64,000 nt of DNA from a virus. Location: IMG/VR virus record IMGVR_UViG_3300050821_001948, positions 1-64,000 of that record; one strand, written 5' to 3'. Within the stretch, counting starts at the first letter, position 1. Every line of letters begins with the position of its first letter. The position numbers and the translations under genes were made by a program. Positions 1 to 64,000 of the stretch are shown piece by piece. Below the pieces are notes generated by a model. It was not told the DNA's origin and ran no database searches. It saw only the letters and a program-made list of their open reading frames with translations.

Positions 1-378
1 GAACTAAATGAGTTCTCTTGGTATGACAAGATCGAGAAGAAACCTGACGGTAGTGCAGTCCAGAAGACTGGCCGTAAGTTGAAGTGGCTCTTCAAGATTA
101 CCGAGGGTGAGTATGAAGGTCGTTGGGTTCGTGGTGAAACGCGGGCTAACCTCTCTACTCGTTCGGATAACGACTACCGTATTTGGGTAGAGACTGTCTT
201 GGGTCGTGAGCTTTCTCCTGGAGAGAAGTTTGATAGTGACCAGCTTGTTGGTCTTCCGGTTAAGGTTCACACGATCCATCAGGTGGATAAGAAGGATGCC
301 AAGAAGATTTGGGTCAAGGTAGATGACCTTCTTCCAGCTTCAGGTGGTTTCCAGTTTGACGACGAGCCTCCGTTTTGA
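1..378 (+). CDS. Unknown protein, left-truncated; possible ssDNA-binding type
   Basis: The frame is open from base 1, so the start lies outside the window. The visible 125 residues carry a Trp/Arg-rich stretch (WLFKITEGEYEGRWVRGET) and a basic C-terminal half that ends in the acidic-aromatic tip DDEPPF. That tip resembles the tails of single-stranded DNA-binding proteins. Position just upstream of the replication operon fits. The SSB-like reading is inference from the tail and context only. Its TGA overlaps the TTG start of the next gene. Confidence 0.55.
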   Translation, partial: ELNEFSWYDKIEKKPDGSAVQKTGRKLKWLFKITEGEYEGRWVRGETRANLSTRSDNDYRIWVETVLGRELSPGEKFDSDQLVGLPVKVHTIHQVDKKDAKKIWVKVDDLLPASGGFQFDDEPPF

Positions 379-803
379 TCCTAAATACCCCATGTGGACA
401 CGAGGTCATCATTGATGACGAAGATGTTTCGCGTCTAACGGGAAGTGTTTCATTAGGTAGTCACGGTTATGCTCAGATGTGGAATGGAAGAACGGTGGTT
501 CTAGTTCATCGCGTCCTGATGAATGCTCCGCCTAGAATAAAAGTGGACCATAAAGATCGTGATCCATTAAACTGTCGGAAATCAAACCTTCGTTTAGTTA
601 CCGATAGCGAGTCTAGTTCGAACGTTTCTGGCCGAGGTAAATCCTCTTATCGAGGCGTATATGCCACTCCTAGCGGTCGCTGGGCTGCGTCGGTTAAATA
701 CGGGGGAACTAAGTACCATCTTGGTACTTTTGATACCGAAGAAGAGGCCGCTATGGCTGCAAGAGAGCGCAGGCTAGAATTACTGCCTGGCGCGGTCGAT
801 TAG
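375..803 (+). CDS. HNH endonuclease with C-terminal AP2 DNA-binding domain
   Basis: 142 residues. An HNH core spans about residues 43-76 (LVHRVLMN, then VDHKDRDPLNCRKSNLRLVT). An AP2-type domain follows at about 91-130 (SYRGVY...GRWAASVKYGG...LGTF...EAAMAAR). This HNH-plus-AP2 layout is typical of free-standing phage homing endonucleases, which cut DNA at recognised sites and spread with it. The start is TTG inside TTGA, overlapping the stop of the upstream gene, so translation is probably coupled. It sits between two unrelated genes, as an inserted mobile nuclease would. Confidence 0.85.
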   Translation: MILNTPCGHEVIIDDEDVSRLTGSVSLGSHGYAQMWNGRTVVLVHRVLMNAPPRIKVDHKDRDPLNCRKSNLRLVTDSESSSNVSGRGKSSYRGVYATPSGRWAASVKYGGTKYHLGTFDTEEEAAMAARERRLELLPGAVD

Positions 804-813
804 GAGGAGTGAG

Positions 814-1323
814 ATGAGGCGTAAGGGTAAACTTGCTTCCGGACGTTCTCCACGTTGGGCTTTTATGGAGAGGTTTGAGGTTCCAAATTATGATGAGGAA
901 GGAAACTATCTCACTAGGTGGAGGATTCTTCAGACCCCCTGGTTTGCCTTCTACCTTCATAGATTCGACGGTCCAGACCCGAGGCCCACTCTGCATGATC
1001 ACCCCTTCAATTTTACAGCAGTAGTTTTGCGGGGTGGCTACGTGGAGCGCAGGCTGAATCCTGCAACCCTAGAGGTGGATGAGAATCATATGATTCGATT
1101 CTTTAATAGGGTGAAAGCCGGTGATGCTCATTCGATTAGACGTCTCCTTCGGTATCCAACTTGGACATTCCTTTTCGTTGGTCGTCGCGTAAGACAGTGG
1201 GGTTACGTTGAACCCATTGGTGAGTCCATGGAGAATGGTTGGGTCTGGATGCCGTTCGATGTCCATCATCATAACTTAGAGTTTCAGGAAGCGCTAGCGC
1301 GCAGGAAGAAGATCAGTAAGTGA
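814..1323 (+). CDS. Conserved phage protein, possible cupin-like fold
   Basis: 169 residues. AGGAGG precedes the ATG. The segment from about residue 37 (RILQTPWFAFYLHRFDGPDP) runs into LHDHPFNFTAVVLRGGYVERR, and HHHNLEF lies near the end. A His-x-His-Pro motif followed by Gly-Gly-rich strands recalls small metal-binding cupins. The catalytic role, if any, is unknown, and the cupin assignment is inference from the motif spacing. Confidence 0.6.
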   Translation: MRRKGKLASGRSPRWAFMERFEVPNYDEEGNYLTRWRILQTPWFAFYLHRFDGPDPRPTLHDHPFNFTAVVLRGGYVERRLNPATLEVDENHMIRFFNRVKAGDAHSIRRLLRYPTWTFLFVGRRVRQWGYVEPIGESMENGWVWMPFDVHHHNLEFQEALARRKKISK

Positions 1324-1973
1324 CTGAAAAGGTCGTTACTAGTAATCGTCTTGATGGATCTACGACTCTACGGGAGGCCATTTTCTCACTAGGGGAACTT
1401 GGTGTCGAGTTAGAGTCACTTGCGGGTCGTGGTTACACTCTTAATGAGCCTGTGCGCGATGGTGAGCTACTTTTAGTGAAGCCCGACCCGTGCGCCCCTA
1501 ACGATCGAGAGAAGCTCTCAGCGTCGTTCATGGAGCTGGAGGCGGTTTACAATTACGCAGCCCCTATATCCTTAGCTTGGGAAACGGACTGTGTTCATCA
1601 TGCATTATTAGCTATTGGGGAAAGGTATGATGATGAGCGTCCTGGAGTTGCCTTCTGGTTCTCGGCGCTAGATGATGAGGCTTTTGGTTATCGCGGATAC
1701 TCCTCCTACATTAAAGAGGAATATGAGGCGTTATCCGAAGACCTAGAAGACAGGGTTGCCTGGGTAAACGAGAACGTAGCGAAAATTGGTGCGGCCGAGA
1801 TATCCGAGAGGCTCCAACACAATATGCTAGTTCGTCCTCTTTCTATCTTCTGGTCGGGTGAGCCTGGCCCAATCGTAGATGTCTTGAAGAAGAACGGGCT
1901 TAATGTTGCGGACGAAGTTAATATGGGTGAGTGTATATACGTCTATCCAGCGGACTACGATTCTGACATCTAA
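1320..1973 (+). CDS. Unknown acidic protein
   Basis: 217 residues, not recognised. It starts at a GTG that shares GTGA with the upstream stop. The protein is acidic throughout, with no transmembrane segment or cysteine motif. A 33-base gap follows, holding AGGAAAGG ahead of the primase-helicase. Confidence 0.6.
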   Translation: MTEKVVTSNRLDGSTTLREAIFSLGELGVELESLAGRGYTLNEPVRDGELLLVKPDPCAPNDREKLSASFMELEAVYNYAAPISLAWETDCVHHALLAIGERYDDERPGVAFWFSALDDEAFGYRGYSSYIKEEYEALSEDLEDRVAWVNENVAKIGAAEISERLQHNMLVRPLSIFWSGEPGPIVDVLKKNGLNVADEVNMGECIYVYPADYDSDI

Positions 1974-2006
1974 ATTCGCTCGTTCTTTTTAGGAAAGGAT
2001 CAAGTC

Positions 2007-3995
2007 ATGGACGAGCTGAATATAGTTGAATATCTAGCCTCCAAAGGTAAGCACGGTAAGCGTGGCCCCGGCAATGAGATGATCTATGCCTGCTTCTTTG
2101 ATTGCGGCAGGAACGATGATGACCGTAAGAAGAAGCTCTATGTAAACACTGAAGAGGGCTGGTACTCCTGTAAGGTATGTGGGTCAGAGGGTGGAACCTT
2201 CTTACTTCAGAAGCACTTCGGGGATACCCCCGAGCGCACGAAGATCATTGGGGTAAACAACCAGGCCCGTCGCGAGATCTTAAACTCAGCTAGCGTTCTT
2301 GGCGCAGAGAATCTTCTAGCTAATGATGACGTCCTTCTCTATCTCATCAGTCGTGGCCTTGAAGCAGAGACCATCGAGAGATACCAGCTCGGTTTTATTG
2401 GTAACGGCTGGTCCTTGGCGCAATCCCTTGAGGGCAACTGGACGAAGGAAGACATCCGTTCCTCGGGGCTAGTTCACAGGGACGGCCAGCGCCAGGACAG
2501 AGATGTCTTCTGGAATCACATTCTCATTCCTTATCAGTCACGCGGACAGATTGTTCAAATCCGTGGTCGTATCGCTGATCCGAATCCTCCTAGTGGTACC
2601 CCCAAGTACCTGAGTGGCCCCGCCGAGCCCGTCCGCATCTATAACAGTGACGATCTTGACTGCGAAGATGTTATCGTTACTGAGGGTGAATTCGATTGTC
2701 TAGTCGTCAGACAGCTACTAGATAAGAGTACTGAAGAGAAGTATAGAAATATCGGAGTTGTTGGACTATCCGGCAGTGGCGCTTTGCCCGAGAATCTTGA
2801 GTCTCTCTTTTCCAACGTGAAGCGTATCTATACCGGATTCGACCCTGATAAGTCAGGCGTCAAGGGCGCTCAGCGCTTAAAGGATGCTCTAGGTGCTAGG
2901 GTTAGGGATCTATCTTTCCCGCCTGATATCGTGGCTGAGGCTTTCAAGGTTGGTAAGGTTGATAGCGATATAGACTGGTCGTTGCTCGTTAATGAATTTG
3001 GTCTAACTTGGCGCCACGTGGTATCGATGATATCTACGGCATCAGGGAAGCGCGTTTTCTCTATGGCTGAAGCGCGCCTCAGGAGAAGGACGCTCCGTTC
3101 TGGTAAGCCGAACTACCAGACTGGTATAGGTGCTCTTGATGACATCATTGACGGCGGCATGCACGCTGGCCAGCTCATGGTTCTCATGGCTCGCACTGGT
3201 GTTGGTAAGACGACACTTCTCTGCAACCTTGCCTATTATATGCGCAGCTATAGGATTCTTTTCATCTCTCTCGAAATGACCCAGGAGGAAGTTGCTGGTG
3301 TCATGGAGAAGATCTACTACTTCCATAATCCGAAGGCTACGAGTGAGGCTATTGATAGCGGCCTCGGGAACGTATATATCTTTGATGAGAACCGAATTGA
3401 TGATCAAGGACTCAACCAGATCATTGATGAATACGAGGTTGAGGTTGGGGCTAGACCTGAAATTGTAATGGTAGACTATCTTGGATACTTCGCCCGATCT
3501 GCTACTGGTTCAACACCCTATGAGAAGACGAGCAATGCTGTCATGCAGTTGAAGGCAGCGGCTAAAGGTGGAGGATCTTCTGATCCTCGGAAGCGCTTTG
3601 TTTGTATCTCTCCGACTCAGGCGAACAGAACGGTCAAGGAGGGTAAGCCGCTAGAACTTGATAGCGCCCGCGAGAGTGGTGTTATCGAGGAGACTGCTGA
3701 CTTTTTCTTCTCCCTTTGGCGCCCCGGTGACGCAGTAGGCGTGTCAGAATTAGGCGGCGAGGTTCAGAGATCTAATATTGTCATGCTTGATGTACTAAAA
3801 TCCCGTCATGGCGGTCGTGGGCGGAATGTCCAGTTAGTTTGGGATGAAACGTTCCTCGTCATGGCCGAATATGGCGATCACTCATTCGAGGCAAAGAGGG
3901 TTAAGTCACACAACACTAAGGCAGCACGTGGTGTCACTTATGAAAAGATGAGAGCTGAAGAAGATGGTTCCGGACAAAGCGCTATGGCGCTCTAG
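2007..3995 (+). CDS. Bifunctional DNA primase-helicase
   Basis: 662 residues, matching the two-domain layout of T7 gp4-like enzymes. These make RNA primers and unwind DNA at the phage fork. A zinc-binding head has Cys pairs near 29/33 and 55/58. A Toprim domain starts near 219 (VIVTEGEFDCL) and has the acidic GFDPDKSG near 277. A RecA/DnaB-type ATPase follows with Walker A (ARTGVGKTTLL) near residue 393-403, then a hydrophobic strand ending in VDYLGYF. Being first in a tight run with a dNMP kinase, ThyX and RecA supports a replisome role. The start follows AGGAAAGG. Confidence 0.92.
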   Translation: MDELNIVEYLASKGKHGKRGPGNEMIYACFFDCGRNDDDRKKKLYVNTEEGWYSCKVCGSEGGTFLLQKHFGDTPERTKIIGVNNQARREILNSASVLGAENLLANDDVLLYLISRGLEAETIERYQLGFIGNGWSLAQSLEGNWTKEDIRSSGLVHRDGQRQDRDVFWNHILIPYQSRGQIVQIRGRIADPNPPSGTPKYLSGPAEPVRIYNSDDLDCEDVIVTEGEFDCLVVRQLLDKSTEEKYRNIGVVGLSGSGALPENLESLFSNVKRIYTGFDPDKSGVKGAQRLKDALGARVRDLSFPPDIVAEAFKVGKVDSDIDWSLLVNEFGLTWRHVVSMISTASGKRVFSMAEARLRRRTLRSGKPNYQTGIGALDDIIDGGMHAGQLMVLMARTGVGKTTLLCNLAYYMRSYRILFISLEMTQEEVAGVMEKIYYFHNPKATSEAIDSGLGNVYIFDENRIDDQGLNQIIDEYEVEVGARPEIVMVDYLGYFARSATGSTPYEKTSNAVMQLKAAAKGGGSSDPRKRFVCISPTQANRTVKEGKPLELDSARESGVIEETADFFFSLWRPGDAVGVSELGGEVQRSNIVMLDVLKSRHGGRGRNVQLVWDETFLVMAEYGDHSFEAKRVKSHNTKAARGVTYEKMRAEEDGSGQSAMAL

Positions 3996-4003
3996 GAGTT
4001 GAC

Positions 4004-4534
4004 ATGCCAGCACCTTTGAAGTATGAGCACGTCTTTGATGAGTGTGAAAGACCGTTACCTCATGATGGGCCGTGTGTTAATCCAAACATCGGTGCGACAT
4101 GGGTTGATTGGGACGACCTACCTCAGGAGCCCTGGCATGAAATTGTTCCGCGCCTATTTATTGGTTCGTCTACCGATGAGCAGCCTACTTCAGATGAATT
4201 TGATGCGGTAGTAACTATGTGGAATCGTGCACCTAGGGTGATTGGTGTAGAGGAGCTTCGGTTTGAGGTACCAGATCATCACGTTCCTCCCCTAGCTGAT
4301 CTTGCGGCAACTGTTGATTGGGTCTTAGGTCGCCATTCGGAGGGGAAGTATGTTCTCGTTAGGTGTCAGGCCGGATTGAACCGCAGTTCTCTGGTCGTTG
4401 CTTCTACGATGATAGAACTTGGTTACTCACCCACTAAGGCAATAGACCTGATTAGACAAAAGAGAAGCAAGTACACTCTGTGTAATCAGCATTTCTACGA
4501 CCATCTAATGAGTTTAGAGGGTAAGAATGTCTGA
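4004..4534 (+). CDS. Dual-specificity phosphatase-like protein
   Basis: 176 residues. The active-site loop VRCQAGLNRSS gives the C-x5-R signature, with Cys121 as nucleophile and Arg127 as phosphate binder. Asp91 in DHHVPPL sits where the general acid is expected. Family members hydrolyse phosphotyrosine/serine or other phosphoesters, and the substrate here is unknown. GGAG precedes the ATG and the next gene starts inside its stop (ATGTCTGA). Confidence 0.85.
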   Translation: MPAPLKYEHVFDECERPLPHDGPCVNPNIGATWVDWDDLPQEPWHEIVPRLFIGSSTDEQPTSDEFDAVVTMWNRAPRVIGVEELRFEVPDHHVPPLADLAATVDWVLGRHSEGKYVLVRCQAGLNRSSLVVASTMIELGYSPTKAIDLIRQKRSKYTLCNQHFYDHLMSLEGKNV

Positions 4535-4790
4535 CGATGAGGTAGCCCATTCGATAACAGATGCAATCCAGTCTACGCTGGCTTCAACTGGTGATATCAG
4601 AATGATAACTAGGTCTCTTATTGTATTTGAATCAATAGATGAGGATGGAGCAAAGAGTATCACCCTCATTCCCGGTGATGAAATGTCTGGATGGGACATA
4701 GTGGCATTTGCTGCCTATGCGGACGAGGTGGGGCGCCAAGAGATTAGAGATATGATATATGGAGAGCTGGAAGAGGAAGAAGATGATTAA
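4527..4790 (+). CDS. Unknown small acidic protein
   Basis: 87 residues, acidic at both ends, with an EELEEEEDD-like tail. It overlaps the upstream stop by 8 bases and the downstream start by 8, so it is embedded in a translationally coupled run. No family recognised. Confidence 0.65.
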   Translation: MSDDEVAHSITDAIQSTLASTGDIRMITRSLIVFESIDEDGAKSITLIPGDEMSGWDIVAFAAYADEVGRQEIRDMIYGELEEEEDD

Positions 4791-5235
4791 GTCCGCTGCC
4801 GAATTCGTCCAGCTCTGCGAGAACCGTTTAGGTTGGACGGTTGACTTTGAGAGCAAGACCCCTCATTACACGCAGCGCGCTATTATGATTAGCCGTGTGA
4901 AAAAGGCTATGATAAAAGATCCAAGTATTACTTATGAGGGATTAGAGTTGACTGTTGAGTATTCTTGGAAGAAGCGCATGCCTATTACTTCTCCTCTTAT
5001 GATTTTCCCAAGGGTTAAGGAAGCTCTTGAATGGGCTAACTTGGCAAAGCCAAAGACTGACCTGGAAACTAGACGTCTCAATGCTATTCATAGTGAGATA
5101 GGTTCTGGTTTACCACAAAGTTCTATGTGGGTACGCCGACTTCAGCGTTCATACGGTGACGGCGTTGAGGATGTCCTTGAAGAGTGGGAAGAAGCGCGGC
5201 GTGTCGAGGCCGAACTTTCCAGCGATGCAGGATAA
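4783..5235 (+). CDS. Unknown helical protein
   Basis: 150 residues from the ATG at 4783, chosen because it gives an 8-base overlap (ATGATTAA) with the upstream stop. An in-frame ATG at 4759 is possible but would overlap by 32 bases. The protein looks helical with alternating charge and no metal motif. Function unknown. Confidence 0.65.
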   Translation: MIKSAAEFVQLCENRLGWTVDFESKTPHYTQRAIMISRVKKAMIKDPSITYEGLELTVEYSWKKRMPITSPLMIFPRVKEALEWANLAKPKTDLETRRLNAIHSEIGSGLPQSSMWVRRLQRSYGDGVEDVLEEWEEARRVEAELSSDAG

Positions 5236-5241
5236 TTAATT

Positions 5242-5571
5242 ATGGCAGAACGTGCAACTGCGAAAGTCATCAGGCACGCTCACGGATGTTCGAATGGTAA
5301 GTGTCTCACTTATTATGAGGATGCTTGTGAGGATAAAGGAACGAACGGTCTTTGTTCGAAGTGTCGAATGGGCCACTGCTGGGAATTGTTAGTTGAGAAT
5401 CGTCGCCCAAAGGATTGCTGTCTTTATGATTCAAAGAAGGCAACGAAAGAAGAGATTAAACTCTATAGATTATCCGGAAATGCAACTTGGTGGCATTGTA
5501 GTTTTTGTGCCAGGTCACAGATATTTGAACCAGGATCGTTAGCAGACCCTAGAAGATTGGAAAAGAAATGA
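5242..5571 (+). CDS. Cysteine-rich zinc-binding protein, unknown role
   Basis: 109 residues with several Cys pairs: CSNGKC near 16-21, CSKC near 38-41, CC near 59-60 and CSFC near 86-89. The spacing suggests two zinc-binding knuckles. No enzyme motif is visible. It is coupled to the next gene by ATGA. Confidence 0.65.
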   Translation: MAERATAKVIRHAHGCSNGKCLTYYEDACEDKGTNGLCSKCRMGHCWELLVENRRPKDCCLYDSKKATKEEIKLYRLSGNATWWHCSFCARSQIFEPGSLADPRRLEKK

Positions 5572-5939
5572 CAGCAGATACGTGGGACTACACTGTGAAA
5601 GTGTTTGGCTTTGAAGGAGAGGTAGATCCGGAAGGAGAGATAGATCCGGCAGAGTATGGGGCTCGTAAGCTCCCAGCTACCATCCCTCCATTTGAGGGTC
5701 AGGAAGTTAGCGCGACGAAGGTTTCTTTTGCCTCTGGTACAAACCTAGAGGTTGAGGACCGGGTTTACCGCAGCGAGGATATTGTCCGCTTCGTTGTGGA
5801 GGCTCGGGTTGCTGGTATTAACCACAAGACGAACGAGAAGACCGGGCTCCTTGAGCGCGTTCATTCGTTGAAGGTTGTTGATGTCACCGAGATTCCTTAC
5901 GAATTGGATCTTGACGATCTCCTGAACAAGGACAAGTGA
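5568..5939 (+). CDS. Unknown protein
   Basis: 123 residues, strand-rich by appearance (alternating Val/Thr/Ile runs), with an acidic start containing an EGEVDPEGEIDPAE near-repeat. It ends DLDDLLNKDK. GTGA overlap with WhiB. A small OB-fold is conceivable but not shown. Confidence 0.6.
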   Translation: MTADTWDYTVKVFGFEGEVDPEGEIDPAEYGARKLPATIPPFEGQEVSATKVSFASGTNLEVEDRVYRSEDIVRFVVEARVAGINHKTNEKTGLLERVHSLKVVDVTEIPYELDLDDLLNKDK

Positions 5940-6178
5940 CGCTTGGAATTAGCTGGCCAGAATGGATGCTCGAAGGATCTTGTCGCCAGATTCCGAAAGA
6001 GAATTTGGACCGAGTATTCTGGGGGACGAACACCGACTTGGCAGCAATAGAGGCAGCAAAAACCGTTTGTTTAGGATGTCCCGTCAGGGAAACGTGCTTA
6101 GAATATGCTCTCCAGAAAACCGTTGACGGTATCTGGGGTGGTACCACACCGGAAGACAGAAAGGAATTAAGTAAGTGA
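5936..6178 (+). CDS. whiB: WhiB-family iron-sulfur transcription factor
   Basis: 80 residues. All four cluster ligands are present (Cys16, Cys45, Cys48, Cys54), in the order C...CxxCxxxxxC, followed by the GIWGG turn at 65-69 and a short basic tail. WhiB proteins bind a 4Fe-4S cluster and act with sigma factors. They are restricted to actinobacteria and their phages, which is strong evidence for the host class. Phage copies can interfere with host WhiB regulation. Whether this one does is unknown. Confidence 0.93.
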   Translation: MTLGISWPEWMLEGSCRQIPKENLDRVFWGTNTDLAAIEAAKTVCLGCPVRETCLEYALQKTVDGIWGGTTPEDRKELSK

Positions 6179-6423
6179 GTCTCACTATTCGCACCATGAC
6201 TAGCTACATAGATGGTGTTGCAATGGAGTACACGACGCCCGGTGACATTAAGTCTAACGGGCTGAGTATTACTCATGTCATCTTTATCCCTGAGGATGGT
6301 TTCTCGTCCGAGATTCAAGAATTCCTGACGGCAGCTAACGAGCTTCTTGAGAATGCGCTTGATGTCTTCGAGGATGCCCCTAACTTTGTTCCACGTAGAC
6401 CAAGTGAGGTTGACGATGAATAG
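6175..6423 (+). CDS. Unknown small acidic protein
   Basis: 82 residues. The GTG start shares bases with the WhiB stop (GTGA). Acidic C-terminal half (ENALDVFEDA...SEVDDE). Not recognised. Confidence 0.6.
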   Translation: MSLTIRTMTSYIDGVAMEYTTPGDIKSNGLSITHVIFIPEDGFSSEIQEFLTAANELLENALDVFEDAPNFVPRRPSEVDDE

Positions 6424-6571
6424 GGCTGAGATGTATCGGACGATTTTGGATACGCTTTCAGATTTCAGTTTCCCTGACGAGAATTTGATAGTCGATACCG
6501 AGGGAAGTTATACTTCGCTGGCCTTAAACCTGTCTAGAATCTTGACTGATGCACTTGAAGAGGAGTTTTAA
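6416..6571 (+). CDS. Unknown small protein
   Basis: 51 residues from the ATG at 6416, which overlaps the upstream stop as ATGAATAG. The longer frame from 6347 would overlap by 77 bases and is less likely. The product is short, acidic and probably helical. Confidence 0.55.
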   Translation: MNRAEMYRTILDTLSDFSFPDENLIVDTEGSYTSLALNLSRILTDALEEEF

Positions 6572-6804
6572 TGGCGTCCAGGTTTCTTTCGGGGGAAAAC
6601 CCGAAAGCGTTTGAGGTTACAGCTCCGTCACTACGTGAGCTATTTATAAATGCTCATGATTTAGTTGACGCATTCTCTTCTCCTTGTGAGCCGACATTAT
6701 TGGCCCTTGATTTCGCAGTTGAGTTCGATAGTGATGAATTGGAAGAGTATAGGGCTACTCTAGTATTTTCGGGTGCAAATGATGATGAGGTTGGGGAACT
6801 ATAA
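6571..6804 (+). CDS. Unknown small protein
   Basis: 77 residues, linked by TAATG junctions on both sides. It is acidic and its middle resembles the neighbouring 51- and 82-residue proteins in composition. No family recognised. Confidence 0.6.
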   Translation: MASRFLSGENPKAFEVTAPSLRELFINAHDLVDAFSSPCEPTLLALDFAVEFDSDELEEYRATLVFSGANDDEVGEL

Positions 6805-7379
6805 TGTTAATTGGTCTATCTGGTTACGCGCGTTCCGGTAAAGATACAGTCGCTCAGTTTATTATTGACGATTACGGTTTTGTTCGTCGCGCTTTTGCTG
6901 ATAAGTTAAAGGCGGCTCTAATTCGTCTTAATCCAATGGTTGATTACGTATCACCGACAAGTGGTAAAACGGAATGGTTCAGACTAACTGATGCAATTCG
7001 CTACTATGGCGGTCTTGAATCGTTGAAGTCTAATTCCCCTGAACTCAGAGCACTTATGCAGCGATTGGGTACAGAGGTTGGGCGCGATACCTTTGGTACC
7101 AACTTCTGGGTGGACCAGGCTCTGGGTGAAGTGTTCGGCGGACTTGATATAGTAGTGACTGATGTGAGGTTCGAAAATGAGGTAGACGCAATTCGTAATC
7201 GCGGTGGAGTTGTTTGGCGGATTAGCCGTTCAGGTGTCGCTCCAGTCAATGGGCACTCCAGCGAAACAGCAATTGATCATGTTGACTTTGATCGGTACAT
7301 TTCGAATGACGGGACACTTGAAGAACTACATGATCAGGTTACAGCGATAATGGACCCAGTTGGGTCCGCGCATGAGTGA
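6804..7379 (+). CDS. Deoxynucleoside monophosphate kinase
   Basis: 191 residues. The P-loop GLSGYARSGKDTVA near residues 4-17 and VTDVRFENEVDAIR near the middle are typical of the T4 gene 1-type dNMP kinases. These phosphorylate dNMPs to dNDPs for phage DNA synthesis. Neighbouring ThyX and the downstream ribonucleotide reductase complete the route to dNTPs. TAATG links it to the upstream gene. Confidence 0.87.
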   Translation: MLIGLSGYARSGKDTVAQFIIDDYGFVRRAFADKLKAALIRLNPMVDYVSPTSGKTEWFRLTDAIRYYGGLESLKSNSPELRALMQRLGTEVGRDTFGTNFWVDQALGEVFGGLDIVVTDVRFENEVDAIRNRGGVVWRISRSGVAPVNGHSSETAIDHVDFDRYISNDGTLEELHDQVTAIMDPVGSAHE

Positions 7380-8202
7380 ACCAACGGTTCCCTACGCTGA
7401 GGTCATTGCCGACAGCATAAATGATAGGGATGACCGATTAACAACGATGAAGGTGGTTGCTCATCGGTTTGTGTTGGCTGAATTCAATACCCATAGAGTG
7501 TTTAGTAGAAATTCTGCTAGCTCTCGTGCTATCCCGCTAGAGAAGCAGCTTGAGAGGGTTAAGACAGATCCGGCATGGCCCCTAACTTGGCCAGCCGAGC
7601 AACCTGGAATGCAGGGTGGTGGAGAACTTGAGGGCACCTATAAGACATGGGCTGAGGGACTTTTTCTAAAGGCCAGGGATGCCGTTGTTGCCGAAGTAGA
7701 GTCATATATGAATAATGTTCTAAAGGAGTCTCGGCTTCACAAGAGTTATATCAACCGCCTCCTTGAACCATTCATGTGGCACACGATTATAGTTAGTTCA
7801 ACGGAATGGGAAAATTTCTTCGCTCAGCGATGTTCCCCATTGGCTCAACCTGAAATTAGATGGGCTGCTGAGGCTATGGAGCGCGCTCTAATATCATCCA
7901 CTCCTGTTAAACGTAGTAATTCATGGCACCTTCCCCTAGTAGATGAAGATCTACGTAAGCGCGTTGGTGATAACACGGCAGCTAAAATATCGGCCGCTAG
8001 ATGTGCTAGAGTTTCTTATCTAACCCATGATGGGGTTGTAGATCCAGTAAAAGACATTGATCTATATACTAGACTTGCGACCGCCAAGCCACCTCATTGG
8101 TCACCACTAGAGCATGCAGCCAGACCTTCGCGTTCCGGCGAGAGATCTGCTAATTTTAAGGGATGGACTCAGTTGAGGCAGATCGAAGAAGATGCTTCTT
8201 GA
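7372..8202 (+). CDS. thyX: Flavin-dependent thymidylate synthase
   Basis: 276 residues from the ATG at 7372 (ATGAGTGA overlap). The ThyX signature is present as THRVFSRNSASSRAIP: Ser45, Asn47, Ser50 and Arg52 match HRxxSxNxxSxR, with Thr in place of the first Arg. The enzyme makes dTMP from dUMP with FAD and methylene-tetrahydrofolate. The C-terminal PPHWSPLEHAARP and the closing GWTQLRQ stretch look complete. The HNH gene behind it overlaps only the last 11 bases and does not interrupt it. Confidence 0.93.
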   Translation: MSEPTVPYAEVIADSINDRDDRLTTMKVVAHRFVLAEFNTHRVFSRNSASSRAIPLEKQLERVKTDPAWPLTWPAEQPGMQGGGELEGTYKTWAEGLFLKARDAVVAEVESYMNNVLKESRLHKSYINRLLEPFMWHTIIVSSTEWENFFAQRCSPLAQPEIRWAAEAMERALISSTPVKRSNSWHLPLVDEDLRKRVGDNTAAKISAARCARVSYLTHDGVVDPVKDIDLYTRLATAKPPHWSPLEHAARPSRSGERSANFKGWTQLRQIEEDAS

Positions 8203-8722
8203 ATCTGATGCGCTTAGAGTTGAATATGAAACTGTGGTGGAAAAGCGTGGGTCTTACCAGAGGCCAATATATATTTTCCGCTGCTATAGTTGTGGTAAAG
8301 AGATGCGAAAGCAGCGCAGTTCATTATCTCGCCATTCCGGGTTTTGCGTTAGATGTGTAAAGAGAAATAGACATCCCTTACGTACAGTGTACAGCTCAAT
8401 GCGTTCCTCCTGTTTAAGGGAAAACAAGAGGTCCGGTAGAGATTGTCCCTTTGATTTAACTTTTGAGGAGTTTTTAGTTCATACCCAAGTCTCTTGCTGT
8501 ACCTATTGTGGGGGAGGGGTCAAATGGGTGAAGTATCGTAATGGACCTTCTAATATTGATAGGAAGGATAGTTCTAAAGGATATTCGGCCGATAATACGG
8601 TAGTTTGTTGTGGTACCTGTAATAGAATGAAAAGTAATTGGTATAGCTTCGAGGAGTTCGTTGCTATAAGTCGCCTACTAAGAGAGTGGATAAGTGGTAG
8701 AATGTCTCCGATGGATATCTAA
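8192..8722 (+). CDS. HNH-type homing endonuclease
   Basis: 176 residues. The N-terminal half has two Cys pairs (CYSCGK, CVRC). The C-terminal half holds CTYCGG, then NIDRKDSSKGYSADNTVVCC and GTCNRMKS. This is the zinc-stabilised HNH fold seen in phage group I intron-type and free-standing nucleases. Insertion directly behind thyX is a classic niche for such elements. The start overlaps the thyX stop by 11 bases. Confidence 0.85.
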   Translation: MLLESDALRVEYETVVEKRGSYQRPIYIFRCYSCGKEMRKQRSSLSRHSGFCVRCVKRNRHPLRTVYSSMRSSCLRENKRSGRDCPFDLTFEEFLVHTQVSCCTYCGGGVKWVKYRNGPSNIDRKDSSKGYSADNTVVCCGTCNRMKSNWYSFEEFVAISRLLREWISGRMSPMDI

Positions 8723-8913
8723 TGCCTAACTTTAATCCCGTTACTGAACGCGAAGAGAGAATTGATGAATTTTGCCACGGCGTGGAGAAAGGTCACTTCC
8801 GGTTAGAGAAGGATCGCTTCGTCTACGAGGACGAGAATGGTGGCTACGTTGACGTAACCGATGCGGTTCGGATGGCTGTTATTCAGCGAGCCGCATTTAG
8901 GAAGGATAAATGA
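8722..8913 (+). CDS. Unknown small charged protein
   Basis: 63 residues. TAATG links it to the upstream HNH gene and ATGA to the next. Highly charged, Glu/Asp/Lys rich. No family recognised. Confidence 0.6.
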   Translation: MPNFNPVTEREERIDEFCHGVEKGHFRLEKDRFVYEDENGGYVDVTDAVRMAVIQRAAFRKDK

Positions 8914-9122
8914 GTAGGGTAATTACCCTCGGTTTAATTGCGGCGGTACTGGTACTGGGAAGAGAAGTTAAGAACTTAGCCGACCGGATCTGTATCACGG
9001 AACCAGTGGATGAGGTTGGGAATTTGTACTTTCCGAAGTTTGAGCGAAAGAAAGATCGATCACTTACTTTGGTATCAAGATCTACTCCGCTGTACGAATG
9101 GGGGGGCGACGATGTTTCCTAG
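8910..9122 (+). CDS. Unknown small protein with hydrophobic N-terminus
   Basis: 70 residues. Residues 4-16 (VITLGLIAAVLVL) form one short hydrophobic segment that could be a membrane anchor or a signal-like helix. The remainder is polar. Confidence 0.55.
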   Translation: MSRVITLGLIAAVLVLGREVKNLADRICITEPVDEVGNLYFPKFERKKDRSLTLVSRSTPLYEWGGDDVS

Positions 9123-9210
9123 AACGAATAAGATAATCGCCTACATTTGTCTTGCGGTTTTGCTTTCTACTTTAACACTTCTTGCCATTGAAATAGTTAA
9201 GAGTTGGTGA
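9112..9210 (+). CDS. Tiny single-span membrane protein
   Basis: 32 residues. The ATG at 9112 overlaps the upstream stop by 11 bases. After a short basic N-terminus, residues 8-27 are continuously hydrophobic (IIAYICLAVLLSTLTLLAIE). Role unknown; the size and topology fit phage membrane micro-proteins. Confidence 0.5.
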   Translation: MFPRTNKIIAYICLAVLLSTLTLLAIEIVKSW

Positions 9211-9211
9211 A

Positions 9212-9415
9212 ATGTCTGATTTCCCTGAAATGTATCCAATAGATGTAAGTAAATTGATACCTGTTGGGCAATTCTGTTTTAGTCGAATAGTCCTCATGGA
9301 TGAAAATGGCGTGAATAATGTCATTAGTATGCGAATTAATGATACCGAATATGTGTTAACTCGGGAGAATTTAGAGGTATTCGCTAATGCGGCGTTGGAA
9401 GAATTAGATGAGTGA
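9212..9415 (+). CDS. Unknown small protein
   Basis: 67 residues, acidic, with the ATG two bases after the preceding stop. The next gene starts inside its stop as ATGAGTGA. Not recognised. Confidence 0.55.
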   Translation: MSDFPEMYPIDVSKLIPVGQFCFSRIVLMDENGVNNVISMRINDTEYVLTRENLEVFANAALEELDE

Positions 9416-9803
9416 ATATGAATTCCGAGTTCTTATAACTGGCTCTAGGGACTGGGATGACAGTGAACCGATTCGAACGGCTCTTAGTAATGCATTCAGG
9501 GCCATTCCAATAGGTTCTTGTCTAAAGGTTGTTCATGGTGATTGCCCCACTGGTGCAGATGCGATGGCATCCGAATGGGTTAAGGAAATGCAGACCCAGT
9601 GCTTCCCCGTATTTGAGGAACCTCATCCAGCCATTTGGTTAAAGCATGGTAAGGCTGCTGGTCCCATTCGTAATCAAGAGATGGTTGACTTGGGCGCGGA
9701 TATCTGTTTCGCATTCCCGGTTCCTAGCAGTAGAGGAACAATCCACTGTATGGGTGCAGCCGAGAAGGCTGGCATTCCTGTGGTTAATCTCGGAGTGAAG
9801 TAA
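9408..9803 (+). CDS. SLOG-superfamily (DUF2493/YspA-like) protein
   Basis: 131 residues. RVLITGSRDWDD at the N-terminus, VVHGDCPTGADAMASEW near 43-59 and KAAGPIRNQEMVDLGAD near 82-98 are the hallmark segments of the DUF2493 branch of the SLOG fold. The fold binds nucleotides or their derivatives and is shared with DprA and LOG. The substrate in phages is unknown; a nucleotide-sensing or ADP-ribose-related role is suggested for the superfamily. Confidence 0.82.
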   Translation: MSEYEFRVLITGSRDWDDSEPIRTALSNAFRAIPIGSCLKVVHGDCPTGADAMASEWVKEMQTQCFPVFEEPHPAIWLKHGKAAGPIRNQEMVDLGADICFAFPVPSSRGTIHCMGAAEKAGIPVVNLGVK

Positions 9804-9813
9804 AGCCGACATT

Positions 9814-9981
9814 ATGATTATGACTTTGTATGTTTGTAGGTTCTGCTTGCACGGAGATTGCTCTAGATGCGGTAGCTTGGATTGTGCCTGCTGTGGGGAT
9901 GCCACTGAGTTGGATGTTATCCAGTATGCCGCAGAGAAGGCTTCTGAACCGCCCATGCGGTATTACGTAAATGATTGGTGA
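9814..9981 (+). CDS. Small zinc-ribbon protein
   Basis: 55 residues. Cysteines are arranged as C-x2-C near 8-11, C-x2-C near 16-19 and C-x1-CC near 24-27, which suggests a compact zinc-binding unit, followed by an acidic helix. The stop overlaps the start of the next HNH gene by 11 bases, which supports that it is translated. Confidence 0.5.
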   Translation: MIMTLYVCRFCLHGDCSRCGSLDCACCGDATELDVIQYAAEKASEPPMRYYVNDW

Positions 9982-10333
9982 TGACGTTCCTGTTGGTGGG
10001 GAGATTCCTGACAGGGTACGTAAAGCGGTGCATGCTCGCGATAATCTCTATTGCCGGATGTGTGGGGCGAACTGCGAACTCGGCGGCATAGAGATTCATC
10101 ACATCTATTTCGGTGGTGACACGGTTGGCATTGGTGGCTCCAGGGTTCATGATTTTAACCTGATGGTATCCCTTTGCATGACATGCCACACCCGCGCACA
10201 TCGTTTCAAATTCAAGTGGCAAAAAGCTTTGATGTATGCCGTTTCTCATAGGGGTGTTACCGCAGCTCAAGTGTTACGCTGGTCTAAACGGTCACAAATT
10301 AACCGGAGATCTAAAACTTCTGATGCCACCTGA
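9971..10333 (+). CDS. HNH endonuclease
   Basis: 120 residues. CRMCGANCELGGIEIHHIYFGG gives the first Cys pair and the catalytic His-His. FNLMVSLCMTCHTRAH gives the Asn and second Cys pair. This is a minimal single-domain HNH nuclease with an N-terminal basic helix (VRKAVHARDNLYC). It is the third HNH gene in the left block and lies directly before the ribonucleotide reductase. Confidence 0.85.
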   Translation: MIGDDVPVGGEIPDRVRKAVHARDNLYCRMCGANCELGGIEIHHIYFGGDTVGIGGSRVHDFNLMVSLCMTCHTRAHRFKFKWQKALMYAVSHRGVTAAQVLRWSKRSQINRRSKTSDAT

Positions 10334-10424
10334 ATCAATCGTTTCAACCCAGGTAGGTTGCCGATGGGTAATGGTTGCCAAATTCAAGAACTTAGCAAAG
10401 GGATTAACTAGTGTCGTATTTTAG
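10323..10424 (+). CDS. Possible tiny gene bridging HNH and nrdJ
   Basis: 33 codons. The ATG overlaps the HNH stop by 11 bases and the frame closes 14 bases inside the next gene. The product is basic and partly hydrophobic. Spacing fits the coupled style of the region, but coding cannot be confirmed. The alternative is a 77-base leader for the reductase gene. Confidence 0.3.
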   Translation: MPPESIVSTQVGCRWVMVAKFKNLAKGLTSVVF

Positions 10425-12504
10425 CTTCCGTCTACCGTCCGAATTCATTGAGAAGTACAAGGATCAGCAGGTCTCTTGGGGGTTTACGGATGCGGGGGGC
10501 AACAGTCTGGGTGAGATTACGTTCCTCAGAACCTATAGTCGCCTAAAGGATGACGGCACTAAAGAGAAGTGGTGGGAGGTTTGTCAGCGCGTCATTGAGG
10601 GCATGTTTTCCATCCAAAAGGATCACTGTAAGGCGAACAGGCTTCCTTGGCGTGCGGATAAAGCACAGCGTACTGCGCAGGACGCTTTCGATAGGATGTT
10701 CAACTTTAAGTGGCTCCCGCCCGGTCGTGGCCTCTGGATGATGGGAACACCGCTGGTTATGGATCAGCGCAACTCTGCTGCTCTTCAAAATTGTGCCTTC
10801 ATAAGCACCGAGGATATGACGCGCGCTGATCCGGCTGGGCCATTCACCTTCCTAATGGAAGCTTCAATGCTTGGTATCGGTGTTGGATTTGATACACTAG
10901 GTGCGAAGAAGGGTTTTCGTATCTACCGGCCTAATCCGAATAAGTACGACAGCTACGTGGTTCCCGATAGCCGTGAGGGATGGGTGGAGTCTGTTCGCCT
11001 TATCCTTGAGTCTTATCTAGTATCAGGTAAGGGTGAAGTCTACATAGACACCAGCCTGGTGCGCCCAGCCGGTGAGCCTATTAAGACTTTCGGTGGGACT
11101 GCTGCTGGTCCTGGCCCGCTTATTCGTCTCCACGAGAAGATTCGCGAGTTGATGGAGGCAAGGTTACTTGAGTGCAGCATTCTACATACAGTACCAACGC
11201 TAGATGTGGAACTAATTGCTGATATCGGTAATTTAATCGGCGTTTGCGTTGTGAGCGGCAACGTTCGGCGCTCTGCCGAGCTGATGCTTGGTGAATTGCA
11301 CGATCCGATCTTCAAGAATCTGAAGAACTCCGAGATGTTCCCGGAGCGTAACCGTTACTCTGATAACCCAGATGAGTCAGGGTGGGGATGGATGTCTAAT
11401 AACTCCATCATCGCTGAGGTTGGTCAGGATCTGTCCAGCTTAACCGATGCTATTGCTAACAATGGTGAGCCCGGCGTCGTGTGGATGGATGTGTCCAGGA
11501 AGTACGGTAGACTCATTGACCCACCAAACGGTAAGGATCGCCGCGCTAAGGGTTATAACCCATGTGCAGAGCAGACTCTTGAGTCAGGTGAATGCTGCAC
11601 ACTTGTTGAGTTGTTCATGAATCGTCACACGGACATCAAGGATTTCCAGCAGACGGCCAAGATTGCCTTCCTGTACGCGAAGACAGTAACCCTCCTCTCA
11701 ACTCACTGGGAGAAGACCAACGCAATCATGCAGCGGAACCGGCGTATTGGTTGTAGCGTCTCGGGCGTTGCTGACTTCACTGACACTAATAGCATGACAG
11801 TTCTTCGTCAGTGGTTGAACGATACTTATAAGACGGTCCAGTCCTACGACGAGTCTTATTCAGAATGGCTGTGTGTTCGTCAGTCGATTAAGACTACGAC
11901 AGTTAAGCCATCAGGCACGGTAAGTATCCTTGCTGGAGCTTCCCCTGGAGCACACTGGAGTCCCGGTGGCACCTTCTTTGATCGCGCTATCCGGTTTAGT
12001 ATGGACGACCCGATGGTTCTCCTGTTTGAGAACGCCGGATATCGAGTAGAAACGGACGTTGCTAACCCTGAGACCACAGTTGTGGTTTTCTTCCCAGTTA
12101 AGTCTGGTGCTCGGCGCTCCGAGAAGGATGTATCATTGTTCGAGAAGGCTAATCTAGCTGTTCTGCTTCAGAGGTATTGGTCAGACAACTCCGTGTCGGT
12201 AACTTTGACATTCAACCCGGAGACCGAGAAGGACCATGTTGGAACCATTCTTCACATGCACGAAGGTCAGCTCAAGACTGTGAGCTTCCTACCTTCGGGT
12301 AACTTCGTGTTCCCTCAGATGCCTTATACTCAGATCTTTGAAGGAGACTTTGAGGCGGCTCAGTATAAGCTGATGCGTGTTGACCTGGAACCGATTTATC
12401 AGGGGCTTGGGCGTGAAGCTATTGGGGAAGCTTACTGCTCCACTGACAGTTGCGAGATCAAAGATCTAACCGCCAGCATGGAAGCGCTCGTTCGTTCCAC
12501 GTGA
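10411..12504 (+). CDS. nrdJ: Class II (adenosylcobalamin-dependent) ribonucleotide reductase
   Basis: 697 residues, close to the monomeric Lactobacillus-type ribonucleoside triphosphate reductases. It reduces ribonucleotides using a radical generated from coenzyme B12. Cys128 (LQNCAFIST), the radical-site segment YNPCAEQ (Cys385, Glu387), VKPSGTVSILAGASPG and the C-terminal redox pair Cys676/Cys681 (YCSTDSC) are all present. GNVRRSAELMLG near 287 matches the second active-site cysteine region, in which the reactive residue lies just upstream (VCVVSG). The GTG start follows AAAGGG. No small subunit is needed. Confidence 0.93.
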   Translation: MSYFSFRLPSEFIEKYKDQQVSWGFTDAGGNSLGEITFLRTYSRLKDDGTKEKWWEVCQRVIEGMFSIQKDHCKANRLPWRADKAQRTAQDAFDRMFNFKWLPPGRGLWMMGTPLVMDQRNSAALQNCAFISTEDMTRADPAGPFTFLMEASMLGIGVGFDTLGAKKGFRIYRPNPNKYDSYVVPDSREGWVESVRLILESYLVSGKGEVYIDTSLVRPAGEPIKTFGGTAAGPGPLIRLHEKIRELMEARLLECSILHTVPTLDVELIADIGNLIGVCVVSGNVRRSAELMLGELHDPIFKNLKNSEMFPERNRYSDNPDESGWGWMSNNSIIAEVGQDLSSLTDAIANNGEPGVVWMDVSRKYGRLIDPPNGKDRRAKGYNPCAEQTLESGECCTLVELFMNRHTDIKDFQQTAKIAFLYAKTVTLLSTHWEKTNAIMQRNRRIGCSVSGVADFTDTNSMTVLRQWLNDTYKTVQSYDESYSEWLCVRQSIKTTTVKPSGTVSILAGASPGAHWSPGGTFFDRAIRFSMDDPMVLLFENAGYRVETDVANPETTVVVFFPVKSGARRSEKDVSLFEKANLAVLLQRYWSDNSVSVTLTFNPETEKDHVGTILHMHEGQLKTVSFLPSGNFVFPQMPYTQIFEGDFEAAQYKLMRVDLEPIYQGLGREAIGEAYCSTDSCEIKDLTASMEALVRST

Positions 12505-12514
12505 AAGGATAATT

Positions 12515-12805
12515 ATGTCAAAGAAGAAGTGTCTAGATTGCCAAGCTAAGGATGAGACTATCTCGTCTTTGAATGCCATCATCAAGAGCCTGAATGAGAT
12601 GATTATGAGCTTGACTGCCCCCAAGGTTCCTAACGGATTCCCTGGATTCCCGGTGCAGCCTCAGCCCTGGTGGCATCCACAGCAGGTACCATTCTTTAAT
12701 GTGTCAGACTCATCAGATCCAATGGCTCACTGTCCTTGCCGTGTGGAGAATGGTGGTAGCGGGGTCTGTATGTGTGTCCAAGGTGGACCTAAGATCACCT
12801 GTTGA
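12515..12805 (+). CDS. Unknown Cys- and Pro-rich protein
   Basis: 96 residues. An N-terminal CLDC is followed by a helix with the repeating pattern of a short coiled coil (about 13-34). Then come a Pro/Trp-rich middle and a Cys-rich tail (CPCR...CMC). AAAGGA precedes the ATG. About 50 gene-free bases follow. Confidence 0.6.
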   Translation: MSKKKCLDCQAKDETISSLNAIIKSLNEMIMSLTAPKVPNGFPGFPVQPQPWWHPQQVPFFNVSDSSDPMAHCPCRVENGGSGVCMCVQGGPKITC

Positions 12806-12856
12806 TACCTCGGCGTGTCGGCATCACTCAACTAGAACTGGATGGAATACTAAAGT

Positions 12857-13435
12857 ATGACTGAGACGCGCTTATGGGGCGAGACTTATCCCCGCGATGG
12901 AATCTTCAAGTACATCAGGGATACCACAAAGCCGCTAGCGCTTTGGGATGATAGGGCTCACCACCAGAAGATGGTTAAAGAGTCCGGCAATGTTGCCAGG
13001 TTCATCCTGGAGAACCAGCCAGAGAATCTGAACAAGGCTTTGTTGGATCTGATGGTCGCCTGTATGGACTGGCTGTACTTCAGGAACTACGGATTCGTTA
13101 CGGCTAGAAAGTTCATCCACGAGGAGCGACTTCGCCAGCAAGCCAAGTGGGGTGTAGAACAGGACCATTTGAACGATAGGTTTGCTTGTATCCTCTGGGA
13201 AGAGGTTGGTGAGGTAACCGAAGATCTCATTGACTCAAATAGCTCAGGCATTATTGATGAGATTGTCCAGGTAGCTGCTGTTGCTTGCTGCTGGCTGGAG
13301 TTCCGACTAACGTCTCTTCCAACCGATTTTATTGTTGATCTACCAAAGACAGTATCGGGGTCCATGACTGTTAAGGTTGATGACCCGAAGGCTTGGGAAG
13401 CGCTTGACCACTTCTTCGCTGGAGCCGGTGAGTGA
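12857..13435 (+). CDS. MazG-like nucleotide pyrophosphohydrolase
   Basis: 192 residues. The helical ERLRQQAKWGVEQ, then LWEEVGEVTEDLID and IIDEIVQVAAVACCWLE reproduce the MazG EExxE...ExxD metal site. These enzymes hydrolyse dNTPs or (p)ppGpp-like alarmones to monophosphates; phages are thought to use them to redirect nucleotide pools. The N-terminal 85 residues form an extra helical region. It is coupled to recA. Confidence 0.82.
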   Translation: MTETRLWGETYPRDGIFKYIRDTTKPLALWDDRAHHQKMVKESGNVARFILENQPENLNKALLDLMVACMDWLYFRNYGFVTARKFIHEERLRQQAKWGVEQDHLNDRFACILWEEVGEVTEDLIDSNSSGIIDEIVQVAAVACCWLEFRLTSLPTDFIVDLPKTVSGSMTVKVDDPKAWEALDHFFAGAGE

Positions 13436-14409
13436 TGGCTAAGGAGCAGCAATCTGGCCTGGAATCAGCCCTTGAAAGTATCACTAAAGACTTCGGCGCA
13501 GGAGCTATTCAGCGCATTGGTGACAAGGTAATAACCAAAGTCCCAGCTACCTCAACTGGTTCTATTCGTCTTGACCGCGCCCTCGGTGTAGGTGGCCTTC
13601 CACGCGGTCGAATTATTGAGTTGTACGGCCAAGAGTCCAGCGGAAAGTCAACGATTGCACTACACACTGTAGCGAATGCCCAGAAAGACGGCGGCTTGTG
13701 CGCGTATATTGATGCTGAGCACTCCATTGATGTCGAATATGCGCAAGCTCTAGGTGTTAATACAGATAGTCTGTGGCTATCTCAGCCCAGTTCAGGCGAA
13801 GAGGGACTGGAGATCTGCTCTAGACTTATTAAGTCGGGTGCCTACGCGGTTATCGTCATTGATTCCGTGGCTGCACTAACTCCGCGTGCTGAGCTTGAGG
13901 GAGAGATTGGTGATGCCCATATGGGTCTCCAGGCCCGCATGATGGGTCAGGCTCTTCGTGTCATAACTGGTGCGGCAGCCCAGGCTGGTACGACTGTCAT
14001 CTTCATTAACCAGCTACGTGAGAAGATCGGCATCGTTTTTGGGAACCCGAACGTCACAACTGGTGGTAAGTCTCTGAAATTCTATGCCAGCGTGCGGATG
14101 GAGGTTTCACGTACAGGCTCTGACAAGGTAGGGGATGAGACCGTCTCCAATAAGACTAAGGTCAAGGTCGTTAAAAATAAGGTATCAGTCCCATTTCGAA
14201 CGGCAGAATTTGATATCGTCTTTGGCCAGGGAATTAACCGTGAGGGTGAAGTTCTCGATGACGGGGTAGTGGCAGGGGTTGTGAAAAAGTCAGGTGCGTG
14301 GTATGTTTACGGTGAAGACCTGAAGTGCCAGGGTCGCCAGGCTGCCTGCGAGTTCTTGCGAGAGAATCCAGCTATCCGTATTGAGATCGAGGGGAAGTTG
14401 AATGTCTGA
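13435..14409 (+). CDS. recA: RecA recombinase
   Basis: 324 residues from the ATG at 13435; a GTG one codon earlier is equally possible. Walker A GQESSGKST lies near 65-73 and Walker B VIVIDSVAAL near 140-149. The L2-type stretch VIFINQLREKIGIVFGNP and the GGKSLKFYASVR segment are typical. It mediates strand exchange, and a phage copy frees recombination and replication restart from the host enzyme. It is slightly shorter than bacterial RecA because the C-terminal acidic tail is missing. Confidence 0.95.
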   Translation: MAKEQQSGLESALESITKDFGAGAIQRIGDKVITKVPATSTGSIRLDRALGVGGLPRGRIIELYGQESSGKSTIALHTVANAQKDGGLCAYIDAEHSIDVEYAQALGVNTDSLWLSQPSSGEEGLEICSRLIKSGAYAVIVIDSVAALTPRAELEGEIGDAHMGLQARMMGQALRVITGAAAQAGTTVIFINQLREKIGIVFGNPNVTTGGKSLKFYASVRMEVSRTGSDKVGDETVSNKTKVKVVKNKVSVPFRTAEFDIVFGQGINREGEVLDDGVVAGVVKKSGAWYVYGEDLKCQGRQAACEFLRENPAIRIEIEGKLNV

Positions 14410-14629
14410 GGAAGGTAGTGTTAATTACTCCCAGAACCGCCTAAGGGCTGAGTTAGCTCTTGCTGATGCGAATAAAAAGTCGATTCGTTCGAGGGAACGG
14501 GATTGGACGGTCGAACGAGGTTTCGCGGATACAACGGCTTATTCGTATGCTATCCCGGATCGAGCTAATCTACTTCTTGAGTCCATTGCTAATAGTCTTC
14601 TGGCAATATTAAAGCAACACGAACGCTAA
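14402..14629 (+). CDS. Unknown small helical protein
   Basis: 75 residues, ATGTCTGA overlap with the recA stop. Mixed charge, helical by appearance. A 43-base gap with GAAAGG follows. Confidence 0.6.
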   Translation: MSEEGSVNYSQNRLRAELALADANKKSIRSRERDWTVERGFADTTAYSYAIPDRANLLLESIANSLLAILKQHER

Positions 14630-14672
14630 CCCGATATATGACATAGAACACATTTCCTGAAAGGTTCCGGTA

Positions 14673-14966
14673 ATGGCAGACTTCAGGGATGGGGAATGTG
14701 AGTTCCCTTCCTTTGATGAATGCACATGCTCATGCCATAAGTTCCCTGGCGTGAAGCACTTCACAGCGTGCTGTGATGGGTTACCGATAGACTTTTGGGA
14801 TAGTGTTGACGAAGAGCTTGAGCTGTTCGGTAGCGCGGAATCTAGTAAGCCAAAGGGTCGTAGTGCAACCTATGAACCCCCTGGTGATTGGTTAAGTTTT
14901 GTAAACGATAAGAAGACAGGTAAGCCTCTTCGTGGCCCCGGATCGGAAGCAATCATAGATGACTAA
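14673..14966 (+). CDS. Cysteine-cluster protein
   Basis: 97 residues. Residues 9-34 contain CEF..., CTCSCHKF and CC, a dense Cys/His cluster likely to bind zinc. The C-terminal half is Gly/Pro-rich and disordered-looking. GAAAGG precedes the ATG. Confidence 0.6.
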   Translation: MADFRDGECEFPSFDECTCSCHKFPGVKHFTACCDGLPIDFWDSVDEELELFGSAESSKPKGRSATYEPPGDWLSFVNDKKTGKPLRGPGSEAIIDD

Positions 14967-15132
14967 GTTTGGTACAAAGATTTGGGACCAGGAGAGGTTT
15001 GGCTGGTTCATTAAGAGTGGCCCGACTTCAGATCTTGGCTCCGAGCAGGCTTATGTGCGGTGCGTTCGTAACAATGGTTACATGGCTGATGTAATCAATT
15101 ACAGAACGCTAGAGGTGATTTGGGATGACTAA
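14959..15132 (+). CDS. Unknown small protein
   Basis: 57 residues. It fills the gap between two larger genes with an 8-base overlap on each side (ATGACTAA at both ends). Trp/Phe-rich, beta-like. No family recognised. Confidence 0.6.
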   Translation: MTKFGTKIWDQERFGWFIKSGPTSDLGSEQAYVRCVRNNGYMADVINYRTLEVIWDD

Positions 15133-15541
15133 TAAGATTCATATCCGGGGCAACCCTACCCTTACGGTAAAGAAGGCCCCATTCCCTCATTGTAACTCCC
15201 AGGTTCTACATGCGCCGAACACCTGCGTCCACTGTGATGACTATCCTGAGTTGCAATCTGAGCGCGAGGCTGGGAAGACTCCGTTCACACCGGCAGAGTC
15301 TAATGGTTGGCATGGAAACATCGCCATTTCCCCCAGTACCACTTTTGGTCCGCGCATCAATCCTGGGGATTTCGTTATAGCTCGTGAACGTGTAGATGCT
15401 GATAATCTAGGACCCAATCGGGTGTATGCTAAGGTTCGGGAAGTTAAAGACACTTACCTGGTGTTGGATCTTTTCCCATGGGGGCCAACATTTGAGTTCC
15501 GGCATTGGCAGTTTGATAGGGTTGAGAGAATTCAGGGATGA
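15125..15541 (+). CDS. Unknown protein
   Basis: 138 residues. A short Cys-containing N-terminal segment (HCNSQVLHAPNTCVHC) suggests a zinc knuckle. The C-terminal half (GDFVIARERVDADN... RVYAKVREVKD) resembles a small SH3-like barrel. It is coupled to the next gene by ATGA. Confidence 0.6.
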   Translation: MTNKIHIRGNPTLTVKKAPFPHCNSQVLHAPNTCVHCDDYPELQSEREAGKTPFTPAESNGWHGNIAISPSTTFGPRINPGDFVIARERVDADNLGPNRVYAKVREVKDTYLVLDLFPWGPTFEFRHWQFDRVERIQG

Positions 15542-15912
15542 TTGTTGAAGGTAAGCGCACCCTCTGGAAGTGCGATATACTCGACGGCCCCTATATTCCC
15601 GGATCACCTGGAGACCGCATTCGAGTGGGAGATGATGGGACACATAATCTTGTCTCCTCCTTGACAGAGGACGGGAGACACATGCCCGCCATCGATCTAG
15701 ACATTCCTCACAGCTACCTACCTTCATCCACCCCTGGGCACGGGCACCTTTTCATTGATATGCCAATGTCATGGGAGCAATACGAACTTCTTCTGACTGT
15801 GCTACACTCAGTTGGAATCATTGAGGATGGTTTCTTCCGACTGTCACTTCAGCGTAAGGCGTCTTTCCTGAGGAAGCCTGGTACTTACAAAGAACTTGAG
15901 GCTGCATTCTAG
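15538..15912 (+). CDS. Unknown protein
   Basis: 124 residues, beta-rich, with HGHLFIDMPMSWEQYELLL followed by a helical, basic C-terminus. No known family. ATGA and TAGTG junctions place it firmly in the operon. Confidence 0.6.
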   Translation: MIVEGKRTLWKCDILDGPYIPGSPGDRIRVGDDGTHNLVSSLTEDGRHMPAIDLDIPHSYLPSSTPGHGHLFIDMPMSWEQYELLLTVLHSVGIIEDGFFRLSLQRKASFLRKPGTYKELEAAF

Positions 15913-16661
15913 TGGACTTCCCGAATGGTCGGCGCATACTTTTGGCGGGCGATCTTCACAAAAATTTCCGGCATACCAAGTACATCTTCAAGATGGCTCA
16001 GCAGAACAACTGCGACTGGGTTGTAGCTCTTGGTGATGTGGGCTACTGGCCGCGTGGCAAGAAGGAGAATGGTCTTGACTTCTTTGAGGGTATTGAGAAG
16101 CTAACTCAGAAGTACAAGATTGATTTTGCGTGGCTACCCGGCAACCATGATGATTGGGACGTCCTAGAGACCGTTGTTAAGATCCAGGCAGAGTCCCCGC
16201 AGCAGATGACAGATCACATTTGGTTCCTCGGTCATGGCTGCCAGTGGACCTGGGGCACACCCGAGGTTAACGAGCGATCCTTTATGTCATTTGGTGGGGC
16301 CTACAGTATTGATCAGCAGTGGCGGAAGCAGGGTTGGGATTGGTTCCCTCAGGAGCTTCCTTCATGGGGTCAACAGGACTTTGCTTTAGGGCGCCCCCCG
16401 GTTGATATTCTCCTGACACATGATGCCCCTTGGGGGACTGTGCCATTTATTGATGAGCAGAATGATCCTTACCCTTTAAGTGCAGCTAACCGCATGTTCA
16501 TCTCCAGCCTGGTTGAGTCAGCCCAGCCGAAGGCGTTATTCCATGGGCACTACCATGAGCGTTTATCCAGGGTTGTTCATACAAGCTACGGATTCTGCAC
16601 CATGGACGGCCTTGATTGTGATAACACCGATGAGAAGTCTTGGCTGGTCCTGGCTTTGTGA
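15912..16661 (+). CDS. Calcineurin-like metallophosphoesterase
   Basis: 249 residues. Metal-binding motifs occur in order: GDLHKN (D-x-H), ALGDVG (GD), LPGNHDDW (GNHD), LLTHDAPWG (TH) and FHGHYHE (GHxH). The enzyme cleaves phosphoester bonds using two metals. Phage relatives can be nucleases, cyclic-nucleotide hydrolases or RNA repair phosphatases, and the substrate is not evident here. The GTG start overlaps the upstream TAG. Confidence 0.9.
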   Translation: MDFPNGRRILLAGDLHKNFRHTKYIFKMAQQNNCDWVVALGDVGYWPRGKKENGLDFFEGIEKLTQKYKIDFAWLPGNHDDWDVLETVVKIQAESPQQMTDHIWFLGHGCQWTWGTPEVNERSFMSFGGAYSIDQQWRKQGWDWFPQELPSWGQQDFALGRPPVDILLTHDAPWGTVPFIDEQNDPYPLSAANRMFISSLVESAQPKALFHGHYHERLSRVVHTSYGFCTMDGLDCDNTDEKSWLVLAL

Positions 16662-16682
16662 TGGCACTTTTGGCATTTGTAT

Positions 16683-17444
16683 ATGAGTACTAAAACATCC
16701 GATAAGGACAGTGTTGACCCGGCTCATCCTTTAGGAGAACTAGTGGCTCGTGCGCAGGCAGGTAAGCAACAGGAACATGCTCCGCGCAGAAAGGCTATTA
16801 GACCGAAGACTCCTAACCAGAAGCTCTATTGGGACGCCATCCCGTTAAATGACATGACCTTCGGTATCGGCCCCGCTGGTACGGGTAAGTCTTTCTTGGC
16901 GGTAGCTCGTGGCGTCGAAGAGCTGCAATCAGGTCGCGCTCAGCGTCTTATCCTTACTCGTCCCGCTGTTGAGGCTGGAGAGAAGCTTGGCTTCCTTCCG
17001 GGCACCCTGGAAGAGAAGATGGACCCTTACATGAAGCCTTTGATTGAGGCTATTAAGGACATCGCTGGGCGCGAGCAGTACGTGGAATGGATGGCTCTGG
17101 AGCAGATTGAGATTGCTCCGCTGGCTATGATGCGTGGTCGCACTCTGAATGACGCATTCATTATCGCAGATGAAATGCAGAATGCTACTGTCGAGCAAAT
17201 ACGGATGATGCTTACGCGCTTCGGGTACGGCTCAAAGATGGTTATTAACGGCGATCCTGAGCAGTCTGATTTACTGCCCTTTGATTCAGAGAACGGTCTA
17301 GACTATATTCTAGATGCTTACACCGTTGCGGGCGGCATCGAGGGCGTTTCTATGGTGGAGTTCGACCTCAATGACATTGTGCGACACCCTATCGTTGGGC
17401 GCATCCTCGGGGCCTTCAACAAACTAGAGCTATCACGCCCTTAG
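16683..17444 (+). CDS. phoH: PhoH-like ATPase
   Basis: 253 residues from the ATG at 16683; a TTG at 16677 is also in frame. Walker A GIGPAGTGKSFLAVARG lies near 61-77. Then come LTRPAVEAGEKLGFLPG, the Walker B stretch AFIIADEMQNA and the NGDPEQSDL sensor, all diagnostic of PhoH. PhoH family members are ATPases linked to phosphate stress and RNA metabolism and are common auxiliary genes in phages. It is the last gene of the + strand block, and its stop overlaps that of the opposing gene by 3 bases. Confidence 0.93.
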   Translation: MSTKTSDKDSVDPAHPLGELVARAQAGKQQEHAPRRKAIRPKTPNQKLYWDAIPLNDMTFGIGPAGTGKSFLAVARGVEELQSGRAQRLILTRPAVEAGEKLGFLPGTLEEKMDPYMKPLIEAIKDIAGREQYVEWMALEQIEIAPLAMMRGRTLNDAFIIADEMQNATVEQIRMMLTRFGYGSKMVINGDPEQSDLLPFDSENGLDYILDAYTVAGGIEGVSMVEFDLNDIVRHPIVGRILGAFNKLELSRP

Positions 17445-17695
17445 ACCGGCTCCGTTCCTGTGAAATCACAATCATTGCAGGTGATAAGGAAGTACCTAAC
17501 GGAGCTGTTGATTTCCTCCTTCTCTTGCCAGGTACACCATAGGGAATCACACTTCGGGCAGTCATGGGTGTAGTGCCGTAGTGGGTTCTCGGATATTTCA
17601 TCCCACTGAAAAGATGCGGGAGAGGTAGTAGGCCCTGTTGGCGGGAAGAAGTGCTCGTCTTTCTCATCGTCCTGCCATTGCTTCTCGGTCAGCAT
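17441..17695 (-). CDS. Small zinc-ribbon protein
   Basis: 84 residues with CPKC near 46-49 and CNDC near 73-76, the pair spacing of a zinc ribbon. It is the last gene of the - strand block and converges tail to tail with phoH. No hairpin terminator is visible at the junction. Confidence 0.65.
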   Translation of the reverse strand: MLTEKQWQDDEKDEHFFPPTGPTTSPASFQWDEISENPLRHYTHDCPKCDSLWCTWQEKEEINSSVRYFLITCNDCDFTGTEPV

Positions 17696-17868
17696 AGTCC
17701 CAGCATATCCAAGAGTCTCTTGTTGTCTTCAAGACTGATTGAGTTTCGGCCAACATAGATGGTGGCCAGCTCACTTTGGATATCTGAGGTACTGATACCG
17801 TTCGGCCAATCCCAGTTGACAGTTTCAAATCCGACGCCTCGGTCTTTGCGCTCTCTAGTCATCACCAT
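17689..17868 (-). CDS. Unknown small protein
   Basis: 59 residues from the ATG at 17868; an ATG at 17862 (TGATG junction) is the alternative. The C-terminal half (STSDIQSELATIYVGRNSISLEDNKRLLDML) looks like a small helical unit. Not recognised. Confidence 0.5.
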   Translation of the reverse strand: MVMTRERKDRGVGFETVNWDWPNGISTSDIQSELATIYVGRNSISLEDNKRLLDMLGLC

Positions 17869-18098
17869 TGTGCGTGGGTAACCTTTCCGTCCTTGCAAAC
17901 AGTTACACGAATGATTGGATCATCATCTGCGAGCGCCCAGTCATCGATTACCGTATTCTTACGGCCACGACCGTACTCTTTCATCTCAGCTATGACACCC
18001 TCGGCATCGGTGAGTTCATTATCCAAACCAAGGAGTTTTGGACTAATTTCGAATCCTTCATACTCAAGTTCGATTGCGATATAGCCTTCATTTGGCAT
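17862..18098 (-). CDS. Unknown small acidic protein
   Basis: 78 residues, acidic N-terminal half. TAATG junction with the upstream gene. No family recognised. Confidence 0.6.
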   Translation of the reverse strand: MPNEGYIAIELEYEGFEISPKLLGLDNELTDAEGVIAEMKEYGRGRKNTVIDDWALADDDPIIRVTVCKDGKVTHAQW

Positions 18099-18418
18099 TA
18101 GCTTTCCTTCCCGTTGTTTTCAAGCCAAAGACGTTCGAGGATGTTATTGGTGTTGGTTATTATCTCTAACCGCTTAGGGGTTTCATCTTCGCGGTAACAG
18201 TTGACGTACCAGCCACTCTCTCGGTTGGCTGTAGGATGATTAATCCAGAACTTCCCACCAAATCCAAGGTCGCCTTGGAACCTCCACTCAAACAGATCGC
18301 CGTTCTGAGTTGCTCGCGCAAATGCCTCGGAGAAGGTATCGATGTCCTGGTGGGGGGCATCACAAAGGACTATGAGTAGGTGATAAATCATCTCGCCCAT
18401 GTTAACCGTTTTGCGCAT
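18098..18418 (-). CDS. Unknown protein
   Basis: 106 residues from the ATG at 18418 (AGGGAAA just upstream). An ATG at 18400 next to the upstream stop is an alternative. Contains a Trp/Gly-rich centre (FEWRFQGDLGFGGKFWINHP). Function unknown. Confidence 0.55.
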   Translation of the reverse strand: MRKTVNMGEMIYHLLIVLCDAPHQDIDTFSEAFARATQNGDLFEWRFQGDLGFGGKFWINHPTANRESGWYVNCYREDETPKRLEIITNTNNILERLWLENNGKES

Positions 18419-18896
18419 TTTCCCTAATCTTCTTCCTAAGTCGACCGACATGACGCTCGGTTGTACCAGTCATTTCCGCTATTTTGGTAATTGAGCATCC
18501 GCGCTTGGTGAGTATTTCGACAGCTATTAATTTCTCAGATATGTTGAGTTCTGTCTTCAGCCTCCCCGAGCACACATCATTAACGACTGCCATGTCAGCT
18601 ACATCTATGCGGGGTCTTCTAATCCGTGGGACGAATCCCTCTTCACTATCGCTGGAGAACTCGCTCTCCAGGAACATAACTGCTTTCTTAACCCTGGCTA
18701 GGATATCGTGACAGTCATCTAAAACCTTTGGTTGAACTCTTCTCCTATTTGTTGGCCGCGCTTCAAGCCAATGATTAAGGGCTTCATCGAATTCTTCACT
18801 ACATTCGCGCAGGTCTTCTATTGCATTAACATAAAGGCTGGCTTTATTGTCGGCAATTTTGTGTGATGCCAGAGTTTCGTATAGGGCTGTCGTCAT
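18402..18896 (-). CDS. Helix-turn-helix DNA-binding protein
   Basis: 164 residues. The C-terminal part from about 118 (LNISEKLIAVEILTKRG, then SITKIAEMTGTTERHVGRLRKK) has the length and residue pattern of a helix-turn-helix with a basic recognition helix, as in sigma-4 or Xre-like domains. The N-terminal 110 residues are helical and acidic. It lies at the end of the MoxR/VWA operon and is a candidate regulator of that operon and of the palindrome found in its promoter; this is inference. Confidence 0.65.
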   Translation of the reverse strand: MTTALYETLASHKIADNKASLYVNAIEDLRECSEEFDEALNHWLEARPTNRRRVQPKVLDDCHDILARVKKAVMFLESEFSSDSEEGFVPRIRRPRIDVADMAVVNDVCSGRLKTELNISEKLIAVEILTKRGCSITKIAEMTGTTERHVGRLRKKIRENAQNG

Positions 18897-18937
18897 ACCT
18901 TTACTTTCATTGGTGGGGTCTTTCTTACAACCTAAGC

Positions 18938-19945
18938 CTAGCCCAAAGACTTTTCCAGTGCAAGGATTCCTTCGAGACTCATTTCAAGTGATGTGGCTGC
19001 GCGGGTTTGCGCAAGTCCTAGCTGGTCTGAATACTCTGATGCTCTGCTACTAATCGTGCGCCAGTTTTCCAGGAGTCGCTCGTAGACCTTCGGAGCGATT
19101 GTTCCTTTAGCGTTAGCCGCTGCAACATCATCCAATAGTAGGCGACAATCATCCGCTACAGAATCCTGATATGCTTCACTGAGCATTAGCCTCTGCTCGT
19201 CAGTGTCAACCAGTGGGGCTTGTCCGAAGATGCACCCCTGTCCAATACTGCGAACGAGTTGCATCAGTGCGTCCATCTCTGCCTGCCGGGTTCGGTGGGT
19301 GAAATATAGCCCCCCACCGCGCACCGAAATGGCATTGAGGTGCTTCAGATAATTGCGTACGATGGTTCGGATTAGGTCACCATGAAGGTGGGCGCACAGA
19401 TCATCATACTTCAAGCGCAGATTGTTTAGGAGGTTATCGACTTCAGCCTTGTCGGTGTCTGATAATCCTGAGACTAGGCGGCATTTGAAGAATCCTCCTC
19501 CTTGTTTGCGGTCTTTCATATCGCCGCGATAAAATATCACGGTTGCCACCTTCCAGTAACTGAGGCGCAATCCCTTCTTATCCCTCTTCTCCATGGTGAT
19601 CTGCTTCTCTACACGTTCACCGTCTGAGGATACATCGCGCACCAGGAGTTCGATGGTTACATCCCGCTCAGTCCCAGCATATTTGTACCCGCTGACGTAG
19701 GTGCAGGCGCTTCGGAAGGCATGAACCTTGGTGGGTGGTACCGGAAGGATGGATTGTTCTAGCCCGAGCTTGTCGAACTGTTCTACCAGCCATTCGCGCC
19801 GAACACGCACGGGCTCCATGGTTCGCACACCGTCTTCGTGCTCTACCAGTCCGGAAATACTGAACCAGACCAGTGATCCAATGAAGGCACTTTCGGGGAG
19901 TCCGCCGAGACGTTCCGCGTAACTGTCGAGTGCTTCTATTCGCAT
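18938..19945 (-). CDS. MoxR/VWA-associated protein of unknown function
   Basis: 335 residues, four bases after the VWA gene. No catalytic motif stands out. The N-terminal half is mixed alpha/beta with a Lys/Arg-rich segment (KQITMEKRDKKGLRLSYWK), and the C-terminal half is helical. As third member of the MoxR-VWA cassette it may be the substrate, adaptor or effector on which the chaperone pair acts. That role is inference from gene order alone. Confidence 0.65.
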   Translation of the reverse strand: MRIEALDSYAERLGGLPESAFIGSLVWFSISGLVEHEDGVRTMEPVRVRREWLVEQFDKLGLEQSILPVPPTKVHAFRSACTYVSGYKYAGTERDVTIELLVRDVSSDGERVEKQITMEKRDKKGLRLSYWKVATVIFYRGDMKDRKQGGGFFKCRLVSGLSDTDKAEVDNLLNNLRLKYDDLCAHLHGDLIRTIVRNYLKHLNAISVRGGGLYFTHRTRQAEMDALMQLVRSIGQGCIFGQAPLVDTDEQRLMLSEAYQDSVADDCRLLLDDVAAANAKGTIAPKVYERLLENWRTISSRASEYSDQLGLAQTRAATSLEMSLEGILALEKSLG

Positions 19946-19949
19946 CTGT

Positions 19950-21491
19950 CTACCCTAAGTTTCTGAATACGTCTGACATTTGACCCGTGTCGATACAGTC
20001 GGAGATTGCCCGTACGTCGTCACAGAAGGAGGCGAGGGCTGAACTTATCATAGTCTTTCCAACGGTGATGCCGTAGGTACGGAAGCCAAGTCGCTTCTTC
20101 TCGATATGATATTTCTCAAGCCATTTGGCTGTCACGCCGCATTCGTCGTCAGTGACCATCAGCAAGTCACCCTTAGATCTACCGGAGTCGTTGAATTCCT
20201 CCTCCAGGATCTCGATCGCCTTGTCAATTGGGACCTCGAAGTTAGTTCCACCAGCTAGGAATTCCTCGGCAAACTCAATCAGTAGATCGATGTCTACCTT
20301 ACCCTTGGGGAACCTATAGACGTGGAGGTCGGCTGCGTCATGGCTGAAGTTCATGACTACGGCGTCTCGATTGGTTGCGCGGGCCTGATCGATGAGGGCC
20401 ATGGCGAAACTCTTGGACCATAGTTCACGCTGGCCAGCCATGCTTCCGGATGAGTCAAGCATGACAATGACTGCACCGCGCCCCTGACGCTCAATGCCTT
20501 GGTACTTCTTGGATAAAAGCTGCCCCTCCATGAAGCGCTGGAGGAAGTCTAGTCTCAGCACGGGATGACGGCTCATGACTAGCTCAGAGGTGAGAACATC
20601 TTGTAGGTCTCCAGATAGCCGGGTTCCTACAACCTCATCGCGGGCGTAGTCAACTTTTCTAGCACGATCAGCGGATGCCTGCATCTTGAACCGGCCTAGC
20701 TGCTTATAAAACTGTCCCAGCTTTCCGCTGGTCAATCTCTTCGCAAGGTTATAGCGCTCCTGGAATGACATTCTCTGGAGATTGGCTGGACTGACACCCC
20801 AGACGGCCATAACGTCGAGTTGGCTAGCTAGGGCTTCCTCGATACCTTGAACTGTCTTGCGCACATCCTGGCGCATAGCTTGTCCTAGGCGCTCAGCGGC
20901 CTGCTGAGCCTCTTCGGTGGCTACATCCGCCGCACCTTGTGCTTCGCTAGCCGTGTCTGCGATGATCTGGAGTGTTCCATCATCACACTGGTCGCCCGAT
21001 GCGGATAAAAGTTCACCCCGTGCATCCCCGGCTACACCTTGCGCCTCCTGGGCTGCGTCAGCCTTTTCCATGGCTTCATCAGTGATCTTGTTTAGCTTGT
21101 CTTTAATCTGCTGACCGAGACTAATGGTCGCCATGGTGGAGCAGTAACGGTCGTTATTAGTTAGTTCAAACAGCCGCTCGACATCCGGGGACAGTGAGAC
21201 GTCTGTGACGATCGCATGGTTTACAAGCCTCGTGGGCTCCAGTTCATGGGGTTCCCGAATCCGGGGGTACGCCTTGTAGAAGAGGTTGTAGACATCCTGG
21301 TAGAGACCCTTGACGTAATCATGCTTCTCGGACGTCTCACTTATTAACCCTTGTAGCTCGGGCGCCTCTTCTAGACTAAGCCTGAAGGATGATTCATCGA
21401 AGATATCCCTGATGATGACATCGGTGCTGAGTTTAGTCGGCGCGTCCCAGTTTCTTCGCGCGCTTTCAATGAAGTCGTCTAGCGTGCTCAT
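19950..21491 (-). CDS. Von Willebrand factor A-domain protein (MoxR partner)
   Basis: 513 residues. The metal-ion-dependent adhesion site is intact near residue 341: VIVMLDSSGSM gives DxSxS, followed by the Thr in GGTNF and the Asp in VTDDECG. The first 300 residues are helical with long Ala/Glu/Gln stretches (about 135-215). Proteins of this layout work with a MoxR ATPase, as in cobalt and magnesium chelatases and other MoxR-VWA pairs, to remodel a target. The ATGA junction with the MoxR gene suggests a fixed stoichiometric pair. Confidence 0.88.
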   Translation of the reverse strand: MSTLDDFIESARRNWDAPTKLSTDVIIRDIFDESSFRLSLEEAPELQGLISETSEKHDYVKGLYQDVYNLFYKAYPRIREPHELEPTRLVNHAIVTDVSLSPDVERLFELTNNDRYCSTMATISLGQQIKDKLNKITDEAMEKADAAQEAQGVAGDARGELLSASGDQCDDGTLQIIADTASEAQGAADVATEEAQQAAERLGQAMRQDVRKTVQGIEEALASQLDVMAVWGVSPANLQRMSFQERYNLAKRLTSGKLGQFYKQLGRFKMQASADRARKVDYARDEVVGTRLSGDLQDVLTSELVMSRHPVLRLDFLQRFMEGQLLSKKYQGIERQGRGAVIVMLDSSGSMAGQRELWSKSFAMALIDQARATNRDAVVMNFSHDAADLHVYRFPKGKVDIDLLIEFAEEFLAGGTNFEVPIDKAIEILEEEFNDSGRSKGDLLMVTDDECGVTAKWLEKYHIEKKRLGFRTYGITVGKTMISSALASFCDDVRAISDCIDTGQMSDVFRNLG

Positions 21492-22726
21492 TCTGGATAG
21501 TCAGACCAGGAGTAGCTAACGGCATTACTGGCGGCTGTGGCGTCCAGGTTCATAAGCTCGTGAAGGATGCGGAAGTCGATCCGCTGTAGCTCGCTGGCTA
21601 GCTGGTCCAGTCGGACTGCGGGCTTATTCTTCTCGACTGCATTCTTCTTAAACGTAACTACGGCCTGGTGAGCGTTTCCGACCTTCACCTTGGCATCGAT
21701 CCGGAACTTAGAGAGCTGCTCGCCACCCTTATCATTAGCCACTAGGGCTAGAATCTTCTCCATCTCCTGGTTGATATCATCGATCATCTTTTCAATACCG
21801 ATGATGGTTCTAACGGTCTCAGATGCGAAGTTTGTGACTAGCTCAGTGACCTTGTGCACTTCTTCCGGCTTTGACCACAGGACATGACGGAGGATTAGGA
21901 AGTCATCGGCGTCAACCTCATCGCGCCCGTTGAGATAGGCAGATGCTTGAAGGAGGCGGATTGATTCACGCCAGCGTCGGTCGGAAACTTCCATACCCTC
22001 GTTCTTAACCTGGCGCCAAAGGGTCGCAATATCATTCTCCACGGAGACGGGAAGTTTAATTTCTGGAACTTCCTGTTCTACGGCGAACAGTAGATCTTCA
22101 AGTTTCAGGGTGGTAAAGCTGCGAGGGGGGGCCTCAGGTACGGCTGATCTAATGAGTGCGACGAAGGATGTGGGCTCCTTGATGTAGTCCACGAACATGC
22201 GGATCAGGAACCTGTCCCAGAATGCTTCCAGCTCATCCTCTAGGAGTTCATTGCTGGCGCCGAAGGCTGAGATCAGGGGGGCTTTTACTAGCTTCCTACC
22301 GCGCCGGTACTCATGCTCGTTAACAAGCTGAAGGAGTGGGTTCAGTGTGGCGGGGCCGCTCTTCCCAACCTCATCGAAGAAGGCGATGTGAGCTGTGGGT
22401 GCAAACCCTTCGGGGTCGCGCTCGAACACGCCCTCCTTGTCGTACAGAGGGAGATCATACTGGCCGAAGACTTCTTCCTTACCGAGCTGCTTGTCTAGCA
22501 GGATCTGGAAGTACTGACATCCTATGAATCGCTCAGCGAACATGCGCAAAAGGAGGCTCTTGGCGGTCCCTGGAGGGCCTAACAGGAGAGCGTTCTTGCC
22601 AGCCAAAAGGGTGATGGCGACAGCTTCAACGTGTGGGCGCCGCTCAATGAGCAGGTTGGACAATTCGGACACGATCGCCCTCATGGAGGCGGCTGTGTCG
22701 GTCTTTATAAGCTCGGCTTGAGTCAT
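21488..22726 (-). CDS. MoxR-family AAA+ ATPase
   Basis: 412 residues from the ATG at 22726. Walker A GPPGTAKS near 50-57 and the Walker B/DExx segment IAFFDEVGKSG near 118-128 are present. The pore/ISS-type stretch YDLPLYDKEGVF, sensor-1 GASNELLED and an arginine-finger region (FWDRFLIRMF) follow. MoxR ATPases act as chaperones with VWA-domain partners. A TTG start two codons earlier is possible, but the promoter position makes this ATG the first transcribed codon. Confidence 0.9.
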   Translation of the reverse strand: MTQAELIKTDTAASMRAIVSELSNLLIERRPHVEAVAITLLAGKNALLLGPPGTAKSLLLRMFAERFIGCQYFQILLDKQLGKEEVFGQYDLPLYDKEGVFERDPEGFAPTAHIAFFDEVGKSGPATLNPLLQLVNEHEYRRGRKLVKAPLISAFGASNELLEDELEAFWDRFLIRMFVDYIKEPTSFVALIRSAVPEAPPRSFTTLKLEDLLFAVEQEVPEIKLPVSVENDIATLWRQVKNEGMEVSDRRWRESIRLLQASAYLNGRDEVDADDFLILRHVLWSKPEEVHKVTELVTNFASETVRTIIGIEKMIDDINQEMEKILALVANDKGGEQLSKFRIDAKVKVGNAHQAVVTFKKNAVEKNKPAVRLDQLASELQRIDFRILHELMNLDATAASNAVSYSWSDYPE

Positions 22727-22732
22727 GGTCAA

Positions 22733-22762
22733 ACCTTAGCAGTAACGGACGTTAGCGGTCAA
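22733..22762 (-). promoter_or_regulatory. Promoter of the MoxR/VWA operon, with embedded operator
   Basis: -35 TTGACC (22757-22762), 18-base spacer, -10 TAAGGT (22733-22738). The ATG follows the -10 by 6 bases, so the mRNA is predicted to be leaderless. The palindrome AACGGACGTT occupies 22744-22753, inside the spacer, where a bound protein would block RNA polymerase. Confidence 0.65.
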
Positions 22763-23108
22763 CAGATTGGAGGAGTTTTTTTAGCTCGACCATGTTGCTG
22801 TGATGCCATCCTGTACCGTCGAGGTAGTAGGTAAAGGAAACACTGTTGTCCTCCCAGTACACGACAGCCCGCAGTAGAATATCGTTCGTCTTCGGCGCCT
22901 GAAGCTTCACCACCAGGGAGTCAACCATCGTCTCAGAGATGATCCCGTTCTTCTGTGCCGGGTATCCGCGAGCGAAGGTGGCCTGGTTCTTCCACCCAAG
23001 CCTGTTTGCTAGCGCGATAAGTGACCGCGCTGACTGTGGAACTTCACGCGGTAGCGGTGGACGGGCTTTCTCTACGTCCACAGGAAGGGTAGATTCTTGC
23101 CCACCCAT
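22752..23108 (-). CDS. Unknown protein
   Basis: 118 residues from the ATG at 23108 (GAGAAGG upstream). A GTG at 23081 would shorten the overlap with the preceding gene from 37 to 10 bases and is a fair alternative. Positively charged N-terminus and a beta-like C-terminus (VVYWEDNSVSFTYYLDGTGW). Unknown. The last codons contain the -35 of the MoxR promoter. Confidence 0.55.
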   Translation of the reverse strand: MGGQESTLPVDVEKARPPLPREVPQSARSLIALANRLGWKNQATFARGYPAQKNGIISETMVDSLVVKLQAPKTNDILLRAVVYWEDNSVSFTYYLDGTGWHHSNMVELKKLLQSVDR

Positions 23109-23407
23109 CGGAGGGCCTTCTCTGCGTCCTTGCAAATACGCTCGCCGCGTTCCTTGAATTCTTCGGACGTCCCGGAGTAGTCGTACTGCTCATTGTGGTA
23201 ACGGAGGAGTGCCTTGCCGTGTAACTTGGCCCTTACCCCCCTGTCGTTGTCGTAGTCGGAGTATGCAACTAGCACCTCACCGAGGATCTTTGTCAGCCAG
23301 CTATCAACAGCCCAAAGGGCTGTGTCATCCCATCCGGTGGCAGCCCGCTGAGCTGCGTACTTAGCTTGCCGTCTGTCCTCTGGGGTTACTTTGCGGAAGA
23401 ATCTCAA
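23072..23407 (-). CDS. Conserved small phage protein, unknown
   Basis: 111 residues. The middle (DDTALWAVDSWLTKILGEVLVAYSD) has the feel of a conserved helical phage family; I cannot name a function. Basic at both ends. ATGA overlap with the upstream gene. Confidence 0.6.
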   Translation of the reverse strand: MRFFRKVTPEDRRQAKYAAQRAATGWDDTALWAVDSWLTKILGEVLVAYSDYDNDRGVRAKLHGKALLRYHNEQYDYSGTSEEFKERGERICKDAEKALRWVGKNLPFLWT

Positions 23408-23679
23408 TGTGCACCCACATATTCATACTTGGCACTGAAAACATCAGGCTTGCATGGATAGAACCCGTGCCCGTCGCGGATGATCCACTCATCTATCTTA
23501 AGATTCAGCCAAGCATCATTGGCTGCGACGTAGAGTTGGCCGCGACCGTACATGGTTGTGACAAAGTTAGAGCAGCCGTGAACATCATCTCCGCTCATCC
23601 AGGCCCAGATTTCACTTTCGTTGTCACCGCGCCATTGAATAGCCTCAATCTCGACCGGCTTCGTGCTAAATTTAGGCAT
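23404..23679 (-). CDS. Conserved small phage protein
   Basis: 91 residues. It begins KPVEIEAIQWRGD and ends in a GFYPCKPDVFSAKYEYV motif. This paired signature (Glu-Ala-x-Gln-Trp near the start, YPC-x-PD-x-F near the end) recurs in many tailed phages of diverse hosts. Function unknown. Confidence 0.68.
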   Translation of the reverse strand: MPKFSTKPVEIEAIQWRGDNESEIWAWMSGDDVHGCSNFVTTMYGRGQLYVAANDAWLNLKIDEWIIRDGHGFYPCKPDVFSAKYEYVGAH

Positions 23680-24001
23680 CGCTCATCTCTTTCAGGGTTA
23701 CGCCGGTATCACGGTACCAGTCGTGGAAGGAAAAGAGTCGGTCACCAGCGTCAGCGACGGCTTCCCACTGCTCAACTATAGCATTCATCAGTTCTTCTCG
23801 GTTGTGGAATCTTACTGTTACATCACCCTCGGAGTATCCATCAAAATCTGGGTGACGTAAGTCTTTTACTGTGACGTTTCGGATGATACGCACTTCTTCG
23901 AGCCGCTTATTCTGAACCTTCCCGGTATTACATAGGGTTCCGTACAGGTGCCCCGAGCTATCTATTGTCATCGACTCGATTTCGAAGTACCAATCAGCCA
24001 T
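23672..24001 (-). CDS. Unknown protein
   Basis: 109 residues from the ATG at 24001, which overlaps the upstream stop by 8 bases. Beta-rich first half, acidic and aromatic second half. Not recognised. Confidence 0.6.
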   Translation of the reverse strand: MADWYFEIESMTIDSSGHLYGTLCNTGKVQNKRLEEVRIIRNVTVKDLRHPDFDGYSEGDVTVRFHNREELMNAIVEQWEAVADAGDRLFSFHDWYRDTGVTLKEMSDA

Positions 24002-24263
24002 TAACTGTCCTCGGATGAGTTTCCCCGGCATCTCTACCAACTACACAAATCCATGGAGATAGCACTGGTAGTATCCATGTCTCTTCGTTAATGGAAAGAT
24101 CTTTCGGCATCAACTGATGCGGTAGGCAGATCTTGTAGGGCTTAAAGCCGGTCCAGTGCTTGGATGCTGCGACGATTATAGATCGCGCGCCATTGATGTG
24201 GGGATATAGGTCATAGTACAAACCGAATGGCCCATTGTGGCGCAGCTCAATATCAATCATCAT
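23994..24263 (-). CDS. Unknown protein
   Basis: 89 residues, aromatic and Pro-rich, no motif recognised. Small overlaps with both neighbours. Confidence 0.55.
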   Translation of the reverse strand: MMIDIELRHNGPFGLYYDLYPHINGARSIIVAASKHWTGFKPYKICLPHQLMPKDLSINEETWILPVLSPWICVVGRDAGETHPRTVNG

Positions 24264-24519
24264 AACTATCGATCCTTACCCCTTGCGCCCGAAGACATTC
24301 GACGCCAGTGTCACTCATCACAACAGTGTGACCTTCACCGATAACCGCGAAGTGGTGAACACCTTGATGTGCTTCGCAGGTATTAAGAGCCATGATGATT
24401 CCTAAGACCTGAAGCTTGTCGCGGGAGTAAACCTGCTTCGTGCAGCCACCAAGGTAGGTCATCCACTGTCGGATGGGTGCAATGTGTTGCGACTGCTTAT
24501 TTGTCGCCTGCGCCTTCAC
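24253..24519 (-). CDS. Unknown protein
   Basis: 88 residues. The central HHFAVIGEGHTVVMSDTGVE segment looks beta-like. ATGA link to the upstream gene. No family recognised. Confidence 0.55.
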   Translation of the reverse strand: MKAQATNKQSQHIAPIRQWMTYLGGCTKQVYSRDKLQVLGIIMALNTCEAHQGVHHFAVIGEGHTVVMSDTGVECLRAQGVRIDSYDD

Positions 24520-25103
24520 TTAGTTCCCTTACTGAACTCAGCGAGAACCTTCTTCTTCCCGGTGCCGGAAATTTCCACTGCCCGGTAGATCGGATACTCA
24601 TCCTCTTCAAATTCTTTGCCGTCGATTTCATATTTGGCGTGGACTAGCTCACGGTGGCTGCGAATGACTCCCTCGATGAAAGCATGGATATCCGTATCTG
24701 CGGTAATACTCCCGCAGGGGGTCCATGCCCGCTCTACGTTCCGCTCGAAGTCAAACCTCTGAGTGTCAACTTCCTCCATCCTGTAGCTCTTGGCTTGCTC
24801 AATTGCAGCCTTAGCGGACGGGAGGTATTCTCCCTCATAATCCGAGCACACCCAATTATACGAAGCAGCGGCTTTTTCTTCGACCTGGTATCGCGGCGGG
24901 AGGAGTTCGGCTAGTCCAAGTCCCTTGAGGATTGCGTCGACCTCATCGCACCAGTCGTGGTCCTCTTTGGCCTTAAGTGCAGCTTTGACGACCTTCTTCC
25001 GGAATGCTTCATGCTTCTTCTGGAGCTTCTCGTAATCCACCTGGAGGGAATCATGGGCTAGCACAAAGTCAGTTTCTTCAATTGGGCTCTGGGCAGCTAT
25101 CAT
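24516..25103 (-). CDS. Unknown charged protein
   Basis: 195 residues from the ATG at 25103, one base after the upstream stop; the longer frame from 25151 would overlap 47 bases. Residues about 25-60 are rich in Lys/Glu with heptad-like spacing, suggesting a coiled coil. The rest is acidic. Function unknown. Confidence 0.6.
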   Translation of the reverse strand: MIAAQSPIEETDFVLAHDSLQVDYEKLQKKHEAFRKKVVKAALKAKEDHDWCDEVDAILKGLGLAELLPPRYQVEEKAAASYNWVCSDYEGEYLPSAKAAIEQAKSYRMEEVDTQRFDFERNVERAWTPCGSITADTDIHAFIEGVIRSHRELVHAKYEIDGKEFEEDEYPIYRAVEISGTGKKKVLAEFSKGTK

Positions 25104-25104
25104 T

Positions 25105-25302
25105 TCAGACGATACCGATCTCGTAGAGGAATGATTCAATGTTGCCATCATTATAAAAGGGGTCGATTGCTCTAAATGTAAGCGGATCTAGCTCTAAAGT
25201 CAATCCCAGATTGTATGCGAGGTTAAAAACAGCTTGCCCTTGCCTTAGCTCAGGGAATCTTTCCTTGTACTCTGCGAGCTGTTGGTAGAACTCGTACCGC
25301 AT
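25105..25302 (-). CDS. Small paralogous phage protein (RxGQA family copy 1)
   Basis: 65 residues. Shares the frame LRQGQAVFNLAYNL ... DPFYND ... IESFLYEIG with the gene at 26403, so the two are tandem paralogues separated by four other genes. The shared core looks like a small all-helical fold. Function unknown. TGATG junction upstream. Confidence 0.65.
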   Translation of the reverse strand: MRYEFYQQLAEYKERFPELRQGQAVFNLAYNLGLTLELDPLTFRAIDPFYNDGNIESFLYEIGIV

Positions 25303-25397
25303 CACTGGGATCGCTTCCTATCAATTAGCCACCACACCAGCTTGCTGCCAAAGTACCCGACCGCAAAGCCCGCCAGGAGCTGTATCAAAATGATCAC
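25302..25397 (-). CDS. Tiny single-span membrane protein
   Basis: 31 residues with a GTG start inside the upstream stop (GTGA) and a stop overlapping the next ATG (TGATG). Nearly the whole first 26 residues are hydrophobic, followed by a basic RKRSQ tail, an inside-positive anchor. Role unknown. Confidence 0.55.
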   Translation of the reverse strand: MIILIQLLAGFAVGYFGSKLVWWLIDRKRSQ

Positions 25398-25642
25398 AAC
25401 CGGATCTCCGTGAACGGCATGGCTCCCTCATCTGATTCATCCCCGAGGTAAAGGTCGCCGTAGTTATTTTCTACATACCAGACGTATGCCACATCTTCGA
25501 CGGACCCCACGGTATCACCATCGGTAACAAGCCAACTCATCAGCTCACGACGAACTGCCAGGAGAAACTCTTCGGGATTAAGATGTCCGTCTGCGCTGAA
25601 GACGTCGCCGTTCTCATCCGAATAAATTTCGATGTCACTCAT
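25394..25642 (-). CDS. Unknown acidic protein
   Basis: 82 residues from the ATG at 25642 (8-base overlap, ATGAGTGA). The N-terminal extension in this frame is a shadow of the upstream gene. Strongly acidic. Not recognised. Confidence 0.6.
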   Translation of the reverse strand: MSDIEIYSDENGDVFSADGHLNPEEFLLAVRRELMSWLVTDGDTVGSVEDVAYVWYVENNYGDLYLGDESDEGAMPFTEIRL

Positions 25643-25847
25643 TAGTCTCCCCGAGTAGGTATGTAGTAGCGGCGACCAGCTCCTCCGGATTGTCCTCGAA
25701 GTATTTGTTCTCGGCCTCCAACTGCCGAGCCTCTTCAACTTCTTGAGCACAGATACCACAGTCCTCCGGGTCACACAGACCGGCTGCATGCAGGCGATCC
25801 ATTTGCTCATAGGCGGCATACGGATCAAACTCGTCGTCGTGAAGCAT
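25635..25847 (-). CDS. Unknown small acidic protein
   Basis: 70 residues, with CDPEDCGIC near 25-33 giving three closely spaced cysteines. AGGGAG lies 6 bases before the ATG. It is the first gene downstream of the promoter at 25881-25909. Confidence 0.6.
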   Translation of the reverse strand: MLHDDEFDPYAAYEQMDRLHAAGLCDPEDCGICAQEVEEARQLEAENKYFEDNPEELVAATTYLLGETNE

Positions 25848-25880
25848 TTGTTCTCCCTGAAAGTTTTTCTTCCAGGCAAG

Positions 25881-25909
25881 AACTTACCTCAACGGAGATT
25901 TGCTGTCAA
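25881..25909 (-). promoter_or_regulatory. Promoter
   Basis: -35 TTGACA (25904-25909), 17-base spacer, -10 TAAGTT (25881-25886). The -35 contains the TGA stop of the upstream gene (25906-25908). The leader is about 30 nt and carries AGGGAG. Confidence 0.7.
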
Positions 25910-26406
25910 GCACCTAGGCTGGCAATGGTCAGCGCGGCGCTAACCTCACCTAGGTCTTTACGATCACGCCAACTTCCAATGTAACGAGTGTTCTCAGCAT
26001 AGATCTTATGTCCATGAATATTGTTCACACTCGCGTAACACCAGTCCGGACCCTGTTTTCCTAGTCTGTACTCTTCTGCATATCGGCATGCCTCAGCGTA
26101 GTTTCCAGCGATTAACCAAATGGTTCTACCAGTGATCGGCTTACCGACCACAGCAGGATGGTCAGCGATTGGTCTTAACCCAAGGAAGGATTTCATTTGC
26201 TGAGTACTAGTCGGTGAAGGGGTAGCTGAAATCATTTCCGCTAGTTCACCAATGAACTGGTTCTGCGTGTACGCAATTCCTGCCAGGGTTCCAACAAGTG
26301 CTCCGACGTCCTTACCTGGTTCACTAGACCGCTTAACGGCTTCGAGGAGGATTCTGTTTAGCTCTTCACAGACTTCAAGAATCTGTGCTGGCGTGGTGTC
26401 ACTCAT
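25906..26406 (-). CDS. Unknown protein
   Basis: 166 residues. The N-terminal half is helical (EELNRILLEAVKRSSE... QNQFIGELAEMI). The C-terminal half has aromatic/Gly segments (TIWLIAGNYAEACRYAEEYRLG). Unrecognised. ATGA link to the upstream gene. Confidence 0.6.
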   Translation of the reverse strand: MSDTTPAQILEVCEELNRILLEAVKRSSEPGKDVGALVGTLAGIAYTQNQFIGELAEMISATPSPTSTQQMKSFLGLRPIADHPAVVGKPITGRTIWLIAGNYAEACRYAEEYRLGKQGPDWCYASVNNIHGHKIYAENTRYIGSWRDRKDLGEVSAALTIASLGA

Positions 26407-26627
26407 AGTCCCAGCGCCTCAAAGAAGAGAGTGATATCTTCATAGGCTTCTGATCCAGGGTAGTAAGGATCAGCGTACCCACCCACTATTGAATGAGCCT
26501 TCTCGGGAAACAGCACGGAAGCAACATTCCATAGAGCCTGTCCCTTACGTACGTCAGCCCCGCGATCGTTTGCCCGAGCTAACCGCAGTAGCTTCTCACG
26601 GTCAATATCTACAGTAAGTGGTGGCAT
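26403..26627 (-). CDS. Small paralogous phage protein (RxGQA family copy 2)
   Basis: 74 residues. Same core as the gene at 25105: VRKGQALWNVASVL, then DPYY and ITLFFEALGL. An AGGAG ribosome-binding site precedes the ATG, after a 35-base gap from the guaB-like gene. Function unknown. Confidence 0.65.
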   Translation of the reverse strand: MPPLTVDIDREKLLRLARANDRGADVRKGQALWNVASVLFPEKAHSIVGGYADPYYPGSEAYEDITLFFEALGL

Positions 26628-26662
26628 AGTTTCTCCTGGTTGACGGTTATAGTATTTACAGG

Positions 26663-27676
26663 TTACGCGCCGTGCGGGTGACTTTCCTGCATTCCAGCAT
26701 TGGTAATTTTGGTGTAGTAAGCTTTGCGGTGTAAGTCACTCAGGTTATCACAGCCAGAATAGGAGCAGCCGCTACGAATACCGGCCATCATGTCATCGAT
26801 GACACCTCTGACGGAACCCTTGTGTAACACTCTGGTACTGACGCCCTCCTCGCCACCTACGCTGCCGCGCCATTCCATCTGGGCATCCTTGCTAGCCATC
26901 CCTCGATAGATCTTGAATCCGAAGACGTCGGTATCGCCGGGCGTCTCGGTAGTTCCGGATAGGTAGGAGCCAAGCATGATGGCATCTGCGCCGAAAGCGA
27001 AAGCCTTGACGGCATCCCCGCTGTTTCTGATACCGCCATCAGCAACAACGGTCGCAGTTCTTCCGGAGGTCGGGATGGACTTCAAAGATTCAAGAAGCGG
27101 AATACCATGGCCGGTCTGGATTCTGGTGGTACAGACGCTACCACTTCCCACACCCACTCGCACAGAGTTTGCCCCAGCATCGGCAAGTCGTTGGTATCCT
27201 TCTCTTGTTGCTACATTGCCTGCCATGACATGGATTCCAGGTAGGCGATCTCTAATCACCTTCACCGCATCTACTGTGTGCTGATGGTCTCCATGTGCTA
27301 CGTCAACGAGGATGACACTGCCACCACATTCGGCAATGGCATAAGCTCTGTCAAGGTAGTCTCCAGTGGCTCCTACGGCTGCACCGAATCTAACATTGGA
27401 ATCTATTTTCTGGAGCTGAGTAACCAGGGCTTCGATTGTCATGTATCGGTGGACAATTCCCAGACCACCCGCTGCTCCCATGGCTTCTGCCATTTCCCAT
27501 TCGCAAACGGTATCCATGGGGGATGCGATAATGGGCGTCTTCAGAGTAAGAAGGTGGGCTGGTCCTAGCGACATCCGAGTGTTAATGACCGACCTGGATT
27601 TAACCGTGCTGAATCTCGGCACCAGCATAATGTCATCGAATGCCAGGCTTTCTTCTGGCTGATACAAGTACGGCAT
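26663..27676 (-). CDS. IMP dehydrogenase / GMP reductase family enzyme
   Basis: 337 residues, a single TIM barrel without the CBS pair of standard IMP dehydrogenase. The catalytic loop GVGSGSVCTTR has the nucleophile Cys182. The NAD/IMP-binding motifs GGIRNSGDAVKAFAFGAD and AGNVATREG are intact. The flap (YRGMASKDAQM... EGVSTRV) and the segment AGIRSGCSYSG lean towards GMP reductase, whereas QESHPHG resembles IMP dehydrogenase tails. It interconverts IMP and GMP/XMP. Which direction applies is not settled by sequence reading. Confidence 0.82.
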   Translation of the reverse strand: MPYLYQPEESLAFDDIMLVPRFSTVKSRSVINTRMSLGPAHLLTLKTPIIASPMDTVCEWEMAEAMGAAGGLGIVHRYMTIEALVTQLQKIDSNVRFGAAVGATGDYLDRAYAIAECGGSVILVDVAHGDHQHTVDAVKVIRDRLPGIHVMAGNVATREGYQRLADAGANSVRVGVGSGSVCTTRIQTGHGIPLLESLKSIPTSGRTATVVADGGIRNSGDAVKAFAFGADAIMLGSYLSGTTETPGDTDVFGFKIYRGMASKDAQMEWRGSVGGEEGVSTRVLHKGSVRGVIDDMMAGIRSGCSYSGCDNLSDLHRKAYYTKITNAGMQESHPHGA

Positions 27677-27964
27677 CTAGACCGCCTGCTTTATGTGCTG
27701 CCAGGTGCCGTCTTCTTGGCGCTCCCATTTACGTCTACGGTTGATATTCATCTTACGAGCGATGGCGCACTCTAAGTCATCGAGTGTCCAGCCTCTATAA
27801 AAGGCGGCTCCATACAGACAAATCAGAATGTCCGCAGCTTCCTCAAGTGTGGGGTTTTCGGAAAACTCCACGGCTTCTTTAGCAACCTTTAGGTGCGCAG
27901 TCTCTGTCATGTCCATATCATGCGCCCATAGGGCAGAGAAGTGGAGTTGGCTCTCTAGGCTCAT
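27677..27964 (-). CDS. MazG-like protein
   Basis: 95 residues. KVAKEAVEFSENPTLEEAADILICLYGAAFYRGW has the helical ExxE...ExxD pattern of the small MazG-like pyrophosphohydrolases, and the C-terminal KMNINRRRKWER is usual for them. It lies one base upstream of the guaB-like gene, so the two may act together on purine nucleotides. It is the second MazG-type gene in the window. Confidence 0.75.
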   Translation of the reverse strand: MSLESQLHFSALWAHDMDMTETAHLKVAKEAVEFSENPTLEEAADILICLYGAAFYRGWTLDDLECAIARKMNINRRRKWERQEDGTWQHIKQAV

Positions 27965-27968
27965 GGTT

Positions 27969-28079
27969 CTAGTATGTCACACTAGCGGTCAGAACGGCAG
28001 CAGCTAGCCAGTATATGGCGTGTCGCCAGTCATGTGAGCCTGCGTAGATTCCAGCGGAGATGAGGCTCAGCCCAATCAT
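27969..28079 (-). CDS. Tiny membrane protein
   Basis: 36 residues from the ATG at 28079; a TTG at 28106 is possible. Two hydrophobic stretches (IGLSLISAGIYAG and IYWLAAAVLTASV) flank a short polar turn. No clear ribosome-binding site, so the start is unsure. Confidence 0.45.
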   Translation of the reverse strand: MIGLSLISAGIYAGSHDWRHAIYWLAAAVLTASVTY

Positions 28080-28095
28080 GATGGAGGGGAAGAGT

Positions 28096-28284
28096 TTAGT
28101 AATCAAGGAGGGACTTATCCAAGAATGTGACGTTTCCGTGCATGAGATCAATGTGTCCAACCCATTGATCCTCGTCAAAGATGATGAGGTATCCAGTGTT
28201 CTGATATTCCAGGATGGAGTCAGGGAAGTAGGCGCCGATCTTTTGGGCCGCTTCAGCTAGGTCGCGCCAGTTCATAACACTCAT
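28096..28284 (-). CDS. Unknown small protein
   Basis: 62 residues, coupled to the upstream tiny gene by TGATG. Mixed alpha/beta, with FDEDQWVGHIDLMHGNVTF near the end. Unrecognised. Confidence 0.55.
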   Translation of the reverse strand: MSVMNWRDLAEAAQKIGAYFPDSILEYQNTGYLIIFDEDQWVGHIDLMHGNVTFLDKSLLDY

Positions 28285-28433
28285 CAGAACATCTCAATCG
28301 TGACGGTATTATTCGGCCTGTCATACCATGCGGCAGCCGCATCTGCTACTTCAAGTTCATTGTTCCAGATGATTTCAACATTAGCATCATCGGGAACTGT
28401 TTCCAGTAGTTCACGCAGTAGTCCAGCGGTCAC
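28284..28433 (-). CDS. Unknown small protein
   Basis: 49 residues. The GTG start shares GTGA with the upstream stop and its own TGA overlaps the next ATG. The opening LLRELLETVPDDANVEIIW resembles the gene at 32051 (DLKEALKNIPDNAQVKMFV), so both belong to one small alpha/beta phage family. Confidence 0.6.
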   Translation of the reverse strand: MTAGLLRELLETVPDDANVEIIWNNELEVADAAAAWYDRPNNTVTIEMF

Positions 28434-28738
28434 AGCGTTCCCTCCAACGCGGAAGCAAAGTCCATCAGTGGCCCAACATCCGTCAGACCTAGATCATACC
28501 AGTCCCTAGCCTGCTCGCGGGCTATCTGGATGATCTCCAGGATAGCTAACTCAGCTACTGCTCGTGTTTCACCCTCGGCTGGCATGACTTCCATGAGAGT
28601 GGTTGTCAAACGGTCCAGGATCTCCGGGCTTACGGCGCCTACTGGGACCACCACTTTCACGTTGGGCTTTCCTCTACAGATTCCATCTTCATCACGGTCA
28701 TGACCGCATTCGGTGAAGCGGTGGTCACAGGCGCTCAC
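28430..28738 (-). CDS. Unknown protein
   Basis: 102 residues. Starts with a possible zinc site (CDHRF...CGHD...C), then a long helical stretch (LDRLTTTLMEVMPAEG... AREQARDWYD). ATGA link upstream. Unrecognised. Confidence 0.6.
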   Translation of the reverse strand: MSACDHRFTECGHDRDEDGICRGKPNVKVVVPVGAVSPEILDRLTTTLMEVMPAEGETRAVAELAILEIIQIAREQARDWYDLGLTDVGPLMDFASALEGTL

Positions 28739-28923
28739 TGGCCTTCCCAGCGATAGGATTTAATGTTGACTACCGGGAAGCTACGCACATCCGAGTACGG
28801 ACCATAGTTGGAGTACGTGCGTATAGTCAGAACACCATCATGTAGTGTTGTCTCGGTACCACCAACGCGCTCCGTTGAACCGTCCATGAATTCAATTACC
28901 AGGAACTTGTAATAGCTACTCAT
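28735..28923 (-). CDS. Unknown small beta-rich protein
   Basis: 62 residues from the ATG at 28923 (ATGAGTAG overlap). Short strands with Tyr and Thr dominate. Unrecognised. Confidence 0.55.
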   Translation of the reverse strand: MSSYYKFLVIEFMDGSTERVGGTETTLHDGVLTIRTYSNYGPYSDVRSFPVVNIKSYRWEGQ

Positions 28924-29134
28924 AAAGACTCCCCGCCTGTCCTGAATCGTTACTTCCACTGCATTCGTTCTCATGGTTTGCGGCGCCGGGGCATCGCTTA
29001 TTACCACAGTTCGGGCATAGTGACATGCGGTTTCGAAATATCATATCCGTACCGGGGAAGGGTTTCCATGTCTTCGAGTCACAAGCATAGCATGGACAGC
29101 CGGGATAGAACTCAGCGGGATACGGGGCGGTCAC
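28916..29134 (-). CDS. Zinc-ribbon protein
   Basis: 72 residues. CPCYAC near 13-18, then CPNCGNKRC near 40-48, give two Cys pairs of a zinc ribbon. GTG start sharing GTGA with the upstream gene. Confidence 0.6.
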   Translation of the reverse strand: MTAPYPAEFYPGCPCYACDSKTWKPFPGTDMIFRNRMSLCPNCGNKRCPGAANHENECSGSNDSGQAGSLYE

Positions 29135-29292
29135 ATATCCTCCATCGGGTCCTGGTAGACGAGCTTGCCGTCGATGACAAAATATCTCACGTCATCGAAT
29201 GGTCCGCCTTGGAACAGAATACCACCTAGAACGTCGATGTTATCGGCCAGTTCAATGTCGCGACCATCTAGCGGACCACCAATGGCGATCAC
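29131..29292 (-). CDS. Unknown small acidic protein
   Basis: 53 residues found in an otherwise empty gap. GTGA junctions at both ends. Acidic, with hydrophobic strands (VLGGILFQGG, YFVIDGKLVY). Unrecognised. Confidence 0.55.
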   Translation of the reverse strand: MIAIGGPLDGRDIELADNIDVLGGILFQGGPFDDVRYFVIDGKLVYQDPMEDM

Positions 29293-29462
29293 TTGATATC
29301 CCAAGTCTTGATACCCGTTAATTCTTGAACCGCATTGATCAATGCGACATCAGTATTGTTAGCCCAAATGTTAGGCGAGTCCTCTATATCTTCAACCCAC
29401 TCAATGGCAGCCTCAATAACCTTAGCTTCAGAGGTGCCCATCATGACACCGCGCACACTCAT
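29289..29462 (-). CDS. Unknown small protein
   Basis: 57 residues. Its ATG overlaps the ligase stop (ATGA) and its stop overlaps the next GTG. Helical and acidic. Unrecognised. Confidence 0.58.
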   Translation of the reverse strand: MSVRGVMMGTSEAKVIEAAIEWVEDIEDSPNIWANNTDVALINAVQELTGIKTWDIK

Positions 29463-30403
29463 AGTCGAGTGATTCCTTCAAGCTGATCAGTTCCACAGGC
29501 CATCATGTCAATGTCGCCCCGAAGTCTAATGAACACAGGAAAGCGGAGTTCACCACTAGGCTGAATGTCTTGGCAGGTTATCTCCATAACCAGTGGCTCA
29601 CCGGCTTCCATGCGCGTCTTGATCTCATTCAGTTCTGAGTCATCAAATCCGCTGCCACACTCTCCGAGCGGGATGATTTTGCCATCACCAATGAGTCCAA
29701 TTTTGATGGCGCCAAAGGTGGCTTCGCGGTAACCTTCCCCTTTGGTTAACCCGTAACCTAGAACTGTAATAGTCCATTGCCTTTTTATCTTGACCCAATC
29801 CCGCGATCGCCCAGCATTGTAGCGACTGGTTACCTTCTTGACAATCAGTCCTTCCCACTCGGCGTCTATGGCGGTATCCCACATGGATTGGATATCAGTG
29901 CTAGCACGTACCACATCAAGCGTATTTGAGCGCCATGTCTTAGATAAACCAAGTAGGGTGGCTCTACGATACGAGTAGGCAAGGTCTCGGATGTCTGTGT
30001 CATACTTCACTAGACAGTCGAAAGCTACATAGGTGGCTGGATGTGCCTTACTTAGTGCTTCAACCTGGCGAGTATTCTGTTGAGCATCACGGATATGAGT
30101 GTTGATGAAGTCGTCATTTCCATCCTTGTCTTGGCAGATGATCTCGCCGTCGAGGGTGTAGTGTCCGCGCGGGTACGCCTGCTTGAGGGCGGCTACAACC
30201 TCCGGGTAACGGAACCCTATTGCAGTATTACGCCGGTTGATGAGGGTAACTTCGCCATCTTCGACGTGTGCGAGGCACCGAATACCGTCGAGCTTAGCTT
30301 CTGCAATCCACTTGTTCTGGCCATGGAGGATCTTAACGGCCTCATTCACGTCAGCATGGACCAGCTTAGATGCGGATGCTAGCATCGGCTTCTGGTCAAT
30401 CAT
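29459..30403 (-). CDS. ATP-dependent DNA ligase
   Basis: 314 residues. Motif I AKLDGIR places the adenylated Lys at 37. Further nucleotidyltransferase motifs are YTLDGEII (III), EGLIVKK (IV) and DWVKIKRQW (V), followed by a small OB domain. It seals nicks during replication and repair. Together with the Ku-like protein at 46031 it could also form a two-component end-joining route, as in bacterial Ku-LigD systems, although it lacks polymerase and nuclease domains. Confidence 0.9.
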   Translation of the reverse strand: MIDQKPMLASASKLVHADVNEAVKILHGQNKWIAEAKLDGIRCLAHVEDGEVTLINRRNTAIGFRYPEVVAALKQAYPRGHYTLDGEIICQDKDGNDDFINTHIRDAQQNTRQVEALSKAHPATYVAFDCLVKYDTDIRDLAYSYRRATLLGLSKTWRSNTLDVVRASTDIQSMWDTAIDAEWEGLIVKKVTSRYNAGRSRDWVKIKRQWTITVLGYGLTKGEGYREATFGAIKIGLIGDGKIIPLGECGSGFDDSELNEIKTRMEAGEPLVMEITCQDIQPSGELRFPVFIRLRGDIDMMACGTDQLEGITRL

Positions 30404-30584
30404 TTCTGGTCACCGCCCACAGGATAAGGAACACGGCGCTAGCAATAACCCAAAAGCATCCGCAGATGATTGTTCCGTAATCTCTAGTAGCGATCCCACT
30501 AATGGTGAAGATGAGACTGAGAACGGCGTATGTAGTCGCCCAGTATAGGGCTATTAGGCTACCGCTCCTCTTCTGGTTAGTCAT
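30396..30584 (-). CDS. Small two-span membrane protein
   Basis: 62 residues with two hydrophobic helices (about 10-30 and 37-57). The basic start TNQKRSG suggests the N-terminus stays inside. Overlaps the ligase start by 8 bases. Role unknown. Confidence 0.6.
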   Translation of the reverse strand: MTNQKRSGSLIALYWATTYAVLSLIFTISGIATRDYGTIICGCFWVIASAVFLILWAVTRND

Positions 30585-30744
30585 TTTTGTAGTTGAGGTA
30601 GGAGAAGTAGGAGATGCTCAGATAGATCGCACCTACCAGAAGGGCGGCAACAGGGGTATCAGCCCACCACCAGATGAAGAGCGGGGTGAGGATGAGGTAG
30701 GTGACGGAGATGAGGAGCGCGAGGCGCTGGTATGGCGTCTTCAC
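30577..30744 (-). CDS. Small two-span membrane protein
   Basis: 55 residues, GTG start sharing GTGA with the upstream gene. Hydrophobic segments at about 8-27 (ending FIWWW) and 31-50. It sits next to the 62-residue membrane protein and could pair with it. Unrecognised. Confidence 0.58.
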   Translation of the reverse strand: MKTPYQRLALLISVTYLILTPLFIWWWADTPVAALLVGAIYLSISYFSYLNYKND

Positions 30745-30953
30745 TTCGGCACCCCAAACTCGGTCTCAGGGATTGTATACAGGGCCTCAGCCACTGGCTT
30801 GGACATGATGCCAAGCTGGATCTCGAAGTCGCTTATGGATCTGGTGATCCTCATGAGGATGAACGGAACTCCATCAATGGTCCCAACGACCTTCCCGAGG
30901 GAGTTTTGGTCAAAGACCGGCAGGCTCAGGTCTCGGCGCCGAGAAATTCTCAT
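30741..30953 (-). CDS. Unknown small protein
   Basis: 70 residues, basic N-terminus. The ATG lies 6 bases past the -10 at 30960-30965, so a leaderless mRNA is predicted. Unrecognised. Confidence 0.58.
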   Translation of the reverse strand: MRISRRRDLSLPVFDQNSLGKVVGTIDGVPFILMRITRSISDFEIQLGIMSKPVAEALYTIPETEFGVPK

Positions 30954-30959
30954 GGGGGA

Positions 30960-30988
30960 ATCTTCTCACACCTGGATCAAACTGTCAA
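30960..30988 (-). promoter_or_regulatory. Promoter, leaderless type
   Basis: -35 TTGACA (30983-30988), 17-base spacer, -10 GAAGAT (30960-30965). The ATG of the 70-residue gene follows the -10 by 6 bases. The -35 lies within the coding end of the upstream gene. The -10 is weaker than at the sister promoters. Confidence 0.5.
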
Positions 30989-31157
30989 TGTGTGACCCAT
31001 GATATCCGGCGTGGTCGGCACTGCAGTGCGCGTAGGTGGTCTTCCCAGGCTCCAGGCAGCACACGGGTGCCCAGCACGAGCACCAGGCGTACCAACGGCC
31101 ATCCAGGTTGGACCTATGTGGTTCAGTGGCCGGATGCGGCTTCTGGCAGCTACTCAT
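30966..31157 (-). CDS. Cys/His-rich zinc-binding protein
   Basis: 63 residues. CSCWAPVCC near 26-34 and a His-rich tail (CSADHAGYHGSH) point to a zinc site. The start overlaps the upstream stop by 8 bases. Confidence 0.58.
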   Translation of the reverse strand: MSSCQKPHPATEPHRSNLDGRWYAWCSCWAPVCCLEPGKTTYAHCSADHAGYHGSHIDSLIQV

Positions 31158-31551
31158 CGCCAGGCGCCTTGTTTGCTTGAGCTTGTGTACCTAGCTGCCA
31201 TTGGAAGTAGGGTGACTCACCATTCCCGTGATGCGGAGCGAAAACTCTAACACCATCGTCCTTGAACCATTCACCGACTTCATGCAGAGCCGCCGAACAG
31301 AGGCGCTCGTAGACCCAGCGACGCCAATTCTCGTAGTTGTAGGTGGCTACTGGTACTACAAACTCATGCCGGGTATGACGATCAACCCTGTCTCCAGGTT
31401 CACCCTTGTAGGAGTTCGGGGCGTGAAGGTAGACATACAGGAGGCAATAGTTATTCTCGTCGTCACGACTCAATCGAGCATGACTACCATCGTCATACGT
31501 AAAGTTGTCTAGGAACCGCTGAAGCTCATCCCAGGTTTGTTCATATATCAT
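31150..31551 (-). CDS. Unknown protein
   Basis: 133 residues from the ATG at 31551 (ATGA overlap). Tyr/Trp/His-rich with a helical N-terminus (TWDELQRFLDNFTYDDG). Unrecognised. Confidence 0.6.
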   Translation of the reverse strand: MIYEQTWDELQRFLDNFTYDDGSHARLSRDDENNYCLLYVYLHAPNSYKGEPGDRVDRHTRHEFVVPVATYNYENWRRWVYERLCSAALHEVGEWFKDDGVRVFAPHHGNGESPYFQWQLGTQAQANKAPGDE

Positions 31552-32054
31552 GGCCGTTCCCATTTCACGAATGGCTGGTCAGCTCGGACGTACAGTGGGT
31601 GTCTCGGGTGTCCCATCTTCGTAGTCCCAAGGCAATGAATATTCATTCCCTCATCCACGTCATCTAGAAGCTTAACTACTTCATTGACGCGCTCGTCAGG
31701 GCCGTAGGCACCCCAGGCCGCAACCAGTAGGTCAGCCTCATTTGCGTAGATCTTTAGGATTTCATCATTCTGGGGGCCTACTGGGTCTTCAGCTCTCCAT
31801 AGTTCAGCAGGCTCAGTAGCGCGCAGCCCATAGAGGTTGGCCACAACTAATTCACCAGCGCCAGCATCCTTTGCAAATCTGACACATCGGCGGATAGTTG
31901 GGTCATCTTGGTAAGCTGAAGCGGTCGATGGGTTCAACATAATAAACGTTACATTAAAACCATCCGTGTCCCATGTGCGACGTAGGCCGTAGCGGTACTT
32001 CTGATCTGCGGAGATCCATGCTGATCGTGCCGTCTCGCGCATCACTTCATTCAT
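31548..32054 (-). CDS. DUF1643-family protein
   Basis: 168 residues. The family signature is clear: FIMLNPSTASAYQDDPTIRR near 35-54, VVANLYGLRATEPAEL near 70-85, LVAAWGAYG near 110 and GTTKMGHPRHPLY near the C-terminus. DUF1643 proteins occur in many bacteria and phages. Their activity is not established; the conserved Asn, Asp, Arg and His residues suggest an enzyme. Confidence 0.85.
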   Translation of the reverse strand: MNEVMRETARSAWISADQKYRYGLRRTWDTDGFNVTFIMLNPSTASAYQDDPTIRRCVRFAKDAGAGELVVANLYGLRATEPAELWRAEDPVGPQNDEILKIYANEADLLVAAWGAYGPDERVNEVVKLLDDVDEGMNIHCLGTTKMGHPRHPLYVRADQPFVKWERP

Positions 32055-32236
32055 AACAGATAATCACCTAGGGTTTGGGATTCTAGCCAGAATGTAAGGG
32101 TCATAGTCTCGAAACCGCATCCATCAACCTCGAATTCTTCGATGCCGTAGTAACCATTAGTATCTACGAACATCTTTACTTGGGCGTTATCAGGGATGTT
32201 CTTCAACGCTTCCTTGAGGTCACCAACAGTAAGCAT
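32051..32236 (-). CDS. Unknown small protein
   Basis: 61 residues. Opens TVGDLKEALKNIPDNAQVKMFVD, like the gene at 28284, and ends in a beta-rich segment. ATGA and TAATG junctions. Function unknown. Confidence 0.6.
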   Translation of the reverse strand: MLTVGDLKEALKNIPDNAQVKMFVDTNGYYGIEEFEVDGCGFETMTLTFWLESQTLGDYLL

Positions 32237-32478
32237 TACTGGTTCCCTTCGAGGGCTTCTGCGGCCCGGAGTAATTTTCTTTTCATGAACTTGAACTTCT
32301 TGGCATCAGCCGGATGCTTGGCTTTCTTGGCTAGCTTATCGTAGCATACTGCGGCTTCACGCATATAGGTGGATGCGCTGGAGGTTACTCCGGACATGCT
32401 GTTCCGCAGGCTCCCATCAGATTCCACTCCAGCTAACTTCAACTTCTCCATGGATGGAGCAAATACCTTTGTAGTCAT
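32236..32478 (-). CDS. Unknown basic helical protein
   Basis: 80 residues if it starts at 32478. An ATG at 32397 with GGA upstream would avoid the 62-base overlap with the preceding gene and give 53 residues. The shared C-terminal part is Lys-rich and helical (KLAKKAKHPADAKKFKFMKRK), plausibly nucleic-acid binding. Confidence 0.5.
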   Translation of the reverse strand: MTTKVFAPSMEKLKLAGVESDGSLRNSMSGVTSSASTYMREAAVCYDKLAKKAKHPADAKKFKFMKRKLLRAAEALEGNQ

Positions 32479-32632
32479 ATCCAAGCTCGGGGCAAATTAG
32501 ATAGCCACGTACTGTTGCGGAACTAATAAACCTTCCACACTTAGCACAATGCGTACTCGGGATACTCCAGATTTCAATGTTGGTGTATTCCCGCCCATCG
32601 GAGAAATCTACATTCGCGGCCTCTCGAATCAT
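32417..32632 (-). CDS. Small zinc-ribbon protein
   Basis: 71 residues with CAKCG near 34-38 and two later cysteines (LICPEL, GICSIHGE) spaced as a zinc ribbon. TAATG link upstream. Confidence 0.58.
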   Translation of the reverse strand: MIREAANVDFSDGREYTNIEIWSIPSTHCAKCGRFISSATVRGYLICPELGYDYKGICSIHGEVEVSWSGI

Positions 32633-33123
32633 TATTTACCACGCCATTTGCGTATTGGAATCGGACTCCACCCCTGACGGCGCTTAAGTATTAGTCTCTT
32701 ATCGATTTTAATGGCGGTCTCAACATCGAGCCCAAGGTATTCCGTGGGAAGAACTGATGGTGGTAGACCTTGGTCCACTATCGCGGGCTCAACCGAGTGC
32801 CCACATGGACCCCAGGTGGTACTACTCAACCCTGGGACTTCCAGAATAAGGCTTTCGGGTTCGATGGACTTCTCAATCACCACCATCTCAGCTTCATCCT
32901 CATCTACCCTACGGTTTAATAGCTGGAGGATAATTGGAGGTGGCTCACTGATTACGTGAACACCGACATGCTTGTTGGATAGGGTGCAAAGATAGACGGT
33001 TCCGGAGAATGTACCCTTGTGGTAGAACTTACAGCCCTCACTCCATTCTTGCGGCCAGGTCTCTATGTAGTTGACACCGATCATACTTGGGGAAAAGACC
33101 CACACGGGTGCAAGGCTGGGCAT
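32632..33123 (-). CDS. Unknown protein
   Basis: 163 residues, beta-rich, Pro-containing, with a basic tail (KRRQGWSPIPIRKWRGK). TAATG junctions. Unrecognised. Confidence 0.58.
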   Translation of the reverse strand: MPSLAPVWVFSPSMIGVNYIETWPQEWSEGCKFYHKGTFSGTVYLCTLSNKHVGVHVISEPPPIILQLLNRRVDEDEAEMVVIEKSIEPESLILEVPGLSSTTWGPCGHSVEPAIVDQGLPPSVLPTEYLGLDVETAIKIDKRLILKRRQGWSPIPIRKWRGK

Positions 33124-33470
33124 TACTTCCAGCCATCCCAGAGGTAGTGGAGGATGTTATTCATTTCAGCCTCAAGAACATAGTGACCTACGGACAGACG
33201 GTCTGTGTACTTCATTGCCACTAGGTTCTGTACCGGACTGGGAATTTGGTAGACCTGGAGTGCTGATGGAACGATCGTGAATGTTCCACCCTTAGGGCCT
33301 TTGTGGAATAGCGCAATTAGCCCGAGCCCGTAAATATTAGATAGGGTGTCATCAAAATACATATCATGACTATACCCAGCGACCGCCCCCGGTGCTGGAC
33401 CCTTAGGGGCCTTTGGTAACTCCAAGGCGGGCGTATCCGAACTTGGGTGACCACCCTTGTGGTTAGACAT
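33123..33470 (-). CDS. Unknown protein
   Basis: 115 residues from the ATG at 33470 (ATGTCTAA overlap with the upstream stop). The N-terminus is Pro/Lys-rich and flexible, the rest beta-like. Unrecognised. Confidence 0.58.
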   Translation of the reverse strand: MSNHKGGHPSSDTPALELPKAPKGPAPGAVAGYSHDMYFDDTLSNIYGLGLIALFHKGPKGGTFTIVPSALQVYQIPSPVQNLVAMKYTDRLSVGHYVLEAEMNNILHYLWDGWK

Positions 33471-33717
33471 CTTCCGCCATACTGTCTGGCAGGTCGTTCC
33501 CAACAGGAAGAATCCCATCGCGGAGTGTGTACAACACGGTTCCCTGAATGTGGTTACCTGTATCGACATAGGCAGTCAGGATTGCATCATACCCCAGCTC
33601 ATAGAACTTGTTCATGTCATCTTCGCACAGGCTGTGACGCGGGGCTTTCGCGCCTTGAATGTCGATGGTTCCGGTCAGCACATAGGTGCGGATAACATAC
33701 TTCTTCAGCTCAGCCAT
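33463..33717 (-). CDS. Unknown protein
   Basis: 84 residues from the ATG at 33717. Alpha/beta mix (KKYVIRTYVLTGTIDIQG... MNKFYELGYDAILTAYVD). Unrecognised. Confidence 0.58.
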   Translation of the reverse strand: MAELKKYVIRTYVLTGTIDIQGAKAPRHSLCEDDMNKFYELGYDAILTAYVDTGNHIQGTVLYTLRDGILPVGNDLPDSMAEDV

Positions 33718-33877
33718 TATTTTCCCACGCCTTAATTTCTCTTTCCAGGACGTAACCATTGAAAGCCAACCATGCAATCCAGAACAGGGCTCCGAGAGTA
33801 GTTGTTGATGTCTTGATGAGGTACAGATCAAACACGATGGAAATCAGGATGATAATGATCCAGAAGAGGTGCTTCAT
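33710..33877 (-). CDS. Small two-span membrane protein
   Basis: 55 residues. Hydrophobic segments at about 4-22 (FWIIIILISIVFDLYLI) and 27-45. The start abuts the upstream stop and its own stop overlaps the next gene by 8 bases. Confidence 0.58.
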   Translation of the reverse strand: MKHLFWIIIILISIVFDLYLIKTSTTTLGALFWIAWLAFNGYVLEREIKAWENNG

Positions 33878-34138
33878 CTACCACTCAACGGGTGCTAGTT
33901 CGGAATGGTCATTGAGACCAACTTCAACGGTGTTCCTAGGAGACTCTTTAACGCCGGTCTGAATATTTTCCCACACTAACGGGAAGGGCTTCAAGGTCCG
34001 GATGCGGCCACCAGCGGTCAGCCAGACTGCTAATTCACAATCGTCAGGTACGTTGATAATGGTGCGTAGGGTATCAAAGTCACCCCCAAGATCTTGTCGG
34101 GCACCCTCAACCAGTTCAGTGATATCAACTACGCTCAT
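33878..34138 (-). CDS. Unknown protein
   Basis: 86 residues from the ATG at 34138, two bases after the upstream stop. Acidic, alpha then beta. Unrecognised. Confidence 0.58.
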   Translation of the reverse strand: MSVVDITELVEGARQDLGGDFDTLRTIINVPDDCELAVWLTAGGRIRTLKPFPLVWENIQTGVKESPRNTVEVGLNDHSELAPVEW

Positions 34139-34140
34139 TC

Positions 34141-34380
34141 TTACCACTCATCAACCTCAATGATGTCGACATCACCGATGAGATCAGCGAAACCGTCAAT
34201 TCTTTCCAGGCGGTGGATTCCGCACCAGACACTCATTCTTGCTGCGTCTACCGCGTTACGGTGGTAGTCGCCTTCATAGATTTCAGGGTTACTCTTTCCC
34301 TTCACGCGACAGATGACCCGGAGTTCAACTTCCTCATCCCACTCGATGGGCTCCAACGAGCCTCTATCTTCCTCGGACAT
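34141..34380 (-). CDS. Unknown acidic protein
   Basis: 79 residues from the ATG at 34380 (17-base overlap with the upstream gene). Acidic, with VELRVICRVKGKSN near the middle. Unrecognised. Confidence 0.55.
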   Translation of the reverse strand: MSEEDRGSLEPIEWDEEVELRVICRVKGKSNPEIYEGDYHRNAVDAARMSVWCGIHRLERIDGFADLIGDVDIIEVDEW

Positions 34381-34732
34381 AGGAGATTTTCCCTTCAAGG
34401 CAGTCGTTCGCCCCAGCTACAGCGACACCCCAGGTTTCTCCCCGGTCTTGCAATACTTGAACGTTAGCTGCCCAAGTAAGCGCATCCTCCTCTATGTCAA
34501 CCACACCTCTAATCGATAGGGTTGAGATGGAGTTACGGTTGTGGTTCAATAACGTATCCCAAGAGACACCTAGATCAATGAGTGCGTAACCAATAAGACA
34601 TGACGGTTGATCGGCACTGTTAAGGTACGTGCAACGCTTTAAATCATCACCCACGTAAACGTAGTCAGCACCCTTTAGTCTAATTGCCCTGTTGACGGCA
34701 TCACGGATATTTGCGAGCGTAATCTTAGCCAT
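34364..34732 (-). CDS. Paralogous phage protein (DQPSCLIG family copy 1)
   Basis: 122 residues from the ATG at 34732 (ATGGCTAA overlap). The core CTYLNSADQPSCLIGYALIDLG and the tail VQVLQDRGETWGVAVAGA match the gene at 52290 position by position. The invariant Cys and the conserved helix suggest a folded domain of its own. Function unknown. Confidence 0.68.
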   Translation of the reverse strand: MAKITLANIRDAVNRAIRLKGADYVYVGDDLKRCTYLNSADQPSCLIGYALIDLGVSWDTLLNHNRNSISTLSIRGVVDIEEDALTWAANVQVLQDRGETWGVAVAGANDCLEGKISYVRGR

Positions 34733-35024
34733 TGTGCGCCGCCACGAACTCGGGGTATGAGAGCGTGCTGTACCAGCTATCGCGGTCAGTCTCAAGACCT
34801 TCGGGGGCGAAGGAAACTTCTTCCTTCCCTAGGTCAATTACTGCAACTGGATTAACTTCTGGTCCAGGCGCGTCATCAAGATTAAATGCTTTGAGTACAC
34901 TAGTAACCAAAGCCTGTGCGGTATCAGTCCACCAGTCAACATCCAGCGGGCCAAGGAAGCTACCCGGAAGGCCCCACGGATCAGGGCGAAGATAGAAACC
35001 TGCGGCACCTACAATCTCGGCCAC
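34725..35024 (-). CDS. Unknown protein
   Basis: 99 residues from the GTG at 35024. The frame stays open and protein-like for 19 more codons upstream (ITDVSKFFLVYPQAEDV), to a CTG at 35081 preceded by GAAAGG. Use of this CTG would fill the otherwise unexplained 63-base gap. The protein is Pro/Trp-rich. Unrecognised. Confidence 0.55.
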   Translation of the reverse strand: MAEIVGAAGFYLRPDPWGLPGSFLGPLDVDWWTDTAQALVTSVLKAFNLDDAPGPEVNPVAVIDLGKEEVSFAPEGLETDRDSWYSTLSYPEFVAAHNG

Positions 35025-35087
35025 ATCTTCAGCCTGTGGGTATACTAGGAAGAACTTGCTTACATCGGTGATTTTACTCAGCGCCTT

Positions 35088-35312
35088 TCAGTCGGTGGTG
35101 GTTGGTACTATTGGACCGAAGTTGATTCCGGTTACACCATCCCACACTTTGCCAGTATAGGGAAGTCGGACAACGAAAAGTCCTAGGGTAATCCAGCGGT
35201 AGGTTCCATCAGTTCGGCGCCTCAACTCACGCTTCGCGGCGCCCTTGGTCCAGTATTCACCCCGGATGCCGACGAATGGCTCGGTTGTTTCTAGAATACC
35301 CCAGCGTTTCAT
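35088..35312 (-). CDS. Unknown small protein
   Basis: 74 residues, basic centre (KRELRRRTDGTYRW), ATGA link upstream. Unrecognised. Confidence 0.57.
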   Translation of the reverse strand: MKRWGILETTEPFVGIRGEYWTKGAAKRELRRRTDGTYRWITLGLFVVRLPYTGKVWDGVTGINFGPIVPTTTD

Positions 35313-35491
35313 TCGGGATCGAATGTTCGGGGGCCGCGTGATTCAGGTGGACCGACTTCTTTGAACCAGGACTCAGTACCATCCCAGTATTCAACGTCTT
35401 TACCGGAGAGGATGTTGTAGTATTCGCGCTCGAACAGGAACATTCTGATGGTGTAGTACCATCCGCGAATCCAGGCTCGAAATTTCCCCAT
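35309..35491 (-). CDS. Unknown small protein
   Basis: 60 residues, Trp/Tyr/Arg-rich. The ATG lies 7 bases past the -10 at 35499-35504, predicting a leaderless mRNA; no ribosome-binding site is seen. Unrecognised. Confidence 0.58.
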   Translation of the reverse strand: MGKFRAWIRGWYYTIRMFLFEREYYNILSGKDVEYWDGTESWFKEVGPPESRGPRTFDPE

Positions 35492-35498
35492 ACAGGCA

Positions 35499-35527
35499 AA
35501 CTTACCAGAAGCCTACGGCAGTGTCAA
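35499..35527 (-). promoter_or_regulatory. Promoter, leaderless type
   Basis: -35 TTGACA (35522-35527), 17-base spacer, -10 TAAGTT (35499-35504). Same hexamers and spacing as the promoters at 25881 and 42688. The -35 is coding (Leu-Thr) at the very end of the proline-rich membrane gene. Confidence 0.7.
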
Positions 35528-36031
35528 GGGTGGCCCGCTGGTTACCTGACACAATAATGGGACTAGACAAAGATTTAACGGCGGCGAAACCTGCGGAAGC
35601 GGAACGGGTGTAGGCAACGGCAGGGGAGCGAGCACTCGGTTAGGTAGAGGGATTGGCTGGGGTACTGGGAATGGGATCGGCACAGGAGTTGGCACGAAAA
35701 CAGGTGCGGGGATTGATACACCCACGGGTGGTGTTTGCACTGGAACGGGTAATGTAACTGGAGGTCTAATACCTGTTGGTAGCGTTGGCTTAGGCGCCAC
35801 AGGGGATGTCTTCGGCGTACCAGCTCCCACCTTCGGCGCAACTTTCAGGGCAGTGGTTGGTGCAGGTTGAATCACCGGCTTGGGCACGGGATGAAAGATT
35901 CTCTTTGCCGGTCCCTTGTTGAATAGACCAGCAACACCCGTTACTAGAATGAGTGCGAGCACGAAAGCATTTCCGGCCGCAAGAAAAATGACCAGGGCCT
36001 TCTTCGGCTTTGACAAGTTCGCGTATTCCAT
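35513..36031 (-). CDS. Membrane-anchored proline-rich protein
   Basis: 172 residues. A basic N-terminus (SKPKK) leads into one transmembrane helix at about 12-36 (ALVIFLAAGNAFVLALILVT). About 135 residues then follow, dominated by Pro-Val, Pro-Leu and Pro-Thr pairs. The topology predicts a long stiff arm outside the membrane or spanning the cell wall. AAGGAGG precedes the ATG. Function unknown; a role in sensing or altering the envelope is conceivable. Confidence 0.7.
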   Translation of the reverse strand: MEYANLSKPKKALVIFLAAGNAFVLALILVTGVAGLFNKGPAKRIFHPVPKPVIQPAPTTALKVAPKVGAGTPKTSPVAPKPTLPTGIRPPVTLPVPVQTPPVGVSIPAPVFVPTPVPIPFPVPQPIPLPNRVLAPLPLPTPVPLPQVSPPLNLCLVPLLCQVTSGPPLTLP

Positions 36032-36046
36032 GAGTCCACCCCTCCT

Positions 36047-36064
36047 TAGGGTCTTTGTACCCTA
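36047..36064 (-). other. Small hairpin beside a ribosome-binding site
   Basis: TAGGGT and ACCCTA form a 6-bp stem with a 6-base loop immediately upstream of the AAGGAGG of the proline-rich membrane gene. Confidence 0.35.
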
Positions 36065-36094
36065 TTTATCGGAGTGGATCTAGGTCGATTTAAC

Positions 36095-36292
36095 TCAGTC
36101 GCCCATCGCGTAGTAGACGGCACACATAACGGTGAGGATGATGACGTAGAACGGCCAGCCTAGAATCAGGCTGATTGTCTGCGGATACGAGGCGCCCCCA
36201 TTAGGGCTTGACGTCTTGTTGAAGTACCGACCGAAGAACACTCCAACGGTTAGATACCCAATACCCCCGAGGGTAATCCAAAGCCATGTCAT
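36095..36292 (-). CDS. Small two-span membrane protein, paralogue A
   Basis: 65 residues. Pattern WLWITLGGIGYLTVGVFFGRYF, short loop, then LILGWPFYVIILTVM. The neighbour at 36289 has the same GYL-x2-G-x2-F-x-R turn and a matching WP second helix, so the two are tandem paralogues. Role unknown. Confidence 0.62.
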   Translation of the reverse strand: MTWLWITLGGIGYLTVGVFFGRYFNKTSSPNGGASYPQTISLILGWPFYVIILTVMCAVYYAMGD

Positions 36293-36498
36293 ACTTTGAC
36301 CCCAGCGTAGGCGAGTGCTGAAATAACGAGGGCGTACACCAACCAGAGCGGCCAGAAAATAATTGTGCTAACAGTGTTCCAGGCTCCAGCTTCATGGTCC
36401 GGATTCAGCTCTTTACTACAACTGTAAACGCTGCGCGCGAAGATGGTTCCGAGGGAGAGGTAGCCGATGACTGCGAGGAAAATCCAGACTGCTAGCAC
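36289..36498 (-). CDS. Small two-span membrane protein, paralogue B
   Basis: 69 residues. FLAVIGYLSLGTIFARSVY matches the paralogue at 36095. A charged loop (CSKELNPDHEAG) separates the two helices. ATGA link. Possibly forms a hetero-oligomer with its neighbour. Confidence 0.62.
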   Translation of the reverse strand: MLAVWIFLAVIGYLSLGTIFARSVYSCSKELNPDHEAGAWNTVSTIIFWPLWLVYALVISALAYAGVKV

Positions 36499-36959
36499 TT
36501 ATGGTCTCCAATGTAGGGGTCGAACGTGTTTGCGAATTCTTCTCTAGCTATCTGATATTCCCAGGAGCGGAAAACGCTCGCCGCGCATTCAGCGACAAGC
36601 TCTCCAGCAGAAAGCTCTACGCGCTCCTTGATGGGTTCGGAGTCAATAGCCACACCATCTTCTTCATGGTATGTATACATCCCCAAATCATCCAGAACAG
36701 GTACCCATCTTATGTAATCCTTACTTACCTGCTGATTTCTTTGAACAACAATCTCTTTCTGACGTCCAAACCTACCACTAACTGTCCGGTGGATAGACAC
36801 GTGAAAGAAGGCTTCTTTGTCACCAATGAAGTTATTTATGTAGCGCTTCTCCACCCGGTAGAAATATCCTTCAGGCAATGGCGGTGCACCGAGTGCTATT
36901 AGTTCAGCGTGTGTCACGGGAACAATTCTTCTTTTCTGTGGGTGGGGAAAAGCGTGCAC
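36492..36959 (-). CDS. Unknown protein
   Basis: 155 residues from the GTG at 36959. A GTG at 36917 preceded by purine-rich AGAAAAGAAGAA is an alternative. Mixed fold with FRSWEYQIAREEFANTFDP at the C-terminus. Unrecognised. Confidence 0.55.
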   Translation of the reverse strand: MHAFPHPQKRRIVPVTHAELIALGAPPLPEGYFYRVEKRYINNFIGDKEAFFHVSIHRTVSGRFGRQKEIVVQRNQQVSKDYIRWVPVLDDLGMYTYHEEDGVAIDSEPIKERVELSAGELVAECAASVFRSWEYQIAREEFANTFDPYIGDHKC

Positions 36960-36992
36960 AGGGAAAAAACTTTTCGGAGATTCCAGGATCGA

Positions 36993-37037
36993 GTTGATCT
37001 TGATCTAGACGGGCTTTTCTGCTAGATCTTGATCAAC
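36993..37037. repeat. Interrupted inverted repeat in a gene-free stretch
   Basis: 16-base arms at 36993-37008 and 37022-37037 are complementary except for two central bases, separated by 13 bases. On the - strand both arms also read GATCAAGATC in the same direction. It lies in the 100-base gap upstream of the 155-residue gene. It could be an operator for a dimeric protein or an RNA hairpin. Confidence 0.6.
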
Positions 37038-37059
37038 TTGGGGCGACCTTTCTTGCTCA

Positions 37060-37206
37060 CTAAACTGGGGTAGCATGGTTTTCTGCCTCTTTTTCGACTC
37101 TATCAACAATAGTGAGGTCGTGGACCCAGAGTCCCACAGGAGGGAACAGTACCAGAAGTGGGTGTGCCGCGCAATTGTGGATAACCCACTTCAGCCAGTT
37201 CCTCAT
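37060..37206 (-). CDS. Small conserved-type phage protein (HNxxAHPLL motif)
   Basis: 48 residues in an apparent gap. The ATG overlaps the upstream stop (ATGA). NWLKWVIHNCAAHPLLVLFPPVG contains the Trp-x-hydrophobic-His-Asn-x-x-Ala-His-Pro-Leu pattern seen in small proteins of many phages. The hydrophobic middle may be membrane-associated. Function unknown. Confidence 0.62.
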   Translation of the reverse strand: MRNWLKWVIHNCAAHPLLVLFPPVGLWVHDLTIVDRVEKEAENHATPV

Positions 37207-37457
37207 GACTTAATTCCAAGAAGCGCGTTCGTGATTGACCAGTGCGGCCGGTAGGTGACATCAGCTTTTAGGAAGGCTAGACCGTCTGCGCCGAACGTTT
37301 CCACGGAAGGACGAGTGCTTATTTGCACATCACTAATGATGTCTTCAGCGGGAATGTCAAGCTTAATGTAGTCTTTGATGTACTGAACTGTTTTCGCCAG
37401 CAATTCGGGGTAGTTATTACCGGATACTTCGAATACGAATAGGCTGCTATTTATCAT
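37203..37457 (-). CDS. Unknown protein
   Basis: 84 residues, alternating strands and helices. ATGA at both ends. Unrecognised. Confidence 0.57.
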   Translation of the reverse strand: MINSSLFVFEVSGNNYPELLAKTVQYIKDYIKLDIPAEDIISDVQISTRPSVETFGADGLAFLKADVTYRPHWSITNALLGIKS

Positions 37458-37813
37458 TTGTAGAGCGCTAACGGCAAGTCAGTAAAGATACGGTCGAATT
37501 CAATAATGAAGCTGGTGATATGCGGTGGAATTGGAATAGTGCAGTCGGCAGGGTTGCTGGGACTATCGCTTGGTTTACCCATTTCGACAATATTGGTTAG
37601 AACCATAACCTTCTCCCCTGTGGTGGTTTCCAAATATTGTGCCACGGGACAATGGGTCGGTGATTTGCGTACTCCCTGGATTCCTAGAGAAAGGAAGTAT
37701 TCAGAGATCGCTGGAATAGTTTTTGGTAGAGCTTCTAGGGCGGCTACTACCTTCTCTTCGGGTGTCACGGGTTCTGGCTTCTTACCAAACAGCTTCTTGA
37801 TGGCCTTAATCAT
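37454..37813 (-). CDS. Paralogous phage protein (CPxAxYL family copy 1)
   Basis: 119 residues. LEALPKTIPAISEYFLSLGIQGV, then CPVAQYLETTTGEKVMVLT and a C-terminal FIIEFDRIF. The same blocks recur in the genes at 45684 and 53576. The short basic N-terminus (KAIKKLFGKKPE) is unique to this copy. Function unknown. Confidence 0.65.
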   Translation of the reverse strand: MIKAIKKLFGKKPEPVTPEEKVVAALEALPKTIPAISEYFLSLGIQGVRKSPTHCPVAQYLETTTGEKVMVLTNIVEMGKPSDSPSNPADCTIPIPPHITSFIIEFDRIFTDLPLALYK

Positions 37814-38130
37814 GAAACAATCTCCTGGCCCTGGGGAAAGTCGGGGAGTCTAGAAAAAGCTGAAACGAGAATGTCCACGCGGTGATCTAGCGCATGAAGA
37901 TCGGTGAGTTCCCAGCCTTCAATACTCTCTCGGCGCGAAGCCTTGTAGTCCACACCAGTTTTGGCAAATTCCCACTTTTCGAAGGCTTCCCTGGTGACAC
38001 TGAATAGGCCCTGGACGATTTTAGTGTTATTCGCGGCGCCAAGGAGAACCTGATCAGCATTCAGTGCGTTGAAGACAATGTTCCGCACGAATACCCGCTG
38101 CACCTCAGTGGGAACGTCTAAGTAGTTCAC
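37810..38130 (-). CDS. Unknown protein
   Basis: 106 residues from the GTG at 38130. Helical, mixed charge. Its start shares GTGA with the small frame that reads through 38127-38172. Unrecognised. Confidence 0.57.
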   Translation of the reverse strand: MNYLDVPTEVQRVFVRNIVFNALNADQVLLGAANNTKIVQGLFSVTREAFEKWEFAKTGVDYKASRRESIEGWELTDLHALDHRVDILVSAFSRLPDFPQGQEIVS

Positions 38131-38172
38131 TTGCCACCATCCAGGAGGGAATAGAGATCTTTTGCCATACCC

Positions 38173-38433
38173 TCATAGAACTTGAGGAGTTCCGGGTCTT
38201 TGACAATAACATGGGTAGTGAATATAATCCAGCGCTAGAGCCTGTGAACGAATACCATCCTGCAACCTTTTCAGTTCAGCTTCGGCTTTGAGAGCGCGGC
38301 GATCCATGTAATCGAGAGGGACTGCGGCTATTTCTGGCTTATCGCGGGGCTCATGAGGACAGTCTTCCTGATGGGTTCCAAATACGAATAGGTCGCAACC
38401 GTTTTCACATTCGCCACTCGTAAACCAGCTCAT
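38173..38433 (-). CDS. Cys-rich N-terminal protein, possibly frameshifted
   Basis: 86 residues from the ATG at 38433 (ATGA overlap). CENGCDLFVFGTHQEDC near the start resembles a zinc site. After about residue 70 the +1 frame becomes more protein-like (VIVKDPELLKFYEGMAKDLY) and runs to a TGA at 38127-38129 that overlaps the next GTG. The annotated end leaves a 42-base gap. A +1 shift near 38215-38225 would join the two parts. Confidence 0.5.
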   Translation of the reverse strand: MSWFTSGECENGCDLFVFGTHQEDCPHEPRDKPEIAAVPLDYMDRRALKAEAELKRLQDGIRSQALALDYIHYPCYCQRPGTPQVL

Positions 38434-38747
38434 TCTTCTATTCCCCAAACGTCGATGGCTAGTGCTGCGGCCTTATCCCAGTCCCACTCAACGGTCTTCA
38501 TGTTGGTCAGCGGGGAGGTTACTGTGTGCGTCGGTGATTCACCATCGGCCCAGCCAATAACCAGGGACGGCCAAAGATCTCCGAGCATGGTGACAACTTC
38601 GAATGTAGCATACTTCGCCCAACCTTCGCTATCTGTTGCGCCGGGTGAAAATCTTCCGGTGGGTTCACTTTTACCCCAGAGGCGCCGGATGCGGGAGTTT
38701 TCCTGGTCCAGCTCATAGGTGGAGTTCTGCGTCTCAAAAATGATCAT
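38430..38747 (-). CDS. Unknown protein
   Basis: 105 residues, Trp/Glu-rich, ATGA at both ends. Unrecognised. Confidence 0.57.
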   Translation of the reverse strand: MIIFETQNSTYELDQENSRIRRLWGKSEPTGRFSPGATDSEGWAKYATFEVVTMLGDLWPSLVIGWADGESPTHTVTSPLTNMKTVEWDWDKAAALAIDVWGIEE

Positions 38748-39106
38748 CCCGTATCCTCCACGTCATCATTAACCTCTTGGGCCACCGCAATAAATTCTTC
38801 ACAGGCGTTTTGTAGTTCAGCGCGGCACCAGTCCACAAACGAGTAGCCTTGAACAGCAGCTCCGCTGTCACTGTCATAAGCCATCACCGCGAAGGTGCCA
38901 GCTAACATCACTAAGAGTTCCTGTACTCGGAATAGGGCCAGTATGTCTTTGGCTTCCTCCATGTTCGCCACAGCGATTGCGGATTCACGAAGAAAGTCGT
39001 CGGTTCGTTCTTGTGCACCGGCTTTAATAGCTAGTCCACCACGGGCGATCAGCTCGAAGAGTAGTTCAAGGATGGCTATTTCTTCCTCAGGGAACCTGTT
39101 AGCCAT
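38744..39106 (-). CDS. Unknown helical protein
   Basis: 120 residues, largely helical with Ala/Glu/Leu runs (IAILELLFELIARGGLAIKAG... LVMLAGTFAVMAYD). TAATG link. Unrecognised. Confidence 0.57.
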   Translation of the reverse strand: MANRFPEEEIAILELLFELIARGGLAIKAGAQERTDDFLRESAIAVANMEEAKDILALFRVQELLVMLAGTFAVMAYDSDSGAAVQGYSFVDWCRAELQNACEEFIAVAQEVNDDVEDTG

Positions 39107-39528
39107 TAGAACGGACTTCCCGTCTCGGGGGTTGCGAATTCCTTGCTAAGTTCTTGCCACTGCTTGAATCTCTTATCGCGCTCCCCGGAACGGTACTTCT
39201 CACTATCATCAAGCATTTTCTGAATAGCGTCCTTACGCCTCTGAAGAGCTGCATCGAAGTCGGTTAGCCAGAGAGTTTCTAGGAATTCTTCATAACCTTC
39301 GTGGTCGGTAAAATAGAGTTCCCCATCCAAATGGTACTCATAATTCTCAGGACGGAATGTTCTATTAGCCCTAGGAGACCCAAAACCCCTAGGGGTGGGA
39401 AATGGGTTCGCCAGGATTGCCTCGTTTATTCCAAGAAGGCGTTCTTCAACATATGCTTTGATAGTCCGCTGAGCATCATCAACAAGCGCAATGAAATCCT
39501 TGGCATCAAGATTCAGGCTCTTAGGCAT
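39106..39528 (-). CDS. Unknown helical protein
   Basis: 140 residues from the ATG at 39528 (ATGCCTAA overlap). Two long charged helices flank a Tyr-rich middle (YEYHLDGELYFTDHEGYEEF). Unrecognised. Confidence 0.58.
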   Translation of the reverse strand: MPKSLNLDAKDFIALVDDAQRTIKAYVEERLLGINEAILANPFPTPRGFGSPRANRTFRPENYEYHLDGELYFTDHEGYEEFLETLWLTDFDAALQRRKDAIQKMLDDSEKYRSGERDKRFKQWQELSKEFATPETGSPF

Positions 39529-39838
39529 AGTATACTTCCAACTCCCCAGTCTCATAGTTTTCCCTGAGGTTAGTGTACACCACAATTTCGCCAAACTGAA
39601 CCCCCAACGCCGCGACCGGAAGAATTTTCCGGACAGTCGCCAATAGGTCATCTAGGGTTTTGATAGCTTGAGTCTCTTCTTTGACGTAGGCAGTATGCCA
39701 GGCTTTTGCCACCACGGCGGCGGCTGGATGGGTCATATGCGGCCCATCATGCCCTTTTGGTAGCAGGTCACAGTAGGTGTGGGAATAGCGGTCACCGGGA
39801 CCGTAGTCAACAACCTCACCACACGTTCGTAAGGTCAT
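39521..39838 (-). CDS. Small protein with CxxxxGHxGPH-type site
   Basis: 105 residues. CDLLPKGHDGPHMTH near 23-37, together with the earlier Cys6, gives a Cys/His metal site of a type frequent in actinophage small proteins. The rest is alpha/beta. Function unknown. Confidence 0.58.
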   Translation of the reverse strand: MTLRTCGEVVDYGPGDRYSHTYCDLLPKGHDGPHMTHPAAAVVAKAWHTAYVKEETQAIKTLDDLLATVRKILPVAALGVQFGEIVVYTNLRENYETGELEVYYA

Positions 39839-40119
39839 GACGCTGGCCAGAACATTGCTTGAATCTGCTCAGCGTTAATAGCAGGAGTGGGCTCCCAGTA
39901 TTCCATTTGAGCCCGCAGGCGTGCTAGCTCATTCTCGGCCAGTACGGCTCGGTTCTTCCAGGCGGCTCCTTCATCATCCACTTGTCGCAGTAGACTCTCT
40001 TGAGAGAGGAAAGTGACGATGCGCTTGTCGAGGCTCGTATCTTCTTCCCGGACAATATCCATGGAAGCTCTAGCCCGATGAACACAGTTCTCGGCTAGAT
40101 CCTGAATTGAACGGCTCAC
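39835..40119 (-). CDS. Unknown helical protein
   Basis: 94 residues, predicted mostly helical with a Leu/Glu/Ala heptad-like stretch at about 52-75. ATGA links at both ends. Unrecognised. Confidence 0.57.
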   Translation of the reverse strand: MSRSIQDLAENCVHRARASMDIVREEDTSLDKRIVTFLSQESLLRQVDDEGAAWKNRAVLAENELARLRAQMEYWEPTPAINAEQIQAMFWPAS

Positions 40120-40538
40120 AGTTCCGTCTCTAAACTGTCCATTGCAGCGAGCGCCAAACGGGCATTCTGGATGCAGAGTTGGAGCGCGTAACGAGCGGCC
40201 TGTTCCGTGGCTCCGTTCACAGCAAACTCAGCGGCATCTCGAAACGCCGGAAGACCCATCGTCGGCTGCTGGATGTAGTTCAGGTGCACGCGAACTTTGG
40301 CCAACATGGCTTGCAGTCTGTCCAGTTGATCCATCGCTTCATTCGCAAGCTGTGCCTCGGCATCTGCCGCGAGCTTGAGGATGTAGTTATCGTCACCCCT
40401 CAGGAGACCGGCTTTACCGAGTGCCCCGACAATCTTCCGGCTATCGAGATACCAGCCACGCGATGGCTCGCCGCGCTCTCCATAGAGGGCCTGTGCTGCG
40501 ACTTCATAAGCTTGGTCCATAACTTCATCCTGGGTCAT
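40116..40538 (-). CDS. Unknown helical protein
   Basis: 140 residues, Ala/Leu/Gln-rich helices (LAADAEAQLANEAMDQLDRL... EQAARYALQLCIQN). Unrecognised. Confidence 0.57.
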   Translation of the reverse strand: MTQDEVMDQAYEVAAQALYGERGEPSRGWYLDSRKIVGALGKAGLLRGDDNYILKLAADAEAQLANEAMDQLDRLQAMLAKVRVHLNYIQQPTMGLPAFRDAAEFAVNGATEQAARYALQLCIQNARLALAAMDSLETEL

Positions 40539-40804
40539 GAAACCTCCTCGTCTAGCCAGCGGTAGAAACGGTTGTTATGTGCGCGGAACCAAAGTAACTG
40601 GGCCTGTTCACCGATAAATCGGATCGGCCATACCGCCTTTTCCCGGTACAGGTTTCCCACCGGCTCAGTCCAGTCAAATGCGAGGCACCACAGGAAGCGT
40701 AGCACACGGCGAGTTCTGGTTTTCGCGGGCCAAGTATTGAGTTTCCACCATGGCGTTTCATGACATTCGTCTGATTCACAGAACTCACAGTACTTGTCGT
40801 TCAC
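40535..40804 (-). CDS. Small protein with N-terminal zinc site
   Basis: 89 residues. CEFCESDEC near 6-14 is followed by a Trp/Arg-rich region. ATGA at both ends. Unrecognised. Confidence 0.57.
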   Translation of the reverse strand: MNDKYCEFCESDECHETPWWKLNTWPAKTRTRRVLRFLWCLAFDWTEPVGNLYREKAVWPIRFIGEQAQLLWFRAHNNRFYRWLDEEVS

Positions 40805-40998
40805 GAGATTATCCAGTCTTCGATAGCGTAAGTGAGGCTACCCTTATCCTCGCGCGGTATAGGGTGCCGTGCCACCCATTCCTCAGCGGCTTCCATTGAG
40901 TGGAAAACCTCTACTATTTCACTACCTTCGAAGTGGCGCTCTAGGGTAAGAACCCAAACACTATGTCCGATAAAGTCTTCGTTAGCCACGGAATTCAT
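40801..40998 (-). CDS. Unknown small protein
   Basis: 65 residues from the ATG at 40998 (17-base overlap with the upstream gene). VWVLTLERHFEGSEIVEVFHSMEAAEEWVARH resembles small phage proteins with one strand pair and a helix. Unrecognised. Confidence 0.55.
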   Translation of the reverse strand: MNSVANEDFIGHSVWVLTLERHFEGSEIVEVFHSMEAAEEWVARHPIPREDKGSLTYAIEDWIIS

Positions 40999-41152
40999 CC
41001 TCCATCCAAATGCTGGGATCTTTCTTGCACTCTGTGCAGAAGCCAATGAACTTGTACGGATTAGCGGCTACTTGTTGAACCTGTGCTGGCGTCAGGTCTC
41101 GCTTTATGGTTTCCCCGCAACCTTGACATCCCAGCCAATCAGTTTCTTGCAT
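40982..41152 (-). CDS. Small zinc-ribbon protein
   Basis: 56 residues from the ATG at 41152. CQGCG near 9-13 and CTECK near 39-43 form a classical zinc ribbon. Overlaps the upstream stop by 14 bases. Confidence 0.6.
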   Translation of the reverse strand: MQETDWLGCQGCGETIKRDLTPAQVQQVAANPYKFIGFCTECKKDPSIWMEDEFRG

Positions 41153-41468
41153 CAAATTCCTCGTAGATATATCCATCGTTCACAACTTCGATCTTCGGGC
41201 GCACCCGATACTTGCCGATCCTCGGGGGCGCACCTAGATTCATGAAGTAGTCGTCTACCTCGCAATGCAACAGTTCTTTTCCTAAGCGCTCATGCAATGG
41301 GTGCTGCATGTTGTAGTTCTCTTCGTGGAAGTTCACGATATGATATTCCTCGAAACAACCAAGGTCTTCGAGGATGTCGCAAAGCTCGTTGATGTAATGT
41401 GCGCCCTCTCGGCATTGGTTCGCGTAGTTGCGCGCCCTAATAACGGCACCTACGATATCGTGACTCAT
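41139..41468 (-). CDS. Unknown protein
   Basis: 109 residues. His/Tyr/Glu-rich, helical first half. ATGA link. Unrecognised. Confidence 0.57.
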   Translation of the reverse strand: MSHDIVGAVIRARNYANQCREGAHYINELCDILEDLGCFEEYHIVNFHEENYNMQHPLHERLGKELLHCEVDDYFMNLGAPPRIGKYRVRPKIEVVNDGYIYEEFDARN

Positions 41469-41659
41469 GACTTCACCTTGTTACGAATCTCCACTAGCAG
41501 GGGCGACAGAATGTAGAAGGTTCCCTGAATGGGCCACAGGACTATACAGACGACAGCCTGCCACCAGACGGGATTTGAGTTATAGCGGTTGAAGTGACTC
41601 CACATGAGGAACCAGATGATGCCAATAAGCAGGTAGGTGAACGCGATCCAGCCGCTCAT
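41465..41659 (-). CDS. Small two-span membrane protein
   Basis: 64 residues from the ATG at 41659 (AGGA 8 bases before). Hydrophobic segments at about 3-22 and 32-55, with an FYILSPLLVEIRNKV end. The second helix has the WP turn also seen in the proteins at 36095 and 36289. Confidence 0.58.
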   Translation of the reverse strand: MSGWIAFTYLLIGIIWFLMWSHFNRYNSNPVWWQAVVCIVLWPIQGTFYILSPLLVEIRNKVKS

Positions 41660-41681
41660 GATATTTCCTAACTGTAATAGC

Positions 41682-41727
41682 CGAGCCGCCCGTGGGACGA
41701 AGGAGAGGAACAACCACGGGCGGCTCG
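41682..41727 (-). other. Strong GC-rich hairpin upstream of a ribosome-binding site
   Basis: Perfect 14-bp stem (41682-41695 with 41714-41727), 18-base loop, and a flanking ACTGT/ACAGT pair. No U-tract follows, so a simple intrinsic terminator is unlikely. It sits between the genes at 41742 and 41465, just before the AGGA of the latter, where an RNA-processing or stabilising structure is plausible. Confidence 0.65.
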
Positions 41728-41741
41728 ACAGTCTGTGGGTG

Positions 41742-42026
41742 CTAGTACGTTTCCACGTACATCGAACAGTGACAACCTACTCCAGGATGGCCGCAGGTGC
41801 AATGGCTCCGGAGAACTTTCTTGGGGCGCGGAACTTCTTCCACCTTAGGCGGAACGTAGTTTCTTACCTCTTCCAGGTACTGGATTTGGTCAGCCGCCCA
41901 GAAACAGTCATCCCGAAATCCATCATTCAGCGGGAACTTGAAGCCAATGTCATACAAGTCAGACTCGGTTAGCTCCAGGATGATCTCGTACTTTCCGTTA
42001 CCGCAATGCTTTCCGACCTTAATCAT
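41742..42026 (-). CDS. Unknown protein with C-terminal Cys/His cluster
   Basis: 94 residues. CTCGHPGVGCHC near 76-87 forms a compact metal site. The N-terminal part is alpha/beta. Unrecognised. Confidence 0.58.
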   Translation of the reverse strand: MIKVGKHCGNGKYEIILELTESDLYDIGFKFPLNDGFRDDCFWAADQIQYLEEVRNYVPPKVEEVPRPKKVLRSHCTCGHPGVGCHCSMYVETY

Positions 42027-42213
42027 CTGTAGTCCATATGAACTTCTCCATAATGGACCAGCACTTCGGGGTCATGAAATCAGAATCTTCAATCAGATCG
42101 GCCACAAGAAGTAGCCCGATGAACGTGCAGGCAATGAGGATAATCAACAAGAACCGTAGAAGGAATTCTATGAATCCGAAGAAAAGGAGGGAGAGCGCGA
42201 ATGGGTACTTCAC
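42019..42213 (-). CDS. Small membrane protein
   Basis: 64 residues, with a long hydrophobic stretch at about 6-40 (probably two short helices). ATGA link. Role unknown. Confidence 0.58.
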   Translation of the reverse strand: MKYPFALSLLFFGFIEFLLRFLLIILIACTFIGLLLVADLIEDSDFMTPKCWSIMEKFIWTTDD

Positions 42214-42410
42214 AGGTCAATCCGATGCATAAGCTCAATGAATCCCATGACCGCACCAATAGCAAACAGTACTCCACCAGTTCCGGCTACACGGGTTACC
42301 GTATCATGCCCATGGGTCCAGATGGCGGCGAGGAAAAACACAAACCCTACAGATACCAGAATAGCACTAACGGCCAACCGTATGTCTCCAGCCTTCATTT
42401 CACTCCTCAT
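42210..42410 (-). CDS. Small two-span membrane protein
   Basis: 66 residues from the ATG at 42410 (ATGA overlap). Hydrophobic helices at about 12-31 and 41-59 (GGVLFAIGAVMGFIEL). Role unknown. Confidence 0.58.
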   Translation of the reverse strand: MRSEMKAGDIRLAVSAILVSVGFVFFLAAIWTHGHDTVTRVAGTGGVLFAIGAVMGFIELMHRIDL

Positions 42411-42583
42411 GCTTTCAGTTCCCCTGTTCTAACAGCCAAATCCGACCAAACCTCCATAACATTCCCGAGCATCACTCGGCTAGCATCAGGGAGTTCTAGC
42501 ATCCCGATGGACATCATTAGCATGAGCGTCCAGCAGACCTGTTCGGCCGCATCGCGTCGCTTGGCGGCATTCGTCTTTGCCAT
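42407..42583 (-). CDS. Unknown small helical protein
   Basis: 58 residues. Strong AAAGGGGAG before the ATG. Basic start (AKTNAAKRRDAAEQ), then a Met/Leu-rich helix. First gene of the operon reading to the left. Confidence 0.6.
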   Translation of the reverse strand: MAKTNAAKRRDAAEQVCWTLMLMMSIGMLELPDASRVMLGNVMEVWSDLAVRTGELKA

Positions 42584-42636
42584 TTCTCCCCTTTAAAAGT
42601 TTGTGGAGCAGTTTGAATCTCATGCTCAGGAGGTAT

Positions 42637-42685
42637 CACTGGGCGACCTTCTTGGAGGTGTTAGCGATCACGGAGAAGCCCAGTG
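42637..42685 (-). other. 5' leader hairpin
   Basis: CACTGGGC (42637-42644) pairs perfectly with GCCCAGTG (42678-42685) around 33 bases. The stem begins almost at the predicted start of the transcript from the promoter at 42688, in a leader of about 100 nt. Confidence 0.5.
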
Positions 42686-42687
42686 AA

Positions 42688-42716
42688 AACTTATCTCACT
42701 TCTCACTTCTTGTCAA
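42688..42716 (-). promoter_or_regulatory. Promoter
   Basis: -35 TTGACA (42711-42716), 17-base spacer, -10 TAAGTT (42688-42693). The -35 encodes Leu-Asp in the last codons of the upstream zinc-ribbon gene. Confidence 0.68.
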
Positions 42717-43221
42717 GGGTGCGACACGTTTGACATCTAGGCAGGTGAGGCGTCCTCAAGGACTGGACAAAGATCCGGCTCTCGTGACCGCAGGGTAGTA
42801 TGACGTTTTGCTGTGGCCCGGTTTGCCCTGGAAGGATTATTACTCCCCGACTTTTCGCCACTGACTTTATGGCAGCTCCTCGCGTTTCGACTATACAGAT
42901 CTTACATTGCGGCTTCCTGCCTTGACGTAAGGTCTGTGACCATACCTTCTGCGCGTGTCCACACTCAAGGGTTGCTTCACCTGTCACGTTTCCATCGTCA
43001 GAGTTGTATCGGAAGCCATATTTTGATTCCAGATCGCCCCGTTCGCACCCCAGGCATCTATTTTTGAGGATGTAATATGGATTCTTGACTGCAAGGTGTT
43101 CACACAAGTGGAGTTTTACGGCTTCGAGGAGATTACCAGGGATCGGCTGTCCGTTTATTCTGGCTTCGTAGAGTCGGTACCGGGCTATTCGTAGGGCGTC
43201 ATCTAGGGCTATATTACTCAT
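42703..43221 (-). CDS. Zinc-ribbon (treble-clef-like) protein, paralogue 2
   Basis: 172 residues. After a helical N-terminus (IARYRLYEARINGQPIPGNLLEAVKLH) come CLGC, then two copies of a CGH-x(~15)-C-x2-C unit (about 86-109 and 143-166). The same N-terminal helix and units occur in the gene directly upstream, so they are tandem pa​ralogues. Such repeats resemble the treble-clef units of DUF4379-like proteins that accompany nucleases. It is the third gene of the helicase operon. Confidence 0.65.
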   Translation of the reverse strand: MSNIALDDALRIARYRLYEARINGQPIPGNLLEAVKLHLCEHLAVKNPYYILKNRCLGCERGDLESKYGFRYNSDDGNVTGEATLECGHAQKVWSQTLRQGRKPQCKICIVETRGAAIKSVAKSRGVIILPGQTGPQQNVILPCGHESRIFVQSLRTPHLPRCQTCRTLDKK

Positions 43222-43880
43222 ACAGAATTCCTGAACCCCACGACTCCCTTTGCGCGATTGTTGTTTCGTATTTCTCTACGCCGCTTATTGAAGGTGCTAC
43301 GAGAGCATTTTTTACATTCCCCAGATCTAATGGTAACTTTTTCGCGCGGGATTCCGCAACTTATACAACAAACCGAGCATCTATAATTCCTAGTAGATCC
43401 AGGAGGTGGTGGCGCGCAGAATATTTCATGGCCACATTCATATAAGTAAACCATTTTAGTGGACATATTCTTGAATTTTTGCCCTGGGGCTAGCCGTAAT
43501 TGGAATTGTGAAAAGACCCTATCTGTTGCTTTTTCAAGAGAGTCTTCTTTTCGACAAGTAGTACAGTAAGGAATCTTCCTAGAATTCCCATAATAGAAAT
43601 TTGATATTGTATACCTACCAACATGACCATTTGGACAGGTTGCTGTTAATATTTCACGGGTGTCATCGGGAATTCCAGAATGTGTAAAATTACCAAGCTT
43701 CAGGAGGGAATCAAGATCCTCTTTCCAGGACTTTTCTTTTAAAAAACCAGGGACATGTAGTCTAATTGCCTCAATCATCGCTTCACTAGGCTCTAGCCCA
43801 GCTTTAATAGCTGCCCTAACCCGCGCTTGCGCGGCCCAAATGACTTGATTCTTTGTTTGATTTTTATTTGGAGGCCGCAT
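43218..43880 (-). CDS. Zinc-ribbon (treble-clef-like) protein, paralogue 1
   Basis: 220 residues. N-terminal helix AQARVRAAIKAGLEPSEAMIEAIRLH matches the paralogue at 42703. Then come CPNGH...CTTC, CGHEIF...CSVC and a final CISCG...CKKC, three zinc units, and a basic tail with KRRREIRNNNRAK. DNA or RNA binding is likely. It overlaps the helicase stop by 17 bases, so the two are made together. Confidence 0.65.
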   Translation of the reverse strand: MRPPNKNQTKNQVIWAAQARVRAAIKAGLEPSEAMIEAIRLHVPGFLKEKSWKEDLDSLLKLGNFTHSGIPDDTREILTATCPNGHVGRYTISNFYYGNSRKIPYCTTCRKEDSLEKATDRVFSQFQLRLAPGQKFKNMSTKMVYLYECGHEIFCAPPPPGSTRNYRCSVCCISCGIPREKVTIRSGECKKCSRSTFNKRRREIRNNNRAKGVVGFRNSV

Positions 43881-45420
43881 AAGACTTCAATTCGGTAATA
43901 AGTTCCTCATCTGTAATCCAGCCAGTTACAGTGTAAAGCGTCGTGGGAAACAGGTCGGAATAATGCTTAAACGTACCCTCGTACACTGGCGCGTCAGCAG
44001 TTCCACTCTTACTAACCTTACGGATCTGGTTCTCTGCAAGGTTAGCCCATGAGACCACCATGGATAGTTCCGGATTTTGGAGACCCGTTAGGATCTCTCG
44101 TACAGGACCCCATCCCTCCTGCTCGAAAATCTCATTCTGGTTCCCGTTGTAATCATCCGACACTAGCAAGGGGATAATAACATCCGTTAGCCGTCCACTT
44201 GGCGTCATGCGGGTACCGCGTCCCACGCGCTGAATAATATCCACGGGTGATCTATGCATGTCGACAAACGCGACAGTATCTACGGCTGGTACGTCCACGC
44301 CCTCGCCTACCGTACGACATGAGCATAGGATATAGGCCGAATGGGCTCCATTGCCTAGGTGTTCTAGGGTTCCTAGGGCCTCATTAATCTTATCACGACT
44401 CATCTTGCCTGAAATATAGACGGCCTTAATACTGGGTCCGAAGTAGTGTTCGGAGAATCTACGTGCGGCTTCTACCGTTTGGAAGTATGCCATGACACGC
44501 TGGTTACCCTTAGAAATGGCGTTGAGGATTGCCTGTCGTGCAATAAGTTCCCGCTCAGTCATAGGCTTCCCGGCAACAGTGTGACCCGAATCCGGTCTAC
44601 CGTACTTGTCAATAGTCGTAGCAAGTGCTGCTTTACGCATTGCTTTTGTGAACGACTTAGGGGATGCCATGGCAATGTGGATTTTGTAGTCAGAGGCAAT
44701 TCCCCGAGCTACAGCATCGGTAAACTTGAACTCATATGCGCAAGGTCCAAAATGACTTTCATCCCTCATGCCAATACGCATTTCGAAGTCAGTCTTATCA
44801 GAGTGCTTTGGGGTCGCGGTGACAAACAGCTTCCGCGTACCTAGCTTGCGCCTGTAACCTTCTCGTTTCGTGGCGTTGTCAAAAGAGTGAATGGCTTGCG
44901 CGAATCGCCCAAACTCCATAGTGCTAGCACCCTTTGGAATTAAAACAGTTGCATGATGTGCTTCATCCACGATGAGAAGAACATCGTCGCGGCGGCGGCG
45001 GAGGGCATTATTACCGGCTACCTTACGGGCGAAACTGCTGTTGGTGGTAAATACGATAAGTGGTAAGCCAGATTTGACCATCTCAGTCAGATCGTCCTTG
45101 GAATCACCACTGACAACGCAGTATTGATACTCGGACGGTTCTACAACAACAGGAGGTAAGCCATTGCGTCGCAATACGTGCTGAGGGTTCTGCCACTTAA
45201 GGAGCGCCTCAGCGATGAGCGCCTTCGTCGGGAAGGTTACGACGATGATTGGCTGGGTGACAGGCTTGACGGCGCGGATTGCAGCCTCGTAACAGATGTT
45301 AGTCTTACCTGTGCCCGTAGCTGAGATGACATGGGTGTAGCGATAGCCGCCTTGGTATTTGCCAAGGATTGCTTTAACCGCCGCTCGGGCATGCTTATTG
45401 AATTCCGTTTGCTTTTCCAT
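43864..45420 (-). CDS. Superfamily 2 DEAD/DEAH-type helicase
   Basis: 518 residues from the ATG at 45420. Motif I ATGTGKT lies near 34-40, motif II IVDEAHH near 149, motif III TATP near 196, and motif VI QRVGRGTRMT in the second lobe. The layout is that of RecG/UvsW-like or restriction-type helicases. No nuclease domain is seen. It could act in recombination-dependent replication, or with the two zinc proteins as a nucleic-acid-targeting complex; the latter is inference. Confidence 0.87.
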   Translation of the reverse strand: MEKQTEFNKHARAAVKAILGKYQGGYRYTHVISATGTGKTNICYEAAIRAVKPVTQPIIVVTFPTKALIAEALLKWQNPQHVLRRNGLPPVVVEPSEYQYCVVSGDSKDDLTEMVKSGLPLIVFTTNSSFARKVAGNNALRRRRDDVLLIVDEAHHATVLIPKGASTMEFGRFAQAIHSFDNATKREGYRRKLGTRKLFVTATPKHSDKTDFEMRIGMRDESHFGPCAYEFKFTDAVARGIASDYKIHIAMASPKSFTKAMRKAALATTIDKYGRPDSGHTVAGKPMTERELIARQAILNAISKGNQRVMAYFQTVEAARRFSEHYFGPSIKAVYISGKMSRDKINEALGTLEHLGNGAHSAYILCSCRTVGEGVDVPAVDTVAFVDMHRSPVDIIQRVGRGTRMTPSGRLTDVIIPLLVSDDYNGNQNEIFEQEGWGPVREILTGLQNPELSMVVSWANLAENQIRKVSKSGTADAPVYEGTFKHYSDLFPTTLYTVTGWITDEELITELKSYAASK

Positions 45421-45426
45421 GATCAA

Positions 45427-45455
45427 AAAATATCCTAACGTCCGTTACTTGTCAA
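45427..45455 (-). promoter_or_regulatory. Promoter of the helicase operon, with embedded operator
   Basis: -35 TTGACA (45450-45455), 17-base spacer, -10 TATTTT (45427-45432). The ATG at 45420 follows the -10 by 6 bases: leaderless. The spacer holds AACGTCCGTT (45437-45446), the reverse complement of the palindrome in the MoxR promoter. Confidence 0.75.
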
Positions 45456-45465
45456 GGTTTCTTAC

Positions 45466-45687
45466 TCACAGAATATCCCGTTCGACGCGACCACACCGCT
45501 GGCAGGTTCTGATCTGCGCATCAGCCGGAACCTGTTGCCCCTTGTAGGTGGTGGTCAGCTTAACAATGCGCCACTTGGACCAGTCATGGAATAGCCGACA
45601 GGTGGTCCGCTTCTTCTTAAGAGTGCGCTCAGCCGTTTCCCCTTCGTACTTCGAGGGGGGCGGATCATATAAACAATCTCCACTCAT
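45466..45687 (-). CDS. Small Cys-pair protein
   Basis: 73 residues. CRLF near 30 and CQRCG near 64-68. Basic (LKKKRTTCR). ATGA link. Unrecognised. Confidence 0.57.
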   Translation of the reverse strand: MSGDCLYDPPPSKYEGETAERTLKKKRTTCRLFHDWSKWRIVKLTTTYKGQQVPADAQIRTCQRCGRVERDIL

Positions 45688-46034
45688 GCCGCTTCCTCAT
45701 GTGGATACTTAACCCGAAGCGAGTCAGGGATGTAGTCCTTGTGGTTGTCAAAATCCATGATGAAGTCATGGATGGCATCCGAAAAATTGACACACTGATG
45801 GATACCTCTAACGAGAATCCCGAAGCTGTAGACGTCAACCGGGATTCCCGTTCGCAGCTTCAAATACAGGGCCACAGGACAGGATTCAGGGTAGCTAACA
45901 CCGACGATGCCGAGTTCATCCAGGAAATGGGCGACACCCTCAGGGGTTTGTGGTAGCGCGCTTAGCGCAACCTCAATCCGTCGAATCTTGCGCGCGGTTA
46001 GCTTCCTGGATATTACATCGACCAGACTCTTCAC
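45684..46034 (-). CDS. Paralogous phage protein (CPxAxYL family copy 2)
   Basis: 116 residues. ALSALPQTPEGVAHFLDELGIVGV, CPVALYLKLRTGIPVDVYS and FIMDFDNH match the genes at 37454 and 53576. Basic N-terminal helix. ATGA link with the Ku-like gene. Confidence 0.65.
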   Translation of the reverse strand: MKSLVDVISRKLTARKIRRIEVALSALPQTPEGVAHFLDELGIVGVSYPESCPVALYLKLRTGIPVDVYSFGILVRGIHQCVNFSDAIHDFIMDFDNHKDYIPDSLRVKYPHEEAA

Positions 46035-46897
46035 ACGTCTGCCTTCACCTTTGTGGCTTTCTTGACAACTGTCGTCTTAGGTTTGGCGGCGCGCGCCTTC
46101 GCCGCAATCGCCCGTTCCAGATTGACTGTTAGGTCCAGCGTCGTGGCAGTATCGCCAGATTTTTCCTTCGGAGCGGTTGCATCAACCGGAGTTCCGGCTT
46201 CGACAAGCTCTTCCAGCTTCGCCCGACTCTGGTTCACGTAGTGCTCCAGCTCAAATCCTTCGACGGAAGTGTCAAGGAGCTGAGTCAGGAGGTCGACCTG
46301 CTTGGCATCTGCACCAATACCAGCCGTTGGAGCGGGCTGCTGATCCTCTGGCCACGCCAACTGAGAGATCGTCAGAGTGTCGCCGCGAACTCCTAGACGG
46401 TACAGAGCGGCCTTCGTGCGGGAAGCCCAGGTGGTCACCATTGCCAGATCTGGACGGGTCTTCAGAACCTCCACGAACAGCGCGTAGGCATTACCAGCAC
46501 CCTTAGCTGGTGACAGGTAATAAACCGATCCTGTCGGCATCAGGGAAGAGATCTCGTCGGCCGGGTGAACATTGACACTCATGCCGAACTTGACTTCATC
46601 CGGCGCCTCAAGTTCCTTCAGCTCATCCTTGGACAGGATAACGGCGGTGTTGCCGACCTTGCGCCCTCGCAGCGGAAAGTCCCGCGTAGTTCCTTCAGTG
46701 GAGCACAGGGGGCAACGGTATAACTGGTTCAACGAAGAAGGATTATGTTCACCGTGTCCACCGTCACACAGCATCGAAAGTCCCGTAGATGGTTCAGAGA
46801 CTGCTGACATGACATCGAATGAGCCTAAAGTAAGTCCACTGACACTCAGTGAAACCCCTGATCGAATCGGACTAGCCACTTTGACCACTTCCTTCAT
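46031..46897 (-). CDS. Ku-like DNA end-binding protein
   Basis: 288 residues, the usual size of bacterial Ku. The N-terminal SPIRSGVSLSVSGLTLGSF, the middle KVGNTAVILSKDELKEL, the segment YYLSPAKGAGNAYALFVEVL, and the helical KQVDLLTQLLDTSVEGFELEHYVN... RAKLEELVEAG follow the bacterial Ku core in order. A Cys-rich insertion (CDGGHGEHN... YRCPLCS, about 44-68) looks like a zinc site. The C-terminus is Lys/Ala-rich (KARAAKPKTTVVKKATKVK), typical of DNA-binding tails. It would bind double-strand ends and recruit a ligase. Confidence 0.8.
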   Translation of the reverse strand: MKEVVKVASPIRSGVSLSVSGLTLGSFDVMSAVSEPSTGLSMLCDGGHGEHNPSSLNQLYRCPLCSTEGTTRDFPLRGRKVGNTAVILSKDELKELEAPDEVKFGMSVNVHPADEISSLMPTGSVYYLSPAKGAGNAYALFVEVLKTRPDLAMVTTWASRTKAALYRLGVRGDTLTISQLAWPEDQQPAPTAGIGADAKQVDLLTQLLDTSVEGFELEHYVNQSRAKLEELVEAGTPVDATAPKEKSGDTATTLDLTVNLERAIAAKARAAKPKTTVVKKATKVKADV

Positions 46898-46917
46898 TCT
46901 ACTCGGCGTAGAAATTG

Positions 46918-46951
46918 TACCGCTACCAGCCTTCCCTGACCAGTAGCGGTA
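46918..46951 (-). other. Hairpin downstream of the tRNA-like element
   Basis: Perfect 9-bp inverted repeat TACCGCTAC/GTAGCGGTA (46918-46926, 46943-46951) with a 16-base loop. It follows the tRNA-like RNA by 8 bases and precedes the Ku-like gene. It could define the 3' end of the RNA. A TACAAT next to it may be a -10 for the Ku gene. Confidence 0.5.
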
Positions 46952-46959
46952 GATCTATA

Positions 46960-47067
46960 GTTGCTGGAGCCCCGATTTGCACGGGGGTCTCCTCGGGCTA
47001 ATCGCTTCACCACCTAGGTGGTTAGGCGACTCCTCGGGCTCTAGGCTACTGAGCTACATCCAACAAC
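46960..47067 (-). tRNA. tRNA-like element with aberrant central region
   Basis: Reading the - strand, GTTGTTGG and CCAGCAAC can close an 8-bp stem. GTAGCTCAGT...AGAGC resembles a D arm, and CCCCG-TGCAAAT-CGGGG is a clean T arm. Between them, instead of a 17-base anticodon arm, lies a 28-base near-perfect hairpin (47000-47027) flanked by two direct copies of CTCCTCGGGCT (46989-46999, 47030-47040, + strand). No anticodon can be assigned. It could be a tRNA with an insertion, or a tRNA mimic. Confidence 0.4.
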
Positions 47068-47073
47068 AAAACT

Positions 47074-47102
47074 ATCGTTCCACAAGGCTTAGCAGTTGTC
47101 AA
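47074..47102 (-). promoter_or_regulatory. Promoter of the tRNA-like element
   Basis: -35 TTGACA (47097-47102), 17-base spacer, -10 AACGAT (47074-47079). Transcription would begin right at the 5' stem of the tRNA-like RNA. The -35 contains the TGA stop of the upstream gene (47099-47101). Confidence 0.55.
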
Positions 47103-47308
47103 GACTTCTCTGGTCGAATATTGATCGGAGGGCTGTCTGGGTATTCGCTGACGACACCTGTGGCGCGGATGAAGTCCCAGTTGTTTCGGTCGAGCCGATT
47201 ACCGTTATTCTGAATCAACTCTAGAGCCTTCAGCCGATTCGCTGTCTGAAGCTCAGTTGCAATAGTTGAAAGCGTGTACTGGATTTCTACCGCTCTTTCG
47301 TTGTCCAT
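47099..47308 (-). CDS. Unknown small helical protein
   Basis: 69 residues, GGAGAG before the ATG. Helical first half (IQYTLSTIATELQTANRLKALELIQ), Pro-rich tail. Unrecognised. Confidence 0.58.
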   Translation of the reverse strand: MDNERAVEIQYTLSTIATELQTANRLKALELIQNNGNRLDRNNWDFIRATGVVSEYPDSPPINIRPEKS

Positions 47309-47310
47309 GT

Positions 47311-47424
47311 TTACTCTCCAAGTTGCAGATAAACCATTCGACCTTTTGCACTAACAGTGGAGTAACGTTCGACTAGCCCATCTGCCGCGTTTTTACACGA
47401 CCAACTTTTTCCACGAGCCTTCAC
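47311..47424 (-). CDS. Tiny basic protein
   Basis: 37 residues in an apparent gap. GTG start sharing GTGA with the upstream gene; the stop is two bases before the next ATG. Lys/Arg-rich. Confidence 0.45.
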   Translation of the reverse strand: MKARGKSWSCKNAADGLVERYSTVSAKGRMVYLQLGE

Positions 47425-47579
47425 TCGAAGTTCGCGTCATCTAAAATGCGAACACCGTCGACTGCTTCAACCCCTGACAACTCACACGGATTTCCGATCT
47501 CACAACAGCAACAAGCACTATCACTGAATCCAGCCCATCCAACATCGTGAAAACAACAAACATGAAATGTGTCACCCAT
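47421..47579 (-). CDS. Small Cys-rich protein
   Basis: 52 residues. Cysteines near 8-9, a CCCC run near 23-26 and one near 32 indicate a metal cluster. Acidic tail. AACTCC context before the ATG gives a weak ribosome-binding site. Confidence 0.5.
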   Translation of the reverse strand: MGDTFHVCCFHDVGWAGFSDSACCCCEIGNPCELSGVEAVDGVRILDDANFE

Positions 47580-47590
47580 TGGAGTTCCTC

Positions 47591-47920
47591 TCAGTTTGCG
47601 TGCGGATCTGCCACTAAAACACCATCGACAGCGAAGTATTCAAGAAATTCGTGCTCAAGTTTCTCGATACACATTTTGCGTACCTTGTGAATAACTTCAC
47701 CCTCAGTAAAGTCTGGATGCACTGAAACCGTTGACGTAACGGCAATCGGTTTACCAGTGTAAACGTCTGCCGCTAGCATGTGTGACTGAATCTGAAACTG
47801 ATACGTGTTCAGAAAATCTGCCGGGGATCTCACTTCGAGCCACATTTCCGGTGGCAGTGTGATGCGCGCACAAAGTTCTTCCAGCCTAACAAAATCAGCG
47901 TAGTGGTCCCGAACGGTCAC
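47591..47920 (-). CDS. Unknown protein
   Basis: 109 residues from the GTG at 47920 (GTGA overlap). Alpha/beta, with VHPDFTEGEVIHKVRKMC near the C-terminus. Unrecognised. Confidence 0.57.
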   Translation of the reverse strand: MTVRDHYADFVRLEELCARITLPPEMWLEVRSPADFLNTYQFQIQSHMLAADVYTGKPIAVTSTVSVHPDFTEGEVIHKVRKMCIEKLEHEFLEYFAVDGVLVADPHAN

Positions 47921-48093
47921 TTTCCAGCGCGCCAAACATTAACCGTTGCAGCTAGAGCGAAAATCGGCCACAGTAGGAAGATTGCTGTTTTCCAACCGCC
48001 TGAGACCGGCTTACTGTTAGCCGTTGTCATCCGAGCCATTGTGGCGCCGACGAAAAGATAGAAGGCGACAATCCCTAATACCGCCCAGACCAT
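47917..48093 (-). CDS. Small two-span membrane protein
   Basis: 58 residues. Hydrophobic helices at about 2-20 and 35-52 (AIFLLWPIFALAATV). TAATG with the upstream gene, GTGA with the downstream one. The WP helix again resembles the other small membrane proteins of this genome. Confidence 0.58.
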   Translation of the reverse strand: MVWAVLGIVAFYLFVGATMARMTTANSKPVSGGWKTAIFLLWPIFALAATVNVWRAGK

Positions 48094-48290
48094 TATAGCT
48101 CCGACAATGCTAGTTGTGTCAGCTCATCATCCAGATAAGAAATGGCGAGCACGACGCCCTCATTCTTACCAAGTAGGCGCCGCTGGTCGTCCGGAGATGT
48201 GCAGCTCGTAGCCAGATTGATTAAAGCTAGGGATGCATGATCCAAACGGGAGCGCAGACTCAACAGAGTCTGTCTCGTGACTGCATCCAT
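48093..48290 (-). CDS. Unknown small helical protein
   Basis: 65 residues, helical (LLSLRSRLDHASLALINLATSC), TGATG junctions. Unrecognised. Confidence 0.57.
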   Translation of the reverse strand: MDAVTRQTLLSLRSRLDHASLALINLATSCTSPDDQRRLLGKNEGVVLAISYLDDELTQLALSEL

Positions 48291-48511
48291 CAGCTCAAAT
48301 CCAACAGTTCAACTTCATCGAGCGAATCGATAATCTGACGGGCAATAGCTTGCGTGCCTAGGCCATCGGGGGTTAGGCCCGGAATATTAGAGGCTAGCAC
48401 CGAACAAACAATACCGATAGCGTTGTTACGCGCCCCTGTGTACTTCTCAGCTTGGGCCGCGATGTATCGATCCACAAAATCGGAAGTGGCGGGTTCGCGA
48501 GATGCGCTCAT
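48290..48511 (-). CDS. Unknown small helical protein
   Basis: 73 residues, helical with an acidic tail (SLDEVELLDLS). TGATG link. Unrecognised. Confidence 0.57.
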   Translation of the reverse strand: MSASREPATSDFVDRYIAAQAEKYTGARNNAIGIVCSVLASNIPGLTPDGLGTQAIARQIIDSLDEVELLDLS

Positions 48512-49149
48512 CAGTAGTCCTCATCCTCGTACTCGTCGTAGTACTCCCCATTGTCGCCATTATACCAGCAGCGCTTAACGGTTTCCTGTAAGACTGACAG
48601 GACTGAACCCGAGGCGATCTCATCCCAGGGACCACCGTTAGCGATCTCATCCCAGGAACCGGAGGCCGTCTTTATTAGCATAGCTGTACCGTCAAGGCTT
48701 ACGGTAAGATTGTAGAAGCCGTACTGACCACAGGTGTGTTCGAGGAAGCTATAACGAACATACTCGTGTTCTAGTGCAAATTCCTTGCTGAGCTTCTTAA
48801 GTCCTGCCGCCAACTTTTTGATATCGGTGTCTTTTTCAACGATCAACATGGGCTCTGGTTGAACGGCCTCATTGTTGTCATTGACTTCGCAGCCAATCCC
48901 ATAGACCTCGGGAACCAGATTCTTTGCGAACACCAGAAGTTTTTCTTCAGCGGCGATATTTCCCACCCCTCTAGACCAGGATGCCTGAACCAGCTCGCGG
49001 AGTGAGAGATCCTTGGTTGTAACCCATTCGGTCATGAGGGATGAACGGAGATCCCTTAGTTCACGCCACTTACCGTTCAGGACAGCAATTTCCTGCCACA
49101 AGGTTTCCATCTCAACGTCGGTTTGCGCGATGCGCTCAAGGGTGCTCAT
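48511..49149 (-). CDS. Unknown protein with internal duplication and acidic tail
   Basis: 212 residues. N-terminal coiled-coil-like helix (about 1-40), globular middle, then WDEIANGGPWDEIASG, which reflects two copies of GCGATCTCATCCCAGG in the DNA near 48615 and 48642. The C-terminus is almost all Tyr/Asp/Glu. ATGA link. Unrecognised. Confidence 0.6.
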   Translation of the reverse strand: MSTLERIAQTDVEMETLWQEIAVLNGKWRELRDLRSSLMTEWVTTKDLSLRELVQASWSRGVGNIAAEEKLLVFAKNLVPEVYGIGCEVNDNNEAVQPEPMLIVEKDTDIKKLAAGLKKLSKEFALEHEYVRYSFLEHTCGQYGFYNLTVSLDGTAMLIKTASGSWDEIANGGPWDEIASGSVLSVLQETVKRCWYNGDNGEYYDEYEDEDY

Positions 49150-49535
49150 GAAGCATCCTCCGGGTGGCGGCGATCCCAGTCTTCCAGCCGAGTCTCTACC
49201 CGAAGCTTGGCCACATTCGTGGACCAGGGAACAACCAGCAACGATCCATCGTACACGTGGACATTGAGCTGCTCTTCGTCGGGTTCTACCTTGATGTCAA
49301 TACGGCGGTTCTCACCAAGAAGGAAGCGAATCGTAGGGGATTTTCCGATCGGCTGACCATTCTCCTGAGAAGACCTGTATGGGTCTAGGAATGTGTTCGC
49401 ATCCCCCTCATCGGTCTGACTGAAAAGACGCCCTTCGAGCGATTCGATCTCAGCCTGGAGCTGCGAGATGTACCGCTGCGCCCACTTAGGAAGATTCTCA
49501 GTATCTCCCACGAAAGGTCCACGTGTTACAAGCAT
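49146..49535 (-). CDS. Unknown protein with N-terminal coiled coil
   Basis: 129 residues. KWAQRYISQLQAEIESLEGRL near 17-37 has clear heptads. The C-terminal half is beta-like, with a basic RRHPEDAS end. A recurring type in actinophages. Function unknown. Confidence 0.6.
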   Translation of the reverse strand: MLVTRGPFVGDTENLPKWAQRYISQLQAEIESLEGRLFSQTDEGDANTFLDPYRSSQENGQPIGKSPTIRFLLGENRRIDIKVEPDEEQLNVHVYDGSLLVVPWSTNVAKLRVETRLEDWDRRHPEDAS

Positions 49536-49537
49536 GA

Positions 49538-49717
49538 CTAGCTCCTCCCGATTATGGATTCTAAATCACTGATAACACCATAAAGGATATCAGCCCGGTG
49601 GTCTGCCATTCTACGGGTGTATCCATCCTCATCAATGCAGCGAGCTGTATAGGAGGCTCGCTCTGCTTTTTCTTGATAGCCAAGAATGAGATCTTCAATC
49701 TCTTCGTTTACTGTCAC
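49538..49717 (-). CDS. Unknown small protein
   Basis: 59 residues from the GTG at 49717, four bases after a strong AGGAGG. The longer frame would overlap the HNH gene by 77 bases. Helical, charged. Unrecognised. Confidence 0.58.
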   Translation of the reverse strand: MTVNEEIEDLILGYQEKAERASYTARCIDEDGYTRRMADHRADILYGVISDLESIIGRS

Positions 49718-50360
49718 GATTCCTCCTATCGGTAGTTCGCTTACGGTGACAAATTGCACAAACAAGATCACACTTCGCGAGTTCTGCTAGAACCTTTTCT
49801 TTTGAGAGCTGGACCATTTTAGAGGGGGTATATAACTTAACCTCCCCATCACGGTGATCCCATTCCATGGCATGAGGATGATGTTTAACCCCACAATCCA
49901 TGCAAGGGAAGTCTTTAAGTGAATTGAACCACTCCCGGCTTCTTTCTCGGGAGCGACGTTGACTTGCTAAGGCGCGTTCTCTATTCGACCCAGTACGATT
50001 CCTACGCGCCTTTTCTCTATTATGTTCCCTATGGGCTTCATCCCATAATCTAGTCTTTTCTTTATGTCGTGCTCTACTTTCTTCTGGAGTTAATAGAACA
50101 CGCGGAACAACACTCTCAGGATTCTTTTTACGTCGATAAGCCCTCTGTTTAGCGCGCGCTGCTTCTGGATCGGCTAACCTACGCTCTAATTGATAAGCTA
50201 ATCTTATTTCTCGATTAGCTAAATAAGTAGCTCGGGCTTTTTCCTTTGTTCTAGCCGCATAGTCCGCGTCGGTATCAAGCCTATTTCTTCGATACTCTCT
50301 CTGTTTAGTGTTTCGCAGCTCTAACTCTTGAGGGGTTAGTTCGCTAGCGAGGCGCGTCAT
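49695..50360 (-). CDS. HNH endonuclease with basic helical N-terminus
   Basis: 221 residues. The first 150 are Arg/Lys/Ala/Glu-rich and helical. The HNH core at about 160-205 is CMDCGVKHHPHAMEWDHRDG, then LAKCDLVCAICHRKRT. It is probably a free-standing homing nuclease. It has its own leaderless promoter, unlike the HNH genes of the left block. Confidence 0.83.
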   Translation of the reverse strand: MTRLASELTPQELELRNTKQREYRRNRLDTDADYAARTKEKARATYLANREIRLAYQLERRLADPEAARAKQRAYRRKKNPESVVPRVLLTPEESRARHKEKTRLWDEAHREHNREKARRNRTGSNRERALASQRRSRERSREWFNSLKDFPCMDCGVKHHPHAMEWDHRDGEVKLYTPSKMVQLSKEKVLAELAKCDLVCAICHRKRTTDRRNRDSKRRD

Positions 50361-50367
50361 GAGAGGA

Positions 50368-50396
50368 AGAATAGCATAGCATAACTAGGCTATCAA
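50368..50396 (-). promoter_or_regulatory. Promoter, leaderless type
   Basis: -35 TTGATA (50391-50396), 17-base spacer, -10 TATTCT (50368-50373). The HNH gene ATG follows the -10 by 7 bases. The -35 is coding for the last residues of the RuvB-like gene. Confidence 0.68.
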
Positions 50397-51377
50397 CGAG
50401 TGTCCTGCTGCTAATTTTATCGCCTCCTCCTTTTCTGCTCGAAGAAGGTCATTAGCCCTTCTAACACCCGAGCCAGAGAGTCGACGTCCAGCCTTGAGCT
50501 TGAGGATGTAGCCTCGCTTAACAAGAACGCGCTCGACGGCATCGACACCGCCAGGCGCATTCAGAACCTCTGCTACGGCCGACCGACCCAGGCCATCTGG
50601 GAAGCGGAGAAGCGTAGTAAGGTAGTCCCGCGCCATCTTATCGAGCCCGTCGCAGGTGAGGTTCATTAGCTCAAGGGTCTCCGAGATGGAGTAAGAACCA
50701 TCCTTCGGCGCGTTATTCGAACAGATGGCAAGATCGCGGATGTTAGCAAGAATCTGCTTGGCAAGACGTGGGTTATTATCTGCGGCAGTTGCCACAAGCC
50801 CAAGAGTCTCATCGTTCGGAAGTGGAAGCGCGCCGAAGAGGCGACTCGTCATCCCCTTGGCGATCAAGGTCGCTTCGTCGTGGGTGTAGTCCACGAGAAC
50901 CGGACGGAGCTGGAAGCGGGTCAGGATCGTGTCAGGGAGCTTACCCACCTCGTTGGTGCAGGCAATAATGCAAACCTTCGGCATCTCTTCCTCACCAGCG
51001 GCAGTCACGATCACACCATCTTGAAGAAAGTTAAGCGCCCAGGAAAGTTTTGCCTTGCCGCCAACTACGGCGTCACCGAACTCATCCCATAAAAGGATGT
51101 CCCCATCCTCCATGCTAAGGAGGATCTGCCGCGCCTCGTTAGCCCGTACGGGACCAGCGACCACCTTGATCTGCTTCTGCATCTCACGGGCCGCGAGCAC
51201 CGCCAGCGTGGTCTTACCATTCCCGCTTGTACCCTCAAGAAGGGTGTGCGGCATGGTTACTCCACGACTACGCGCGGACGTAGCGGCGATCTGGAGCTGG
51301 CGCTTCACGAGCGGCTGCCCGATGTAGTCGTCCCACTTCAGATCGTAGTCCGGATTTTCAAGAAGTGACTCACTCAC
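50385..51377 (-). CDS. RuvB-like AAA+ ATPase
   Basis: 330 residues from the GTG at 51377 (AGGGAG upstream). IGQPLVKRQL near 19-28, Walker A EGTSGNGKTTLA, GDILLWDEFGDA (Walker B), CIIACTNEVGKLPDTILTRF (sensor 1 and arginine finger) and NNPRLAKQIL (sensor 2) follow RuvB order. A C-terminal winged-helix segment starts at DGLDKMARDYL and ends RLSGSGVRRAND. RuvB drives Holliday-junction branch migration. The Walker A variant and the absence of visible RuvA/RuvC make a specialised role possible. Confidence 0.82.
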   Translation of the reverse strand: MSESLLENPDYDLKWDDYIGQPLVKRQLQIAATSARSRGVTMPHTLLEGTSGNGKTTLAVLAAREMQKQIKVVAGPVRANEARQILLSMEDGDILLWDEFGDAVVGGKAKLSWALNFLQDGVIVTAAGEEEMPKVCIIACTNEVGKLPDTILTRFQLRPVLVDYTHDEATLIAKGMTSRLFGALPLPNDETLGLVATAADNNPRLAKQILANIRDLAICSNNAPKDGSYSISETLELMNLTCDGLDKMARDYLTTLLRFPDGLGRSAVAEVLNAPGGVDAVERVLVKRGYILKLKAGRRLSGSGVRRANDLLRAEKEEAIKLAAGHSLIA

Positions 51378-51399
51378 AATTGTCTCCCTAGCAAAAGAT

Positions 51400-51417
51400 T
51401 CTGTATGCGAACAGAAA
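51400..51417. repeat. Inverted repeat in the RuvB-like gene leader
   Basis: TTCTGT-ATGCGA-ACAGAA, a perfect 6-base palindrome with a 6-base spacer. It lies between the predicted promoter and the GTG start, a position suited to an operator. The spacing differs from the mycobacterial SOS box, so LexA control is not implied. Confidence 0.5.
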
Positions 51418-51425
51418 CTTGACTC

Positions 51426-51454
51426 AGTGAACCACGTCAAGACTATCCTGTCAA
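51426..51454 (-). promoter_or_regulatory. Promoter of the RuvB-like gene
   Basis: -35 TTGACA (51449-51454), 17-base spacer, weak -10 TTCACT (51426-51431). The -35 contains the TGA stop of the upstream gene (51451-51453). A second TTGACG at 51435-51440 offers an overlapping alternative. Confidence 0.5.
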
Positions 51455-51615
51455 CGCGGCGATTTATACAGCTCGATCCGGATGTCTCCAGCGAGGTCTT
51501 CCTCGGTCCAACCGATCTGGCGGTCTGTGATGAGCCAATCCAGGGCTTCCCATACGGTGTCAGTGCTATGAAGCCACACATCATTCAGGAAGATGAGATA
51601 CACATCGTTCTTCAT
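51451..51615 (-). CDS. Unknown small protein
   Basis: 54 residues from the ATG at 51615. YLIFLNDVWLHSTDTVWEALDW resembles small phage proteins with one strand and a helix. Unrecognised. Confidence 0.57.
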   Translation of the reverse strand: MKNDVYLIFLNDVWLHSTDTVWEALDWLITDRQIGWTEEDLAGDIRIELYKSPR

Positions 51616-51803
51616 AGCTTCTCCTTGTCGAGACAGATTAAACTTAACCAAGCGCCTGACGCAAACGCGATGACGAACGCATGCTCATTGTCAGCGTCGC
51701 CCTGAAAGAGGAGAACGCCGCCGCCGTTGATTTCAAAAGCCCCAGCCAGCACGCCTTCAGTACTGCCGTCAGCCAGCCTGACCTCATAGTGGAACTGTTT
51801 CAC
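51612..51803 (-). CDS. Unknown small beta-rich protein
   Basis: 63 residues from the GTG at 51803 (GTGA overlap). Gly-rich strands. Unrecognised. Confidence 0.57.
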   Translation of the reverse strand: MKQFHYEVRLADGSTEGVLAGAFEINGGGVLLFQGDADNEHAFVIAFASGAWLSLICLDKEKL

Positions 51804-52012
51804 AACTTCTCCTTTGTGGGGGTAATGCCCCATACTTCGGATAATAGGACAGCGACACCATTGAACAGCTTAGCCAGTTCCGCGCCGGTCCATACCCTGT
51901 TGGGCTCTTCAGCGAATACTTTACTCAGACCGTCAATGCAATCGAGTACGCCTTGACGGGGCGTTGCTACTGTCGGCCATGCAAACCAGTCACCGAATAG
52001 CGATCCATCCAC
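51800..52012 (-). CDS. Unknown small protein
   Basis: 70 residues, helical C-terminus (ELAKLFNGVAVLLSEVWG). A short 8-base gap upstream contains AGGAG. Unrecognised. Confidence 0.57.
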   Translation of the reverse strand: MDGSLFGDWFAWPTVATPRQGVLDCIDGLSKVFAEEPNRVWTGAELAKLFNGVAVLLSEVWGITPTKEKL

Positions 52013-52020
52013 GAATTCTC

Positions 52021-52290
52021 CTAAGAACTGTACAGGGGCTTAACGTCGAAATGAATCTGCCCGTACTTTTCAATACCGGCAGCCCCGATGACCGTTTCTG
52101 CCGCGAACGCGGCCTGTTCTTTCCGCGTTTCAGCGAATGCGAAAGCGTCTTCAGCGTGGAAGAATGGCCCGATCACGAGAACATCAGACGGCTTGTCTGT
52201 GTCCTGATAGAAGTAGACACACCACGGCCCGTCGATGGTTTCAACGGCTAGTTCGACCTTAGCCTCATCCAGAATCTCTTTTATTCCCAT
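52021..52290 (-). CDS. Unknown protein
   Basis: 89 residues. Alpha/beta; the region GPFFHAEDAFAFAETRKEQA suggests a helix after a strand. TGATG link. Unrecognised. Confidence 0.57.
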   Translation of the reverse strand: MGIKEILDEAKVELAVETIDGPWCVYFYQDTDKPSDVLVIGPFFHAEDAFAFAETRKEQAAFAAETVIGAAGIEKYGQIHFDVKPLYSS

Positions 52291-52646
52291 CAAACCTCCT
52301 CAAAGTCGTTCTGCAAAGCGTACTCAGCCTGCGCTAGCGCAATCCCCCACGGGTTCCCGTTATCCTGCATGTTCTGCACGACATCAGCGTAATGGGCCAC
52401 ATCTGAGTTCTTTTCAAAAACGGGAATGTCCCTAGCCGCGCATGCATCGTCTACACTGTCACCGTCCCATTCAGTGAGCTGAGAAAGTGATATGCCGAGA
52501 CGGTAGAGTGCCTGACCGATAAGGCAGGATGGCTGATCTCCGTCGACGTATCTACAGACTCCATCTTCGGGTTGATAGACGACGTCCGGGCCAGCTTCCT
52601 CGACAACATCGTGCACTGCCATACGAAGTTCTTCAAGCTCGATCAT
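52290..52646 (-). CDS. Paralogous phage protein (DQPSCLIG family copy 2)
   Basis: 118 residues. CRYVDGDQPSCLIGQALYRLGIS and VQNMQDNGNPWGIALAQA match the gene at 34364. The acidic tail differs. ATGA link with the nucleotidyltransferase gene. Function unknown. Confidence 0.68.
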   Translation of the reverse strand: MIELEELRMAVHDVVEEAGPDVVYQPEDGVCRYVDGDQPSCLIGQALYRLGISLSQLTEWDGDSVDDACAARDIPVFEKNSDVAHYADVVQNMQDNGNPWGIALAQAEYALQNDFEEV

Positions 52647-53371
52647 CGGACGCGCTCCTTCATTGTCGGCTGCAAATTGATACCTTTCAGGATATTAGAT
52701 CTAAGATCTTCGCCCGCGCACTGAAGAAGCCTCAGCGTCGCTTCTAGGTCCAGTTCAAACATCTTGGCAAGCTCCTCCCTACGCCTCTCTGCCGAGACAG
52801 CTCCAACGAGGGGAGCCATGGCGGGATCTTCTAGCGCCCGCTGAATGTCGTCGTCCCACTCAAAGGCCAGCTTCACTGAGAACCGCATCACGCGGAGAAC
52901 CCTCAGTGCGTCTTCCCTGAAGCGTTCCTGAGCTGAACCAACCGCGCGCAGCATGCCGCTATAAAGGTCATGCTGACCACCAAAGGGATCGTACAGGACG
53001 CCCTCAGCATCCATGGCGATGGAATTGATCGTCAGATCGCGGCGCCCTTGGTCTTGAAGGAGAGTCCCGCGCTCTACCGTGTCAGGCCGACGACCATCGC
53101 TATACGCGCCATCTTTTCGACAGAGCACGAAGTCAGCGGTGATCTTGCTGAAGTCATGGCCCGCGAATGACCAGCCACCCTTAGGACAGTGCGCGCGTAC
53201 GGTGAAATAGCTCGGTGATTCCAAATACGTCTCGAAACCCTCATCACACAACCATTCCACCATGTCCTGGTATGAGTCAGCCTCAACACTGAAGTCGAAG
53301 TCGTGCGGGCGAATACCTAGAAGTCTATCCCTGACTGCGCCGCCCACAAGGTAGGGCGTAATCTCACTCAC
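52643..53371 (-). CDS. tRNA nucleotidyltransferase/poly(A) polymerase family protein
   Basis: 242 residues from the GTG at 53371, chosen for the 8-base overlap GTGAGTGA. An ATG at 53407 would overlap 44 bases. LVGGAVRDRLLG near 8-19, the catalytic DFDF near 24-27 and RRDLTINSIAMD near 108-119 are the class II CCA-enzyme signatures, followed by RFREDALRVLRVMRF. It is shorter than full CCA enzymes because the C-terminal body/tail is reduced. It may repair tRNA 3' ends, or act as a specialised nucleotidyltransferase. Confidence 0.85.
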   Translation of the reverse strand: MSEITPYLVGGAVRDRLLGIRPHDFDFSVEADSYQDMVEWLCDEGFETYLESPSYFTVRAHCPKGGWSFAGHDFSKITADFVLCRKDGAYSDGRRPDTVERGTLLQDQGRRDLTINSIAMDAEGVLYDPFGGQHDLYSGMLRAVGSAQERFREDALRVLRVMRFSVKLAFEWDDDIQRALEDPAMAPLVGAVSAERRREELAKMFELDLEATLRLLQCAGEDLRSNILKGINLQPTMKERVR

Positions 53372-53579
53372 TGGCGGCAGGTACGTAATAAGCGATGATA
53401 GTTCCATCCTCTAACGTATTAGTGTGCTCAAGGACGAGAATTCCCATGCGGATCAGCGTTGTTATATCATCTCCGCGAATGGAATCGGTCCAGCCTTTCG
53501 GGCCGACTATTCGGCAGATCACGCTGGGGTTCGGGGTAATTTCCTGCTCTGTCCCGAAGTTGTACTTCTTTTCGTTCAT
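53364..53579 (-). CDS. Unknown small protein
   Basis: 71 residues, beta-like, Ile/Thr-rich. ATGA link. Unrecognised. Confidence 0.57.
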   Translation of the reverse strand: MNEKKYNFGTEQEITPNPSVICRIVGPKGWTDSIRGDDITTLIRMGILVLEHTNTLEDGTIIAYYVPAASE

Positions 53580-53881
53580 GAAATTACCAGATCCGGGTAT
53601 CGCCCCTTGTCAAAGGAGCGGATGAAGTCACTTACCGGGGTGGGAAGCTTGACGTAGGTAGCATGTTCACTCGACGTTGGCGGAGTAAAATAAGCCGCCG
53701 ATGTGATGACGTTGACCGTAGTCCCTTCATTCCGGTATGTCAGATACTTGGCAATCGGGCAACCACAGGGATTCATTCGTTCACCCTTGAGGTTTACGCC
53801 GTTCCTGTCCATCTCGCCGCGAAGGAGCTTAGCCACGGCGGGCGATGTCTTGCATGCACTCAGTGCCTCAATACCGTTCAT
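53576..53881 (-). CDS. Paralogous phage protein (CPxAxYL family copy 3)
   Basis: 101 residues. CGCPIAKYLTYRNEGTTVNVITS and the terminal DFIRSFDKG correspond to the genes at 37454 and 45684. The leading helix is more diverged. ATGA link. Confidence 0.62.
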   Translation of the reverse strand: MNGIEALSACKTSPAVAKLLRGEMDRNGVNLKGERMNPCGCPIAKYLTYRNEGTTVNVITSAAYFTPPTSSEHATYVKLPTPVSDFIRSFDKGRYPDLVIS

Positions 53882-54123
53882 ACCAGCTTCACCTGCGCCT
53901 CCAAGTATTCTTGAACCCGTGTCAGGCTGATGATTGTAGCCTCGACGTCCAAGAGTGACCAGCGGGCTCGCGCATATTCTGAGTACGGCTTCCCATAGGA
54001 CGGAACCGCGTACCTAAGGTCAAACACGGCGCAGTCGGCCTTCTTCTCGTCGCGGAGTCCTTCAAGGACAACTTTTACATCACGAAGCTGCTTGAGCTTG
54101 CTCTTTAAAACCACTTTATCCAT
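53878..54123 (-). CDS. Unknown helical protein
   Basis: 81 residues from the ATG at 54123. Lys/Leu-rich helix (KVVLKSKLKQLRDVKVVLEGLRDEKK), then a second helix. First gene of its operon, facing away from the + strand gene. A TTGACA at 54175-54180 may serve as -35, but no good -10 is seen. Confidence 0.58.
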   Translation of the reverse strand: MDKVVLKSKLKQLRDVKVVLEGLRDEKKADCAVFDLRYAVPSYGKPYSEYARARWSLLDVEATIISLTRVQEYLEAQVKLV

Positions 54124-54239
54124 GTTACCCACACTCTCTGTGATAATCAGTAACTCTAAGTAATAGTGCTTTAATGTCAAGCAACCTTCCGATAACTCCA
54201 GTAGACCACTACAGGAAAAATTATTGGGAGCTGCAAAAA
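54124..54239. promoter_or_regulatory. Divergent promoter region
   Basis: 116 bases between head-to-head genes. The - strand has TTGACA (54175-54180) with only a weak AGAGTT at 17-base spacing. On the + strand GGGAG lies 9 bases before the ATG at 54240, but no -35/-10 pair stands out. Confidence 0.35.
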
Positions 54240-55550
54240 ATGCCTCTATCTGCCGCACAAAAGGCCGATCTTGTCGCGAAGGCGACGACAGATGTAACTG
54301 ATGCTAACCTAGTTGTGACGAAGGCGCAAGCTGCTATTGCCGCAGCTCAGGCCGAGCTTACTGCCGCTCAGAGCGCAGTGACCGATGCTAACGCGGAGCT
54401 TGCGGCCGTGAATGCTCTCGTCGTTGATGTTCCGCCCACTCCAGTGCCGGTTCCCGTACCTGTTCCGCCGAAGCCGGTTGTCAGCCCTGATGGGTTCACG
54501 GTTTCACCAGCAACGGACGTTAATGGTGTTGTGTGGTCAATCGTGGGCACTCCTGGGACTCCTGGGGCTCAGATTGCGAAGAATGGCGTGGTTGTTCCGC
54601 CGTCGAACAACATTAAAACTCTGTATGTCAAGAGTGGTATCGTTTATTTCGAGAACAACTCGGGGATTTGGTACACGCCTGACCCTGCCGGTGTCGGAAG
54701 TTCTACTGTTGTTCCAGATCCGACCGTTGCACCTGCTCCAGCCCCCGCTCCAGTGCCGGTTCCTACACCTACGCCTACGCCGACCCCCGCACCAACGGGC
54801 ACCGTTACTTTCGGCGGCGTTACCGGAAACTTCAAGTCTAGCAAGAAAGACACCTTCAAGGCACCACTCGATCTAACTTTCTGGCAGAAGAACCGCTGGG
54901 ACGGTGGAAGCGCCAGCTCGATCACCGATGAGGCGACTAACATCCCAGGTTCACAGGCGGACAGCTCCTACTCGGAGAACAACCGTATTGGCGCGGATGG
55001 CCTTGAAATGTGGATTACACCGCAGGTTGATACCGCGTCGTTCCCTGATAAGCCATTCTGTGGCGCCCACCTGGGCGTTCGTAACGCAACAATTCTACCA
55101 GGCATGGTTGTTGAAATTGATCTGATCGTGAACGTTCTTGGCGGCGGAACTTGGTCCGGACCTGTTCTTTACCCTCGCACGAAGGCTGGTGAGATCGACT
55201 GGGCGGAGTTTGGTAATACCCGTACCAACAAGACCCCAACTGCGAACTCTCACCTGTTCAAGCAGGATTCGAGCGGCAACTGGTACCAGTACGGTCAGGA
55301 CCAGACCAGCTATCTTAATAACCCTCAGCTCGCGGACGGGAAGACCCACAAGTACCGCATCTTCTACCACGCGGATGGTAATGGTTGGTCGTTCTGGGTT
55401 GACGATAAGTCCAGCTCGAATGACAAGATCCAGGACCCTGCTGGCGTTCCTATGTCGTTCTGGTTGGAGCTTGGTGTTCCTATCGGGGAGAATCCTGGGA
55501 CGGGCGCTACTATGATCTGCTCGCGCTACGAGGAGTTCGTTCCCGCCTAG
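54240..55550 (+). CDS. Surface protein with GH16-like C-terminal domain
   Basis: 436 residues from the ATG at 54240 (GGGAG 9 bases upstream). The frame from 54174 lacks a ribosome-binding site. Residues 1-60 are Ala/Gln-rich and coiled-coil-like. Two Pro-rich linkers flank a small domain (about 75-150) with the pattern GAQIAKNGVVVPP...LYVKSGIVYFENNSGIWYTPD. From about 205 a concanavalin-type fold follows; GEIDWAEFG has Glu318, Asp320 and Glu323 spaced as the GH16 ExDxxE catalytic site. A virion fibre or polysaccharide-degrading or -binding protein is likely. It is the only + strand gene right of 17.4 kb. Confidence 0.75.
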   Translation: MPLSAAQKADLVAKATTDVTDANLVVTKAQAAIAAAQAELTAAQSAVTDANAELAAVNALVVDVPPTPVPVPVPVPPKPVVSPDGFTVSPATDVNGVVWSIVGTPGTPGAQIAKNGVVVPPSNNIKTLYVKSGIVYFENNSGIWYTPDPAGVGSSTVVPDPTVAPAPAPAPVPVPTPTPTPTPAPTGTVTFGGVTGNFKSSKKDTFKAPLDLTFWQKNRWDGGSASSITDEATNIPGSQADSSYSENNRIGADGLEMWITPQVDTASFPDKPFCGAHLGVRNATILPGMVVEIDLIVNVLGGGTWSGPVLYPRTKAGEIDWAEFGNTRTNKTPTANSHLFKQDSSGNWYQYGQDQTSYLNNPQLADGKTHKYRIFYHADGNGWSFWVDDKSSSNDKIQDPAGVPMSFWLELGVPIGENPGTGATMICSRYEEFVPA

Positions 55551-55701
55551 TCAGCGCGGTGTGTAAGTACCACCACTCGAATCCGGGAAGCACCTTCCCT
55601 AGGGTCAGCACTGTTACAACATTGTCGACTATACCTAGGAGTGCCAGCGGCGTGGAAACCGTCAGGCGCCATTTAAGCGGCGCATCATTAAGACACTTCA
55701 T
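55510..55701 (-). CDS. Small membrane protein, overlapping a convergent gene
   Basis: 63 residues. The ATG overlaps the upstream stop, and the last 13 codons lie over the end of the + strand GH16-like gene. One hydrophobic span (about 15-34, VSTPLALLGIVDNVVTVLTL) and a basic tail. Coding is likely but the overlap is unusual. Confidence 0.45.
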   Translation of the reverse strand: MKCLNDAPLKWRLTVSTPLALLGIVDNVVTVLTLGKVLPGFEWWYLHTALTRRERTPRSASRS

Positions 55702-63194: not shown

Positions 63195-63302
63195 TTACTT
63201 GCGGGGTGTTAGCGCCATTACAACCATTAGCATCCAGGTTAGCTGCATGCACCTATTAAGAATGACGCCAAACTCGGTTAGGTTTGAGATGAATCGTTTC
63301 AC
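63195..63302 (-). CDS. Tiny hydrophobic protein
   Basis: 35 residues, GTG start 2 bases after the upstream stop. Hydrophobic at about 17-30 (CMQLTWMLMVVMAL). An 18-base gap with AAGGAAG follows. Moderate support only. Confidence 0.42.
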   Translation of the reverse strand: MKRFISNLTEFGVILNRCMQLTWMLMVVMALTPRK

Positions 63303-63304
63303 GG

Positions 63305-63613
63305 TTAGGACTCGTCAAGGAGGTAAAGCTTACCCTGATGCTGAGTCGTGGTCACGCTGAACTTTTGCGTTACCCTGTGTACGGTTCCATCCTTGAGAAC
63401 CCAGGCGATAGGCGTGTTATAGCTATACACAACGTAGGTGATACCTAACCGCTGCATACGGAATGCCTCAAGGTCTTCGCCTGACAATCGGCCGCTATCC
63501 CACACGTTTAGGCCATTGACGTTCTCAGCGCGCAATGCACCGTAGGTTGTCACATTCTCGCGTCGGCCAATGGCTTGAGCACATTCGCGCGACTTACTGG
63601 CAATCTTAGGCAT
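63305..63613 (-). CDS. Unknown protein
   Basis: 102 residues, AAGGGG 6 bases before the ATG. Basic N-terminus, then beta-rich (ITYVVYSYNTPIAWVLKDGTVHRV). Its start lies just downstream of the nested hairpin at 63632. Unrecognised. Confidence 0.6.
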   Translation of the reverse strand: MPKIASKSRECAQAIGRRENVTTYGALRAENVNGLNVWDSGRLSGEDLEAFRMQRLGITYVVYSYNTPIAWVLKDGTVHRVTQKFSVTTTQHQGKLYLLDES

Positions 63614-63631
63614 GATATCCCCTTAGGTTGT

Positions 63632-63696
63632 CTAGTATCGCAAAAAGCCGCATTAGGGACACTCACGAACCCTAATGCGGCCATTAACGATACTAG
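63632..63696 (-). terminator. Nested hairpin with U-tract; terminator or processing site
   Basis: Inner perfect 12-bp stem (63647-63658/63670-63681) with an 11-base loop, followed on the - strand by TTTTT. An outer 9-bp stem (63632-63640/63688-63696) encloses it across a 6/6 internal loop. The inner stem plus U-run fits an intrinsic terminator. The outer stem and a following ribosome-binding site also suit an RNase III-type processing site. Confidence 0.75.
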
Positions 63697-63824
63697 CTTA
63701 GGTGCAAGAAACAGTCCAATTCTTCACAAGCTTGGGACCATTCGTCCCGATTGTCTTCGGTTGGGTTGGCCGTGTAAACATCCCAGGCCACCTTAGCAGC
63801 CTCACTAGCTTCGGTGATACTCAT
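63693..63824 (-). CDS. Unknown small acidic protein
   Basis: 43 residues. The ATG overlaps the upstream stop (ATGA), and the stop lies inside the outer stem of the nested hairpin. Glu/Ala/Trp-rich helix. Unrecognised. Confidence 0.55.
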   Translation of the reverse strand: MSITEASEAAKVAWDVYTANPTEDNRDEWSQACEELDCFLHLS

Positions 63825-64000
63825 GCGGCCGTGACCATTCCCCAGGGTGAAACGCTCAAGTTGTGGTCGTGAGCGGCGCGCAAAGCGTCCTGTTTCGTGG
63901 CGAACGTCTCAGGCTCATCGCTCAGCGGAACAATTCTGTCTCCGACCGCGAATGAGTAAGTGTGGTTACGAGGGTCAAAGGCTAACTCCATGGGAATCAT
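63821..64000 (-). CDS. Unknown small protein, possibly cut by the window edge
   Basis: 59 residues from an ATG at the last base of the window; the frame could continue upstream. Two strands then a helix (ETFATKQDALRAAHDHN), resembling other small strand-helix proteins here. Confidence 0.52.
   Translation of the reverse strand: MIPMELAFDPRNHTYSFAVGDRIVPLSDEPETFATKQDALRAAHDHNLSVSPWGMVTAA

Follow-up and report, generated by a model that had tools for sequence, protein, structure and literature searches.

Genes at the locus and their context

The window analysed in this study is a 64 kb stretch of a 130,643-base virus record. Three neighbouring genes on its minus strand encode an SF2 helicase or translocase and two zinc proteins, designated Z1 and Z2 (Table 1). 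The initial annotation had placed these genes correctly with respect to coordinates, strand and overlaps: the helicase and Z1 genes share 17 nt (43864-43880), and the Z1 and Z2 genes overlap at ATGA. These overlaps make co-translation of the trio likely. They are ordinary in this genome, where a simple ORF picker gave a 4-nt overlap in 35 of 192 same-strand neighbouring pairs and an overlap of 10-25 nt in 12 other same-strand pairs.

Table 1. Positions of the genes and the promoter-like site described in this study. Positions refer to the window unless another virus or locus is named.
Feature	Position	Strand	Remarks
SF2 helicase/translocase	43864-45426	-	ResIII and Helicase_C; no HA domains; no nuclease
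Z1 zinc protein, 220 aa	43218-43880	-	N-terminal helical hairpin, three Cys/His clusters, basic tail
Z2 stand-alone CGH...CxxC zinc array, 172 aa	42703-43221	-	No nuclease domain
Promoter-like TTGACA-17-TATTTT	45427-45455	-	10/12 matches; 39-nt gap before helicase
Ku-like DNA-end-binding protein	46031-46897	-	Pfam Ku 2.3e-8; phrog_4873 1.5e-14
HNH endonuclease gene	49695-50360	-	GC3 0.34, low
Endonuclease VII/HNH-like gene	8192-8722	+	GC lower than in any other ORF of 100 aa or more
L172 stand-alone two-unit CGH zinc protein, 121 aa	9945-10310	-	Another virus
L156 protein, three CGH zinc units and C-terminal HNH nuclease	2891-3799	+	Pattern scan

The promoter-like site ahead of the helicase would begin a transcript with the three genes. 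It leaves almost no leader ahead of the helicase, and promoter-like sites of the region showed no excess over shuffles. A 9-nt palindrome, CTTGTCAAG, found at each end of the trio (42709 and 45448), was rejected as a regulatory site since 10 of 100 shuffles equalled it. The gap after Z2 contains an inverted repeat (42631-42691; 14-nt arms, 86% complementary), possibly a terminator or an operator for the next gene. Elsewhere in the region, a perfect sigma-70 consensus (TTGACA-17-TATAAT, 38200-38228) was observed on the plus strand within the minus-strand gene block.

The trio sits inside a long block of small genes, all on the minus strand, that extends beyond it. The Ku-like gene, which is context outside the trio, lies three genes upstream of the helicase in the same block, and genes for a 73-aa and a 116-aa protein occupy the space between them on the same strand. 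The trio is therefore not delimited as a group of its own. An endonuclease VII/HNH-like gene located elsewhere in the window overlaps the preceding ORF by 11 nt.

The virus is actinophage-like, judging from its ribonucleotide reductase, whose identity is 64% with the enzyme of Actinomycetia phage DSL-LC01 and 56% with that of Mycobacterium phage Gaia. Comparison of the 38-50 kb region with a phage collection at the DNA level found no close relative. DSL-LC01, considered as a relative on account of the reductase, was set aside because its annotated gene order is different and the zinc-array profile described below has no match there.

Helicase domains and relatives

The helicase comprises 520 aa from a TTG start, or 518 aa from the ATG at 45420. 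It has an SF2 core with the conserved motifs ATGTGKT, DEAH, TATP and QRVGRGTR, and it matched the Pfam families ResIII (1.2e-10) and Helicase_C (4.5e-13). Pfam analysis detected no HA domain (PF03457) in this protein, which ends shortly past the core. Among annotated records the best E-values, down to 2e-22, were obtained with TtrA-like or HA-domain helicases. The best plasmid matches were mostly Streptomyces 'Helicase associated domain' proteins from linear plasmids, and among the plasmid matches listed 23 of 30 are located no further than 1 kb from the end of a replicon, a position described for the helicase gene ttrA (PMC8743542). The nearest solved structures were the motors of the Type ISP enzymes LlaGI and LlaBIII (E 1.3e-16).

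Identity between the helicase and its relatives is about 22-29% over most of the length. Five relatives scanned with Pfam carry 4-7 HA domains past the core, bar one that is cut off by a contig end, and these domains begin about where the phage helicase stops. The 158 relatives collected from IMG/VR and genome contigs comprised 49 with HA domains, 70 ISP-like proteins longer than 1,400 aa and 39 others. In the phylogenetic tree the helicase fell outside the Type ISP clade, in a supported set of 14 rows of which 12 are HA-type helicases. Its exact place in the tree is unsure because its branch is extremely long (4.78); it is joined to another long branch. By sequence, the protein appears to be a very divergent SF2 motor, with a very long branch, among the HA-domain helicases that include the telomere-end helicases of Streptomyces. 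Three degenerate helicase-motif patterns, which proved too strict, gave no matches, and single-protein scans of IMG/VR with the helicase, Z1 or Z2 found no relative.

Z2 and the CGH...CxxC zinc-array family

Analysis of Z2 revealed two clear C-G-H-x16-C-x2-C units (residues 69-109 and 122-166) and a possible degenerate third unit, C40-E-H42...C56xxC59 (residues 40-59). The similarity between the two clear units greatly exceeds chance (z 10.9; z 5.1 with Cys and His fixed). A weak tblastn match connected Z2 to ORF1 of Curvibacter phage P26059A, in which four CGH...CxxC repeats precede a GIY-YIG/MUG113-like domain and which has homologues in Vibrio phages K566 and K567. Direct comparison of Z2 with the Curvibacter phage protein gave z=9.5 (6.4 with Cys and His fixed), and a profile made of eight units from two GIY-YIG proteins alone (P26059A and K566) recovered Z2 at 3e-8. 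A pattern scan of IMG/VR revealed at least seven further proteins with the array and a GIY-YIG domain, at least one with the array and an HNH domain (L156) and at least one stand-alone array (L172). Overall, the repeat of Z2 is found fused to GIY-YIG/T5orf172 nucleases in at least nine proteins and to an HNH nuclease in at least one, which bears out the suggestion of the initial annotation that zinc units of this kind accompany nucleases. Judging from L156, the CGH array is common to GIY-YIG and HNH nucleases.

A profile of the unit (CGHu) was built without Z2, its main sources being arrays of phage nucleases of the GIY-YIG/T5orf172 and HNH types. In a search of 9,619 ORFs of the phage and the viral loci it recovered Z2 at E=2.9e-11; the remaining ORFs of the phage, and those next to the viral relatives of the helicase, scored no better than E=0.08. 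A GIY-YIG profile run over all six frames of the record gave no match and no remnant, and neither Z1 nor Z2 carries a fused nuclease, in agreement with the earlier statement that no nuclease is present. Since the CGHu profile finds Z2 and the GIY-YIG profile finds nothing in the record, Z2 is assigned, on its sequence, to the CGH array family as a nuclease-less member. The CGH unit matched neither DUF723 nor DUF4379 of Pfam, and no specific Pfam or NCBIfam model matched it, so many CGH-array proteins are probably filed as hypothetical. Matches of Z2, and likewise of Z1, to PDB sequences were at chance level.

The stand-alone array L172 immediately precedes a primase-like gene of 785 aa. About 5-6 kb further on, the same locus contains an ORF that resembles an SF2 helicase and another, zinc-rich ORF that is HNH-like.

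Z1 and its relationship to Z2

The Cys/His clusters of Z1 are C-x3-H...CxxC, CGH...CxxC and a third one, CxxC-x13-CxxC. The protein was not found by the CGHu profile among the 9,619 ORFs; its best unit reached a conditional E of 0.006 in a search space of Z1 and Z2 only. A tblastn search of Z1 against phages gave no match at E<1. Its PHROG matches, all weak, were to HNH endonuclease families alone (phrog_559, 0.022; phrog_826, 0.041), and the first of these is the family that L156, the array and HNH protein, matched best. Base composition sets Z1 apart: with a GC of 0.419 (GC3 0.34) it has the second-lowest GC of the 139 ORFs of at least 100 aa, the lowest being that of the endonuclease VII/HNH-like gene, and its GC3 is the same as that of the HNH endonuclease gene (Table 1). 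Z2 (GC 0.51) and the helicase (GC 0.50) are average for the phage. We infer that Z1 is a later acquisition of homing-nuclease-like origin, probably with HNH-endonuclease ancestry.

Z1 and Z2 had been described as tandem paralogues. Both are Cys-rich, and they form the top-scoring pair among the phage's own proteins (next score 32), but their kinship is weak. Local alignment gave a score of 46 (p=0.014; 0.065 with Cys and His fixed) and semi-global alignment a score of 49 (p=0.0005; 0.012 with Cys and His fixed), p values being derived from shuffles. Collinear features are an N-terminal hairpin, CxxxH/CGH and CxxC clusters and a PGQ stretch before the second CGH. The proposed shared N-terminal helix corresponds to a helical hairpin (p=0.017) that single-sequence AlphaFold models draw in both proteins (pLDDT about 60 locally), but these models are of low confidence, with overall pLDDT of 41 and 38. 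Of the repeated CGH...CxxC units attributed to both proteins, Z2 has two clear ones and Z1 has one among its three clusters. Paralogy of Z1 and Z2 appears less secure, and a simple co-inherited duplicated pair is doubtful because the base composition of the two genes differs sharply.

Linkage of the helicase to zinc arrays

The flanks fetched for the 158 relatives of the helicase (+/-4-5 kb) contained no CGH array. The top zinc-array match was at 0.084 near the viral relatives; near those from genome contigs it was at 0.025, in an ORF of roughly 53 aa on the opposite strand. Whole records of 44 helicase relatives and of DSL-LC01 contained no CGH array, and both array-bearing control records were detected. 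Conversely, this helicase was found in none of the 11 array-bearing records listed, a search without a positive control in which many records are fragments. As far as tested, the association of helicase and zinc array is unique to this record among those examined, and the helicase relatives are all distant. Since these relatives are only about 22-29% identical, the missing linkage is weak evidence.

The initial annotation had regarded the trio as a three-gene unit, a view that gains no support as no other genome examined repeats it. It had also named the common occurrence of the zinc proteins away from the helicase as a finding that would speak against such a unit; this is what was found for the Z2 family, in 11 of 11 records listed.

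Interpretation of the locus

The trio recurs in none of the other genomes examined and is therefore probably a set of separate neighbouring genes, not one dedicated machine of three proteins. On balance we lean towards a chance neighbourhood in which Z2 is a nuclease-less DNA-binding array, Z1 a later HNH-derived gain and the helicase a separate translocase. Z2 consists of the zinc repeat of phage GIY-YIG/T5orf172 and some HNH homing-type endonucleases, with the array kept and the nuclease absent. The array in these endonucleases is presumed to bind DNA on the basis of their architecture; repeated zinc-finger domains for DNA binding are a regular feature of T5orf172 nucleases (PMC10448857). 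Z2 would most likely bind particular sites in the phage DNA and serve as a regulator or an accessory DNA-binding protein, by analogy with CapR, a transcriptional repressor that is encoded by a satellite, acts on phage capsid expression and is homologous to the zinc domains of T5orf172 homing endonucleases, from which it derives (PMC10448857). A CapR-like role is favoured because the array is kept while the nuclease is absent and because there is a precedent in I-TevI, where the DNA-binding part of a homing endonuclease can act as a repressor (T4 mobile element review, PMC2988022). Z1 would be a zinc protein of more distant kinship, gained later and probably descended from an HNH endonuclease. 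The helicase would be a separate ATP-dependent DNA translocase, probably acting in replication or recombination; the closest members of its family have C-terminal HA domains, which are absent here. We infer DNA binding by Z2 and Z1, the regulatory role and the task of the helicase.

A rather unlikely alternative is a split helicase complex, in which the HA array was lost and Z1 and Z2 bind DNA in trans and load the translocase at chosen sites or structures. The 4-7 HA domains of the relatives start about where the phage helicase stops, the zinc genes directly follow the helicase gene and overlap, and two-protein assemblies of a helicase and a DNA-recognition partner exist, for example CglI R2H2 (PMC5737866). 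However, no helicase relative with such a zinc partner was found in the stretches fetched around the 158 relatives, the base composition of Z1 is unlike that of the helicase, and DNA binding by HA domains is itself assumed. That an HA-less helicase is targeted in trans by exchangeable zinc-array subunits taken from homing endonucleases we regard as unlikely; if it is true that the helicase uses zinc arrays in trans, this would be a new way of helicase targeting.

It is quite improbable that Z1 and Z2 represent mere leftovers of homing endonuclease genes, decaying or non-autonomous, with no function of their own. Their array family is that of homing-type nucleases, and Z1 shares the low GC of the phage HNH genes; on the other hand, both reading frames are intact with plausible ribosome sites, the six-frame GIY-YIG search detected no nuclease remnant, and a second stand-alone array exists elsewhere (L172). 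The defence or counter-defence unit suggested earlier is very improbable: the helicase motor is similar to the motors of Type ISP restriction enzymes, but there is no nuclease, methylase or other effector, the zinc proteins match no PADLOC family, the PADLOC matches of the helicase are limited to the motor parts of larger proteins, and the helicase stands outside the ISP clade.

Comparison with known systems

As a cluster the trio is ordinary; its mildly new parts are the nuclease-less CGH zinc array and the divergent HA-less helicase. The helicase has the SF2 core in common with the TtrA-like HA-domain helicases of Streptomyces linear replicons, which gave its best E-values, but it is about 24-28% identical to them, lacks HA domains and is not near the record end. 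Compared with LlaGI and LlaBIII, whose motor domain is its nearest solved structure, it is a motor only, without the Mrr nuclease, methyltransferase and target-recognition domain of Type ISP enzymes.

For Z2, the closest likeness is to the T5orf172 (GIY-YIG) phage homing endonucleases with zinc arrays (CapR, DUF723 and DUF4379-type). The tandem zinc unit is shared with the array and GIY-YIG proteins of Curvibacter phage P26059A, Vibrio phage K566 and at least seven IMG/VR loci; unlike them, Z2 has no nuclease domain, and its CGH unit fits neither DUF model. The plant EFFECTOR OF TRANSCRIPTION proteins combine zinc/DNA-binding repeats with GIY-YIG in the same design as the array nucleases (PMC6585611); they are likened by design and, unlike Z2, retain the GIY-YIG domain. 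CapR, the capsid-operon repressor of the Vibrio satellite PLE, is like Z2 a nuclease-less zinc protein related to homing endonucleases (PMC10448857). The likeness is one of description. The CapR finger is CxxC...CxC in place of the CGH unit, and Z2 is encoded next to a helicase in a phage and not by a satellite. Z2 is a clear case of the zinc array of a homing-type nuclease without the nuclease in an actinophage-like virus, and L172 represents another virus. Together they extend the CapR precedent and suggest that such arrays may have been freed repeatedly as stand-alone DNA-binding proteins.
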